Source: Branchiostoma floridae (Eukaryota; Chordata; Leptocardii; Amphioxiformes; Branchiostomatidae). Taken from it: a DNA stretch of 64,000 nucleotides. This document shows, in pieces, positions 1 through 64,000 of the stretch. The notes beneath the pieces are model-generated. The model had not been told where the DNA came from. It saw only the letters and a list, made by a program, of their open reading frames with translations, and did no database searches. A program made the translations under genes and the position numbers. Numbering within the stretch: position 1 is the stretch's first letter; every line of letters begins with the position of its first letter. The stretch lies in contig NC_049983.1 in assembly GCF_000003815.2 (NCBI RefSeq), positions 13,411,855-13,475,854 on the forward strand. The letters are read 5' to 3'.

Positions 1-322
1 TCCCTTCTTCATGTGCGAAATTCTTATATGGATTTATGTATAAATAGATGAAAATGCTATTTGTCTCATTGATAGAAAAATTCCTGTTACAACATTTATT
101 TCTATAAATGAGAGGATTCAATGAGCTATTCAAAGTTTTCACATGTCTATAAGCATAGCATAATATTTCCTGGTTTGGCTGTCATCATTAAGAACACACA
201 GAGAGAAACCATAAACAACTGAGTTGCAGCACCCAGTTTGTTTTCTTTCTGAAAATAGAAATATACAACACCAATCTGATATCATCTAAAGAAAACAGTC
301 AGACAAAGGCTATTCTCTTTAC

Positions 323-3300
323 CTGCAGTTGCCGTTGTGGCAGTGCCCGTGCCCCCTGCACATGCGTGGGCACTGCTGCCCAATGTACAGGTGAGACAAG
401 GCCCAGGTGTCAGCCGGGGAGTAGTAGGACTGGCGCAGGCGGAACCTAGTCGAGCTGGACCTGAGGATGGCACATTTTAGGTTTAACTACAGCACCTGAA
501 TCCTTCATCCAGTAGTGGAATGTTAAAAAAGGCAGCACTACATTTAAATTGTTAGCTCCCTGTGTTAATAATAAGATGTAGACAAGGCAAACAGCACACT
601 TAAACACACTCAGTTGATGTAATGGTTATACTTACCATGTACGTCTTGAGAGAGGCAGTGTAACCCTTCCCCACTCTATGAACTCTGAGGGGTGGTACTG
701 GCTGGAGCTGCAGTACTGGGAGCAGCCTGTGTTGGGAGGGAGGCACTGCTGCACAACTGGCTTCCAGGTCAGACCATGGTTGATGGAGTACTCCAGGTAG
801 ATCTGGATAGAGAGCATCAGAATAAAGATTACACTTAGTCATACTGTGAACAAGCCATCTTTCCCACACTTTTTTCCAATACATTTGTTTCTGCTTCAAC
901 ATTGCAGTTTCAATTCAGAGTAATTCTGGAAAATAAAGGATAGGAAAACACAACAAATAGAGATACTTTCTCTCTCTCTCTCTCTCTCTCACCCTATTGT
1001 CTATGGTGTTGTTGTACTGGTTTCCACAGCCCATAACCAGATCAAACTGGATCATGTAGGAAGTACCAATCTGCATGGACTGGGTCTCCACATACCGCAC
1101 CAAGTCCCTCTCGTACATGCCTGCATATCTGAGATGTTCAAGACGGTGAAAAATGTCAACCAAACAACACTCAATAGGCTATTATCTTCTGTAATCAGTA
1201 CTACATACCTACTGTAACAGTTAAGTTATAACAATCATTATGGTTCCCTGTAAGGAAGGTAGGCACATACTAACAAAGTACACCTCTAAGTTAGTTTGTT
1301 ATAGTCTACAGTTATGTCATCAATAGAGGATGTTTGAGGTAGAAAGCCCAGCATTCTATAGGACCACTTGGAAATTTTTTAATCATGAACAATCCACCTT
1401 TAGTGATTTGTGGGTAGTGATTACATAACATAATTACAGCACTAGGAAATAATAAAAAGGGTTAAATCCTTACAGGAGAGTATTATCTCTGCCACAGTGG
1501 TGACCTATGACCCCCTGGTGGAAGCTCAAGGCATTATTGACATCCAGCGGGTTGCTGAAGTCCAGACTGATGGTGTTGTACAGGGCTATTGTCATGGTAA
1601 CCTCATCCAGAGCCCAGACGTCCTGATTGGCTCCTGAGTGCCTGGGTTGCCACCACCTGAACCTGACATGGGGGTGATGGGCCTCTGATGGCAGGGACAG
1701 GGACTCAATTCTAGGGGAAACAAAATAATACATTTTGTATACAGCTGAGAAGATGAGACCTTGGCATTTATAGCTAAGCTCATCAGGGATACATTGTAGC
1801 ATTAGCTTATAAGCTACACCCAATTTAGGACTAGATCTCGCCCTTTTGTTACTCTAATAATATCCATCAAATTCTGTCATTCATCAGTTTAATTCCAATG
1901 CCAGATGCAGCAATATCAAGTGATATTAAAGCCAGAGTCTCAGTGCTGGCCACTGAATATCACTGATACTGTCAGTGTAAAACGCTGTTGTCATGACTGC
2001 AAAAATACACCAAGAGTTAATATGACATTATCAATCAATGCTAATAAGAATAAAGTCAACCATGGGAAAAGAAAAACATGGACAAAGCTTACCTGGGTTC
2101 CTTGTATTCATCAAAGTGCAGTTCCTTCAAGAGCTGCCAGGTGACCCCACTGTCAGTGGAGAAGTGGAGGAGCACACCTTCCTGCCGTCGGTTAGGAGGG
2201 CGACACGACCCCAACACAGAGTTACTACCGATTCTTATGGTGAACTGCAGGAACCTGTAAAGTGTAACAATTACTTAAACATTTGTTGTAGCCTGAACGA
2301 GAATTTAAGACAAATAGGTCTAAAGTACACTGTTATAATGTTAGCATCAGATTTAATTTCCAAAGAATTGAATGATATAGTGCCTACTAACGCTACTTCA
2401 CTTCTATCTGCAGAGTAACCAAAATCCATTGTTCTTCAAAACAGGGTATTAGGGGCATAAAGACAGATGGTGGTTTCAAATTGAAATATATTCAAAATGT
2501 TCCACTGTCTTATTTTCAACATATCGCACCATTCGTTCACTTGATATCCATAAATACCGTTTTAAAAAACAATGGATATGATTTACCCAATGGATAAAGG
2601 TGAACTAGCATTACATGTAGTTAAAGATCTGAAAGGAAACTGACTTGGCATTGGTGCTGTCCAAGTCTGCAGTCACCAGTTGTCTCCTCCCTTCCCCGCT
2701 GAACACTGCAGCTTTCCCACTGGCCAGCACCCCACAGCCGAACCCCAGCACCCCACCGTCAGACAACAGGAAGTTGGGGTTGTTGTGCAGATGGCGGCCG
2801 TTGAAGGACTCTGAGAGAAAATTGGGGTTGATTCTTGCAGAGAGCTCGCAGGCAGGCCCTCCATAGCCAAGGTCACATCTGGGGATCAAAGACAATTCGG
2901 ATTTAAGGGATTCCAGCGAAGAGTAATTTGCATTGACTTTGACTTTATCTAGATTGTAGACAATACAATACACATAGGGCACAGGCAGCAATTGCTGGTG
3001 CTGTGATCACACATTAACACGTCATACATTCATTAGTATCATAATAGTATTTGTAACAGAAAAATGCCAGTGTTTATTATATCATAGAGTTTACCATTCA
3101 TTTGAATTTCACTCATTGACATTGTAATTTCTAGAAAAAAAACATTATAAAAATTAACATCTTTTTAATAATCTTAGCCACTTTAAGATAGAACATTAGA
3201 CAAGACAGCCTCACCTGCACCCCTGTGAGCTGCAGTGGCCCCTTCCTGAGCACATGTCGGGACAATGGGAGCCAATGTACACTGATGAGACAAGAAACAT

Positions 3301-6300
3301 AAACATCAAAATTCTGCACTTGGTTAACTCCACAAGAAGTAAGGCAATGTCTCATTTTATTACATCCCCAGATTCCTGGCCAAATGTCACACATATGACT
3401 AAGACTTTCACTCAGAAACTAGAACAATGGTGCATTTTGAAGCACTAACAACTACAGTTCAACTCCTGGTAACAGTTGTTCATCTAATCATAACTGTTAC
3501 ATTATGAATCACTGTCATGAAAGCCATGAAAACACAAAGGGAGGCAAATGTCAGGTAGCATGCAGTCACATTCATTGTACTATTGTCATATGAACTGAAG
3601 GCATTCTTGGGAATGTCATAAAATCATTACCCAAAAGGCAGGCTTAGATCCTTGTCAGAGATTGGTTCTGTCACAGGCTACTTGAAAATCCTATAACATT
3701 AAAATCAAATGACGAATGTGACCACACTGAAACTGAAGGTCTCCTACCATTGTCTAGAGCCCAGCGGGAGTGTGAGGCTGAGTGAGGCTGGATCCACCTA
3801 AGCCTGGTGGAGCTGGTCAGGGCAGCGTACGGCAGGGGCACAGTGATCCGACTCCACCTGGGGTTAAATACAGCATGAAGACTACTCTGACAAAAGGAAC
3901 AGTTGATGTTCATAAAGCTTTAGGTGTTGTCATGTCGGTCAAAGCAGTATTCATACACATTTAAGCTGATGAATTATACCGGTATCTATTTCTGGTGTTT
4001 AACTCACTCGCTCACTCACGACCCGCAACCACAGTGGTCATAGGGGTTTCACAACATCCATCAGCAGTGATCATCAGTTCAGACATACCAATTATTGAGA
4101 GGAGATGGACAGGGGAAGAAAAAAGGCTGTCTGACATGAACCAATCTTTACATTGGCCAATGTCAAATCCTCATTCTTATGACACAAGTTCACACAAAAC
4201 TATAAGCTTGAGAATAAGTCTCTTCTAAAACGAAGGATGGAAGGTTTGACAAAGGACCAAAGGTTTTACAATGTTAAAATCACAAAATTGCATACAATCC
4301 TACATTGCAAGGCTAAGGGGTCTAAACACATACTATCATGATGCTAGAATATGTCGCTCTTAACATTCTGTACTACCCACTGTTCTACTCACCCCCTGTG
4401 AGTGTCAGAAGAGTACACTGTGCTGTATGGCCAGTGGGCTCCCACACATGTTCCTGGTAGGCACTCTGTCTGCAGCAGGGACCAGTGTCTGCCGTGGTCT
4501 GAAGAATACTCAACATTGATGCTGCAAGGCAGAATTTAGTACAGTCATGAAAGAGTAACAAATCTATTGCCCAATACTGGCATGTACTGTGCTTGTTAAA
4601 ATCTTACAAGCCATACTCTACTGATATTTCTAATATTAGGACAGTGGATTGATCTGCATGTCCTAAACCTTTTCTCTAACTTCACCATCTTCCTGAGGTA
4701 CAATGTGTACCCACAAAAATTCTATTTTGAAATCCATTTGTACTTTTGTTTAAACTACAAAAATGCTGCCCAAAAAAGCCCTAACTTGTCTACGAGATAA
4801 AAATGACACAAATTTATAGGTGAGGCTGAACATGGACTCACCTGTAAGCATCATGCTGGCTGCCACAGCCGATGTTCACACTGAATTGAGCAAAGTGGTC
4901 CACAGATGCTGGTAACCGTGGCAACAGCTGGAACTCGTCCACTGCCCAGACGTTCCTGTTCAGCCCTTTGTGAGCGAGCTGGCGCAGGCAGAACCGCGTG
5001 GACCGCTTCTGGGCACTGGTGGGGACTGGCACAGACACCAGAGCTGCCTTCTACATGTCAGATGGCAAAGGTGAAACACAAACCATGGGAAAATTTACAC
5101 TGCATTGATTTCAAGAGGTGAATTGCATGCTATCTGTGAAACAGTAGGTACAGCAAACCTGTCTCCTTACATTCAAGAAAAGGTTTTGTTTACTAATAAT
5201 TTGTAACCCATTTCTTCTTCTTCTCCAACTTTTGTACCTCCTGGCACACAGAGCAGCAAGTTTTCTTAACCTCAGCTAGTAACAATATTCAAATATTTGA
5301 ATCTATTCTGGATTTTTACCTTGTAGGCATTGTAAGCCAGCCTGGTCAGCACTAGCTCAGAGCTGCTGTCTGATTGGTACACCTCCACTTCCATGTCAGG
5401 TGACTCTGCTGGGTCACATGACTCTCCACCTGAGAAATTAACAGAATAACACAGTGACTATGTCTTGATTCTTCAGTTATGAGGTATGTGATATCCTATG
5501 ATAATAATATAAACAGGACAAATACCTAACAAGAAACCAAAGAAAAAGAGAAACAAAAACAAATCTTGCCAGATTAATAACCTTCTGACACTGATCACCA
5601 TCCATTGGTTAGCTCTTGAAAGTCTTTAACATTATGTTGTCCTCTACCTCTATGGATAAAATAGAACTCAGTACAACCTATTCCTAAGTCTGAATCATCA
5701 CATGACCGTGTACCTACCCATGGAGAAGTAGAACCTGACATTGCCCACATCCCTGGTGTCCATATAAGGAGTGCAGATGGACCGTTTGTCAGCACCAGCA
5801 AAGATGAGGGAGCTGCCGGAGTGGAGGATGCCACAGAACGTGCTGATGCTGCCTCCTTCCACCTCCCAGCTGACAGGACACAGAAGAGTTTTGAAAGTTG
5901 TTATTTTTTTCCATTCTTTATTTACATTTCCTTGGCAAACAAACTAATCCTAAGCAACACATTTGTCAGTCTTTGCTCCCATCCTCCTATCATTGCCATT
6001 CCATCTTTCCTGTGTTGTGTTCGTCCGTTGGCATCGACGTTGTACAGACTAAATTTACTGTGGAAAATTATCCAGAGTACAGCCATCCTGTTCTAGTTGA
6101 AACTAAAGTTCATTATCATTACCAAGAAAGGAGTTCAGACTCGATCTTGCTAATCAAAAATATCAGTATATTAAGGTCAGTATATTATGACTTGTACTCA
6201 CCCCTCTGGCAGTTTCTCCTCAAAGTGTTCCACTTGGCTTGTGTTGTCTGCCTCCACCAGCAGGTCCAGATCCCTGGTACTCACGTAGTTCCAGTCATCC

Positions 6301-9300
6301 TCCCCTGTCCCCCAGAACCCCATGGCATCTCCCTCGGACTGGCAGGTGTGCTACAGAATTTTGAAGAGAAGTAATCTGACAATTAACATTGCGGAAACTA
6401 GAGCACAGCACCATGCTATGTGGAGATTCTTGAGAGGAGCAAGGGGCCAGTCCCTGGCCTAAGCACTTATGCCAGTAGGCAGGCAGGTAATCTAACAATT
6501 CAATCCAGTTTCTCCCAGAAAGACATGGTTAGATATTCTACACTATCATTAAGGGATTGATGATATCATAAAGTAAGTGATTTTCCCATGTACCTTTATT
6601 CCACCTCCAGGAAGAAAGAGCCAGTTGCCAGGGTCAATGGGGTCAAAGCTGTCCTCCAGATAGGTTGGTCTGGCTGCAGCATTGATGATGGCCACATTGT
6701 CCATGGCCCAGCATCCCTTGAACTCTGACCTGAGATGAGGGGCCTCCTGGAGAAAGCGCAGACAGATGCCGTCCTGTTGCACCTCCGCTGGTAGGTGCAC
6801 CACGTGGGTCATCGTACTCCCATTGGTGGGAGCTCTGTCAATAATGCAGCAAGATGTATGTGTTAAAGGAACAGTGTAAGACTACAATTTACCTTCTGAT
6901 GACATTTTTATAAGCACTACTAAGAAACACTAGATGTAACATTTGGTGCTCACCTCAATGAAATGACCTTGTGCCAGTCCAAGTCTACCTGATTGAAGGT
7001 TGCATATGAAATCATGATACTGGGGTCACGTGACTCAGATGTGCATGTCCCAGCCGCTGTAAAAAAAACAAGCAATTTCTCACAATCAGGAAAATCACAG
7101 TGAAAAATACATGCTTTAAAGCATATAAATCAACTAAATGATATACATATCGAATGTTACTTTACTTACAGATGGAGAACTGAAGAACAGAGGCTGTAGT
7201 CAGATTCAGTGGTTTGGATATCTGTGGATAGCATTAGAACAAAATTAAACATGTGTTTGATTATCTATTAAACTTTTTGTCAGAATTTAAATCTACAACA
7301 ACCAATAACCAACTTTAAGATGAACCTGCCTTTTCATCAGTTTTAAACTTTCAATTTTATTAGTCATTCACTGTTACAGTACCTACCAACTGTCTGGTTC
7401 CTTTGGGTTCACAGAAGACCAGGGAGTCGTCATGTAGGACAGTTCCACACTGGTCACCAACAAGTCCTCCTGATAAATGGGACCTACACAGAGGCAGATA
7501 TAGGAGGGTCAGTTGACTACAGTATTACAGCATGTTCTTATTCATTTGTCCTTTCTAGTTCTATCTTCTACGGAACAGGAACAATCATTGAAAGCATTTT
7601 TCCTTGTAGCATTCAAGGCTTCAAGCAACTGCAATCCTAAATGATAATCATATTAAAGCACAACATTAAAATATATTTCCCATTAATCATTTCCCATTTT
7701 CATGAGTGGCTTGACAGGTGTGATACTGTAAACGCATTTAAGTTCGAGGGGATTTAATTTCGCGGTAGCCGGAAAATGGACTTTTCGCGGTGGTTTTATT
7801 TCGCAGTAGCACCATGCAGTCCTGTCTCTTACTGTATGTTCGTGGTGGTTTTAAATTTGCGGTGAAGCGGCCGCCGCAAAAAAACGCGAACATTAAACCA
7901 CCGCGGACGTTTCTGCATTTACAGTACTTAAAGAGTCTGCATCCATTTTGTAGGTACATGTACTCACCAAATATCAGTGTTGATATCAGTGGATGAGTCA
8001 AAGTCGTCCCTGAGGATCACCCCATCTTCATGTATCACAGCTGGGTTCAACACGGACAACAGCAGCATTGGAAACATGTCAAGAACTGTCATTTTCTTTA
8101 CTTAATTGAAATCAACAGACTACACTGCTCCAAAAACTTGCTGTATGCTGCTACAAGTGTACCTTAGCCTGTCCTTACATGACCCTGCTGTTACAGCCAA
8201 GAGCTGTACAGAGAAAATGCAATCTTATCTTTACTACAAGTTCTGCAGAGTATTATCCAACTTTTGATGTGACAGCTAAAAAGTTCATAGTATAGAATTG
8301 CTACTATCAAGTCACATTGTAAATCATCTGGAAAACAATATTAGGTCTGATTGAGAACTTGAAGGATCTTGCATCTTTTTTAGATGGTAAATTCCCTTTT
8401 ATTTGCACTAAGAATATCCAGACTCTTGCACATAACAATAACCTACCTAGGGATGGCCTGGCTGGTGCTTCAGTTGGAACTGTCAAGAAAGAGTAAAACA
8501 TTTACATCAGACTATAATGGACACAAACATGCAAATGAGTGGGTCGCTATCTGGATCAAACTTGCAGATGTTTGACAAACAGGAACATGTTGCCTGTTTG
8601 GACAGGATGACACTTGGAAAACTACATGCTGTGAAGCCTACTTGGCAGTCTGAGACTTAGACTATCATTATATATATTATAGACTGTTCAGCTCTATGTA
8701 TTGACCACTTGGATAGACATCAAATTTGATAGCCCAAGGTTATGAACCATGCTAAAAGAAGATGGTTTAGACAAACCCTGTAAGAAGCTTACCTCCATCC
8801 TCACAAATCTTGTATGCTAACATATCCTTGAAGAGGACTGTTGAACCAAGGGTAGCTGTGGCCCTGTAGTAGGAGATGTTCATTTCAAAGATTACAGGAA
8901 GAACAGCGGATGCTACAAGACTTCAGCGTACTAGGAAATTGCTATAAGTATACTAGCAGAGGGAAGGGTAGAAGCTGCTTGACTGCAATACATGTAATAA
9001 AAGTTAATCTATTTTTTTGCTCATTGCAATGTAAGCATTCTCCCAGCCATGTATAAAGTTCATTTAAATGATGTACAGGTAACAAAGGACACAATTTATG
9101 TTGACTTACAGGAAGTTGACACACCCAGTCCCAGCCTGTGGAGCCACCCACAGAAAAGTCAAGGATGACCTGGGTATATAGACAAGCAGAGTTGTAATAT
9201 TACATCTCAAATAATATATGCTTCGATCCTGATCAAGTAACGTGCATAGTCCAGTGGTTATTTAGCGGCCCTGCTCCTGGAATAGAAGCTGTGAGTTCGA

Positions 9301-12300
9301 TTCTGGCTGTGTCATTCAAACGATATGCATGCCATCGGAAAGGGTTGCAGTCCTTAGGACAGGACGTTAAGCCATTGTCCACAGTTCATTGTGCATGTCA
9401 AAAAGATCTAGGGGAATTTCCCTGGTACATGTACAACGAAACTGTAAATACATACATAGCATCTTTCTTCTCTGTCGCAACCAGTGGAATACTAGCACTC
9501 CAGTGAGCTAAAACTGGATTGAGATCACTTTTCTTTTTCTATCAAGTTCATACTTGATTAGGTTTCTCAAACGCAACAGTGCTGACGATTAAAATTGACA
9601 AATTCACCTTGGAGCCCGGCTCATGTGGGTGTGCATGATAGAGCACATGAAGTTGCTGCCGAATGGTTGGGTGGAAGAAATCCCGATGGCACTCAGGCCA
9701 AATGCGGACAGCTGGGAGGACTGTACAGCGGAGGTGGACGTGTACAGGCCAGTGATCAGGAACCCATTGAAGTCAGCACTGGAACTAATGGTCACTAGAA
9801 ATAACAGCAAAATCCTCCTGAATCAGAATGGTTAGTATATAATACATAATACATACATACAGGACTACAGATAGGAATTAAGGGTAATTGTCTGTAATTT
9901 TCGTGACTGGGTCCAACAGCTAACTGGGTCTGGCAGGTTACCGGGTCCGGCAGCTCACCGGGTTCGGCAGCTCACTGGGTCTGGCAGGACACCTGGTCCG
10001 GCAGGTCACCAGGTCCTGCAGGTGACCGGGTCCGGCAGTTCACTGGTCAAGCAGTTCACCGGGTCCGGCAGGTGACCAGAATCCGGCAGCTCACCGGGTC
10101 CGGCAGGACACCGGGTCCGGCAGGTCACCGGAATCTGGCAGGACAATGGGTCTGGCAGGTAACCGGGTCTGGCAGGTGACCAGAATCCGGCAGCTCACCG
10201 GGTCCGGCAGGACACCGGGTCCGGCAGGTCACCGGAATCTGGCAGGACAATGGGTCTGGCAGGTAACCGGGTCTGGCAGGTGACCAGAATCCGGCAGCTC
10301 ACCGGGTCCGGCAGGACACCGGGTCCCGCAGGTCACCAGAATCCGCCAGGACACTGAGTCTGGCAGGTCACCGGAATCCGGCAGGATGCCGGGTCCGGCA
10401 GTTGACCGGAATCCGGTAGGTCACCGGATCTGGCAAGTCACCGGAATCCGACAGGACACCGGGTCTGGCAGGCCACCGGGTCCGGCAGTTGACCGGAATC
10501 CGGCAAGTCACTGCGTCCGGCAGGTCACCGGATCTGGCAGGTCACCGGAATCCGACAAGACACCGGGTCTGGCAGGACACTTGGTCCGGCAGGTCACCAT
10601 GTCCGGCAGGTCACCGGATCTGGCAGCTGACCAGATTTTTTAAAATCTTGGCATTAATTGTGAATAGTTATAAAACTAAATTCAATATGTTGAGGTTGGT
10701 ATCATTTTAGAAGTTGTCACAATTCATACAATTTTCATTAGTGCATGACTGTATCTCTGAGTTCAGCTGTGTCTATGTTGATTTCACACAGAGCACCCAC
10801 AGGCTTGATCGACTACATGAAGCTCTCCAGTGTCCTTGTGAAGGGAATGAGTTACCCTGAACAGAGTCAGGAGTGGAGTAGATAGGACTGGAGACAACCT
10901 ACTGAAATGGGGACGGGTGAACTCAGCTGCCCAAACTATGGGACGCATTACACGGGACTGTATTAGGCCCCAACATCTCCAGCCGGGACCTGCTAGAAGC
11001 TAATGAGAAGGCCGTGGCCTGGCTGCAGTGCTAGCGTGGAGCAATATGATGATGACCCACACATTTCAAGCCCCACATTTTACTGGATCAGCAGGAAGGT
11101 GGTAATCAACAGCAACCAGCCGACTCCATAAATGTGAAACCCTCTCCTGCTGCTTCCTGTTTTTCAGCTTTCCATTTCAAAGTTACGTCAAGAAAAACAA
11201 CTCTGAGTTGAAACTGTTTCAGCTGTTGTTGGACCACCAACAGTTAATATCTGAACTCCCAGAGGGATACAGGCATACATGTACATATATGGAGGAGATT
11301 TGACAGCAGAAATATGTTTGTGTCAAATCCGATCAATGGACAGGAACAACCTGTTAAACCTCCTGCCCATACATTTAACTGTTTCATCCCAAACCTTGCC
11401 ATAATTTGCGCTTAGATTCCCCATTTTTGAGCACATGTTACTACTTGTAGATTGATATACGTACCCTCTATGTCCTTGTAGTGTGGCATTGGCAGATGTA
11501 GTAAGAGAAAACACAGATTGAACTCTGAAGTTGAGCTTGCATTCAGTTATTGTACAAATTGTAGCCTCAGTCAGAGTATCTCTACTGAGTGACTGGAACT
11601 GCAGACACTGCTAAGCTGCTAACTGGCCATGAACACTGGCTGGAAGACCAGCAAGTTGGAATCTCTGGTATCAACAACTACAACATAAAAGGTGTAAAAC
11701 TTTATACCCTATCTCCAACATGTCAAAAACCTGTCAAACTCAAAGACAAGGTATAGTCGATAAAGCGTCAGAAGGATGACGGCTGAGACTCAACGGTTTA
11801 CCGGTTTCGACCTTTTATTCAAAAGTCTTCATCAGAATGACAAGAGAGTGGTACCGCACTGGCTTTTATAGCCTCTACTCTAGTTAGGGCAGTGCGCCCT
11901 GAGCAGTTAGGGCAGGAGATAGCCAATCAAAGACAAGGTATAAAAACATCTGACATACCCATATTTAGACAACTGGTGCACATTTATGGACAGTTTTACA
12001 TAGTTTCTCCGGCTGAAGGTGCCCTACACCCAGACAGTACCTGCCCTGCTATATGCCCCTGCCCTGACCTGTACATGTACCTTATGTACATGTGTCCCTT
12101 TAGCCGTGAACCTGTGACATCGTAGGTTACAGTTCAGCACGAAATTGGGGCGATTATCAGACAAGAATGAGACCCAATTCTACACACATCACAAATTTAT
12201 TTAAATGCATGATTTTCATAATTTACAGAAATACAATTTAACAAAAGTTGAAATTATTGTTCATTGTTTTCTTTTTCCTCCATCCCTTACTGTATGTAAA

Positions 12301-14101
12301 TTCTTGAGCTTCATGATTGTAATTGACAGACAACAATGAAGTTGGCTATCTTTAAAATTAGCAAAAGTCCTTTAAATCCCTTGTTACTTGAACTTGACAC
12401 TTTAAATGATTGAATTTTTGATTACAGAGACTATGGCATGAAGGTGACATATCACAATCTAACTGAAAGTGCGTGCCACCCAGAAGTGCCTTTTCCCATC
12501 CATTACATGCATGAGTACCGTATTGTTTAGCCTAGCCATGGCCCGTGTGGTCATGTTAACACCCCACAGTTTACTTGGGAATGGAGCCATGGCTGGCTGG
12601 TCTGCAGGGCCAGATATCAGCCTGGGAGATTAACAATACGGCTACAGGTGTGGCTCAAAGCCAAGTTGTGGGAAAAGTTACAGCTCATTTTGTTAGGAAG
12701 AAAGTTTAACTGATTATGGCAAAAGAACAATAAATTGTTTTTCCTACCTTGATACTCATCCCCTGGTACATATTTTGTTGGAGATCCTTCAATTGTCACA
12801 GAGAGGGCCACTTCCCCTGTCTGGAAGTCTGCCAGCTCATGGCCCTGGTGGAGAGTAGAGAACTTAATTACTACAATCATGTATGGAACTGTATACATTG
12901 TAGTTAGGAAGAAGGGGATAGTAGCTGCCAATCTTTCTGCAACATTGCTGGCAGGTGCAGCCATGATTGTAAATACTAGATACACAGCATGGCAGGTGTA
13001 GTAGCTGAATGTTCAGGTATACATTCTGATACCATATGTTGCCCACCCAGATGTTACACTGTACATGTACAGGACTGGAAAGAGTAATAAGGCTAGCAGG
13101 AATAGGTGGATCATGTACATAATATTTAGAGAATGATAAACATGACTTCTGTGATAGGTACAGGTGTAGTCGCATAAGCCAGCATTCAAATCATATGTGT
13201 TGATAAAGCAGTCTACCCAGTAACTGCAGCATTGCTATATATACATGTATTTTTTTGTCAGATCAGCAATTACGGGAACCTTGTCCACAGTATGTTCTAC
13301 ATAGAAGACCATAGAAGGCAAATAAGAGTTAAACCTGAGCTTGCGTAGGGAGTAGTAGTAGAATTGAACATCTATATGTACTTGGACAGCCTTTTTTCCC
13401 ATTGAACAAGCCAAACCTGTGTACAGTGGCCACCTGTCCAACACTATACCATTGGCCACATTTCCACTCTCCTATGTAGAGTTGAACCTGTATCCTAGAA
13501 CTCCACCAAGCAGAGTTTAAGGACAAGGGTTGTGTAGAATGCTACCAGTGGACTAATCCCATGCTGTAGTGATTGCATGAAGTTATGCATTCCAGGGCTA
13601 TAGAAACAATGATGGGTGCTGCCCTATATGCACCATCTGGCGCAGGAAGGTCTTTAGCTTTTAACATGCAGAAGTATACAATATCATAAAGAAAAAATGG
13701 ATCGTTCATTAATGTTGATTTACAATTGACAAGTAACCTTCCTTACATAGACTTATGGAGAATTCGTTCTTCTAGCTGATAAACAATTTCATGGTATTCC
13801 AGTGTTACCAAGTTACATTTGGCATATGAACTGAGTTTCCTTATCGGAAAGACAGAAAGGTAAAATTAATTTTAACTCAATACAACAGAATTCTTAACCC
13901 ACTAAAATGTATGCTTTGAAGGACTACTCTGCAAAGCTTAAATGTATGAGATGTAGATCTTACCTGGTAGTTACAGAGGAAAAAGAAGGGGTTCATCCGT
14001 GGATACAGGCCTTGTGCGTCCCCAACATGTGGCAGCAGAAGCAGGACAGCCAGCAACATTGTCACAGATGCACAGATGTATGCACGGTACTTTTCCATCA
14101 T
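323..14101 (-). CDS. RELN: Reelin, N-terminal half (24 coding exons, 3' part outside window)
   Basis: Secreted extracellular-matrix signalling glycoprotein; in vertebrates it binds VLDLR/ApoER2 and guides neuron positioning. Coding exons, 5' to 3' on the minus strand: 14101-13964, 12844-12748, 9794-9608, 9169-9110, 8863-8793, 8479-8447, 8040-7968, 7483-7387, 7221-7170, 7056-6954, 6834-6594, 6350-6202, 5869-5718, 5429-5320, 5047-4842, 4521-4393, 3857-3748, 3281-3215, 2878-2645, 2254-2093, 1710-1474, 1128-993, 802-636, 460-323. All have GT-AG borders and matching phases, giving about 1,049 residues. Seen: hydrophobic signal peptide (residues 1-29), reeler domain (about 30-190, with FFFLC and FGSNFMCS), reelin repeat 1 with EGF1 near 675-700 ([11 protein letters not shown]), then repeat 2 up to EGF2 near 1035-1050 ([11 protein letters not shown]). 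Asp-box motifs [16 protein letters not shown] and SINHGLTW are present, with typical FRWWQP and WALD motifs. The length to EGF2 agrees with human reelin. Two Met codons (MM) open the frame; the first is used. Confidence 0.97.
968..990. repeat. (TC)n microsatellite touching a splice donor
   Basis: An uninterrupted TC run on the plus strand (GA on the transcribed strand) lies directly downstream of the donor of the reelin exon ending at 993. The donor reads GTGAGA and runs straight into the GA repeat. Confidence 0.9.
7726..7924. mobile_element. TA-flanked MITE with TTCGCGG-rich interior
   Basis: About 199 bp in a reelin intron. The ends are inverted: CTGTAAACGCA on the left and TGCATTTACAG on the right, one mismatch over 11 bp, each flanked by TA (7724-7725 and 7925-7926), as for Tc1/mariner-type insertions. 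The inside is rich in TTTAATTTCGCGG-like motifs in both orientations. No coding capacity is seen. The family name is unknown to me. Confidence 0.65.
9241..9490 (+). mobile_element. tRNA-derived SINE-like element
   Basis: Lies in the reelin intron between the exons ending at 9608 and starting at 9169. The head resembles a tRNA gene with both internal polymerase III boxes: an A box at 9247-9260 (TAGTCCAGTGGTTA) and a B box at 9293-9306 (GAGTTCGATTCTGG), 33 bp apart. The usual tRNA stems are degraded, so it is not a functional tRNA gene. The 3' boundary is approximate. Confidence 0.6.
9905..10635. repeat. GC-rich 17/18-bp minisatellite with a 104-bp higher-order unit
   Basis: About 40 copies of a 17- or 18-bp unit close to ACCGGGTCCGGCAGGTC, with variants such as ACCGGAATCTGGCAGGAC. 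A block beginning GGTGACCAGAATCCGGCAG recurs at 10071, 10175 and 10279, exactly 104 bp apart each time, so six units form a higher-order repeat. Open frames across it are by-products of the repeat. It sits in the large reelin intron between the exons at 12748 and 9794. Confidence 0.93.
11750..11890 (-). other. Possible Penelope-like remnant with hammerhead-like core
   Basis: On the minus strand, CTGATGA (11835-11829) is followed by a short hairpin whose arms are GACTTTT and AAAAGGTC, then GAAAC (11808-11804). This is the order of the hammerhead ribozyme catalytic core, which is known from the terminal repeats of Penelope-like elements. Helix II has an extra A, and I could not find convincing helices I and III, so it is at best degenerate. 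The phrase 'TTTCGACC ... GTCTTCATCAG' on the plus strand is also common at retroelement ends. Confidence 0.3.
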
Positions 14102-17100
14102 TCAGTCTACTTCCATTCAGGTTCCTGTGCAAGCCACTTCTCACTTTGATCCACGCTTCAGACTTAATAAGCGCTGCAAATGATAAAGTATTTTGTCCTC
14201 TGGCCAAAAAAGTCTCTTTTTGTGCTTTCTTGCAAATTTTCAAGGAGTAATTTACGGGGACGAATCAGGATTTACGAGGGCGTCCTTTAACGGCTTGTCC
14301 AAGTCTTTAACCAGATTTAATGGCCGTTTAACTTGAACTGGCGCAGAGAAATCCCTCTGGGACCGTGGCACAAGGAGTCTGAGGAAAAGTCAACAAACTG
14401 AAGTCATCTTAAGTTTCCCAGGCTGGAGGACTGGGAGAGATACCTGATGGTTTAACTTGAACTTGTGCAATCCCTGGAGGAGTTCTCTGGGTCGTGGAGT
14501 TTGCAGACCTGCACGTGGGTTTGTTGAGAGTAATCCTAATTGGCAGATAGACTTCACCTCAGAAGTTCGCAGAAGTCTACACAAGGCAGGTAATCCTCCG
14601 GGCAGAATCTTTGCAGTTGAACCAAGCGGAGAGGTGAACCACTTACGCTATTTCAGAGGGGATCGTTCACCAGTGGGTCTGGGGTCTGTCTTGTCAAGAG
14701 GAGACGGCACGCAGACACAGACGACTGAGTGTCGAAACTGTCTCCCAACACTCCGGGTACGTCAGTAGTGATGCTGTGCAGGTGATGCTTCTGTCCAACA
14801 CCTCACGGTTCAACGTACTCTGTGATCTTTGGAGCACCTGATTCTGTCTCTCTCTCTGCAGCAAGAACAGAAGTTCAAAGAAAATTGAGTAAAAAAATCA
14901 CATGGAAACTTGCCTGACAGTCTAGTCCGCACACACTTGGTGTAATGTAACACACTTGTCTGTAAGACAAAGTCAAGTACTACTTGAAGTAGGTGTGTCA
15001 GTAAGACTTGTCTCCCCAAGTAGTGCAGCTTTTAAGGAGGAAGTCTGTGAGAGGCTGGAAATGGAGATATTGCTAAGGATGCTTACAGAAACTCCTTCTT
15101 ACTGCGTCAATCTTTGCCCTAAACTCAGGAAAACAACTGGCGTCAGCTACACTTGGCGATCAGCGAGACTGTAGTGACGAAGTGGGTCTAACGTTTGTGG
15201 CTTCCCGCAAAGCTGGTTAAGACAGGATAGACGTTAGGATTTCCTTGTGAAACAACCTCATCCTGCAAGGCAACAGGTGCCAGGAATCATTTCTTCTTGT
15301 CTGTATTATTGGTGCGGCCAAAATTGAGTGTAAAGACAAATTATCAATTGCTTCCTTGCTTGCTAAAGAAGCTCTTCACTTACCTGTACTCAAAGCTCTG
15401 GGAGACTTAAGTTATGGGAACGAGTGTACAACAGTCAAAGGCAAGGTTCAACCAAGGACGTTCTTGGTTCAACCAAGGTCAAAGGTCTGTACTGCTCACC
15501 TGTTAAGTGTTCAAAGGTTACGTTGATCACACTTCAACCTAAACAATGAAAACAATGGACCTTGACATTGAAATTTTGGCTCTTGGATATTCAGTTACAC
15601 ACCCTTTTATACACATAACCCGAATGATTGCCTTGCTATGCTCCAAAAATAGTCCCAAAAAAAAAAGTGTTGGTCATTCTACGTTCAACTTGTTGTTGTG
15701 TCCGCACTTTGTCCGATTAGTTAGTCAGCACGCTTATCAGCACAAAACACTACATCCTATTGACCTAAACAGTGCGAAGTCAGGAAGTTCGTAAACAGAG
15801 AGATTTTTGTCAGAGGAAGGCAACCTGCGTAACTAGTCCCTACGACTTCCTACAAGTAAGGGCATTACAAAACTCACATACATTAATTTGTACCGCCCCA
15901 AAAGAAAGAGCAATTTTTTTCTACTTGAATGTGTTTAAAGAGCAAGTTTGGTCATATACAAGGCCATATACAAGAAGTCCTAGGGTCGTGTTGTTAGCAA
16001 ATACCGTCTGTATTGCTCAGACTATATTCAGACTTGATTCACAGCAAGAAGTAACATATACTGCCAGCCAGAAGTAACTGAGCTTGTGCCTGACAGAAGC
16101 AAATGTTTGTCCAGACATGTTAAGAATACCAACTGGAGAATACATGAACTAAGCTAGGTTCAGCAGAGAATGACCCTTGGTCTCATGGCAATGTGTACAT
16201 AAACCTGTCAGGTTTACAGTCAATATAACAATTCTGTAAAGGACAAATTGTCAGAAACAACCTTATTGGGTCTGTCAATCTTGGCAGAATCAGTACTGTA
16301 TTACTTCACATGTTCTGCGTGGGTGGGAGAGCATAATAAAGATCATTGCTGTTGAAAGGCATGTCCACAACTTTAATGTTACCATAGTTAGCCAAACAAT
16401 TCTAATGACACAGGGTGTCATGAATATTAGCATTCATGGTCTGTATCAAAATCAAATTTTCTGTTAATCTCAATTGTCAATTACTAGGATTTGACTAGTC
16501 CATAATGTAGCCATGTATTTATCTAATATAGGTGCAGAGTCTCTTTCGAAATAGCGAAGAGGACAAAATAGTCTTGGCTGTTTGGATACCAGGCTGTCCA
16601 GAAGGATCTTCTTACTACATGTACATACTAGAAGGTTAAAGAGAAGAGAAATTAGCAAGCACACAAAGTAACATAAAATACACACACACAGAGTAAAAAG
16701 AAAAAGAAAAGGAAAAATTTGGACCAATACGAGTCTTACCAGCTCGAGGAGTTGCTAGATGTGCTCAGTGCGACACTAACTGACAGCAGAAGCAAGTCTT
16801 ACTTCTGAAGGAAGACAGATGTGAAGAGGAAGCTGGGCCACTCCAGACAACCTCTTACCCCAGATGCCTAGTGAACCTGAGGGGAGCATGCCACTCACGG
16901 GTCCAAAGTTACAGTTCAGCAGAAACTTCAAACAACGAGAACTAATCTCTGTGTTCACAGATGTTAGAATTACAAGTTAGTGTCATGCATCACTTGTCAG
17001 GAGCTTAACAGTAATTATTTTCGTAGTTAACCCTTGGCCATTAAACACTGAATGAAATACTACCTGCAGTAGTTCTATCCAGCAACAGAATGTTGCACTT

Positions 17101-20100
17101 TAGGGAAAAAGGATCAACATAATTTATCATATTGGAGTTTTGTAAGCTAGATAGAAATCTTGTAAGCCTCCAGGGTTGACTTTTTAGAGTTGCTTGTATG
17201 TTATGAGTACTGTTTATTCAATATAACCATTATGGCAACTTGTCAAAACTTAAGAGGCAGTTTGTAATTTGTCCAAGCTTTCTTAAGGAGTTGAAGTAAT
17301 ATGTCTTTTCACAATGGAGGTTTAGGGATATCTTAATGGTAAGGATTGGTATGCTGTTTGATAGCGTATTTACGAATTTTACAAAATTTAAAGTTCTGAC
17401 ATTTCCCTTTTGGAAAATATACATTGTATACAATGTAGAACTGTACACAATGGCTACAACATTACCAGACAAGGTACTTACAGCAGATTCTGGGTACAAA
17501 GAAAAAGATTTACTACAAGCCCTAGGATTGCTACAAGAGGATTGGCAGCTAGCCTACAATAGCAGTTAAACTGCCCTGGTATAGTCTAATGTGGTAGTTG
17601 TGTCTCCCCCTGGCTTCATTAGTACAAGATATAAGCCCTTAAATACCTCTACAGGTCAGAGGGTCACACAAATGAGACAGGATTGACAAAAGACTAACAA
17701 ACTGTTGACTGAGGTTGAATCAGACAGAAGTGACTCTGAGGAGAGGAGTCCAAGTTTACCCAGAGCCTACCTCAGAACAAGTTAATTGCATTAGGATAGT
17801 GCAAATATTGTTTCCTTTCAATCTTTCAAGTCATGACCTTGGTGACAAAGAAAAGTGAGTATTTATACCAGGCAGTCTTCAAGTTCAATGTCATGTCTTA
17901 GGAGGAAAGCCATGATGTCATGTTTCAGAATCTTAGTCACTGTCACTCTGTGCAAAATTAAGTGTAACATGTTACACATTACCACATTACCACAGGAAAT
18001 GCAGACTCAACATGTCTTGTCAAAATGTCAAGTTTCATGATGACTTCAATGGCAGATCCACAAAAAACACAAAGAACTCAGTGTGTACAAATGGCCTGCA
18101 TGCATTGAGACACAGCCAAGAAAGCTCAGTGCATGTCACAACTTTTAGGCTGTCCAATCCTTCTCAATCCCTGACACCTGTTTCAAGCCTCAGTGCCAAA
18201 GCAAACTGCGAGCAGCAGGAGGGGGAAGAAACAGTCTTGCCTGGCTGCAGTAATCCTGATAAAGGTCCTACCTGTCCGCAGCATGTGTTCCTGGGGGCTG
18301 GTGTGAAGAAACACTGCTAATTGCCATACTAATTGCCCATACATCACCAAGGCACACAGAGGGAACAAAGTGCCCTTGCGATAAGGAGTCAAAGTGGACA
18401 GAAGGCGTCTACTGTAAAAAGCTAATTTGCTGCGCTCAAACTTTCCAAAAGGCGAAAAATGCTTCATCTAGTATCCAAAATCATTCTTCATTACTTGTTA
18501 CAAGTAGGAAATTGTTCTTCTTTAGAGATTATTGTTTTCAGAACTTCAGTACTGAGATTCAGACCATTTTTATTCCTGTAAATAATGTGACATACTGTAG
18601 ACAATACACACACAAGCAGCAAACTTAAGGTATTCAGCAGGGGGAGGTAAAAAGTAAGGGACTCATAACATAGTTGTGGTTGTGAAGACCTTCATGAACC
18701 AATGTGGCAATACCATCTTAAATTTCTCAAATAAATAAGCCCAACAACCTTTTTCTACAGTGTTTCAAAAGATCTTACAGTTACAAAAATCATGACAAAT
18801 CAGCGATTGTCAATAACAGAGCTGCATGTAACATGGTTCACTTGTCACTGATCTTGTTCCCTTTTATTTTGTCAACACAACAAGATTGGATTTTGGACAT
18901 CACATGATCCATCATCCAAACGGAAAGACACACTGACCTTACTGTGACACAACTGAGCCTGTGTCTATCTGCCAAGCAGTTACTGTATTCACCAAAATCA
19001 AACTGATAGCCATATTCACATACAAGTCAATGACTGCCAATAATAGTGTTTTTTTATTGGCAAACATAATTATTGGCAAGCACTTTGTTTTGCTTATCTT
19101 GTGATGAGATACTAGTATATCATCAACCAAAATAATTGCATAGTGTGTGTTATCTGAATGTTGATAAAGTTGCTAGGATTGCATCAAAAAGTCTCTCACA
19201 TTGATCATACATTACAATAAAAAAAATATCATGTTTCACCCCAAATTAGAGCATTATATTCAGAATTTTGTGGTTGCCTTATAGCCTGGTGTGGAACAGT
19301 ACACCCATTGTAGTTTAAAACATGCGAACTATTTTCCTAGTGAAAGTCGCCATCTATATGTATCATAAACAAATGTAGCTTTCTAATGACGAAACTTTCC
19401 AAGCTGTCCACAGCTCATTAGGTCCGACCTCCCACAAGCTGAGTGATTGTGTACAAGAGCACTGGTTAACCACCAAAGGTCTGTGCTAAGTGGTGCGGAA
19501 TGTGCTAACACTATTTCTCCCAACTTTGCAACTATTTCAAAACAAACAATGGGAAATTTGCCCTACATTAGTTAACTAATAGGCAATCCCTAGCCAGTTA
19601 CATACTGTATAACATGTAGTGCCTTTCAACAGCTAATTGGCCCCTTAACTAATCTTATAATAAATGATTTCAGAGAACATCCTATATTAAAGTAAAAAGA
19701 AATGATAGTTACGTATAAACGGTTCTATAATTGCAGAAAATTATTGTCAAAGGCGTAGTTTTTGTTACAAGAGAACCATTCAATTTCATTCACAATTTGG
19801 TTATACACATGTATGACTCAGGTAAAAACAACACCAACAGGAACACCATCATCCTTTCTTCAAAGAAAGGCTTGGCCTCTTCAGGTGAACAAAAGACAGA
19901 ACAATCATATCCGTCTTACCTGCATGGACTGTTGTGTAACTTCCTCAGATCATACAACACTACATGTACATGTATGTGAGCAGCATGCCACACACTGGGG
20001 AATATTAAACAATGTACTACAGGTAACAGGCTCAGAGCTGTTAAACTGTCTTCTCTGAAAGACTCATGGTAAATGAAAGTTTGCTATCTCTTAATAGATC

Positions 20101-22332
20101 TGGTTATCTCGCCTTCTCTGGTTTGTTTGATGAGCAAATAATCAAACGAATTAGAGGAAAGCAATATCACCTGGGTTAGCGGTGTTTAACTCCAGATGCT
20201 GGTTTGCACACTGCATCCATACAGGTGAGAAAACTATGCAGGTCTCCAGCGTTGACATGGGGCTGATCAGGTAACCCAGGTGTGAAAACCACACAGAAGG
20301 TGGGAGATGTGTTGTGGACCAGGCAGCGGAAGTGAGGAGTGTTGTCTGTTAACACAGGTCTGCCCACCCTCACCTGTCCGTGGGGACAGGCATAGCTGTG
20401 GTGCAAAGGTAATGGTGCATGCTGCCATGCCCCTACAGCAGTTATGACAGCTAACATATTTCCTGTGTCCTTTCATGGTCATCTCAGATGGCACCTTCAA
20501 CATCTGTGGCTGACAAGCAAGACCACTGGATGTTAAGCTTACAATAATTGGCATTCTGTGACTGGGACTGAAAAATCTTATACAGTAAGTATAATGATGG
20601 CCATAATGTAACTTAAATTTAAGGATAAAGCAGAAAGATTTGCATTGATTTAGTGTGCAGTGCAGTGATAAAACTTTTTCCTTGCCAATGGCAAATTGTT
20701 TGACAGCTTAAAGCATGGGTTTAAAGGTCACTGTACATGATATTTGCCAATATCAAAAGAATACAATTATTACACTAAGTCTATGGTGTAGGCGGGACTT
20801 CATCAATTTGGATATGAAACGTATCACTTTCTATTTTAAGAGGTCTTCAAGGCTCAGCTGCCCAAAGAAGGCCACTTATGGTAACCCAGGTGCATTTACA
20901 GGATCTCAAGTGGATACTCAGTCATTGATCAAAGGCCAGCAAAACTTCATTGAAGCAGAACTTTCTAATTATGTTCTCCTGACAGTGAGTTAGGTGAGAC
21001 ACAGTTAGAGTTAAGACCCAGTCACATAAATCAACATGTAACCCTTTCACCCAATACATTGCACCAGCACGTTCTGCTAATGATGTGTAAAATGATCCCT
21101 GAAAGTCTGTCTGCATGACGTTATTACATAAGGTAGAAATAATGTCTGAGTTAAACTCAGAGATTGAACTCAGAATGCTTTGCCTTGCTAACAAGGTTTG
21201 GGGGTCAACCAGGCATTTGAGTTTTGACTACATATTATCAAATAGTAGCCTCCTGCCAAGAATAAAAAGACTGCCAACTACTTGGATTCACTGTGCTACA
21301 TTGTATAAAGTACACACATCATAGTTGGCACACTGTTATGTCTGGAAAGGCGTTTGTTCCACAAGTCTGCCATTTACAAGCACTTCAGATATCTACAAAG
21401 CTCTTTATAACTCAAGGAATATTGCTTTCTGTCAGGGTACAACAATACAGGGTCACATTTGTACAGGAGCTACACGTACATGTACACTTAGTGTCCGTGT
21501 TATCAGACTGTTTAAGCACAAACAACTGTATACGACTCCTCTTGAACAACCTATGGTAGGAATGTTTGGCATGAATTGTAACAAAGGCTAAACTACATGG
21601 AACGGAGTCAGTAAACACTTGAGACAAACTTTTCTAGATCCTTATCTTGTCAGCACTTCTCAATATTGTTGGAGCTCTGTTCTGGTTGACAACATAATCT
21701 CCAAGCAGATCCTACAATGGCTTAAGATGGTACCAAACTGGCCAATGAGTGTAGTCAGCCAAAAGGTGTCCATTTGCCATGTAGCGAAACACACTCCTAA
21801 GCCGCCTTCACTCCTCTGCTAGCTTTTGATACTAATTTATGCTACCGTAGGATCTGCTTGGAGATTATGACAAGGAAAGGAACAGATTGTTTATCAACTG
21901 AACTCTTCCCTGAATTGATTAACTAGCCCTTCCATAGTTAACATATATTTAATTTGTAGCGATAAAACAAGTAAAAGTTACATCTATTGGTACATGGAAG
22001 GATATAGGTACATGCACCTACTCTTTGATAAATTGACCTTGTTAGGTTTTATTGTCATTGAACAAAAGGTAACTGAAAAGTCAACTTTTAGGAATCATGA
22101 TGCTCTCTTTTACAGTTAGCTATCTTCTCCAAGTGAACCAACCAAACAATCTAGCCAGTTTGAGACTATCCTGAACTTTCAACCAACCCATGTTCAATCT
22201 GACATTACACACTCCCCTCAAAAACACACATATTGTAAGAGGTCTGACATTTAACAGGATTTTACTATGGTCAATATTGACTGATGAAAGCCATATAGGA
22301 TTAAGTAACTGAAAACTTTTTTTAGATATTTA
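14102..22332. other. Intergenic DNA upstream of reelin
   Basis: No convincing coding exon except the weak candidate at 20176-20457. The first 1-2 kb must hold the reelin 5' UTR and promoter, but I cannot place the transcription start. A 13-bp direct repeat (GGTTCAACCAAGG) occurs at 15445 and 15466. Otherwise AT-rich sequence with scattered TACATGTACATG motifs; nothing else that I can name. Confidence 0.6.
20176..20457 (-). CDS. Possible exon of an unrecognised Cys-containing protein
   Basis: An open minus-strand segment with higher GC at third positions than its surroundings and a non-random product: five Cys in about 70 residues, including CPHGQVRVGRP, FRCLVHN and FLTCMD. A possible acceptor (CACAG at about 20397, after a pyrimidine-rich stretch) would open the exon just before the first Cys; the frame ends with TAA at 20176-20178. 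No start exon, partner exon or family is recognised. It could be the last exon of a small gene, a pseudogene fragment, or chance. Confidence 0.25.
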   Translation of the reverse strand: MLAVITAVGAWQHAPLPLHHSYACPHGQVRVGRPVLTDNTPHFRCLVHNTSPTFCVVFTPGLPDQPHVNAGDLHSFLTCMDAVCKPASGVKHR

Positions 22333-23131
22333 GGCCATGTTGATTTGATTATATGGATGACATCCTCTGGGAACTCCAAAACTGATGCGAGCGAGCGAAT
22401 AAAAAAAAGTTTGGCCAAAAAAAAAGTTGCCTCCAGTATGAAATCAAAGTGGCCAGGAAGGTTGAACATAGGACTAAACACACATAGTATGGTATACCAA
22501 CAGTTAGGTGTAGGGACCAGTACATTATACGGGTGCAAGACATTATTTTCTTCTTGGAATAATCCGAAAAAAACAGACCTGGCCAAGAAGACAACAAGAG
22601 TGAAGTCGAGTAGAGTTTATAGTCAATTGTACCAGGTTTCTACAGTCAAAGGTACAGAGACAGTTAGCCTTTATTACTTTTTGCCAGTTTGCCAGTGGGA
22701 GTCCAATAATCCACCAGACAGATTCCTTTGTAGCAAAACTGACCAATTACCATTGTTTTGAGCATTGTCAGTTCTCAAGTTTCCACAATCAGGTCCAGGT
22801 TCAGATCCGAACCTGAAAATGATCCTCTGGACCTGAACGGGACCTGAATTTTCTGTACTGGTACCCACCCCTACCAACAGTAGATTTTTTTCTTTCTGTC
22901 CTTTCACATCTTATTCTTTGACTTTAGATTTATTTTGGCATTCTATAGCATTAGACTATGATTAGTTATCTGTTTTCTGATACTTTTTTTTCAATCTACG
23001 GAATATTTTTGCTCATTTTACAGCTGCTTTGCACAATTTATTGTGTGGTCAAAAACTTCTTTTTTTTTTTGGAAACGGCCGAAAATTGGTGCGAGCGCGG
23101 ATGTCATCCATATAATCAAATCAACATGGCC
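22333..23131. mobile_element. Harbinger-like non-autonomous DNA transposon
   Basis: A 799-bp element with perfect 33-bp terminal inverted repeats: left 22333-22365, beginning GGCCATGTTGATTTGATTA; right 23099-23131. It is flanked by direct TTA on both sides (22330-22332 and 23132-23134). A 3-bp TWA duplication fits the PIF/Harbinger superfamily. The open frames inside resemble no transposase I know, so it is probably non-autonomous. Confidence 0.85.
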
Positions 23132-23949
23132 TTATTTAGATTAGGAACAACTGCCTTCATCAGAAGAGCACAAAATGGGATGACTAGTAGTTTTGTAAGG
23201 ACTGACAAAGCTGTTGTAGTGTAACAGTCCCACCCATCCAGCAGTCCTGATAAGCAGTGTAGGGCTGCAGGTTTGTCTCCCAGTCACATCATCCATTAGG
23301 CCGAGAGAATGACAACTTATTCTCTCACCATGGGTGAAGGGGAGGTCTGTGTGTGGACCATGAGTAGGTCACCTGATTAATGATAAAGCAGTAACCTTTT
23401 CAACCCTCATTGCCAGTGACACACATTTATGCTTATTGCAATGTGACGGAAATGATAGAAGATACAGAAAAATAATCTCAGAGGTGATATATCTGTTGAC
23501 ACAATTTTAGATTGAAAGGAGGAGAATTGTTTACAACCTGGTTGAAAGGCTAACTAAACACCAGCACTCCCTGTTGTGTTTGGAAATCCCTGCAGTCATG
23601 CAAAGATGGAAGTTTATCTTGTTCAGTCTTTGCTAAACAAGATACAGTCCAAACATACGGCTCCCAAAAGATGAACTTGATTACTAGCAAATTCTGTGTA
23701 ATCAATGGACAACCAAAGGATGTCACAAGGATTTTGGACAGTATATTTATAGTTCCCTCTTTCAACAAAGGCTAAAAGGAGGATTTAGAACACAAGCTTC
23801 ATGACCGACTGACAAACAAAGATCAAAAGAGCTCAAATAAAGGGAAGAGAGTACGCTATATAGCTGTTTATCTTGAATGACATGGTAGTGTCACTGTACT
23901 GCATGTACATGTACATATATACAAGACAGTTAAGTAAAACTTTGACATA
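23132..23949. other. Intergenic DNA, nothing recognised
   Basis: Sequence between two DNA transposons. No exon with coding bias and splice sites, no RNA gene and no repeat structure found. Confidence 0.6.
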
Positions 23950-24124
23950 CAGTCAAACCTGGATTTAGCAACTATGCAGGGGACTAAGGAAAATGGTTGC
24001 TGAGGACAGGTGGTTGCTGATGACAGGGTGGGGTTAACTAGTAAAAAAGGATGGGACTGTTTTAATGTGACTTGTGGCTGAAGGCTTTTCCTTTGCCAGG
24101 TGATTGCTTGAAGAGGTTTGACTG
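23950..24124. mobile_element. Short TA-flanked MITE
   Basis: A 175-bp element with 11-bp inverted ends (CAGTCAAACCT and AGGTTTGACTG) and TA on both sides (23948-23949 and 24125-24126), as for Tc1/mariner-type MITEs. Non-coding. Confidence 0.7.
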
Positions 24125-24126
24125 TA

Positions 24127-26255
24127 TCTGATGCGAAATAATCAAGATGGGCAAGTCTTATAAAAGGACAATTGTCGTTCTCGTATCAATGCCTTCGTTC
24201 TGCAACTCCATTCCTGCAATGAACACTTTCCCCCCTCACTTTCTGACAGCCTTCTATCAGCTGATTAGAACTATTCATAATAAGCTTACAATGTGACAAT
24301 GAGGCAGATAACGGAAGGTTTTCCTTTAAATCAACTTTTAGCAATCCCCAAGATTTAATTAAATGACTGGAAAAACAAAGGCTTTTCTTCCCAACCTGAG
24401 TTCAAACCAAATTAACTTAAATATCATTTGCCTTAGGAATATGTTTTACCACCATTCTTTCTAAGCCAAGTAGAAGTCATGGTGTCAAAAATACATTTTC
24501 TGTCAAGGACTTAAAGGCCACTGACTAAGTGACTTGAACCTGACACCATGGAATCACACTGCACTTGTCTCGAAGAAAGCACCTTTTCCTGTGGAAGGAC
24601 ACTGCTACAACTGTTTTCCAAGAGAAACAATCACCATGCAAGTGTTTTAAGTTACAACATCGAGATATGAATTTCATTTTCATCCAAATGTAAAGAGCTA
24701 ATACAGGACTCAAGGCTTTCATAAGGCCTACCAAAAACCGCATCCCCCAAAAGCTATTAGGAATACCCATTATGATGCTATCATAGCACATTTGTATCAA
24801 CCATTTGACTCTAGTGGACCTAATCCAATACCTATCTTAAATTTCTATTTAGTTGATTCTATGGCAAAATAGAACTGTCTTTTCTATATTTGAGCTTTGA
24901 TTCTCAAGACAAGAACAATTGTCTTACCTTTGGAAACTAGTGCCCTGTAAGAGTCACATGTGGAAGAGATGAGGACAGATTTGTCCCTTACATAAGCACC
25001 AATAGGATGTCCTGTGCCTTATCCCAACTGGTATGCCCTGGAGGAAATGGTTGCACAGGATTAGAGTTGAGGAGACAAAACAACTCCAGCAAGCAAGACC
25101 TTGATTTGACTTTCTGTCAGTTGGAAAAGCATATGACAATCAATTAGCTGTAACAGTTAACTTGGCTTTCTTGAGTTTCACACTTTTGGCAGGAGTTAAA
25201 AGACCCAAGAGGCATGAATTAAGAGGCACGGAAATTGATGATGGCAAGGAAGATAAGCTTACCTTGTTAAATCTCCTGTGCCCTGCATGCACTCAAGCAA
25301 ATGTAGAAGTCCTCACAGTAGTCAAAATGTGCAAAATAGCTAACAGATTTGTAGCTGTATGATACATGTATATGTACTTTACAGTTGTCAAGCCGAGGAA
25401 TAAGAAATCTTTGTTTGTAGGCTTTTCTGTTTCCTATCTTTCACCAAACTGCTAGGTAAAATCTTCCAAGGTTCAACAACATTTCTGAACAAGCAAAGAG
25501 ACTGCAAGATTGTGCAAAGTACATAAACAAGCTCAAGAACTTCAATACAGACCTTGGGTCACAAAGTTAATCAAACCTCCTGGTTTACACCATGTTGTTA
25601 GTGTAGGATGAATGAGTGTGATTTGCGGGATTGGAAGTCGTGGATACCTCACGTAGGGGATTGTAAAAGGGTTGACTAATCCTTGCCACACAGGCTTGAG
25701 AACATATGAGCTCAGCATTATGTAGTTAACAAGGTGTGAGGTCCTGAGGAACAATCCTGCAGCACATCATCAAGTTCTGAAATTGACCATAGCTGATCTT
25801 TGCCCATAAAGATTAGGAATGTGCAGTGATTTCATGCAGATTGTAACATAAGTCAGTGGGAAGTTGAAGGTTCTTGACATGGGATTACATTTCAATACTT
25901 AACAAGGTGTGAGGTCCTAATGAATGATGTCAGAGGAAAAAGTTCTATCTTGTTCTACAAGTACAACATGTACATAATACACTAGATGTCTGATGTACTT
26001 ATAAAGTCACATGAAGTAATTGACACATGCTACTTTTTCCATGAGTGAGAAAATACCATTTTTATTCCTTAATATATTTCATTACTAAGTATATATGGAT
26101 CAATACCTTGATGGCATTGTACATGGTTACACTCAAAAGCAGATGTTCACTATAGTATGATGTACCCTTGAGCTTTCATCCAAAAGATGCAGAAGTACAT
26201 GACTCTCAGTCATATTCTCAACATAATCATTGGTAAACTACATTTACATCTTATA
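24127..26255. other. Intergenic DNA downstream of ORC5
   Basis: No gene found. A 20-bp exact direct repeat (TTAACAAGGTGTGAGGTCCT) occurs at 25726-25745 and 25899-25918, 173 bp apart. The rest is AT-rich with no visible coding exon. Confidence 0.6.
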
Positions 26256-26261
26256 TTTATT
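26256..26261 (-). promoter_or_regulatory. Candidate ORC5 polyadenylation signal
   Basis: AATAAA on the minus strand about 200 nt after the ORC5 stop codon (26457-26459). Placement is by distance only. Confidence 0.5.
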
Positions 26262-26456
26262 TCGATTTGACATTTCATGGTTTTCATTGAGTTCATGATG
26301 TGAAAGAAATCTTCATGCACCTGAGGTTAAACACTTGATTGTGACTTTTCTACAACAGCCTAGACAGACATACATTGGCCCACTGTCGTCACATTTCTGC
26401 ACTTGATGGTTGTTAGTAACATCATGCTTCTGGACAGTCAGTTGTGGCTTTGTAGT

Positions 26457-29400
26457 TTAAACGAAATCATACAGATACCTGATGATGTCAAAGTTTACAG
26501 TCCTGTAAAAAAAAAGCAAAAAGATTATTGTATTGTATTGAAAGGCACAGTCACTGGAAGAGTTCTGGACAGATCCCAAAATTGCACTGAACTTACACTC
26601 TTCAGTTAGAGATACAATCTGAATGGAGTTCTTGTAAGACAGATATCCCTTTGCAAAAGAGCCTAGAAATAAGTAACTGTTTCTTTAATATGAAAAGAAA
26701 GCAAGTAACTAGGGATAGGTGCTAAGGAAGGCAAAAATCTGTTGTTGAGGATGTTGCTCACCTGGCTATAGACCTCATGAAGTCCAGCCCCACTGTACAC
26801 TTGAATTTTGCCCCGTCCAGCTGGTCATCACTACCCACCTGGGTCATCAGGCGCAAGGTCACAAGGGAAGAGATCTATGGTGTCAAAGCACAGAGGAGTT
26901 ACTAGTAGCAGGCAGACTGTATTCATTGCAATCTCATAAACAACCTGATTTCAAACTACTGGTAAGATACCTTTCAGTAACTCATCCAATCCCAACAAAT
27001 TAATCTTTGAGCCGATGCTGATTTTGAAATATGTTACTGCACATTGCACCCACTACCAAAACCTCTCAGGAGTGAAACCTCCCATTAATGCAAACATATG
27101 ATTAGATGTTGACAGTAGATACCACTTTCAAATTGACAAACTGGTTGTAAACTTACTTATCTCTTAGTTAACACACTAATTTTCAGAAAGTAAGATGTGC
27201 GCAGATGTTGGCAGTGGGTGTGACTTTGCTAAACAGCTTTCAAACCAGGTTCTCTATCACTAACTGATCTATTTCCAGGCACAAACCTGTGAGTAGATGT
27301 TGGCTGTAGGTGCGACCTTGCCCTCCACAATGCTGTAGAAAATGGCCATCAGCCTGTCTAGTGGGAAGGGTTTGGGACCCAACAACTGACTACTGGCCTG
27401 TAGGGAAAAATAGGAGAAGTTCAGTCCCTTGGCCTAAACTAGGCTATTATGTAGTGCTGATGATACTTTATATATAAAACGGTTATCCCTATTGTTTTGT
27501 AGCCCACGAATACCTTAATAGGAGTGTAAACATTGATTCATGGTGTGGAGGCAAAGGAGGGAGGTTTAGCTATAATCTTATGAAAATTATCTTCGTTGTT
27601 GGATATCATCCTTAACAACAAAGGAAGAAGTGAATGGCAAAACTACAGTCATGTGTAACAAATGTAAATTTAGTATGATACTATAAAATTTATTATATCC
27701 ATGTAACTTTCTCTGTACTATCAAAAGTCTAACACAGCATGGATCAGTTGATGATTTTTAAAGATGTGAGTTATTCATACTGACCCTCTCATCTCTCTTC
27801 ATCTGTTGTACAGTTTTCTTCATCTTCCCTGCATGCTGTATGAATGAACACCAAAGGGATGAAATATTAACCTATCACTGATCTGTAAAATTCAATGATA
27901 CAGACTCTAAGATATCTAAGTACATGAATATCTATTTATAATTAGGTGAAACTTTCAACAGGAGCAGACAAGCCGAGGTGGTATACCGTAAAACACCAGG
28001 TTTCAGGGTATGGTTCAGGTAAAGGCATGAAGGTAAAGGCTCCAGAACCAATGAAGACATTGTGTCAAATGTAATGCCAACAGGCACACTGGCACTTTTT
28101 TCAACCTTCCTGGGGGTACATCAAGCCTTAAGTGATTGTTTTTCATGCACTTTATCAGGTTACCATGGAACATGTTAATGCAAAGAGTTAAAAATATTCC
28201 TAATCCATGAGCTATGTATGCTTACTGGGACCATCAATCACAAATAAATGAGACTCCAGTCAGGAACTCAGTGTGACTGCAGTACCGATACTGACCAATA
28301 GGTGGCACCCATGTACAGACCTTGAGGAAGAATCGCCTGTCTGTCCGAGCAGGGTTGTAAGATGCCAGGTAAGCAGCAATCAGCAGAAACTTGGAGTAGA
28401 ACGGTAGCTCCATATTCACTTTGCCTGTTAGTGCTAAAGATATACAATTGTATATAAGTACATTAACTTAAGAACCCTAAAAAAAAAAGTAGCCTATCAT
28501 ATATTTTCTACTGGTTGTGGGATAAGGCAGCATGGAGAAGGTTGATATCTGTTAACAGAGTAAAGCTTTGGCTTTCAATTCTCTGATAAACTGATGGGAT
28601 GACAAAAGGATGTGTAATTCTTTTCATTGCCTACTTAACATCTACACTTAATCTGTAATGATAGAGATCACATGCAATAGAAGTTACTGTATCAATACAA
28701 AAAAATGATTGAACCATTCACAAAAATTTGAAAAAAAAAGAACCATATAATGTTACTTGTACTGTTGTACATGCTGTTGTAACCTGTTTTGAGTTCTATT
28801 TTGTTCCAAATATTTGCTCACAAGTAGGTACTAGCTTAACATACTTTTGATATTTGCTGATGAAGACTCCTGTGTAGCAGCTCCCTCCTGCATCCTCTCC
28901 CACTGAGCACTGAAAAACAGTGTCAATATAATAATCATAACCTGTTGACACTAAATCATTGTGTTAAGTTCCTTTTGCTAGAGATTTGGACTATTGCTTG
29001 AATCTCAGGAAATGTCATTTTGCAAATGTTAAACAATACAACTATCTCATTTGATCTATGGAAGGTCTTTTTTTCCCAAAGCAACTAACAGATAGATGTT
29101 CCTCACCTTGACACCTCTCTAAGATAGACAGTTTGCAGAGCTTTCCTCAGATGTGGCTCAATGTTCCTCCACAACTTGTGAACATCTTCTTCAGTGGCTG
29201 AGAATCCAACAGAAAAAAACTTAAAGTCGCACAAAATCTCCATGTGCAGGTCTGCAAGTAAATAGTTCTACAAACATTCTGTACTATCGACTTCACTTTA
29301 TTTCACAACTTTATACATGTACATGTACATGTACATCTTTTCATTTAGTAAAAGAACAAACCATACTAACCTTCTCCTTTTTTAATTGGTTCACAAAACT

Positions 29401-32400
29401 TTGGAAAGTTGAGTAGAGCCTGTAGAAGCAAATACATGTTTTAACGATTGAACAATCTGTCAATTTCTATTAAACAAGTTTTATAATTCTTATACACGTA
29501 CATTACAATTCATTTCACATTGCTCCAGTCAGCTGGAATTCACAATTTTATGTAAATGCAGTATAAATTTCCTGAAAATATTACACCCTAAATTTTTAGC
29601 CATTCAGTAATGGAAGTCCATACAAAAAAAAATGATGTGTTCAGAGTAAGACTGAGATTAGACACATAGCATTCTTATGACTTTTACTTACAAGGTGCCT
29701 TATCTCATTCAGGTTCCTGCAGGCCATGTAGAACACACTAAGAACAATGTTGACATATGACATGTAGAAGTCCTTAGTATAACCAGTGGGACAATCTGAT
29801 GACAAAATCTCCAACAATTCATCTGGAATGAGACAACATGTCAGGAAATTCAGTACATCAAAACAGTACGGATACTGTTTACATAAAACTACTTGTTCAA
29901 CAAGAACATTATAGATGTTCAACTGATTAATGCAAACTATACTTAATTACTTTGGTCGATCTTCCGCTCGAACCAAACTTAAAAGCTGTCTAAACCAAAC
30001 CAAACCAGACAAAACTATAACGTTACATACATGTATAATGTGACAAAGTTACGGAAGGAATGGTTATGATCGCCTCAGAAGCCCCACCTTTCGTATAATC
30101 TGGGAAGTGCAGCACCAGAGGTTCACACATCCCTGTCCCAGCTCGAAACTTCTCCCACACAATCTCTGTCAGCAGAACCACACACACATTACATCCAGTC
30201 TGCAAAATAAAAAATAGAATAGAAGCAGTGTTTCCGCCAGAGGGGCGTCCACCCGTCCAATGACGGTCTCATTTCGTTTTGGACGGCTTGAACGCAACCA
30301 GAGGCCGTCCTCATAAAAAAAATTGCGACCCACATTTTGCCGAGAAATCTGTACAAAGTTGATAAATGTAAACCGCAGTTTTGTGTTTTGTATTGAAGCT
30401 AGAGGCTTGGGACGCCGTCCACAGTCAGAAAGCCGCTCACTGTTTGTTTTGCTATTGTTATAGTTGTTGACAATGTGTGTCGGCGGCCTTTCGCATACGA
30501 TAATCAAAACCCGTTTTTCAAGGCCTCAGTTACACGAATTTGCCCTGTCACATAATTCGCAAACTTGGCGGTAGGTCGATCTCGCTATAAGTATAACACT
30601 ACAAACTAAACTTTGTTTAATTGGGAGAAATAAGACAGCACACTATTAAACTTTGTCTAGATTAACAACTTTAGTCTCTGTTTTCATCGTCAATCATCGT
30701 AAACAAAACAAAACACAATCAGATACATGTGCCCACCGGCCCGGGTGCTCGGCACGGGAAATCGACCTCGTTCAAGTTCGCTATCGGCAACACAGCGGAA
30801 AAATAAAGTGTTCACATAAGAGATGATGGACGTAAAAAACATCAAGTATAACTTTGGTTCCTTTTTATATGAGTTTTGAGCCCGAAAAATCTCCGAAAAC
30901 GGCAGAAATTTTCGGGATAAATGTTGTTGTTGTTGTTGTTGTTGTTGCATCAAAAATGGCGGTCGGTAGTTGTTGTGTATCCTAGCCAATCACAGCGCTA
31001 GTTTCCCGTGACGTCGCTAGCTTTCCCAGATCTCGCGAGAAGTCACCACGTGAGATTGCGGGATTTCGGCCGCCATTACGCTCACTGTCGCCGATAGACG
31101 ATGTTTTTCGTCATTTCTGAACGCAAATTTCTCGATCTATGGAAGGTTTTAGATGATTTATAAGTATACCACAACATAAAAGAGAATATATACAAATGCT
31201 ATTTCTTTTTTGAAAGTCCAAGAACCGTTTCTAGAACTTTTTAAAAGTCGTAGTACCCGTTCGGTGCGGCATACCGGTACGCGGCCCAGATCATAACACT
31301 TCAGCACTGAACTTAATCGGACGTTAGTTGTTTTGTTTTTTCTTGCGACAGTTAACCATTAACTTTAATTTTCGCGATTTTACAATTAAATTTAATTTTC
31401 GCGGTTTTACAATGTTCGCGGTTTTGCAATTAAATTTAATTTTCGCGGTTTTCGCGCCCCAAGGTGGACGGCCTCCCAGCTGAGGTCTGGCGGAAACACT
31501 GAATAGAAGAGTAGCTATTCCTTTGAACTGAAACAGATATGCATGTAACAAAACATAATAAAACAAAATGTAGAACATAACATAGCAAAACTTCTGGCTC
31601 TCTAAAGTTTATTTGTAGCAGAAAAGTTTGTCTGCCTACGTCACAGACATAAATCCTATCAAATCCAGGCATGTGTGACATACCACTCTAAGAAATTACT
31701 AACGTACCAACTCCCCAAGCCTCAAAAAGGCAGGTAAGATGTTCATATCCATTTCCCTAAGCCTCTCTGCTTTGTCCAGTACCTATGAAGAAAATTAACA
31801 GATCATGAGTTCATGACATTCAAAATACATAGCTTCATATCTACATTCTAGATTTGCTATTGCTATAAAATACCCATTACCAGCATATCTGTTATTCAGG
31901 GCTCGAAATACTGGGTGCATGTGCACCCAGGTGCACCCAAAATTGAAGCTGTGCACCCAATTATTTTCTATGGGTGCACAGGGTGCACCCAACTATTTTC
32001 TTAGGTCTATGTATGTAAAGATATCAAAGTATACTAGTATAACAAGTTACATCATATTCCTGTGTTAGAAAGATAATAAAAAGGTCTGTCATGGTACTTG
32101 TTAAGAATTTGATAGCTTGTAACTAAGTTTTATTATTACTTTTAGGTTATTGCTTAAATTTAAGTGGTGCACCCAAAATTTTTTTGGTGCACCCAATTTT
32201 TAAAGCTGGGTGCACCAGTGCACCTAATCCCAAAAATGAATTTCGAGCCCTGGTTATTACTTCAAGAACTTTTAACATTCAAAAAGACAATGTTTAATAT
32301 GAGCAATCTTACAATATACATAGTCTCTTCTTGTAGTTCTCGATCTTCAATGATGGTCCGTAATGTCTTGACAAAATCGTTCATGTTGTCACAGCGGCTG

Positions 32401-33352
32401 TAGTTTGTGTAGTCGTTGTCTGGGGCGGGTGTGACCAGAGCCACCTGGTTCAGGATGTGGTCGTATAGAAGACGGGAGGTGTAGCACTCCACACAGTTCA
32501 CTAATGCATGGGGTAGCTGGGAACACATTACAAACAGTAGTGATGTTAGTCTTGGGTTGAAATGAAATAACAAGATGCAGGCCTCTAATGCACATTACTT
32601 GCTTATGGTGCACAGGTGCAGATAAGAAAAAGCAGACTAAATAACTACTTTGTAGACCATAAAATCAAAAACTGTACTGCTGTATGATCTCAACATCAGT
32701 ATCACAATGCTAACCATAAGACAACACCAACATAAGGGAATAAATACCTTTAGGGTGTTAAGTATGCTGCTGATGACATGTGACTTGCCGGAACCTGTAG
32801 GACCATACAGGAACACCCTTGGGCAGCTCAGATGGTTATTCTGTGGGTAAACAACAACACATCTGGTAAACAATTTAAAGACAGTCTCTTGTTCAAGTTT
32901 GATGGGTGACAATCCATGCCAAATTCAGCTTGGAAAAGTACGAGAAAGCAATGCCTTCAAGTACCAGAGTTACCAACCCAAGACCAAGATGTTCAAAAAT
33001 CTATTTTTCCCTAGAATTATCGTAGAGTGCAATAGTGGAACTTGTTGCCACCAAGTATAGTAAGTAAGTTGTCTGTTATAACATTTACAGGTACAAGTGC
33101 AGAAATGCTAGTTTAAGCATTTGCTATCCGGCTCTGAGACACAAAATCAACATCTTCTCGGTGCTACTGGATAGCAATTCCACAAGACAGATACATCTTT
33201 ATGTATAGACTTCTCCTAGCATGTTTCATCCCTACCTGCCCAAACAGTGCCAGCAGTTGTGTGACCAGGTCATGACGACTGGGACAGCTGCTGTACAGGT
33301 CTGCTAGCTGTTCTGTGGGGTGGCCAAACACAGTGGGAGGACCTGCTGCCAT
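26457..33352 (-). CDS. ORC5: Origin recognition complex subunit 5, complete
   Basis: AAA+ subunit of the origin recognition complex, which binds replication origins in the nucleus and helps load MCM2-7. Coding exons: 33352-33236, 32840-32748, 32516-32313, 31782-31708, 30199-30088, 29822-29692, 29419-29371, 29197-29107, 28909-28845, 28433-28321, 27835-27785, 27397-27287, 26874-26762, 26502-26457; phases agree throughout. The 456-aa product is close to human ORC5 (435 aa). Seen: Walker A GPTGSGKS (residues 52-59), [11 protein letters not shown], Walker-B region with LDKAE (140-144), [35 protein letters not shown] and the C-terminal [11 protein letters not shown]. The last exon is only 46 nt. 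The first ATG lies in an exon that begins at 33385; a non-coding exon is inferred upstream. Two hAT-like elements sit in its introns. Confidence 0.97.
30226..31501. mobile_element. hAT-like element in an ORC5 intron
   Basis: A 1,276-bp element with 15-bp inverted ends (CAGTGTTTCCGCCAG and its complement) and an exact 8-bp target duplication AATAGAAG (30218-30225 and 31502-31509), the hAT hallmark. Near the right end are repeated TTTAATTTTCGCGGTTTT blocks (31360-31456), and a (TGT)n run lies at 30922-30947. A minus-strand frame at 30690-30989 contains a short poly-Gln encoded by that run. No complete transposase is seen; the element is non-autonomous or decayed. Confidence 0.88.
30953..31077. 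promoter_or_regulatory. Promoter-like motif cluster inside the hAT element
   Basis: Within 125 bp: AAAATGGCGG (YY1-like, 30953-30962), CCAAT (30986), TGACGTC (CRE-like, 31009-31015), TCTCGCGAGA (31031-31040, a housekeeping-promoter palindrome), CACGTG E-box (31047-31052) and GCCGCCATT (inverse YY1-like, 31069-31077). Together they resemble a CpG-type bidirectional promoter. Whether it is the old transposase promoter or active today cannot be told from sequence. Confidence 0.5.
31907..32252. mobile_element. hAT-like MITE with GGTGCACCCA repeats
   Basis: A 346-bp element in the ORC5 intron 31783-32312. The ends are inverted (CAGGGCTCGAAAT and its complement, a hAT-like terminus), with GTTATT directly outside both ends (31901-31906 and 32253-32258). 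The inside carries many copies of TGGGTGCAC/GTGCACCCA in both orientations near each end. The 6-bp duplication is shorter than the 8 bp usual for hAT. Confidence 0.7.
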
Positions 33353-33845
33353 GACAATGGCTATCAAATGTTGTTTTTTTAGTACCTGAAATATGAGTGC
33401 CAGAGACATTACATCTTTTTCCTTGTCTACCGAGTATTATCAGTATCATGTTAACATGAAAATTATGTCATTGTCAACAAATTGTGTTATTATGTTTCAG
33501 ATACAAATTTTAAGTAACAAAATTACATTATGTGCATAATATTTGCCCAGTTGAGATAACCCTGTAAATTGTTTTCCCAATAAAGAGCATAACAGAAGTG
33601 CAATATCATGCATGTTAGAAGACATCTGAGCAACTTAAGCTAACTTTGTCAAGCATCTTTCTTCATCAACTATACAAATGACACGAGTGTGTTTTCCAGT
33701 CGCCCCCCTCCCCATCGATTATCCCACAAAAACACGACTTTGTAGCCCTCAGTTTTCACTAGATTCGCTATCAAACAACATCTAGCCAGACTTAAACACT
33801 AAACTTTCATGTAGGTTAGGGTCAGTCAACAAAGTTTGCACTTAC

Positions 33846-33935
33846 TCGGCGAAATGACGGCGGCAAATGGAACAGAGAGGTCTTCCACGTTTGCTTTTTA
33901 TCGTAAACCCGCCATTTGATTTTTCTAGGTCTACC
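33846..33935 (-). promoter_or_regulatory. ORC5 non-coding first exon and promoter region
   Basis: On the minus strand, a good donor (CCGA|GTAAGT, exon end 33846) matches the acceptor just upstream of the ORC5 start exon (33385). Upstream of this donor lies AAATGGCGGG (E2F/YY1-like) and a 5-codon upstream frame that stops before the donor. The exact start site is unknown. LHFPL starts about 500 bp away in the opposite direction. Confidence 0.5.
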
Positions 33936-34399
33936 ATTGGTTTAGAAATTTGTAGAAGAAACCATTATACATGATACAATAGGAGTAATCTTAAATAAAT
34001 CTATTTCAAATTCTTGAGTATTATTGATTAAATGTATCTTTTATTATACAAACAGATTACTAATAAATAATTTTAATTATTGTTAATTTATAATGTCATT
34101 TACTTCCTATTGATGGTATTCAGTCGGAATACCCCTAGGATACATTCAGTCAGAATACCCCATATAAAATAGACTATTCTGAGGTCATAGGTGACATTAG
34201 TTATTCTGACTCCAATTTCTCCGGGTCGTAGAGCATTCATGCTGAATATGGGTGGATTTTCATAACAATAGAGCGTACAGGCGGGCCTCGAGGGGGAAGG
34301 AGACGTGAAATTGTGCCTGGGAGTGACCTCTCGTTGTACCCGGGACAGTTTGGGCCCCACCTAGGCAACATTCCGGCGTTCACACGGCCATAAACAGGA

Positions 34400-34622
34400 A
34401 CGGATAACGGCGTGCAGGTGGTGTTTGTGTTTGTTTACGGTGCAGGTGTGTCCGCTACTCGATACGTAAAGTACGTAAACAGATACAACGGAACTAAAGC
34501 AGTTTTAGAGAAGTGTAGAGTCCAATTTCCACAAAATCTACGGGGTCACCCTCGGTTGAGTGTCCGTTTACGGTGCGGTGCGCCAACCGGACCGTCCTGA
34601 TACCGGACAACATTCAAACCAG
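34400..34622 (+). other. Probable 5' UTR exon of the LHFPL gene
   Basis: GC-richer sequence ending at a strong donor (CCAG|GTGAGA, exon end 34622). A matching acceptor (TTTAACAG, exon start 35064) precedes the first coding exon at 35093. The 5' limit is a guess. Confidence 0.45.
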
Positions 34623-34920
34623 GTGAGATGGAAACATTGGTGTAGGATTACAATCGCCATACCCGGCCCGCTCTTGATTTGTCCAGGCTTTATTTTCTAA
34701 CGTAATTTAATACGTTTGATTAATGAAATGTTAAAGTTGCAATTGTAGTATACCCACCCCTGTTGTCAGTTATGTATATTCCAATTATTAGTATGAATAT
34801 TCTAAAGTAAAGTTAAAAGGCTAAAAGATCACTGATGAAGGAGTAAAATTTAGCACTCCCAAGATCACAAGTGTTTGCTGATCCTATTGTAAAAATTTCT
34901 AGCTGTGACGTGTGCAAAGG

Positions 34921-35020
34921 NNNNNNNNNNNNNNNNNNNNNNNNNNNNNNNNNNNNNNNNNNNNNNNNNNNNNNNNNNNNNNNNNNNNNNNNNNNNNNNN
35001 NNNNNNNNNNNNNNNNNNNN
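34921..35020. other. Assembly gap (100 N)
   Basis: Unknown bases inside the first intron of the LHFPL gene. Frames running through it are artefacts. Confidence 1.
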
Positions 35021-35092
35021 CTGTCTTGTAGGAATATGTGCTTAACATACAAATATTTAACAGGTCATACAAACAGTAAACAAGTTTTGAAG

Positions 35093-38000
35093 ATGTACAA
35101 CGAGGAGCTGAAGATCTACCACAGTAGCTACATCCGCAACGCACGGGCCATCGGTGTCTTGTGGGCCATCTTTACGATATGTTTTGGGATCATAAACCTT
35201 GTAGTATTCATTCAGGTAAGTGTATTACCTCTATATATTATACAAGCTGTAATTCTCAAACACCTTGCTGTAGACCTAGTAGTGATTACTAGTATCAAGG
35301 AAGTTTTATCATTATATAAATAAAACCTCCTTGATATTAGCAAAGGACTTTTGAGGTAAAAATTTGCATATATCTTAACCCTTTGCCTAAGAGCTGATTA
35401 TCTAGTTCTATCCAATGGCAGTTGACAGGAGTATGCCTTGATATACTGTAATCAATCATTGTAGCAGTCATGTTCTGCATATAGCTGTACATACCAGATT
35501 GCAGGAGCAGATAGAGCATTTTGTTTTGGTAGATGCAGTCATGCCTGTCTTACAGAGATTGCAGTTAGTCAACTTATGCATATCAAAAACAAGTGAAGAA
35601 GTGTATTCAATGCCACCTTGCAAACACCTTGTTCCAGCAAAAATGAATTGAACATCAAGTAGATCTGTACATCCAAAACAGCACTGGATGTACAGTAAAA
35701 TAATTTAGACTACTAACATTAGTATTTAGAACAGGGATGGACCTTTCTTCAAGTGAAGTGTATTTTTCCAGAAAAGATTAACTGTATCCACATTCCGATT
35801 TGGTAAATAGATTTGTTTTCAAACATTAAGACAGCTGTATGAAATGTATGACGAGCCTTGAATAGCACATACATGTATATACATTTAGTATTCGAAAAAA
35901 TTCCATTATAAAATCTATACACATTATGATATGCACTTGTATTGCCATATTCCTTGCAGGTGTAGGCCTCCTGTTGACAGCTTGTATACAATAACTCAGT
36001 TCTGAAGCTTGACCAATCACTCCAATTACATTACCTCCTTGTGTTACATGTAAAAACTTCCATCATAAATTCCTGTAGTAATTCTAACCATACATCCATT
36101 CCCTGATTATCCATTTTCTTACTTTATAACTTGCATATCACATGCACCACCAGCCAAGGCTAGGAAGTCAGTATGGTAGTTGGCATTGGGCCCAAAAGTA
36201 ATTGTTTCTTGTTACTTGTCGGATATAATCTTAATGTAAACCATAGCCAATTGGCAGAAGTCCATTTCTGCAAGGTGAGACATCAACATGTGCACATTGT
36301 TCCATAGTTGTGCTTGCAGGAGTTTGCAGGCTTATACTTTTATTACAATCCCCAAAGTAGCAATCAGGTATGTTGAGTTATTATCAAACATGCACTGAAC
36401 AGCCATAAATGCAGGCTTTTCATTATTCGGGTGCATTAACGTTATAGCAATTTTGCAAGGCTTATTGCATGGCATTCTTTTGTCCTACAATATGAACCCA
36501 GGAATAGTAAAGGCACTGGCTGATGATATGACACAATCCCATTCCTTTTGAAAAGAAATATTTCAGCAGATGATGTTACTTGCTTTTATTGGTAGTAGAA
36601 TGACACAGTTATAACTATATAAGAATCAGGTCCTATTCGTATACAAAGGACAAATTTAGCAACATCTATATTTCTATTAACAAGGCAGATGGTGTGAAAA
36701 ATTCAAAGAAACATTCAACTGTTGTAGTTCATATCAATACTTGGTCCAAAACTGTCTTTCAAACAGCCTTTGCATTAAGATAGGCAGTTATGATGTTGGT
36801 ATCTAAATTTAGATAACAGTAAATGTCAAAGAAATAAAGAAAGCTGTCAACACACAAAGATACAGGTACAGATAGAACCTAATGGCCTCCCTTTGTGTTG
36901 CTGTCTACTTGTATTGCTAGTATGTGCATTCATTTGAACATAGCAAACCATGTATGGAGATGTACATAATATGATAAGAATTGAATTGAATATGGTTTAG
37001 ATGGTTCAACCCCTTTTTGGAAAAAATAATNNNNNNNNNNNNNNNNNNNNNNNNNNNNNNNNNNNNNNNNNNNNNNNNNNNNNNNNNNNNNNNNNNNNNN
37101 NNNNNNNNNNNNNNNNNNNNNNNNNNNNNNNNNNNNNNNNNNNNNNNNNNNNNNNNNNNNNNNNNNNNNNNNNNNNNNNNNNNNNNNNNNNNNNNNNNNN
37201 NNNNGCTACAACCTCTCTATCTTTTCTCCTTTCATTTGTCAACTGATTAGATGCAACATTGTGTTATCATTGCAATGATAATAGGAAAATACAAAAATTT
37301 GAGAATAAAACATGCCTCACCTTTCCACTTAATGACAGAGAATCAAGATATATAAGTAAAACTGTGTCATGCAGACCCACTTTAAGATTTATATAAATTC
37401 ATGGCAAATTCAATACAGCAAAACAGCTGTCATACTTTTCATCCCTTTAATGGCTAAACTATATCTAGCTGACCTAGATACTAGGCATCTCTGGTGTATA
37501 CTTATTGATGAAATTTGGGATGAAGGCAACTGAGCTGAAAAATGTTTTTCAATACAGTATAAGCCAAAATAAGGAACAATACATTTGAGAAGACGTCAAT
37601 ATTTCAGGGTGGAGAATGTATAGCTACATTTGCTAATAATTTGTACATGCTATAATGTGTCATATCTTGTATCGCTTGATGAGATTTTATTTCTCTCCTC
37701 AGCCATTCTGGATAGGTGACTCCAAGGACACACCTATGACTGGTCACTTCGGCCTGTACCGGTACTGTCTGGGCAGAGGGCTGACACAAACCCTTCAGTG
37801 TGAGGGACGGCTAGACGACTTTGCCACCATTCCCAGTGATGCTTTCAAGGCAGCCACCTTCTTTGTGGGGTTCAGCTTCCTGATGATCCTCATCTGCATA
37901 ATCTGCATGCTACTCTTCTTCTGTGTACATGCAGAGAAGGTCTACAAGATCTGTATGTGGCTGCAAATTGTCTCTGGTGAGTTTTTGCTGGTTGCTTTGT

Positions 38001-41000
38001 TTAAAAATGTGATTATGTCTCTATGGTATGGCCCTGTTACCAAACCAGGACCCAGCCGGGCAGCTTTTGGGAACAAAAAGTATGGTATAATTATTAGAGA
38101 CGACAAACACACAGAACATGAAAAAAAATATTCATTAGCATAATTGGTGTATATTCTATGATTAACACCTTAATTATTTGGAAATATCCCAGCTGGGTCT
38201 TGGTTTGGAAATATGACCTGAGTATTATTCGGGTAAACAGTTGGGTTCTGTTAACAGGTGGTTGGTTACATTGACAATGTGCTCATGTACCGGACCCAAA
38301 TTTTACCTCATCCGTCCAAATATTCAGAACTTCATGGTCTGAGACTGATGAGAGTGACATCATCAAGACTGTATTTTCATAAGTATGAAATAACACATAT
38401 ATCATTGAAATGTAGTAACCTGTGCTCCTAAACAATATGTGTGAGAGAAAAATATTCAAAGATAGAGACAGTCCAGTTCACAGACCATTCTTCCTGGTTC
38501 CCTGTATTATACCTCTGATAGTTTGTTTGCTTTTTAAATCCATTATCACCCTACTGTAAACTATGTAGCATCCCAACATAATGAACAGGGTGTGTCTTTT
38601 CACAGCATGTGTAATGGGAACTAAATCCTTCACAAATACTGTTGATAGGAGGGTGTGTCTGTGTGATTACATACAGTCTTTATAGACTCTCCCTGCTCAA
38701 CCACAATATACCACCCTGTGGCTGCATATGTTTAGGCTATTTAACTTGTTTACAATATTTATCTAGTCCTTCTATGACAAACACACAAGACAATGCTGGA
38801 TACAATTGTAGTAATTGGGCCAAATGGTCTGGTGATTGCAATAAGCTGGAGGCAGTTAGTGTCTCACTGCTCTATCCTCAATGAATGACAAGAATAGAAA
38901 ATGAGTGTATGCAAATAAAGGAATAGGTATACGGAATTGCTATAATGGAATAGGTGACTGGGTACTAAGAGAAGCAAGAGAGGATCATCTAAAGAACAGT
39001 GACTGGTTCTTTTTTTATGGAAAGACATGGATATAAGCATCTTCCCTTCTCTTTCTGTCACACATTTAGGTTATAGAACCCACATTCATTGGTTAGAATG
39101 GGCAGCTAGCGTGACAACTGTTTAACATGTGAGAACTGGGGGCCAGGGTCAACTCTGCTGCAGAGGGCAGGGTGGTTAGACTGGTGCACCCTGGAACCAG
39201 CATATCTTACATTTGAATGCAACGTATCGGAATTAAATCTGTTCCCGTGGTAACGTCTTTTCTATTCATAGCAAAGGATCTATGGGACAAGTAGAACCTA
39301 TACACTTATTACCTTCAAATACATACATGTAGTTTACGTGTAACAGGAGAAGACAAGCAATTAAGGATCATAATATGACTTAAGTGTGTGAAATCAGCTC
39401 CTTCGACTCCCTCCTTCTATTTTTTGTCATATACCACTGAGTAATGGTCTCTAAAACTGAGGTTTTCTGCAATTTGAATTTTCAAATGCAGCGTCTAGCT
39501 TTATCAAGGATATATTATCCAACGGAACATGTTTTTCCACCATTATCATTTACTTAGAAGCAGGATTATGTCCATATGCATGTTCCAGGGCTGGCTCAAA
39601 GAAAAGTGGCAGGTGATTTCCATAACAATGGTGCTGGGTGACCTCAGACCCAGTAATTGTTAGAGCGGCCTCTATCTCGCAACAACACCCAGTCTATTGT
39701 TGTCAGTGGGAGTCGTCTCCAGTGGGACGATTGAGCTGGAATATTTGTGTGTCTCAGGTTCTGAATGTTGGACACAACAGCTGCAAGAAGTCAGCCAGAT
39801 TGCCAGTTTTTACGTGGCTAATTGGTTAAAATTGTTCTTAGATTAGAACAGATAGATTTCTTTAGTTGGGCAGTGTCTGACTTAGCCTTGGACGTGCCCG
39901 ACCTATTCAAATGGTCTAAATTCTTCCCCTTTCAAGGCATATTTGGGATTACAGTATAGCCTAGTTTGCGTGAGTCTTGTAATCCCTGTTGTCACCATGT
40001 CTGTTGTTGGCGACTACTATGGGGAGACGGCCATGTACGGCCCTGCGTTGCGGGACGACGACATGGATCGCCATTTCTACTGGCACAAGATCCAGGTCCG
40101 CGTGATCTCGGTGCTATGGGCGATCTTCACGGTCTGCTGGGCCATCATGAACATCGTGGTGTTTGTCCAGCCCTTCTGGATTGGAGATAGCAACACCACT
40201 CCGATGTCAGGGTACTTCGGCCTGTTCCAGTACTGCCTGGGAGGCGCGACGCCGACGCTGACTTGTAGCGGAAGGTTTGACGACTTTAGCTCCATCCCAT
40301 CCGATGCCTTCCGTGCGTCTGCGTTCTTCGTCTTTTTCTCCATCCTCATGGTGATGATCGTGATCATCTTGATGTTCCCGTACTTTTGCCTGGTGTACAT
40401 CGATGACCGGCGGGACGTTAGCAAGCCCCCCAGCCGTGCTCACGTCGTCATCATGATCGTTTGTGGGGTGCTTCTGCTCATCTCTGGTGAGTCATAAAAG
40501 AGCATTAAACCAAAAGCTTCGCAATGGATTTTTCAATATCCGAAGGCACTAATGCCACTGACATTTTTCCTGTTTTGGAATGTTATTTCGGAAAATATTT
40601 AAAACTACAGAAAATTGCATCTGATAGTGAATGATCAACTGTATTACTTGAAACATTACAAACAAAATGGTTTTTAATGGATCTTTGGAGGGATTGCAAT
40701 GAACAAAGTAAGTGATAACGTCAGATAAGACTTCATCTCAGACAATGCCTTTGAGATATATGCTGATGATGGTGATGATGACTGCCCCACGGTAAGCTCA
40801 TAATTTTGTTGAATCTTTTATAGTGAAAAGTTTATTCTGTGATGCCAGCAGATAAATTCAAGAATTTTTTGAGTGTTTAAGATACATCAAACCATGTCCT
40901 TGTTGGTCCATACTAACATAAAACACAATGTCTTCAATATCTAAATTCAATGTGCCCCATTTTATTGAGAGAGAGACTTAGACATCTATGAAATAGCTTA

Positions 41001-44000
41001 TTTTGTGTTGGTAAAAGTCCCATATTGTGTGTAATATACACTATATACAGCGTGTGCACACTGCACAACTAAGGAATGGCCTGTCCCACTGTGCCTACTC
41101 CAGGTGTATGGGTGTGGCAATTGTAATGGTGGAAACAGTTACCTTATAAATTATGCAGGTGTTCCATGTCCTGTAGGAATTTCCACAAAGGTCACACTTT
41201 TTAAAGCTCAGGATGTACAGGACAAAGCACCCATTTTGTTTTCATTTCATGCCATGAATACTGTTATCATTCTCAAGAAAAAGCGTCATACCTGTATTCT
41301 CCATGTAATGTGTTTTTCATTTCAGATGCCATGTTTGTTATGCATGTATTATGGTGAAAATTTATTGATTAGTATGTTTCATGAATGCCACGACCAAGAC
41401 TGTGCCGCATTGTTCAAACATTTCCTGACAAGTTTGTTATCCTAAAGAGTGTTGGTTTAGGTACTTAGCTATCAGCATGTGCTTTTATACCTCCACTGAG
41501 CTGGGAATTGAAGGTCATACCGGCATAGCCTTCTGTGTGAGTTGTTCAGACCCACCCAACCAGTTGTATCTGTGTGAGTCATCATGTATATTCCCACGGT
41601 CGGCCTTACTGGCTTTTTTCCCTGCAGATATTCTGGAGCCAACTACCAATACTTGAGCATGTCTTCCAGCATCAGCAAAAATTTTCAAGACTCCAGTGAA
41701 AATTTTTGATCTTAAAGAATTGCATCAATTCTCTTTCAATATTTCGTTACTGTATTGCTTGGCTAGTCCTTGAATTAGGACCTTTTTAAAAGAAGAATAC
41801 AAGGTAAGATACAGGTGTAATGGCAGGTACTAAAAATGTCCACAAAGTAAATAAGATGACTTAGGTACAATCCATTAGTATGGTCTGGACCTAGACGGGC
41901 AGTTATTTAGCACTTTTGTTATGTATGGCTGATACCAGCAATTTTCTGCCCCATTAGGAACAGATAGGATCTGGTAGCCTATCTGAATAATGACACAGAC
42001 TGGGGGGTACCTGGGAGATTCTGTCTAGCAACAAGGGTGTTGGCAGCAATTCCCATTGAGGATAATGAAGACTGAAGAACTGTATTTTTGCAAAAATTGT
42101 CTCACTGTTGTTTTATCCGGCAACATTTTCTCACAGGACTTCCTTTGGAGACATATAAGAGCAAAGAAAAAACACACTGTACTCAAATAGGTGTAGATTT
42201 TGTATTCCTGCTTTTACTCTACAGCCTGAGGTCAACTGAGTGCCTTGCTCTTCAAAGGATTTTTATTTCAAACGAAATCATATTTCAAATTATACATTGC
42301 AAATACGGTTTACCCCTGTGGGAAATCACACTACCGGTAGTATCTTATTTAAAAGGAAAATAAACTTCTCTGTATATGTACAAGTATCCCACTCTGCAAT
42401 ATAATGATGTATGTTGTATTCTGTCCAGCCCTGTGCATGTTCCTGGCCTGTGTGATCTACCCTGCTGGTTGGGACAACTCTCTAGTAGCTGGACTGTGTG
42501 CCAATGGTGCAGAGAAGTACCAGCAAGGGGAGTGCACCATCCGCTGGGCCTACATCCTCGCCATTATCGGTATCTTCGACGCAGCCATCCTCGCAGCCCT
42601 CGCCTTCTTCCTGGCCGACCGACAGGAGAAGCTGGCCTTTGCCTCTCACGGACTGATCAATGGAGGCCCCGCCGGTATGGTCCCCCCTCCCCAGGCTATC
42701 CCTCCCTCTCTCCTCCCCACTGCTGCTGAGTTACTGGCTGAACCCAACCCTGACTACATGGGATAATCCAGTAACTGTCTGTCTCTTTTTTGTCTCTCTG
42801 AACTTCTGTAATGCAATATCTTATGCTTGTGAATTTACGTTTTGTGTTGTTTAAGACAATCATGAACAATATCTACTATTTTGTTCAGCTGTCCTACTGT
42901 TTTGAAGTTGCTATGCCTGTACAGTTGTTTTCCTTGTACCAAAAATGTCTTCATTGTGCATTGTAGTGCTATGTCATTTTTATCCCTTTCCTTCTGTGTA
43001 CGCGTCGAAGACACTGATAATGTAACAGTTAACAGTATAAGGTTAATATAACAAATTGAATAAAAGGTTGGTACAGATATGAAAACTACTCCATTGAACT
43101 ATTGTGTATACATAATATACTAGTAAGATTGAAGTATTTCCAGATGTACAATATACTGTTCTTATTTTCAAGCTATCTCTATACACATCTCTTGCTCTAT
43201 AATCTGTCAAGGAACATCTACCTGCCATGTGGAGGAAAAATTTTAGATGAATTGCAAACAAAGCTTGATTCAACAGAGTGTTTTGCTGCTGCAAAACTTG
43301 ACACAAGTCTTTTAACAAGTGACTGTACTCTTTATACATTCCTCCTGTCACTGTTCATTTTGTACTCTTTGTTCTACATTTGTACAAAGCTTCAATTGTA
43401 CTTAGTACTAATATAGATTCATGAAGTTGTTCCTGTTTCTAACTTGTGACAACTGTCTTTCCTCTTCACTGTGTCTGCACAACAGGTTTGTGCTGTCTAT
43501 ATGTATCCTACGGCTCATTTTTACTTGGATGAAACATTTTGACACAATGATGTGAGCTATGTGTTTATAGACTTCTCACATGATGCATTCTTCAAGCAAT
43601 AAAAACTTGACATAAAGTTGTATCATTGCCTCTAGTATTTTGAACCATTCATGCTTCTTATACATGCTTAGAAAGAGGAGCACAAACATTGTCAGCTGCA
43701 ACTATGTCTGTTAAGTTGTTGGTCATGTCAAAATAGATTCAAATTGGAAAGTATTTCCTTTCTGTAATATTAAATTCTGTAAAGACTTGTTTCACACAGA
43801 GCTGCGGGCAGGTAGAAGGGAGGACAGAATGCCAGCTGAACAGGAGACACCATGCTGATGGAGGTGCTATGCTAACAATGAAAGCCACAGCATTCGAAAT
43901 CTTGATTGTCTAATTCCAATGATATACAGCACCCTTATCTACGAAACTGACAGCGAACAATAATTGATATTTTACTGTTGATACGTTTTGAATTCATGAG

Positions 44001-44655
44001 CAGTAATACATCAGATTCTCAAAAATCCAGCATTTTGATTCTGATATTATCTGCAATGATATATTGGAAGCTCCTACTAGTAGTTTTTTAATTGCCAGGA
44101 CCATAATTAAAGCCATCGCTGTGTGTCTGCTTCAATAAAGCCATAACCAAGCTACAGACTATGCGCAGCTGAATCCATGATCCAGTCACAGCAAACCAAT
44201 TAGCTGCACACAATGTCATGTGATCTCTACAACCAATTAGAAACTAACTTCCACATTCAATTTTGCAAATTCCACTCTTCTATCTCTTCTAATGTTTCCA
44301 ACACACACGTAAGTCTTCTCTTGCTCCTTTCTCTTTCCAAAATCAGATTTCTTTCTGATCAACAGCAGTTATGAGCTTGAATCAGTTTCTTGGTGATTTG
44401 AGGATGACTAGACCCTGTGTGAGCTATGATCTTTCTTTCCTTGTAGCCTATGGCATGGGTGACCGTGCCTCCATCTCTGGACGTTCCATCGGATCCAAGC
44501 GCTCGTTCCAGCCGGCTCCGCTGGCTCCTGAACCCACCGAGGCCTACAACTACCACGCTGAGCCCATGCCGCTGGACCGCCGCACCTACCAGTCCAAACG
44601 GCGCGGCTCTGGTGCCGGGTCACAGATCAGCAGCAGCGGAGCTTTTTACCTGTAA
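35093..44655 (+). CDS. LHFPL3: LHFPL3/4-type tetraspan protein, isoform with cassette A
   Basis: Four-pass membrane protein of the LHFPL family, whose vertebrate members act at synapses and in hair cells as partners of receptor or channel complexes. Coding exons: 35093-35215, 37703-37976, 42429-42674, 44447-44655 (283 aa). Phases agree: 0 after exon 1, then 1 at each later junction. Seen: [21 protein letters not shown] start, TM1 ([19 protein letters not shown]), the PFWIGDS loop with CEGRLDDF and [10 protein letters not shown]2, TM3 split by the shared junction, TM4 ([17 protein letters not shown]), then a Ser/Arg-rich tail ending AFYL, which resembles a class II PDZ ligand. Both the sequence and the position next to ORC5 suit LHFPL3; LHFPL4 is the alternative name. 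Intron 2 holds an N gap. ORC5 lies head-to-head upstream. Confidence 0.93.
37031..37204. other. Assembly gap (174 N)
   Basis: Unknown bases in the intron between the two exons of LHFPL cassette A. Confidence 1.
39997..40486 (+). CDS. Alternative 5' coding cassette B of the LHFPL gene
   Basis: A single uninterrupted exon encoding a second, diverged copy of everything cassette A encodes in two exons. Its first 163 codons run from [15 protein letters not shown] through [59 protein letters not shown] and TM2 to the start of TM3 (VCGVLLLIS). It ends TCT-G|GTGAGT, the same place and phase (1) as cassette A, so it can only continue into the exon at 42429. With the downstream exons it gives 314 aa (spliced tail) or 275 aa (long exon 3). 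The ATG has a good context (GTCACCATG); an in-frame ATG at 39943 is possible. GC content is clearly higher than in cassette A. It must use its own promoter in 37977-39996, where I can point to no motif. Confidence 0.9.
42429..42766 (+). CDS. Shared LHFPL exon 3 with alternative in-frame C-terminus
   Basis: Completes TM3 and encodes TM4 for both cassettes. An internal donor at 42674|GTATGG (phase 1) joins to 44447. If it is not used, the frame stays open for 30 more codons, Pro-rich ([14 protein letters not shown]) and ending EPNPDYMG, with TAA at 42764-42766. AATAAA signals follow at 43059, 43598 and 44134, all before the next exon, so a terminal form of this exon is plausible. Confidence 0.85.
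43059..43064 (+). promoter_or_regulatory. Intronic polyadenylation signal for the long exon 3
   Basis: AATAAA about 295 nt after the alternative stop at 42766; further copies at 43598-43603 and 44134-44139. They lie in the intron of the spliced form and would end the short-tail transcript. Confidence 0.5.
44447..44655 (+). CDS. Last coding exon of the LHFPL gene
   Basis: Follows a pyrimidine-rich acceptor (TTTCTTTCCTTGTAG). Encodes the cytoplasmic tail [20 protein letters not shown]... ending GAFYL and TAA (44653-44655). GC-rich, Ser/Arg/Pro-rich, no folded domain expected. The phase fits the internal donor at 42674. Confidence 0.9.
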
Positions 44656-46347
44656 TGCACGACACACCTGTGCACTGATCACCCTTCATATGTGATGTCT
44701 TTACTATGAAGTATGTAATGAACTAGCACAAGGCACATATTTATGTTTATGCTACCGTCAGTAATTAGTGGAGGTATAGCCATCCTGCCATCAGTAGAAA
44801 AGTTGCCTTGTCCCTTCATTTTGTTGTGAATTTGGCATCCTGTTGCATTACTTTTAAAATACTTACAGAAAATATCACAGATATTTGAGATAATATCACC
44901 TTTATTATAACCAGGAATATAATATTAGTATTGATAAATGAATGATCTAAAGCATCTCTGATCCAATTTCAAAGCTTGGTGGCAAAGTCACTTACTGTCT
45001 ACAAAAGCAATTGATGATAGGGACCAAATACAAATACTTACTTTGTAACATCAAACATTTTAACGAGAAAAAAAACAGTTGTTACCCTTGATATTTTTTA
45101 GGAAAGTTACTTAAAAAATTATTATCATTGAGAACATATATAATTTTAACGATTTATACAAGGATTTCATACAACTGACTTCTCTATACTAATTAGTCAA
45201 ATTAGATCCATGTATAACTTTCCTCAAAAGCTGTTATTCATCTGTTATTTCCATAGTGGCAGCTATAGTAAGATGTTTGGAGCTGTATTAGTGCAGTATT
45301 ATCCGGCTGTCTCATCTTTGTGTGGGTGCAGCTTAGCTTGCTGAGGTGTTTTAAACTTTGCACTTTTTAGACATTTTATCATGAGTGCTACCAGTTTTAT
45401 TTCTTACAAATGTTGCACAAAAATATATTATTTCTGAAGCCTTGTAGATGTTTATTTTATTGTCATTCTGTTAATGTAATATATTATGTTATATTAGTAT
45501 ATATAATACAGTATGCTTTTGTAGTTACATAGTACTTAATATTTATGTGTATTGCCAGTATATACAGGGTATAGTGATACTGGAGAATAGCATTTTGATT
45601 ATCATGAAAGTTGTAGCTCTGCATGATAAATGCTTTAGATGATACCACTCCACTGCAACATAGTCAAGTTCTATGGAAAACATTTATAACTTTTGAATGA
45701 TATCCTTTTACTGATTTTACTGAAGTTCACTTCTATAGGTTGCTAAGCCTTGTTAAACTATTTGTAGGTAGATGAATATTTTATTCATTATCCAATACAG
45801 ATACAGCAAAACTCAGAATGTAGATTGTCTAGTTAAAAAAAACACTGTCAACTGTAATTGTGGAGAGACCTTTTTCCCTTCTAATTACAGTATATAGTAG
45901 ATAGACATGTGTATTTAGAAAAAAATACAAATTGTACCCTTTTGAAGCTTCACATTCCATCATAAAGCCGGGGCCACACAGCAAGAAAATAGCTCGCCTG
46001 ACATTTGAGAACATTTTCGGCAGCTATCTGGTGAGGTTCCTGTATCACACGCAGTTTTGCTATCAGCCGATGATTGCAGGTCCAAATTTGATATGATAAC
46101 TTTCAAGCAAAAAGTGTGCTCAGCACTTTGCTGATTTTGAAATTTGACAACCTTTTGGCAGTCAACAAATTCAGCCAAAGGTTGTTGAAAGTGTGACACC
46201 GGCAATAATATTGGAGAGTTATGTAAGAGAGGTATGAAACCATATCAGGAGAGGCCCGTGAAGTGTCTCAATAACCATTTTTTAAGAACTGGATTTGGTT
46301 TGTACATCAGTGTGGCGGTGTTTTCTCTGAGTCACCCTTTTAATAAA
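44656..46347 (+). other. LHFPL 3' UTR and tail-to-tail interval
   Basis: No coding exon. The first clear AATAAA on this strand is at 46342-46347, which would give a 1.7 kb 3' UTR. A MITE-like inverted repeat lies at 45967-46203. AT-rich, otherwise featureless. Confidence 0.55.
45967..46203. mobile_element. MITE-like inverted repeat
   Basis: About 237 bp with imperfect 13-bp inverted ends (GCCGGGGCCACAC and GTGTGACACCGGC, 11 of 13 pairing). No clear target duplication. Non-coding. Confidence 0.45.
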
Positions 46348-46491
46348 TGTGTAGATACGCCTAGAACTGTGGTGTCTGGATTCTTGATTTCATTAAATTA
46401 AGAATACTACATGTACATGTGTTTTTTTTCTAATTGACAAGGCAAGCAAATAATGTACACTGATACCTATTTGGGTTAGTTTAATGCAGCA

Positions 46492-46497
46492 TTTATT
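46492..46497 (-). promoter_or_regulatory. Candidate TRABD polyadenylation signal
   Basis: AATAAA on the minus strand, about 1.2 kb after the TRABD stop and only 145 bp from the plus-strand signal of LHFPL. Chosen by position only. Confidence 0.4.
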
Positions 46498-47709
46498 CAT
46501 TTACATACAGAATGTTGATACCCAACTTAACCAACAGAACTGCAAAACTTCACAAACTGAATTTAGAAAACATGAACACGAGTTCTGTACCTTTGCATCA
46601 CTTTTACAAACAAAATTTACCCTGATGGCCCCTTCAGTAAACCATACTGTTTTGTTAACCCTACAAAACAAACTGTTACATAACAAACCACCAGACTTCT
46701 TTAGAAAATCAGAATACTTATTGCCAATAACTAAATGATTAAAGGCTTGCATTTTTAGCGGACTACTTGTTGTACATAGTGTTGTGATTAGCACATCTAC
46801 AGAAGGATGGGCTTCTAGATCAGATAGTGCACAACCAATGAAACATGAACACATGCGCTAAAGAGCAATGGAACACTGTTAATGGGGTAAAAATTCTGAC
46901 TTAGTTATAAATATACTTTATGGTCTTTCATGAAATCCCCATATTCTTTATATCATATTGACCAAAACTATTAACACTTATGTCAAGTTGGCTTTAAGAG
47001 GAACTTCATACATCTTAATGGTCTAGTTGTAAAACATTTACATTGTACATTTGTATAATGTATACACTGGTGAATATATGAACACATTAGTACATGATGT
47101 TCTTTGTATGGAAACCTTCCCCTACATTGACTACCTATCCTGTCTACCTGAATGTATAACCTATTTCTACTAACCACCACCAACATGAATATCAGTTACC
47201 CAACCCCTAATTCCGATATCACATACATGAAATGTAAACAATATGACACAGGGATGTTTCCATATTTGGTCACCTGTTCAAAATTGCCGTGTTTATCTGG
47301 TCATCCATTGGGCCTTATAAGGCAGCCATTGTATCTTGATTGGATGGATGTTTATCAAAGAACTTCCAGATACCTTCTTGTCATACATACACCAACCAAG
47401 GACGTTCATATAACGTCCTTGCACCAACCTGCCAACTTTGGTATGAACAAAAAATGGCAGCTGGTAGGATCTGGGAACATCCTTTAGCTTGACATCACAT
47501 GATGAGGAAGAAAGTCTAATTGTGCTTAAATGTTACCATAATGTCATGAGAAACCATTTTAAGACAGATGTTAGAACATTAACAATCTGAGGGGTGTGTA
47601 ATCTTGAAAACAGTGGTCTCAAAATGTCAAAATCTCACAAGATGGACACTGAGACACTGAGTCTTGCAAAACCACTATGGGAGACCAATACAAAACTCCA
47701 GTGTGATAC
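46498..47709 (-). other. Probable TRABD 3' UTR
   Basis: No coding exon on either strand. A perfect 10-bp-arm hairpin (CAAGGACGTT, 5-nt loop, AACGTCCTTG) lies at 47397-47421 and may be a remnant of a small foldback element. Confidence 0.45.
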
Positions 47710-50700
47710 CTATCTCATGAGACTTGACCACTTGGCAAACCTCCAGCAGCCGTAACCTAAAAGTCCCAGCAGCCCTAGCTTTACTGTCCACCTCAGCATC
47801 ACCTGTGTTCGAGAAGTTTGGGGCACACTGGAAAAAAGACAAGCAATGAAGGATTGTGCAAAACTAAAACATATATCAGCATAGTTCTGGGACGTTTAAG
47901 TACAAGCGTAAATACTAACAGAATACTTATTGCACAAAACACACTAGTCAATCACTTGATTTCTTAAAATATTAAATAAATTGTACAGTTATGTAATTCC
48001 ATTGGCCATTATCTATCAATGACAAGTATCAAATTTCAACTACTATACAAGTTAGAATCTAAGAAGTAAGCAATAAACTTGTTAGACTGACCTGAGTAAC
48101 CTCTGGATGTCCACAATCTTGCCCCAGTTTTTCCACAATGCCAGGGACATGGCCCATTCCCACCACACCAACCACGACTGCTGGTACAACTCCTACAACA
48201 GATGACATCAGTTTAGTACAACTTGGACTCTTTGACATACCCCCAACAAATGGACAGCATTGTCATTGTGATGTACTTCATGTTCCTGAGTCCTCACTGC
48301 CATATCCTCCTAGATATGACTAAACATTTACAGAATAATTCAACATTCCTTAAATGTCACAAATGATGCAAACCCACACCTTGTGCATCATGGGTAGGCA
48401 CTGGCCGGGCGGCTAGGCGCAGAGAGTGTGCGAGGTACTGGTCTCGCTCCGTCACGAACACCCTACTGAGCGCGGGAAACTCTCCAGTCATCTCTGCCAG
48501 CATCTCCTCCAGCAGGTCCCTCTGTTTGCACTTCTCAACCTCTTCTTTGCTGAAGTACAACAATGTCACAGATGATACATCTTACATCAGGCAAGTTGGC
48601 ATAAATTCAAAGTCCCAACTATTGATAAACAGTGCAGTCCAGGAAACATCCACTTAACACAATCTATCCTATTTCTGCCATATGAATACTTTTGACTTTC
48701 ATTTATCTGTGACTTTTTATCCACATCAGGCAAATCATAACAGAATAACAACACAATATACATGTAACAGGACTGTGTTATAAATATCCAAAAAAACATC
48801 AACAACCAGAGTGTGTTCTGCCATACCTGATGGGTTCTTTGCTCATGATCATGTACCAGGCCAGCCGTAGCTTCTGCCACACAGACAGGGCTGCTATGGC
48901 ACGTTGTAGGGTGATCTGGATGGGTCGGTCTCCCAGGTGCACCTTACAGCTGGGCACCTGTTGTGCCTGCAGAAAAGAGGAAACAGTTGACTTGTGAAAA
49001 TCAAGTCAAAATTGAAGATCAAATACAGTGTTAACTATGCTACATATCGTACATTTTATAGAAACACATTCATAACTGTAAGCATATTACCAAGGCACGT
49101 CACCAACACCATAGCGGACATTCAATACATCAAACAATACCCCAGGCCTATTCACTTAGGATAGACGATATACAGGTACTGATAAGCATAAAAATGTCTT
49201 TTAAGATTAATGTAAGGGTATCAGCTACATGTACCAGTAAACTGTCCTTTGGCATATCACACCAACTGTATAGTTACATAAACTGCTACTTTCTTGTTTT
49301 GCCTGAGTGTTTAATCTAAAGGCAAAGTTGTATGCCATGTGAAACCAGTAATGTTATGGCAATGGTGTCCTGTGGTGAATGTGACGGAGTACCCACCTGT
49401 CGGAATGCCGTCCTGAACTCCCCACCAGGGGCCATGCCTAACTGTTCAGTGATGTGTGCTGACATGTGGAGAAGGAGGATCTGCATCAGTCCAGTCACTA
49501 AACCACTCTGAAAAACACAACATACATGGTTGATATAACACTGGAACAAATAGACTTCTTCTCTGTTGTAGGTGACAAAAAAAATCACAAATCATTCAAT
49601 CAATACATATCTGAATTCAATATATGACAGCAACTTATGATTGTTATATTCTGATTCCTTACCTGTTTAATGGCTAATTTAACTTTCCCAATGTTGATAT
49701 TTTTGGCCTCCTCTAGCAGAGTCTTCTCATCCAGCTGCAGAATGTTGACCCTGCTCTTACACAGCTCCACCAGTACCACGTCTGGCTGGACGCTCTCGAT
49801 GGTCTGGGACAAGGCAAAGTAATAAGTTTATACATGGACACATCATAAAATGTCTTACACACAGTGTAAAAGCCTATATAAATCTGTTGTTGGCTGATGG
49901 AGGGAAGAAATCATGCAAAGCTACCTCACTGTCAACAGAAAATCACATGCATGTACAATGTACGAGGGTGAGTCAGAAAGTAATGCAAGTGGCTTCATAA
50001 CAGACTCGTTTTATTATCAATTGAGTTGAAATTTGGCACAAAGGTAGCGACATATGTCCTCTTGAGATTGAATGTTTTAAATCTGTTCTTTATTATTTTA
50101 TGAGCAACTGAGTTGATTTCAAGATGAACACACCCTTAGTACCTTGTCAGACTAGCGATTCCTCTAAATCTGACCCACTAAAAATCACTGTAGGAAGTTG
50201 AAATTACCCATGTATGATACCAAATGTCTCTATAGATTGCGTGCCAATTTTCATCTCTAAACTCGTAATGGTTCTTTATTTACAGCTGCTAGGATGCAGT
50301 AAGTTGTGTTACAGAGCCGTTGGATTTATACACGAATTCGTGAGTTGTTGGTTAAAAGACTGCTTTTCCATTAACCAAAAGAAACGAAACTTTACATAGT
50401 TATTAACTGTTTAAAGGCCAAAAAGGGTGCTGAGTTTCATTTCTCTTTGTTAATGGAAAAGAAGGCTACGGAAAGTTTTAATAATAACACCGCAGATCTC
50501 ATGACCCTGAAGACCGCGTATACCTCACTCTACACCAGCAACGAAAAAAGAAAAACTGCTCAGATTTCAGAGTTAAAATTAAGTGTGTGGCTTATAGAGA
50601 AATGCAGCTTATTACATGTGCAGGCTTAGTCTCCTACAATAGCAAACATTGGTTTAGGGATATTCTTAATTGTACGTTAATTGGACCTCTCTTTTCTTCT

Positions 50701-53700
50701 GACGGGATACCAAGGGTGTGGTCACCTTGAAAGCAGCTCAGTCACTCATAAAATAATGAGCAACAAATTTTGATATTTCAATCTCAAGAGAAGATATGTC
50801 TTACCCTTTGTGCCAAATTTCAACTCATTCTATCAAAGAACGACTCTGTTATGAAACCACTTGCATTACTTTCTGACTCACCCTCGTATATTGATACTTG
50901 ATACTTAGTTAAGCTGTCAGTGTCCTTTTTCATTTAGCTACTTCATTGCTGGGTGGAAATTGGTTTGCACCTCATGACTGGCTAAGTCATAAATCAGTGT
51001 GTACCACAAACCTTGTATAAACTGTACACATAAGCTGTACAGTATCTGAAACCTCAACGTCCGAGTATCTAAAAATTGCTTTCGCATATGCTGTAAACAC
51101 CATTCACCAACACTACCTCCATAACATAGAAAATATAACAATATACAAAATGATAAGCACAGCATATGGCATTGATAATCTAATCCATACCTTAATAACA
51201 TCCTGTTGGCTTTCCTCGCTGAAGTGAGCAGTTCCTATGACATAAACCTTCCCCCCATCCTCTGTGTCTAGTGTTGTAACTGTCTCAGGAAGGTTGGTGA
51301 CAGGCTTCCTCTGTCTCAGCACAGGAGCCTCCTCTTCCTCATTGTCTAATGGGAAGGAAGATGGTTACATTGTAAGTTGATATTGAAGCATCTCCTCAGA
51401 CATTACATATTCCACTTTCATGAAAGTATGATGAATGATTTGTATGTACAATAGTTGTATCTTCAATAATCAGCAAAAACAACTTCAGAGTGCACACATT
51501 GGGTTCATATTTATGTTACAAAATACACAGAATGCTCTCATGATAGGACCAATTGCACATTATTATATTTCAGCCATACCATAGGTATGGTGAAATATAT
51601 TGTATTCGTAATGTTTCTTTCTTTCTTTCTTTCTCCTGTCAAATTTTCAAAGCGATTCATCTCCGCTGTTTCTGGACCAAATGACTTGAAATTTGGCACA
51701 AGGGTAGAGTGGGCCAATACCCAAATGTGTTTTTTTCATTTTTTTCATATCTGCTCCTTAAATGATTTTATTGAGGTTTTATTGCAACTTTTGGACCAAA
51801 ACTGTATATTTTGGCCCCCTGTACCATGGTATTACATCCAATTGACCTGAAATTTGGCACAGAGGTGCTCTAGATACTTATTCAAAGGGTCCATGTATAA
51901 TATGTGGTATAAATCACTTCAAAATGACTCCTTAAGGAGGTTTTTGTGGGAGAGTTTAGGATAGGTAAGGCTGGAGTGCCGAGGTCAATGACCTCTAGGT
52001 CATTCTGGTGTGTCAGGGCCACAGGTGTGCCAGGTAGATCCAATTATCTACCTACCTACCTAGTCCATAGACATCCAGGTGGTTGGTGGACAAGGTAAAT
52101 CCAATTAATGGCCAGCCAATGAGCGAGCTTATTTTGCTGGAAGAGTCCATTGTTGGACAGGGGGTGTATTTTAAATTTTACTTTTAGACTTTGGTGATAA
52201 TGCCAATGTTTTTTTAGCGGAAGTGTTTTCGCACTGATCCACTTGACATAAGACTACTACTGGGACAGTCCATTTTTGCACATAGGGGGGATTTAAAAGA
52301 AATCAGTTTTGCACATGGGTGATGATTCCGAATTCCATTTGTTAAGTGGAAGTTTACCCCCACCTGAAGACTGTACATGAGGAGGATTCGGCAGCCAACC
52401 AGCAAGCCTTGTGTTATCTGGAAGAGCCCATTCATGCACGGGGGACTTTTAAAAAATTCAGTTTTGGACTGGGTTGCTTCTTATGCAAAAGGCCATGTAC
52501 TGTGAGTATTTCTGGACTTGTCTATTGTGCAATTTTAAACAGGGTCACCGGTGTGCTGGGAGATTCCATTCTTCGACGAAGGGGGTATTTTTTTAAATTC
52601 ATTTTGTGGACTTTGCTGACTATTTCAGCTGATATATTTTTGGATCGCTCCACTTTACATAGGGGTATAACAGGAAGAGTCGATTCTTGCACAGAGGGGG
52701 GATTTTTTTCAAATATGGTTTTGGACGGCTGATGATTCCAAATTCCATTTCTTAGCGGAAGTGTTTTTGGAGTCGTCTATTTTTTTGAGTCCATTCTTGA
52801 AGGGGTTTTTGTAAGATTCATTTTTGCTCATAAGTGTGATTAGTAGTTAGAAGTCATTTTAAGCAGAAGTGTTCCATTTTTGCACATGAGTGATTTTGGA
52901 ACAGTCTATTGTTACATGAGGAGGGAGATGGCTGAAATATGCTGTATTTGCTCTCAAGCAAATGTCGGCCTTTCTAGTTGTTCATTCAGATTATCGCATA
53001 AAATACATGATCACCCATATACCACAATTGAATGATCAAACCAACCAAACAGGCCACTTTTCTTTTGATAGATCATCTCTTACTCAGAAAACTGTCTAAT
53101 GATGATGGTACCTTTGGGAGAGACTATTAGCATACAAATATGCCTACCATATTCAGCACTATCCTATGTTCTCTCTACTTTCTCCAGCTGCTTAACCCCA
53201 TTACTAATACACATAATAATATGTACATACCAATTGGTGGTAAAATGACTACCTTAGAATTGAAGTTAGTAGGGACATAGTTAAAGCCCATTTTGCAATA
53301 CTCACCTTCTACATCTGTGTCATAGTCTCCATCTCCCTCATCATCCAGGTCCAGATCATCATCATCTTCCTCATCATCATCCTCATTACTCCCCAGCTCG
53401 GCAGTGTCCTCAGCTCGACCCCGCCCCACGTCCCCCCCTCCCCACCTGTCCTTGTCCTTGGTGGAGTACTTCCTCCTGCTGACGTGGTCGATCACTTCAT
53501 CACCTGATGAGGAGTACTCATCTGATCCGGAGAAACCTACATGTGATACCAAGTATTGCTTCAGTCTCAGAAAACTCGGAATACTGTACGATAAATGTAG
53601 AAAAGGCATTTCCAGATGACGCTTATTGGCTTTAGTCAAATGCTGTGCACAAAACCAATGTTTACAAATTGTGTTTAAAGTATTGTAGGTAAATCGTGGC

Positions 53701-56700
53701 TGTACAACAGGCTAGTTATCAAATGCTGTTATATTTTATGTATGTGCAACCATGTCTAATTTTATGTGTGCAAACAAGGGTTCCTTTATCATCTTTGCTG
53801 GCATAATGAATATAAGTGTATTTCTGTCAAGACTGAATAAATTTGAATACATTTCATCTGCACACATCATTGGATACCATCTTTATTTGGGTCAACAAAA
53901 AAAGCAAATAAGAAAATGATGGACAAGTACAAATTTGGGAACAAAAATATGGACAATGCGTTCAAACTTGAAATTTATCAAGTTACTGTATATCATGGGG
54001 AAAATAATGTTTTTATTTGAGTAAAATGCACCATCACTGCACAAACACAAACATGAAGCAGCGTGGGTCTAAGCTTTCATTATTTCATCCTAAGGCAATA
54101 GCAGAAGAGGTACCTCTGACTAATGTGCTTAGGCCAAAGTACAACACAAATCAAGCACTGAAGCACACAAAAAAAACATAGGAGAAGAACAATTTTCAAA
54201 ATACATTGTATTCTACTTGATATAAGACACACAATATCCACAGCAACCTCCAATTTTCATGCCCATGCTGAAGAGTAAAGATTCCAATGTATAAATCCAC
54301 ACCTGCAAGTTTGAAAAAATTCGTGTTTTGATGTGGACTGTTATAAATCACCATTTAGTAGAATCATGCTGATGCAGAATTCTGTCAATTACTAGTACCT
54401 TACATAATTTTACAAAAAATAGTATTCCATGCTTTTCATGCAGGTATTCATTGTACCACCACACAAAACGTAGAGTATCCAAAAGGATTTTGATTGTAGT
54501 AATGTTCCCCCTGTGTCTGTGTATTAGTGTTTGCTTGAGAAGCTATAAGTGCTAGAATTTGTAGCCATGCAAACCAAGAAGTAGATACTTTATACATGGT
54601 TTTCAGCCACTGGCAGAAATATCTACTAGTAAATATTTGTACCACTTTTGGAGTTTGACATTTGTGATGAATGAACTGATAGATCATAGAGATACCAATT
54701 CATGCAGGTTTGAATTTGACACATGTAAAAGTAATCTTTTTGCAGGCATTATTTGTGTCAAAATGCATTAGATTGAAATGCAGTTTAGTAATTCTTCCTG
54801 ATCTGCCTATATGTTGCATCAGAATCATAGTTTTTGAAGTTGCATTACAAAAATGTATATTATCATTAGTATGGCTTTAAAAAATCTTGTTAGTCTATTG
54901 CATGCCAAATCCAGAGCATGCACTTGTCTTGTTCGATTTTAACATTCTACTGTGTTTAACTGTGTTATTTTACTGCTGAAGGCCATTTTGATAAAATTTG
55001 AAAACTTGCTTTTCCTTATGTTTAGAATGGCCCAATCCTTGTACTAGCAATGGCATGCATCACTGCCATGTTGCTTCAACAGACTATAACTTCTTGCTTT
55101 AACTGCCTAGTGGCTATATTTTGCAACCATGTACATGTTACATATTTTGCATAGAAGAACAAAGTAACACATTAGCCACAGTATCCAGGTGCAAGCAGAG
55201 GACAGCTGCCTGTAGGTAAAGAGAAGCTGCAGAGATCTAGAGGAGGAGAAAGAGAATGAAATGGTTTGCATACATATCCTGGCATATTTGGCTGCTCGAA
55301 ATGGGTCTAACTCTTCCACATTGAAGTCATCTGTGAGAGAGGACCAACCACAACACAGTGTTCAGTACAGGACATACTGTGCAAGCAGGTGGCTACAGTT
55401 CTCCTACACCTGCTACCTTCACCAGCACAAAGGTTACACCAGGTGCACTTTGAACATGATGTATTTGTATATACTATATGTAACTACAATGGAAGAAAGG
55501 TAAGGAAATGTACAGCTGAGTAACAGTGAAGGTTTCACACACAACAAATCCACAGCACAGAATCAGATGCTGATAATGATGCTGATATTCTTCATTTCTA
55601 GCTGGACGAGGAAACATTGTAGAAAGAAATCTGATAAAGGACAAATAATTATTGTTCAATTTGTTGACTTAAAAATGCACTGATATAAGCCCTTTCATTG
55701 AGATCAGAACACATTTGCAGTGACAGGAATTCTAGGTAATACATCGAAGGTAAAGCCTCAAAAAAAAAAAAAAAAACGGCCTGGGCGTTGTTATGCAAAT
55801 CGAAACAATGGTCAAGAGAAGGACTGTTTATTTTCTGGGCCTACACCTTTGACCAAGGACTTGCTTTGACATATTACCTAGAATTCCTGTCGCTGCACAC
55901 GCGTTCTGACCTCTGTGAAAGGGCTCATTCTCAAGCACTTTCACAATCATTAACGGTATTTTCCTGACTACTTCTGAATCCGAAAGTTACATGATGTATA
56001 GCTCTACACTAGATCAAGGAGCTTTTATCAGGAGGAGAGAGTATGGAGTTACCCGCCCACAGTGCGCCTTTGTTTGGCCCGTTAAATCCTGCAGCGCCGG
56101 CTTTGTTTACTGCCCTGCGCGGCGCCCGTCTGATCTGATGTTCGTAGCGCCGGTTGGCGCGGTTTCTATGCTAATGAGCCACGCCATTACGTCATAGCCC
56201 TCAAGCCAGCCCGAAGCCCGATCGGCAAGAGGCGAAGTGGGTCAGGTTTCCGACGATTCCCTTATTTGGAAAACTCGGCAGGCATGTGACTACGTCATCT
56301 TGCGGTAGAGGGCACAATGGCGGACAGTTTGATATGTTTCTCTTCGCCGTACAACAAACATGGGCCAGTTTAGGCCTATTTTCGCGGATCGAGGTCTGTT
56401 TTCTTGCGATAGAATTATGAATTTTCACATGTATTTTCAGATGGCTACTAAAAAAATATGACGTTTTTCTTCATTTAGCTGATATTTTTTCGTAACTGTT
56501 GATGATGTGCTCGGTAAAATGGCGTGTTCACTGTTGGTCGAACCTTGCTCATTTTTGTCGAACCACCCGTGTTTTTAGAGGATACATCGGGCCTGGAATA
56601 AGGTGAAGGTAAGGCGGGAGAGCATAGTTTTCATGGTTTTCGTTACGATCGGGTTTTCGTATATAATGTCTTGAGTTCTCCAGGCATAATTATGTTTACC

Positions 56701-59700
56701 TTCACAGAAGGTACACATATTGTTTTTGCTTAGACGTTCTTTTTTTCCGCGCACCTCAAAAACATGAATATCTCCGAAAGTAGAGCTTGGATTAACTTGA
56801 AAGCCAGAGTTATCTGGTAGGCCTGTACATAACGCACTGCACCGTGGTCATTCGGGCCCACATAGACCCAAAATAATGATTTTATGGAGCAAAAAAGGGT
56901 GAAAAAAATAGCAATTTTAACACAAAATCGAACTTTAGAACACCTCTGGAATCTTGGAACGTTGTTCGAAACGAGGTCAACGACCGCCGCAGCTATCGAA
57001 CAAGCCGCCGCGCCAGCAGAAGGAAATATAATACCCCAAAAGTATCGAAATGTGTGGAGAGGTAGGTCACTAATTGTAAAAACTTCCTTTCACGCCAAAG
57101 GCTCCGGAGTATGAACGCGCAAAATTCTACATCTTTGTCACAACAACGAACAAAATTCCCGCCCATGGCAACACCGGAAACTAAATATGATGACCTTTGC
57201 CGTCTGATCGGCACCGCATTTGATCTCAAAGTACGCGGCAAATGCCTTGTTATTCCAGTCAGTTCAGTGCAAAGTCATGATATACTTTGAACCACATTTG
57301 TTTTTTACTCCGCTTAAGTTGCAAGTGTTTTACCCGGTTTGTTTTTGGACAGGCAAGGAGAAATTAGTTTCAATGATGTTCGTGTTATGATGCATTCAGT
57401 GATTTACATATTCTCAGATCGAACCGCTGCCTGTCAATCAAGTTGCGAACGTCCTGGGAATCTAAGGTTTCATACAGACATGTTTGCTACATCAATATCC
57501 GTCGCATGCCGGCTTGTGTATCGTTAGCCGGCCACCGGGGATTTTCCAAGCTCAAATTTATACGTCGTGCCTCAAACCAAAGGGGTTTTATGCCTCATCT
57601 GTAAAACAATTAAATTTGCATGGCGATTTTTTAGTAAGTTAAATGTAAGATGTGCCACAACGTAGCGACCATGCTTCGAACGTAACGTGTTAACCATTTT
57701 TAAAGCTCAAATTTCCTTGGCGACGCAAAACTTGCAATTGGCTACTGTACACAATCCTATGAATCCCGCGATTCATTCAGACGACAGCTCTGTGCAGAAA
57801 TTTATACTCAGTGATTTTTTTAACCTCCTTGCTCAGTCAAAATCTTACAAGCAGTTAGTAAAAAGATCAAGATCAAAAGCAAACTTATTTTTCACGGTTT
57901 ATGTAAGGCCCCGCCCTTACATAAAATGCCGCATGATTGCAAGCTGGTGAGGTCTGAGCCCTTGTCGTCAACTATATTGAAAGTATCTTTGACATTTGAA
58001 TTTACATATTTATCTTCTTTTTTAAATTTGACTTCTGTACGTATGTGGTAGCAATAACTGACAGTTAATCGTGGGGGGCGGCGGGGGGGGGGGGGATAAT
58101 AACAAAAAAGTCAGCAATATGCGACTGACCATAGCAGTAGGGTAGGGGGATTCTCCTACATACATATGCTGGCGGGTTCGACCGGTCGCTTCACTCTAGC
58201 CGCCGGGAGGGGTTAGGAACTACATGTATCATCTAAACCAGNNNNNNNNNNNNNNNNNNNNNNNNNNNNNNNNNNNNNNNNNNNNNNNNNNNNNNNNNNN
58301 NNNNNNNNNNNNNNNNNNNNNNNNNNNNNNNNNNNNNNNNNNNNNNNNNNNNNNNNNNNNNNNNNNNNNNNNNNNNNNNNNNNNNNNNNNNNNNNNNNNN
58401 NNNNNNNNNNNNNNNNNNNNNNNNNNNNNNNNNNNNNNNNNNNNNNNNNNNNNNNNNNNNNNNNNNNNNNNNNNNNNNNNNNNNNNNNNNNNNNNNNNNN
58501 NNNNNNNNNNNNNNNNNNNNNNNNNNNNNNNNNNNNNNNNNNNNNNNNNNNNNNNNNNNNNNNNNNNNNNNNNNNNNNNNNNNNNNNNNNNNNNNNNNNN
58601 NNNNNNNNNNNNNNNNNNNNNNNNNNNNNNNNNNNNNNNNNNNNNNNNNNNNNNNNNNNNNNNNNNNNNNNNNNNNNNNNNNNNNNNNNNNNNNNNNNNN
58701 NNNNNNNNNNNNNNNNNNNNNNNNNNNNNNNNNNNNNNNNNNNNNNNNNNNNNNNNNNNNNNNNNNNNNNNNNNNNNNNNNNNNNNNNNNNNNNNNNNNN
58801 NNNNNNNNNNNNNNNNNNNNNNNNNNNNNNNNNNNNNNNNNNNNNNNNNNNNNNNNNNNNNNNNNNNNNNNNNNNNNNNNNNNNNNNNNNNNNNNNNNNN
58901 NNNNNNNNNNNNNNNNNNNNNNNNNNNNNNNNNNNNNNNNNNNNNNNNNNNNNNNNNNNNNNNNNNNNNNNNNNNNNNNNNNNNNNNNNNNNNNNNNNNN
59001 NNNNNNNNNNNNNNNNNNNNNNNNNNNNNNNNNNNNNNNNNNNNNNNNNNNNNNNNNNNNNNNNNNNNNNNNNNNNNNNNNNNNNNNNNNNNNNNNNNNN
59101 NNNNNNNNNNNNNNNNNNNNGTAGAAATGAAACTTATTGGATAGTGGTAAAAGTGAAACCAATATGGGAGCTATGAGTGTGGCTAGCCACTTTGTTGGTT
59201 GATGCCAGTCTACCACACTAGTGTCACTTTTACTACACCAGTACATGTCTTAAATACAGGAATGAATGCCTTCTTGGCTCTGATACCATGTTTTGTCCCT
59301 TTATTTCTTTTTACAACAGTCATCACAACTTTATGGTGCCTATTTTTGAAAATGTAGCCAACTTTTTTTCACCCATCTTGTTTTTTTTCGCCCTATCGCA
59401 CTATTTTTGCAATCTGCAGAGGGTGTCATCCATAAAATTTACTTGCTGTGGCCTGATAGATTTCAAAGCTTTTTTTAAACATTTGATTACATATCGTTGA
59501 AGGAAACCAATTTTGTCCATGGCTCTCTCCCCAATTTCCAAGTAGAAATGTTAGGCTAGACCATGTGAAGGTAAACATTCTGTATTTGTTTGCAAATGTT
59601 ACCTTTCTAGTTTTGAACTTTGTATTTGTATCGATTTATGAAATATATCTGTTGCATACTTAAAAAAAACTTGGTTCCTGTGATCATTGAGTCAGGTTTT

Positions 59701-60534
59701 TCACAGTCATCATTAATTGTAGGAATATTACCAGTTTTTTTCGTAGACTTTGCCTCAGACAATTTTGCCTTTAGGCTTAGCCCGTACCCGAGCGGCGGCG
59801 CTGTCCGGTCGCCGTATGGCTTTGAAATTTCACCCTCAGTCAGAGAGAATATTGCCGCCGCTGTATGTATTCCGAAGTTACTCTTCTGTTCAACATCGTC
59901 GACAAAATCGCAAAAATCAGATCGCTACACACAATGTTTGTATCCCCAGGCCGCCCCACCATGAAAATGACCACAAAACAAAGGGAAAACAAAAGCTTGT
60001 GTGGGTGAAATGTATGCAGATGCAGGTTTTTGACACGTGGGTGTTAATAAAATTTTGTCGCCCGCTACGAACATACGAACAATGGAAACTAATCCGTACT
60101 CTCTCCTCCTGATAAAAGCTCCTTGACTAGATTTGAGGACATGATTGTCTGCTACAACTAAGGAAACCTCACGCCCACCCTAGAATACACAACAATGTGA
60201 CCACCCACTGAAATGTTACTAGGATGTGTATAGACAATAATATTGCTTCATCTCGCGCTGCCAGCTTTCTAAAATAGGAACGCATTATTGCACAATTTAT
60301 CGACACTCCCATATGGTGTCTGACATATGATTTGACCAGGTTGTCAAAAATTTCCGAGGAAACAACTTATTCAGCAGTTGGTCTAGAGAATCGCAACACT
60401 CGAAAGTGTAACTTCACTTTGTTTGGTATCTAAAGGATGTGTATCTGGCTTACAAGATGTAACCTGAGTTGAACCATAAGAGATTTACCTTCGTCTTGGT
60501 GCAGATGATTTTCTTCTCTTCCACCTTCTGCCAT
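47710..60534 (-). CDS. TRABD: TraB domain-containing protein, complete
   Basis: Member of the TraB/PrgY/Tiki fold; the biochemical role of animal TRABD is poorly known. Coding exons: 60534-60489, 53536-53306, 51345-51191, 49803-49663, 49507-49397, 48966-48827, 48549-48380, 48192-48092, 47802-47710; phases agree, 395 aa (human 376). Seen: a short start (MAEGGREENHLH), a Ser-rich then very acidic stretch (about residues 67-92), GTAH (130-133), VELCKSR with E157 and R162, SAHITEQLGMAPGGEF, SKEEVEKCKQRDLLEE, and GMGHVPG (343-349). The two GxxH motifs plus the Glu are the conserved set of this fold. A hydrophobic C-terminal segment (LGLLGLLGY) resembles the human membrane anchor. The last exon uses the acceptor at 47802; an acceptor at 47827 would give another frame ending at 47675. 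Exon 1 lies 7 kb away and is inferred from phase, Kozak context and donor. Confidence 0.93.
49963..50886. mobile_element. Mariner-like long-TIR element
   Basis: A 924-bp element in a TRABD intron. The ends are inverted (CGAGGGTGAGTCAGAAAGTA and its complement), and the similarity runs about 185 bp inwards from each end. TA flanks both sides (49961-49962 and 50887-50888). The ends resemble mariner termini. No transposase is readable, so it is non-autonomous. Confidence 0.85.
51565..52940. repeat. Repeat block with diverged tandem modules
   Basis: In the TRABD intron 51346-53305. A 13-bp inverted pair (ATATTTCAGCCAT at 51565, complement at 52928-52940) brackets a (TTTC)n run near 51608-51630 and about six diverged copies of a module like GGAAGAGTCCATTCTTGCAC followed by a G run and a T/A-rich part. 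Copies start near 52139, 52262, 52420, 52558, 52673 and 52786 (spacing about 113-158 bp). Non-coding; class unknown. Confidence 0.6.
55688..55925. mobile_element. Foldback element
   Basis: Two inverted arms of about 56 bp (55688-55743 and 55869-55925) beginning AGCCCTTTCA and containing a perfect GACAGGAATTCTAGGTAAT match, around a core with a poly-A run and an octamer ATGCAAAT (55793-55800). No clear target duplication. In TRABD intron 1. Confidence 0.65.
56160..56330. promoter_or_regulatory. Promoter-like motifs near the left end of the 4.1 kb element
   Basis: GC-rich stretch with TTACGTCAT and CTACGTCAT (CRE-like) and ACAATGGCGG (YY1-like) within 170 bp, just inside the element's left terminus. 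Could be the element's own promoter. Confidence 0.4.
58242..59120. other. Assembly gap (879 N)
   Basis: Unknown bases inside the 4.1 kb element; the long frames spanning it are artefacts. A G-run lies just before it (58072-58096). Confidence 1.
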
Positions 60535-60700
60535 TTTGTCGGCGTCCTTCGAACCGGAAGTGCTACCCTGACCTTTGACCAGCAAAGGTGGCAACCGGAA
60601 GTTTATTTGAACGTCTGCACAAAAGTTGCAAAAAGTGTTTGTGGGGTACAGACAGGCATTTTGGAGGTCTTCCTGGAAGGAAATGCACATTTTGAAGGTC
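60535..60700. promoter_or_regulatory. Shared promoter region of TRABD and the LRR-ARH gene
   Basis: The TRABD start codon (60534, context GACAAAATGGC) faces one way; the plus-strand gene lies 550 bp the other way. Between them are two ETS-type CCGGAAGT sites (60554-60561 and 60595-60602) and TGACCTTTGACC (60569-60580), which resembles a DR1 nuclear-receptor site. No TATA box is obvious. This layout is typical of a bidirectional housekeeping promoter. Confidence 0.6.
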
Positions 60701-61085
60701 TGTACACTTTCATTTGTAAGATGTGTAGGTTAGGAATCGTATTTTACCGCTACTTTTAATCGTATTAACTTTTGTCGTCTGCATTTTACTACGCCATTCA
60801 ATTATAAGTTATAACCAAACAGCAGACGTGGCAACATTTGGTGCGGTGTGCAACAAGTTCATTGCCGTATTGACTTAATTAGGTAAACAAAATAGATGTT
60901 ATAACTGTATTTGTATAGAAAGAGTAGAACTTTGCTAGTAACGAAAGACAGGAGCCCCTCTTCAATGTGACTACGCCCCTTTTAATTGCCTACTATTTTG
61001 ACTTAACACCCCCCCCCCATTAAAATTTAAACAGCACATCAACAGATAACATAGCTGATATTCTAGGCTGAAGACAAACATCACG

Positions 61086-63471
61086 ATGGGAAACGTGACG
61101 ACATCAGACCTGCCCACAGAGAAACAGCAGGGAGTCCGGACACTTCTGGACTTGAGCAGGAAGTTGAACTATCATCAATATGTGAAGGTTGGAGAAGTCA
61201 TATGTTCCTTCTAGTCCAGATTAAGTACCTAAGATAAGTTTCTTGGAGATTCATGGTCTTATTATTCTGTCGCTGAAAGTATATAAAACGTATTTGCCTG
61301 TTATTGTTTCTTTTTAATCAGTTACAACTTATTAACACTCTCATTGTGCACTCTTGCTAATCCATTGGTAATTTTTGGTAGCCTTGAGTAATGACATGTT
61401 CTGCATCTAGCCAGGTAAGAAAACCTATTATACCTTTTGAGTCTGTTTCATCTTGGTCTATTTGCAAAGAGGATGAAAGAAACTCGGCAGATATAATAAA
61501 ATACCAGACTACTAGTATAATCAAATTATCATAAAAACACTATAGAGCCCAATTTACAGCAGGGTACTTGAGGACTTCCCCACAAATTTGCCCATTGCCC
61601 AACATGTATTTTTTGTCCTCTGTAACATTAGCCGTTGGAATGTAGTTGGCCTTTAGTAAACAATCTGTGTTCCAATGCATTTCACAAGCTCATGTAATAA
61701 TGAGACAAGCATGTTTAAACCATGACACTGGTCCTAGGTCAGCTTAAACAAACTCATCTAACAAGGGTTTAATGGAAGTCCTATCATAATTTAGTACTTT
61801 TTCACAGGTTGTCATTTTCTCATCATCCTTTCTGCCTACAGCATGTGAACAATGAAGACCTGAACGCAGGCAGCCTGACAGCTCTACCATGGACACTTCT
61901 GAGCTCTGTGTCTCTCCATGGGGGCCTGGATGCCTCCTTTAACTCAGTCCCAGAGATACCCAAGGACCTGCCCCTCCACCTGCCCCATCTAACCTACATC
62001 AACCTACAGTACAACTGTCTGGCTACTCTTCCTGACAGGTCAGTACATGTGTGTTATTCTGTCTGTAAATTCTCATTTTTTGTTGTTCATTGTTTATCAA
62101 CTGCTGATCTTTTTCTATTACCGGTACTGATGATACCCTAATGATAGGGAATTCTCTCCTCCTGCATATTTTGTTGCACCACAAGTAGTTGTAGTATGAT
62201 AACATAGCCTATATTCTCAGTTTTGTTTTGTTTTTTTTCCTTTTGTTTGTAGTATTTCCCTGTTCTTCCACCTGAGAACCCTGTTGCTGAGTCATAACCA
62301 GCTCCAGACCTTACCTGCATCCTTCATCCATTTGTCCAAGCTGCAGAAACTGGACCTGTCTCACAACTGTCTCACAGAGCTCCCACAGGACATTGGAAAC
62401 CTGCAGGCCCTACAGAGACTCAATGTTTCCAACAACAAATTACAAAACCTTCCTTTGTCATTAGGAACATCGCAAACTCTACAACTTTTGCTTGCTGTCA
62501 GCAATAAATGTTGCATGCCCCCACAACAAGTGTGCAATCAGGGTTCAGATGTGACTCTAAACTATCTGAGAACTCAGGTACCAAATGGTGTACCTTCCTC
62601 TGAACACGCCACCCCAAGATTTAACACCTTCAAAAGGAAGAGAGGACATGTGTTGCACGCATCGGTTCAGAACCCACATTGTGCACGGAGCCTGTATGCA
62701 CAGGAGCAGACGCACACAACAAACACGACCAGCAGGAACCGTACGCCACTCCGCCCCCCTCCCCACGGGACCAAGCTGCACGCTGACACACTGATGGACA
62801 GGGTGCTGGGTGAGTAACTTTGGTAGCTTTTATCTAACTTCCAACATAGCTTTCTGTCTGCTTCCTGTTCTTCTGTTACTTCTGCAAGGGTTCCAGTTCT
62901 AGTAAAACAGACTTGAATATGAAGTTCTTTTTTAAATCTATTAAGCATGAGTTTCCAAAGGTCAAGTGACCTACCCCAGTACAAACAGTGGCTTGATCTT
63001 AGTTTGGTGTGAAATAGTTTCCAGTGTGTTTACATTTTGTTGCTAATAGTACTCTAGTAACAGTTGTTGTGCAGGGGTGAAAGGGTACGTAGGGATTTTT
63101 TTAGATTAAGCAACTAAGACAAAGTTACTATGATCAAAGGTATAAATGGATATAGCACTTACATAAACTTTGGATTAACATTACGTTACTTCTGGAAAGA
63201 GGAATATGCCTTGGAGGAAACATATTAGACTCTAGTACTTCTACAACTCTTGATAATTATCTTATAACCCATTTTCCCCAACATTTCCCGACCAGGACTT
63301 CTGTATGGTGCTGCCATAGGAGACGCCATAGGTATTGCTACAGAGCTGATGACACCTGATGAGTGCAGGTTCCACTACAATGCAGAAACCCTGTCCTACT
63401 CAGACATCATCAGGGACAAGCACAGGGTGAGGTGGAGACCTGGAGACTGGACAACTGACTTTGATCAGACT
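61086..63471 (+). CDS. Leucine-rich repeat / ADP-ribosylglycohydrolase fusion (3' part outside window)
   Basis: Coding exons seen: 61086-61187 (or to 61181; two in-frame donors), 61842-62038, 62253-62809, 63296-63471, the last ending at GTAAGT in phase 0; the gene continues past 64,000. From the N-terminus: MGNVTTSD, a possible N-myristoylation site; four leucine-rich repeats (about residues 85-175; e.g. LRTLLLSHNQL, LQKLDLSHNCL) with a C-terminal cap like those of SHOC2-type proteins (PPQQVCNQGSD...LNYLR); a basic, Pro/Thr-rich linker of about 75 residues; then the start of a DraG/ARH domain at residue 286 (GLLYGAAIGDAIGIATELM). The first metal-site region reads WTTDFDQ (337-343) where DraG/ARH enzymes usually have W-T-D-D-T. 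DraG/ARH enzymes remove ADP-ribose from proteins or small molecules; whether this one is active cannot be told here. An upstream acceptor near 61068 suggests a 5' UTR exon in the shared promoter region. Confidence 0.85.
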
Positions 63472-64000
63472 GTAAGTCTGAGGGCATCTTAGCCTGGGTA
63501 CCATCCAAGGAGCCCCGATAGAAATCAGATGGTACCCAGGCTAAGAGCATCTTATCTTTGTTGATAATGTCTTATAGCATTGAAGAAAAGTGATTCACCT
63601 TTTACCTACTATACTTAATGTGATTGAACTTTTATAGAATGCGCTTTTTTATTTTATTGCACATTATTACATTGTAGCAAAGTCTTGATAGACCTCTTCC
63701 TAATCTCTAGCTCTTTGGGCAGAAACAAAGGTCAGGCAGTAAAAGATCTTAACATGTAAATTCTATAACTGTTTAACCGCCCAACCCTTGTTTTCATCCA
63801 ACTTGCCAGAGTTTGGAAAGGGGTCTATAAATGAGTTGACCCATTGGTTATGAAAAAGAGGTTGAGTTAGAGCTGTTTTTAACATGGTTACTGGTAAGAA
63901 TTACATGTACTTTTGGCATTATAACAAAAAGATGGGACTCTGTGGTCCTCTCCTTACAGTTGCAAAGTACATGTCACATTGTTTTCCTCTCCTTCCCCCA

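Follow-up and report, generated by a model that had tools for sequence, protein, structure and literature searches.

Two homologous coding heads precede one common tail exon in an amphioxus LHFPL gene

Introduction

Can a single locus offer two different first halves of a four-pass membrane protein and complete both with the same last exon? This question is raised by an LHFPL gene of the amphioxus Branchiostoma floridae. A preliminary description of the locus had proposed two alternative 5' halves, here called heads A and B, which are joined to a common 3' exon, here called the tail. In the following, we study whether the gene structure, the splice signals and the divergence of the two heads are in accordance with such a layout and which other histories could have produced it. 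All positions refer to the window, i.e., the whole stretch of 64 kb that was analysed, and all gene features are on its + strand.

Results

Gene layout

Head A consists of two coding exons. The first (A1; 35093..35215) provides the start codon, the N terminus and TM1 and ends with CAG/GTAAGT in phase 0, while the second (A2; 37703..37976) encodes ECL1, TM2 and the start of TM3 and ends with CTG/GTGAGT in phase 1. Head B is a single coding exon (39997..40486) that covers TM1, ECL1, TM2 and the start of TM3 from its start CACCATG onwards and ends with the identical donor CTG/GTGAGT, again in phase 1. The common tail exon (42429..42766) encodes the remainder of TM3, ECL2, TM4 and the C terminus up to a TAA stop. 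The two-headed layout is thus confirmed, i.e., there are two intact heads with open frames and one common tail, and both heads end at the same codon and phase and lead in-frame into the only tail exon detected in the window. Heads and tail are present where they had been placed; only the proposed end of the locus (42674) needs correction, since it is located 92 bases before the stop.

The coding lengths of 397 nt (head A) and 490 nt (head B), both leaving phase 1, correspond to 132 and 163 residues. When joined to the tail, products of 244 aa (A+tail) and 275 aa (B+tail) with zero internal stops are obtained. Compared to head A, head B has a longer N terminus and a longer inner loop. The ECL1 of B holds one NXT sequon. 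An in-frame stop (39883) is found upstream of the start codon of B. The start codon of A is less certain, since its frame extends upstream into N. Such N gaps are found at 34921-35020, 37031-37204 and 58242-59120, with 0 gaps between A2 and the tail. The first AATAAA/ATTAAA motif 3' of the common stop (43059..43064) is a candidate poly(A) signal, based on the motif match. Such motifs are also present in the introns following A2 and following B.

Protein family and domains

The Pfam profile PF10242 (cut-off 25.2) scores A+tail with 199.6 and B+tail with 163.5 bits and also recognizes single parts (head B alone 80.9, tail alone 79.5 bits). For the PMP22_Claudin profile (cut-off 26.7), A+tail passes with 28.3 and B+tail misses with 24.9. 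A simple hydropathy analysis yields four hydrophobic segments per product, with the exon junction located within the third.

The closest relatives of known structure are LHFPL4 and LHFPL5. Among the solved chains, A+tail is nearest to LHFPL4, and the TM1 of head A is identical to that of LHFPL4 at 25/28 positions. According to the alignment, the ECL1 cysteine pair C68/C79 of LHFPL5, named as a disulfide in a passage of PMC6092121, is retained in A as well as in B. Both cysteines of the TM2-TM3 pair C114/C130 of LHFPL5, which may not define the whole family, are retained in A. B has an aligned C130 but an L in place of the TM2 cysteine, near a stretch where its alignment is loose. The tryptophan of TM3 (LHFPL5 W132) is not retained in B either. 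Judged by its predicted protein, B is the less canonical head of the two.

Splice sites and putative starts

Splice sites were scored with approximate weights and ranked relative to every + strand site scored in the window. The A1 donor shows the top score among 3769 GT sites. For the donors of A2 and B, 13/3769 sites score at least as high; across the 64 kb, the + strand contains 15 copies of GTGAGT. Among the AG sites, 18/3954 score at least as high as the A2 acceptor. The respective value for the tail acceptor is 269/3954, which we therefore grade as moderate only.

The B exon has a putative 5' untranslated stretch (39937..39996) that would follow a fair acceptor, TTCCCCTTTCAAG/G. This acceptor is equalled or exceeded in score by 84/3954 AG sites and is the sole positive-scoring one within 300 bases 5' of B. 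If A2 is joined there, 7 further codons are read before a stop at aa 140 (head A ends at 132), such that an inclusion of both A2 and B via 39937 would be unproductive. For this route, the proposed mutual exclusion of the two 5' halves would hold. Some weak acceptors would permit a joint reading of A and B: the AG at 39965 (not among the positive-scoring acceptors) would leave A2+B open to the end of B, and AGs inside B at 40187, 40211 and 40244 (scores below 0) would leave A, part of B and the tail open.

We also screened the stretches 5' of the heads with core promoter patterns. No match of a TATA motif or of NRF1 is found in the tested stretches before either head. CCAAT and loose initiator matches, for which no chance control was computed, are located before B and within 34400-34920.

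Search for further heads or tails

To cover the window, phmmer was run with A+tail and B+tail as queries over 2106 stop-free frames (at least 20 aa; long-N frames excluded). Three frames were matched, namely A2, B and the tail, while A1, whose frame runs into N, was detected by tblastn. All tblastn hits outside these exons show E-values of at least 0.10. That is, neither a second tail nor a third head was found by phmmer or tblastn in the sequenced part of the 64-kb window, which agrees with the one common 3' exon of the preliminary description. A search of viral and prokaryotic contigs with A+tail gave 2 and 33 pattern matches, respectively, with 0 confirmed relatives, and is uninformative for animals.

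These results bear on the possibility that A and B are tandem genes, one of which has its own tail that is unrecognised, located in a gap or decayed, such that the sharing is only apparent. Besides the three N gaps, a weak tail-like stretch between A and B (around 38590; score 43) speaks for such an arrangement, since its score with the window's own tail as query is reached by just 5/300 shuffles; tblastn gives a nearby hit (38575) with an E-value of 0.49. However, the stretch contains a stop, and its shuffle count is the lowest of 8 comparisons (4 regions times 2 queries; the next is 16/300 for the A1-A2 intron). When the LHFPL4 tail is used as query for the A2-B intron, no signal is observed (122/300 shuffles are as high), and the best tail match on DNA level in this intron is located elsewhere, at 39572, and is reached by 10/100 shuffles. 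We take the candidate relic of a separate A tail as a probable chance match. The 16 exon-intron comparisons on DNA level reach 7/100 shuffles at the lowest; intron-intron scores range from 86 to 117, without shuffle control, and were set aside. Since the sequence from A2 to the tail is free of gaps and no second tail was found in the window, we consider tandem genes unlikely.

Divergence of the two heads

The heads are identical at 69/131 residues (53% in protein), with dN of 0.42 versus dS of about 2.5, i.e., synonymous sites are near saturation. At the 69 residues common to A and B, the same codon is used 31 times, where 30.3 are expected under independent choice. Codons thus seem to be chosen independently in the two heads, while dN is much lower than dS, which indicates that purifying selection has kept both heads over a long period. 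The pattern thus points to an old duplication with no head decayed, for which recent gene conversion is not needed. This is in accordance with the earlier view of A and B as homologous duplicate halves, clearly diverged but both intact and phase-compatible with one tail.

The identity differs between parts, with 33/47 for ECL1, 17/28 for TM1, 13/24 for TM2, 6/18 for the inner loop and TM3 start, and 0/14 for the N terminus. The idea that most of the ectodomain is swapped is therefore not supported: within the swapped region, ECL1 shows the highest conservation, and ECL2 sits in the common tail. A 74-nt repeat between the heads (at 37700/40168) lies in coding sequence. Within this repeat, 8/18 shared residues have identical codons versus 7.9 expected, and recent gene conversion between the heads is not supported. 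Other direct repeats in the region span only 21-29 nt. Two of the short repeats (D2, D3), both direct and located at exon edges, were discarded, since they do not clearly exceed shuffled sequence (33/100 and 10/100 shuffles reach them).

An unrooted tree of four heads (A, B, LHFPL4 and LHFPL5, no LHFPL3 included) groups A+B versus LHFPL4+LHFPL5, with AU p-values of 0.0015 and 0.0014 for the other groupings. Here, B evolves faster than A (branch lengths 0.54 vs. 0.18). This, along with the two conserved TM2-TM3 positions that B lacks, could suggest that a single head is used, while the other is silent or an aberrantly spliced relic. On the other hand, a silent copy that old is expected to lose its frame and donor, while A and B each have an open frame and a good donor despite near-saturated synonymous sites. 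The use of one head only is thus improbable.

Exons of Reelin are located on the opposite strand, 32-34 kb before head A. According to a passage of PMC10244266, human LHFPL3 adjoins ORC5 on chromosome 7, with RELN nearby, and the Reelin neighbour suggests the LHFPL3 locus. We do not specifically assign the gene to LHFPL3 or LHFPL4, because the tree sets A+B apart from LHFPL4+LHFPL5. Both A and B have the TM3 intron at codon 138 in phase 1, by which we recognize the LHFPL3/4/5 type, although this intron is known here for LHFPL5 only.

Intron layout and origin of head B

For cat LHFPL5, a literature passage places the acceptor of the second coding exon at c.413-2, i.e., the boundary between c.412 and c.413 is in codon 138, phase 1. 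The aligned junction of the amphioxus gene follows LHFPL5 residue 137 and is in phase 1 for both heads. Given the same codon and phase, the TM3 intron is common with mammalian LHFPL5. Primers reported for mouse "Lhfpl5 exon 1" encode residues 93-99 and 112-117 (aligned), from which we infer that the mouse head is one exon. The extra intron of A falls between IQ and PFW. B has the one-exon head known from mammalian LHFPL5, and the extra intron of A is the oddity. Since B keeps the junction donor and the mammalian LHFPL5 head has one exon, the intron of A would be derived or lost elsewhere.

It had been noted that B has no internal intron and is GC-richer (0.559 vs. 0.463 and 0.507), which is the case, and that B may come from a processed, i.e., reverse-transcribed, copy. 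Both features would fit such an origin. Still, B ends exactly at the old exon edge with a donor, which a copy of a spliced message would not carry, and the head of mammalian LHFPL5 likewise consists of one exon, such that a processed copy is very unlikely. False haplotype duplications arise in highly polymorphic genomes and N gaps are close to A, but two haplotypes placed end to end by the assembly can be rejected with near certainty, since alleles do not diverge as far as these heads (53% protein identity, near-saturated synonymous sites, differing intron number, and just 21-29 nt direct repeats beyond the 74-nt coding repeat).

Discussion

The locus is best explained by an LHFPL3/4/5-type gene in which an early duplication of coding exon 1 would have resulted in alternative starts, one tail and two proteins; we assign this reading a probability of about 0.77. 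That is, the gene probably makes two proteins via the choice of start. The first coding exon would have been duplicated long ago, 5' of the conserved phase-1 TM3 intron, and the IQ/PFW intron would have been gained later by A or lost in other lineages. Transcription may start upstream of head A or, separately, near head B, and in both predicted transcript forms the selected head would be spliced to the single tail exon. The resulting products of 244 and 275 aa would have ECL2, TM4 and the C terminus in common and would differ in the N terminus, TM1, ECL1, TM2, the inner loop and the start of TM3. Such a swap may alter the membrane partner or the dimer mate, as TM1 of LHFPL5 is the main dimer surface and contacts PCDH15. 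A passage of PMC6092121 states for the complex with PCDH15 that LHFPL5 dimerizes mainly via TM1.

A wider reading is that an unduplicated chordate genome may run two LHFPL jobs from one gene via the choice of head, while in vertebrates whole-genome duplication would have distributed such jobs among LHFPL3, LHFPL4 and LHFPL5. Head A would then be the slowly evolving, LHFPL3/4-like form and B the fast-evolving one, which differs in its membrane face, has an extended inner loop and may be glycosylated at one site. We regard this reading as doubtful. If true, an accessory protein of a receptor or of mechanotransduction would change its partner with a single choice of promoter. LHFPL4 is required for the synaptic clustering of GABA-A receptors (PMC5640807), and LHFPL5 is a component of the hair-cell transduction complex (PMC10801851). 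If TM1, TM2 and half of TM3 are exchanged via the choice of start, the gene would be a natural domain-swap experiment, in which the half of an LHFPL protein that determines partner choice could be told apart from the half that serves as common machinery. The CLDN10-type arrangement would also extend to a second four-pass protein family. Since the organisation itself is of an understood kind, its importance stays moderate as long as expression does not reveal two distinct jobs.

Among the literature matches listed, no title names an LHFPL gene of amphioxus or other cephalochordates, the LHFPL passages available from PMC10973136 concern vertebrate hair cells and a reference only, and no match on alternative first exons has LHFPL in its text. 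The matches listed also give no lead on the gene structure of LHFPL3 or LHFPL4 ("exon" is absent from PMC5640807).

Comparison with known systems

Mammalian LHFPL5 (TMHS) is of the same family, has the TM3 intron at codon 138 in phase 1 and shows a one-exon head as in B. For this gene, the literature passages and matches listed contain no second head, and the alternative form of mouse Lhfpl5 described in a passage of PMC7920537 concerns exon 2 and not the head.

With regard to alternative heads, the isoforms of CLDN10 are described in passages of PMC5521874 as four-pass proteins with distinct versions of TM1 and ECL1 and the rest in common, where exon 1b encodes the first 73 residues of 10b. 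Similar to CLDN10 (claudin-10a/10b), the amphioxus gene has two homologous starts that are frame-compatible with one downstream part, and the PMP22_Claudin profile matches A+tail just over the cut-off (28.3 vs. 26.7). In contrast to CLDN10, it belongs to another family, with B+tail under that cut-off (24.9), the swapped part is with 132 and 163 residues longer than the 73 and reaches into TM3, and one head has an extra intron. For CLDN10, where the counterpart of exon 1b is named exon 1a, both forms are established as being in use, whereas for the LHFPL gene two forms are predicted. CLDN18 is another claudin gene with two alternative first coding exons and, in this respect, resembles the present gene from within a different family.

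Gene layout and products

Window reading and exon assembly place four coding exons of the LHFPL gene on the forward strand. Head A, one of two alternative 5' coding parts (TM1 to early TM3), consists of A1 (35093-35215) and A2 (37703-37976), head B is the single exon 39997-40486, and the tail, i.e., the shared last exon, covers 42429-42766 with TAA at its end. Translated lengths are 244 aa (A+tail) and 275 aa (B+tail). Both products are LHFPL proteins by their Pfam PF10242 matches (199.6 and 163.5 bits, respectively; cut-off 25.2), with LHFPL4 and LHFPL5 as closest solved-structure relatives, and hydropathy gives four membrane segments each, where the head-tail junction falls within the third. 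Apart from three N gaps that the searches cannot see (0/3 between A2 and tail), no further head or tail was found by phmmer among 2106 stop-free frames or by tblastn in the whole window, all tblastn matches elsewhere than the four exons having E values of at least 0.10. Given two translatable joins, both above the PF10242 cut-off, and a single tail found in the window, the two heads before one tail reported in the preliminary description are upheld.

Junction and family intron position

Heads A and B (397 and 490 nt) both finish in phase 1 and show the same nine bases, CTG|GTGAGT, at their 3' edge; GTGAGT occurs 15 times on the forward strand of the window. Aligned to LHFPL5, the junction lies after residue 137. 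For LHFPL5 of a deaf cat, a passage of PMC12706688 places the second coding exon's acceptor at c.413-2, which corresponds to codon 138, phase 1. Based on this agreement, the TM3 intron is common to this gene and mammalian LHFPL5, and both heads plug into that intron. The assignment of human LHFPL5 variants c.527 and c.575 to exon 2 (in a passage of PMC11431586) fits the c.412|413 boundary. Same donor, same phase and family-correct position indicate that the head-tail layout is not due to chance; that both heads end at the same codon and phase, as described before, is thus confirmed.

Probable effects of the head swap

Identity between heads A and B is 0/14 in the N terminus, 17/28 in TM1, 33/47 in the first loop (the highest of the head regions), 13/24 in TM2, and 6/18 in the inner loop plus TM3 start. 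The second loop is part of the tail and so identical between products. Compared with LHFPL4, TM1 identity is 25/28 for head A and 18/28 for head B; in the first loop, B (29/47) is as close as A (27/48). Within the LHFPL5-PCDH15 structure, a passage of PMC6092121 describes in-membrane dimerization mainly via LHFPL5 TM1, plus PCDH15 contacts to the second LHFPL5's TM1. Since the first loop is most alike, the second is shared, and TM1 is the main LHFPL5 dimer surface, the swap would mainly affect the membrane face, the cytoplasmic N terminus and the inner loop, and not, as had been proposed, most of the ectodomain. One NXT sequon is found in the first loop of B and none in head A. Furthermore, B appears to be without the TM2 cysteine (LHFPL5 C114) and the TM3 tryptophan (W132), in a stretch where the alignment is loose.

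Age and origin of the two heads

Protein identity between the heads is 69/131, with dN 0.42 and dS 2.5 (Nei-Gojobori), the latter near saturation. Codons are identical at 31/69 shared residues, with 30.3 expected under independent codon choice, i.e., there is no sign of recent conversion between the heads. The copies are thus old, and each has retained frame, donor and family signature. An unrooted tree of four heads (123 columns) groups A+B vs. LHFPL4+LHFPL5; the two other groupings are rejected (AU p 0.0015 and 0.0014), and B's branch (0.54) is about three times longer than A's (0.18). Being small and unrooted, this tree gives no date for the duplication.

According to the cat passage (PMC12706688), the first coding exon of LHFPL5 runs to c.412. 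In mouse, the primers named 'Lhfpl5 exon 1' correspond to residues 93-99 and 112-117 (a passage of PMC7920537), and therefore the start codon must share that exon. On these grounds, the mammalian LHFPL5 head is one exon, as B is, and A's intron after IQ is the unusual one. This intron was either gained in A, as suggested earlier, or lost in the others. A processed-copy origin of B, suggested alongside, is unlikely: it is unneeded because a one-exon head is the mammalian LHFPL5 layout, and a processed copy would lack the donor that B keeps at the former exon boundary. Most simply, the first coding exon would have been duplicated in tandem, after which the copies diverged and A gained one intron. 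This intron history is drawn from LHFPL5 only; for the LHFPL3 and LHFPL4 gene structures, no usable passage was among the literature matches listed.

Proposed use of the heads

Messages probably begin with one head or the other, and this head is then spliced to 42429. Only one acceptor scores positive within 39700-39996, namely 39937. Joining A2 there meets a stop 8 codons past the head, such that the heads would be exclusive in effect by this route. Counting against exclusivity are an AG at 39965, which would leave A2+B open to the end of B and is not among the positive-scoring sites, and three AGs within B, which would leave A, part of B and the tail open and all score below 0.

Transcription start sites before the heads we can only infer, since neither the 400 bases upstream of B nor the stretches tested ahead of A contain a TATA motif, the CCAAT and loose initiator matches found there are without chance control, and an N gap of 100 lies ahead of A. 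CpG observed/expected is 0.99 in head B, 0.91 in A1 (short), 0.23 in A2, 0.41 in the tail and 0.39 in the window. First exons often escape germline methylation, and both start exons (A1, B) possibly do so.

Between heads A and B, a forward-strand stretch (38590-38751) weakly resembles the tail and contains an internal stop. Its score with the window's own tail is reached by 5/300 shuffles; for the LHFPL4 tail as query in the same intron, it is 122/300.

Genomic neighbourhood

Two reverse-strand frames match Pfam Reelin_subrepeat-B, i.e., 1473-1853 (E 3.2e-13) and 2614-3006 (E 1.4e-8; PDB Reelin chains, E 5.3e-30). They are 2 of 20 window frames, other than those of the LHFPL gene, that were compared with Pfam; 2 of the 20 match leucine-rich repeats and 16 have no match. 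This Reelin gene lies 32-34 kb from the LHFPL gene. On human chromosome 7, LHFPL3 adjoins ORC5 with RELN nearby (a passage of PMC10244266). The vicinity observed here fits a conserved chordate neighbourhood, and Reelin-like exons in the same window as an LHFPL gene suggest that the human RELN-LHFPL3 neighbourhood is old.

Downstream of the LHFPL gene, two forward-strand stretches encode leucine-rich repeats, one below (61773-62138) and one above (62203-62814) the PF12799 and PF13855 cut-offs; the end of the latter is reminiscent of LRSAM1. A forward-strand frame of 119 codons (10284-10643), which consists of imperfect copies of a short unit rich in proline, glycine and arginine, is without Pfam match.

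Comparison with known systems

CLDN10 is an established case of alternative forms that exchange TM1 together with the first loop (a passage of PMC5521874). Likewise, the alternative heads of this LHFPL gene would exchange TM1 and the first loop; the locus can be read as an LHFPL gene arranged in the manner of CLDN10, and it would work like CLDN10 if both transcripts exist. We take CLDN18 to be a second case of such alternative forms. Among the matches listed from the open-access literature, as far as their passages go, none reports an LHFPL gene with an alternative-head swap.
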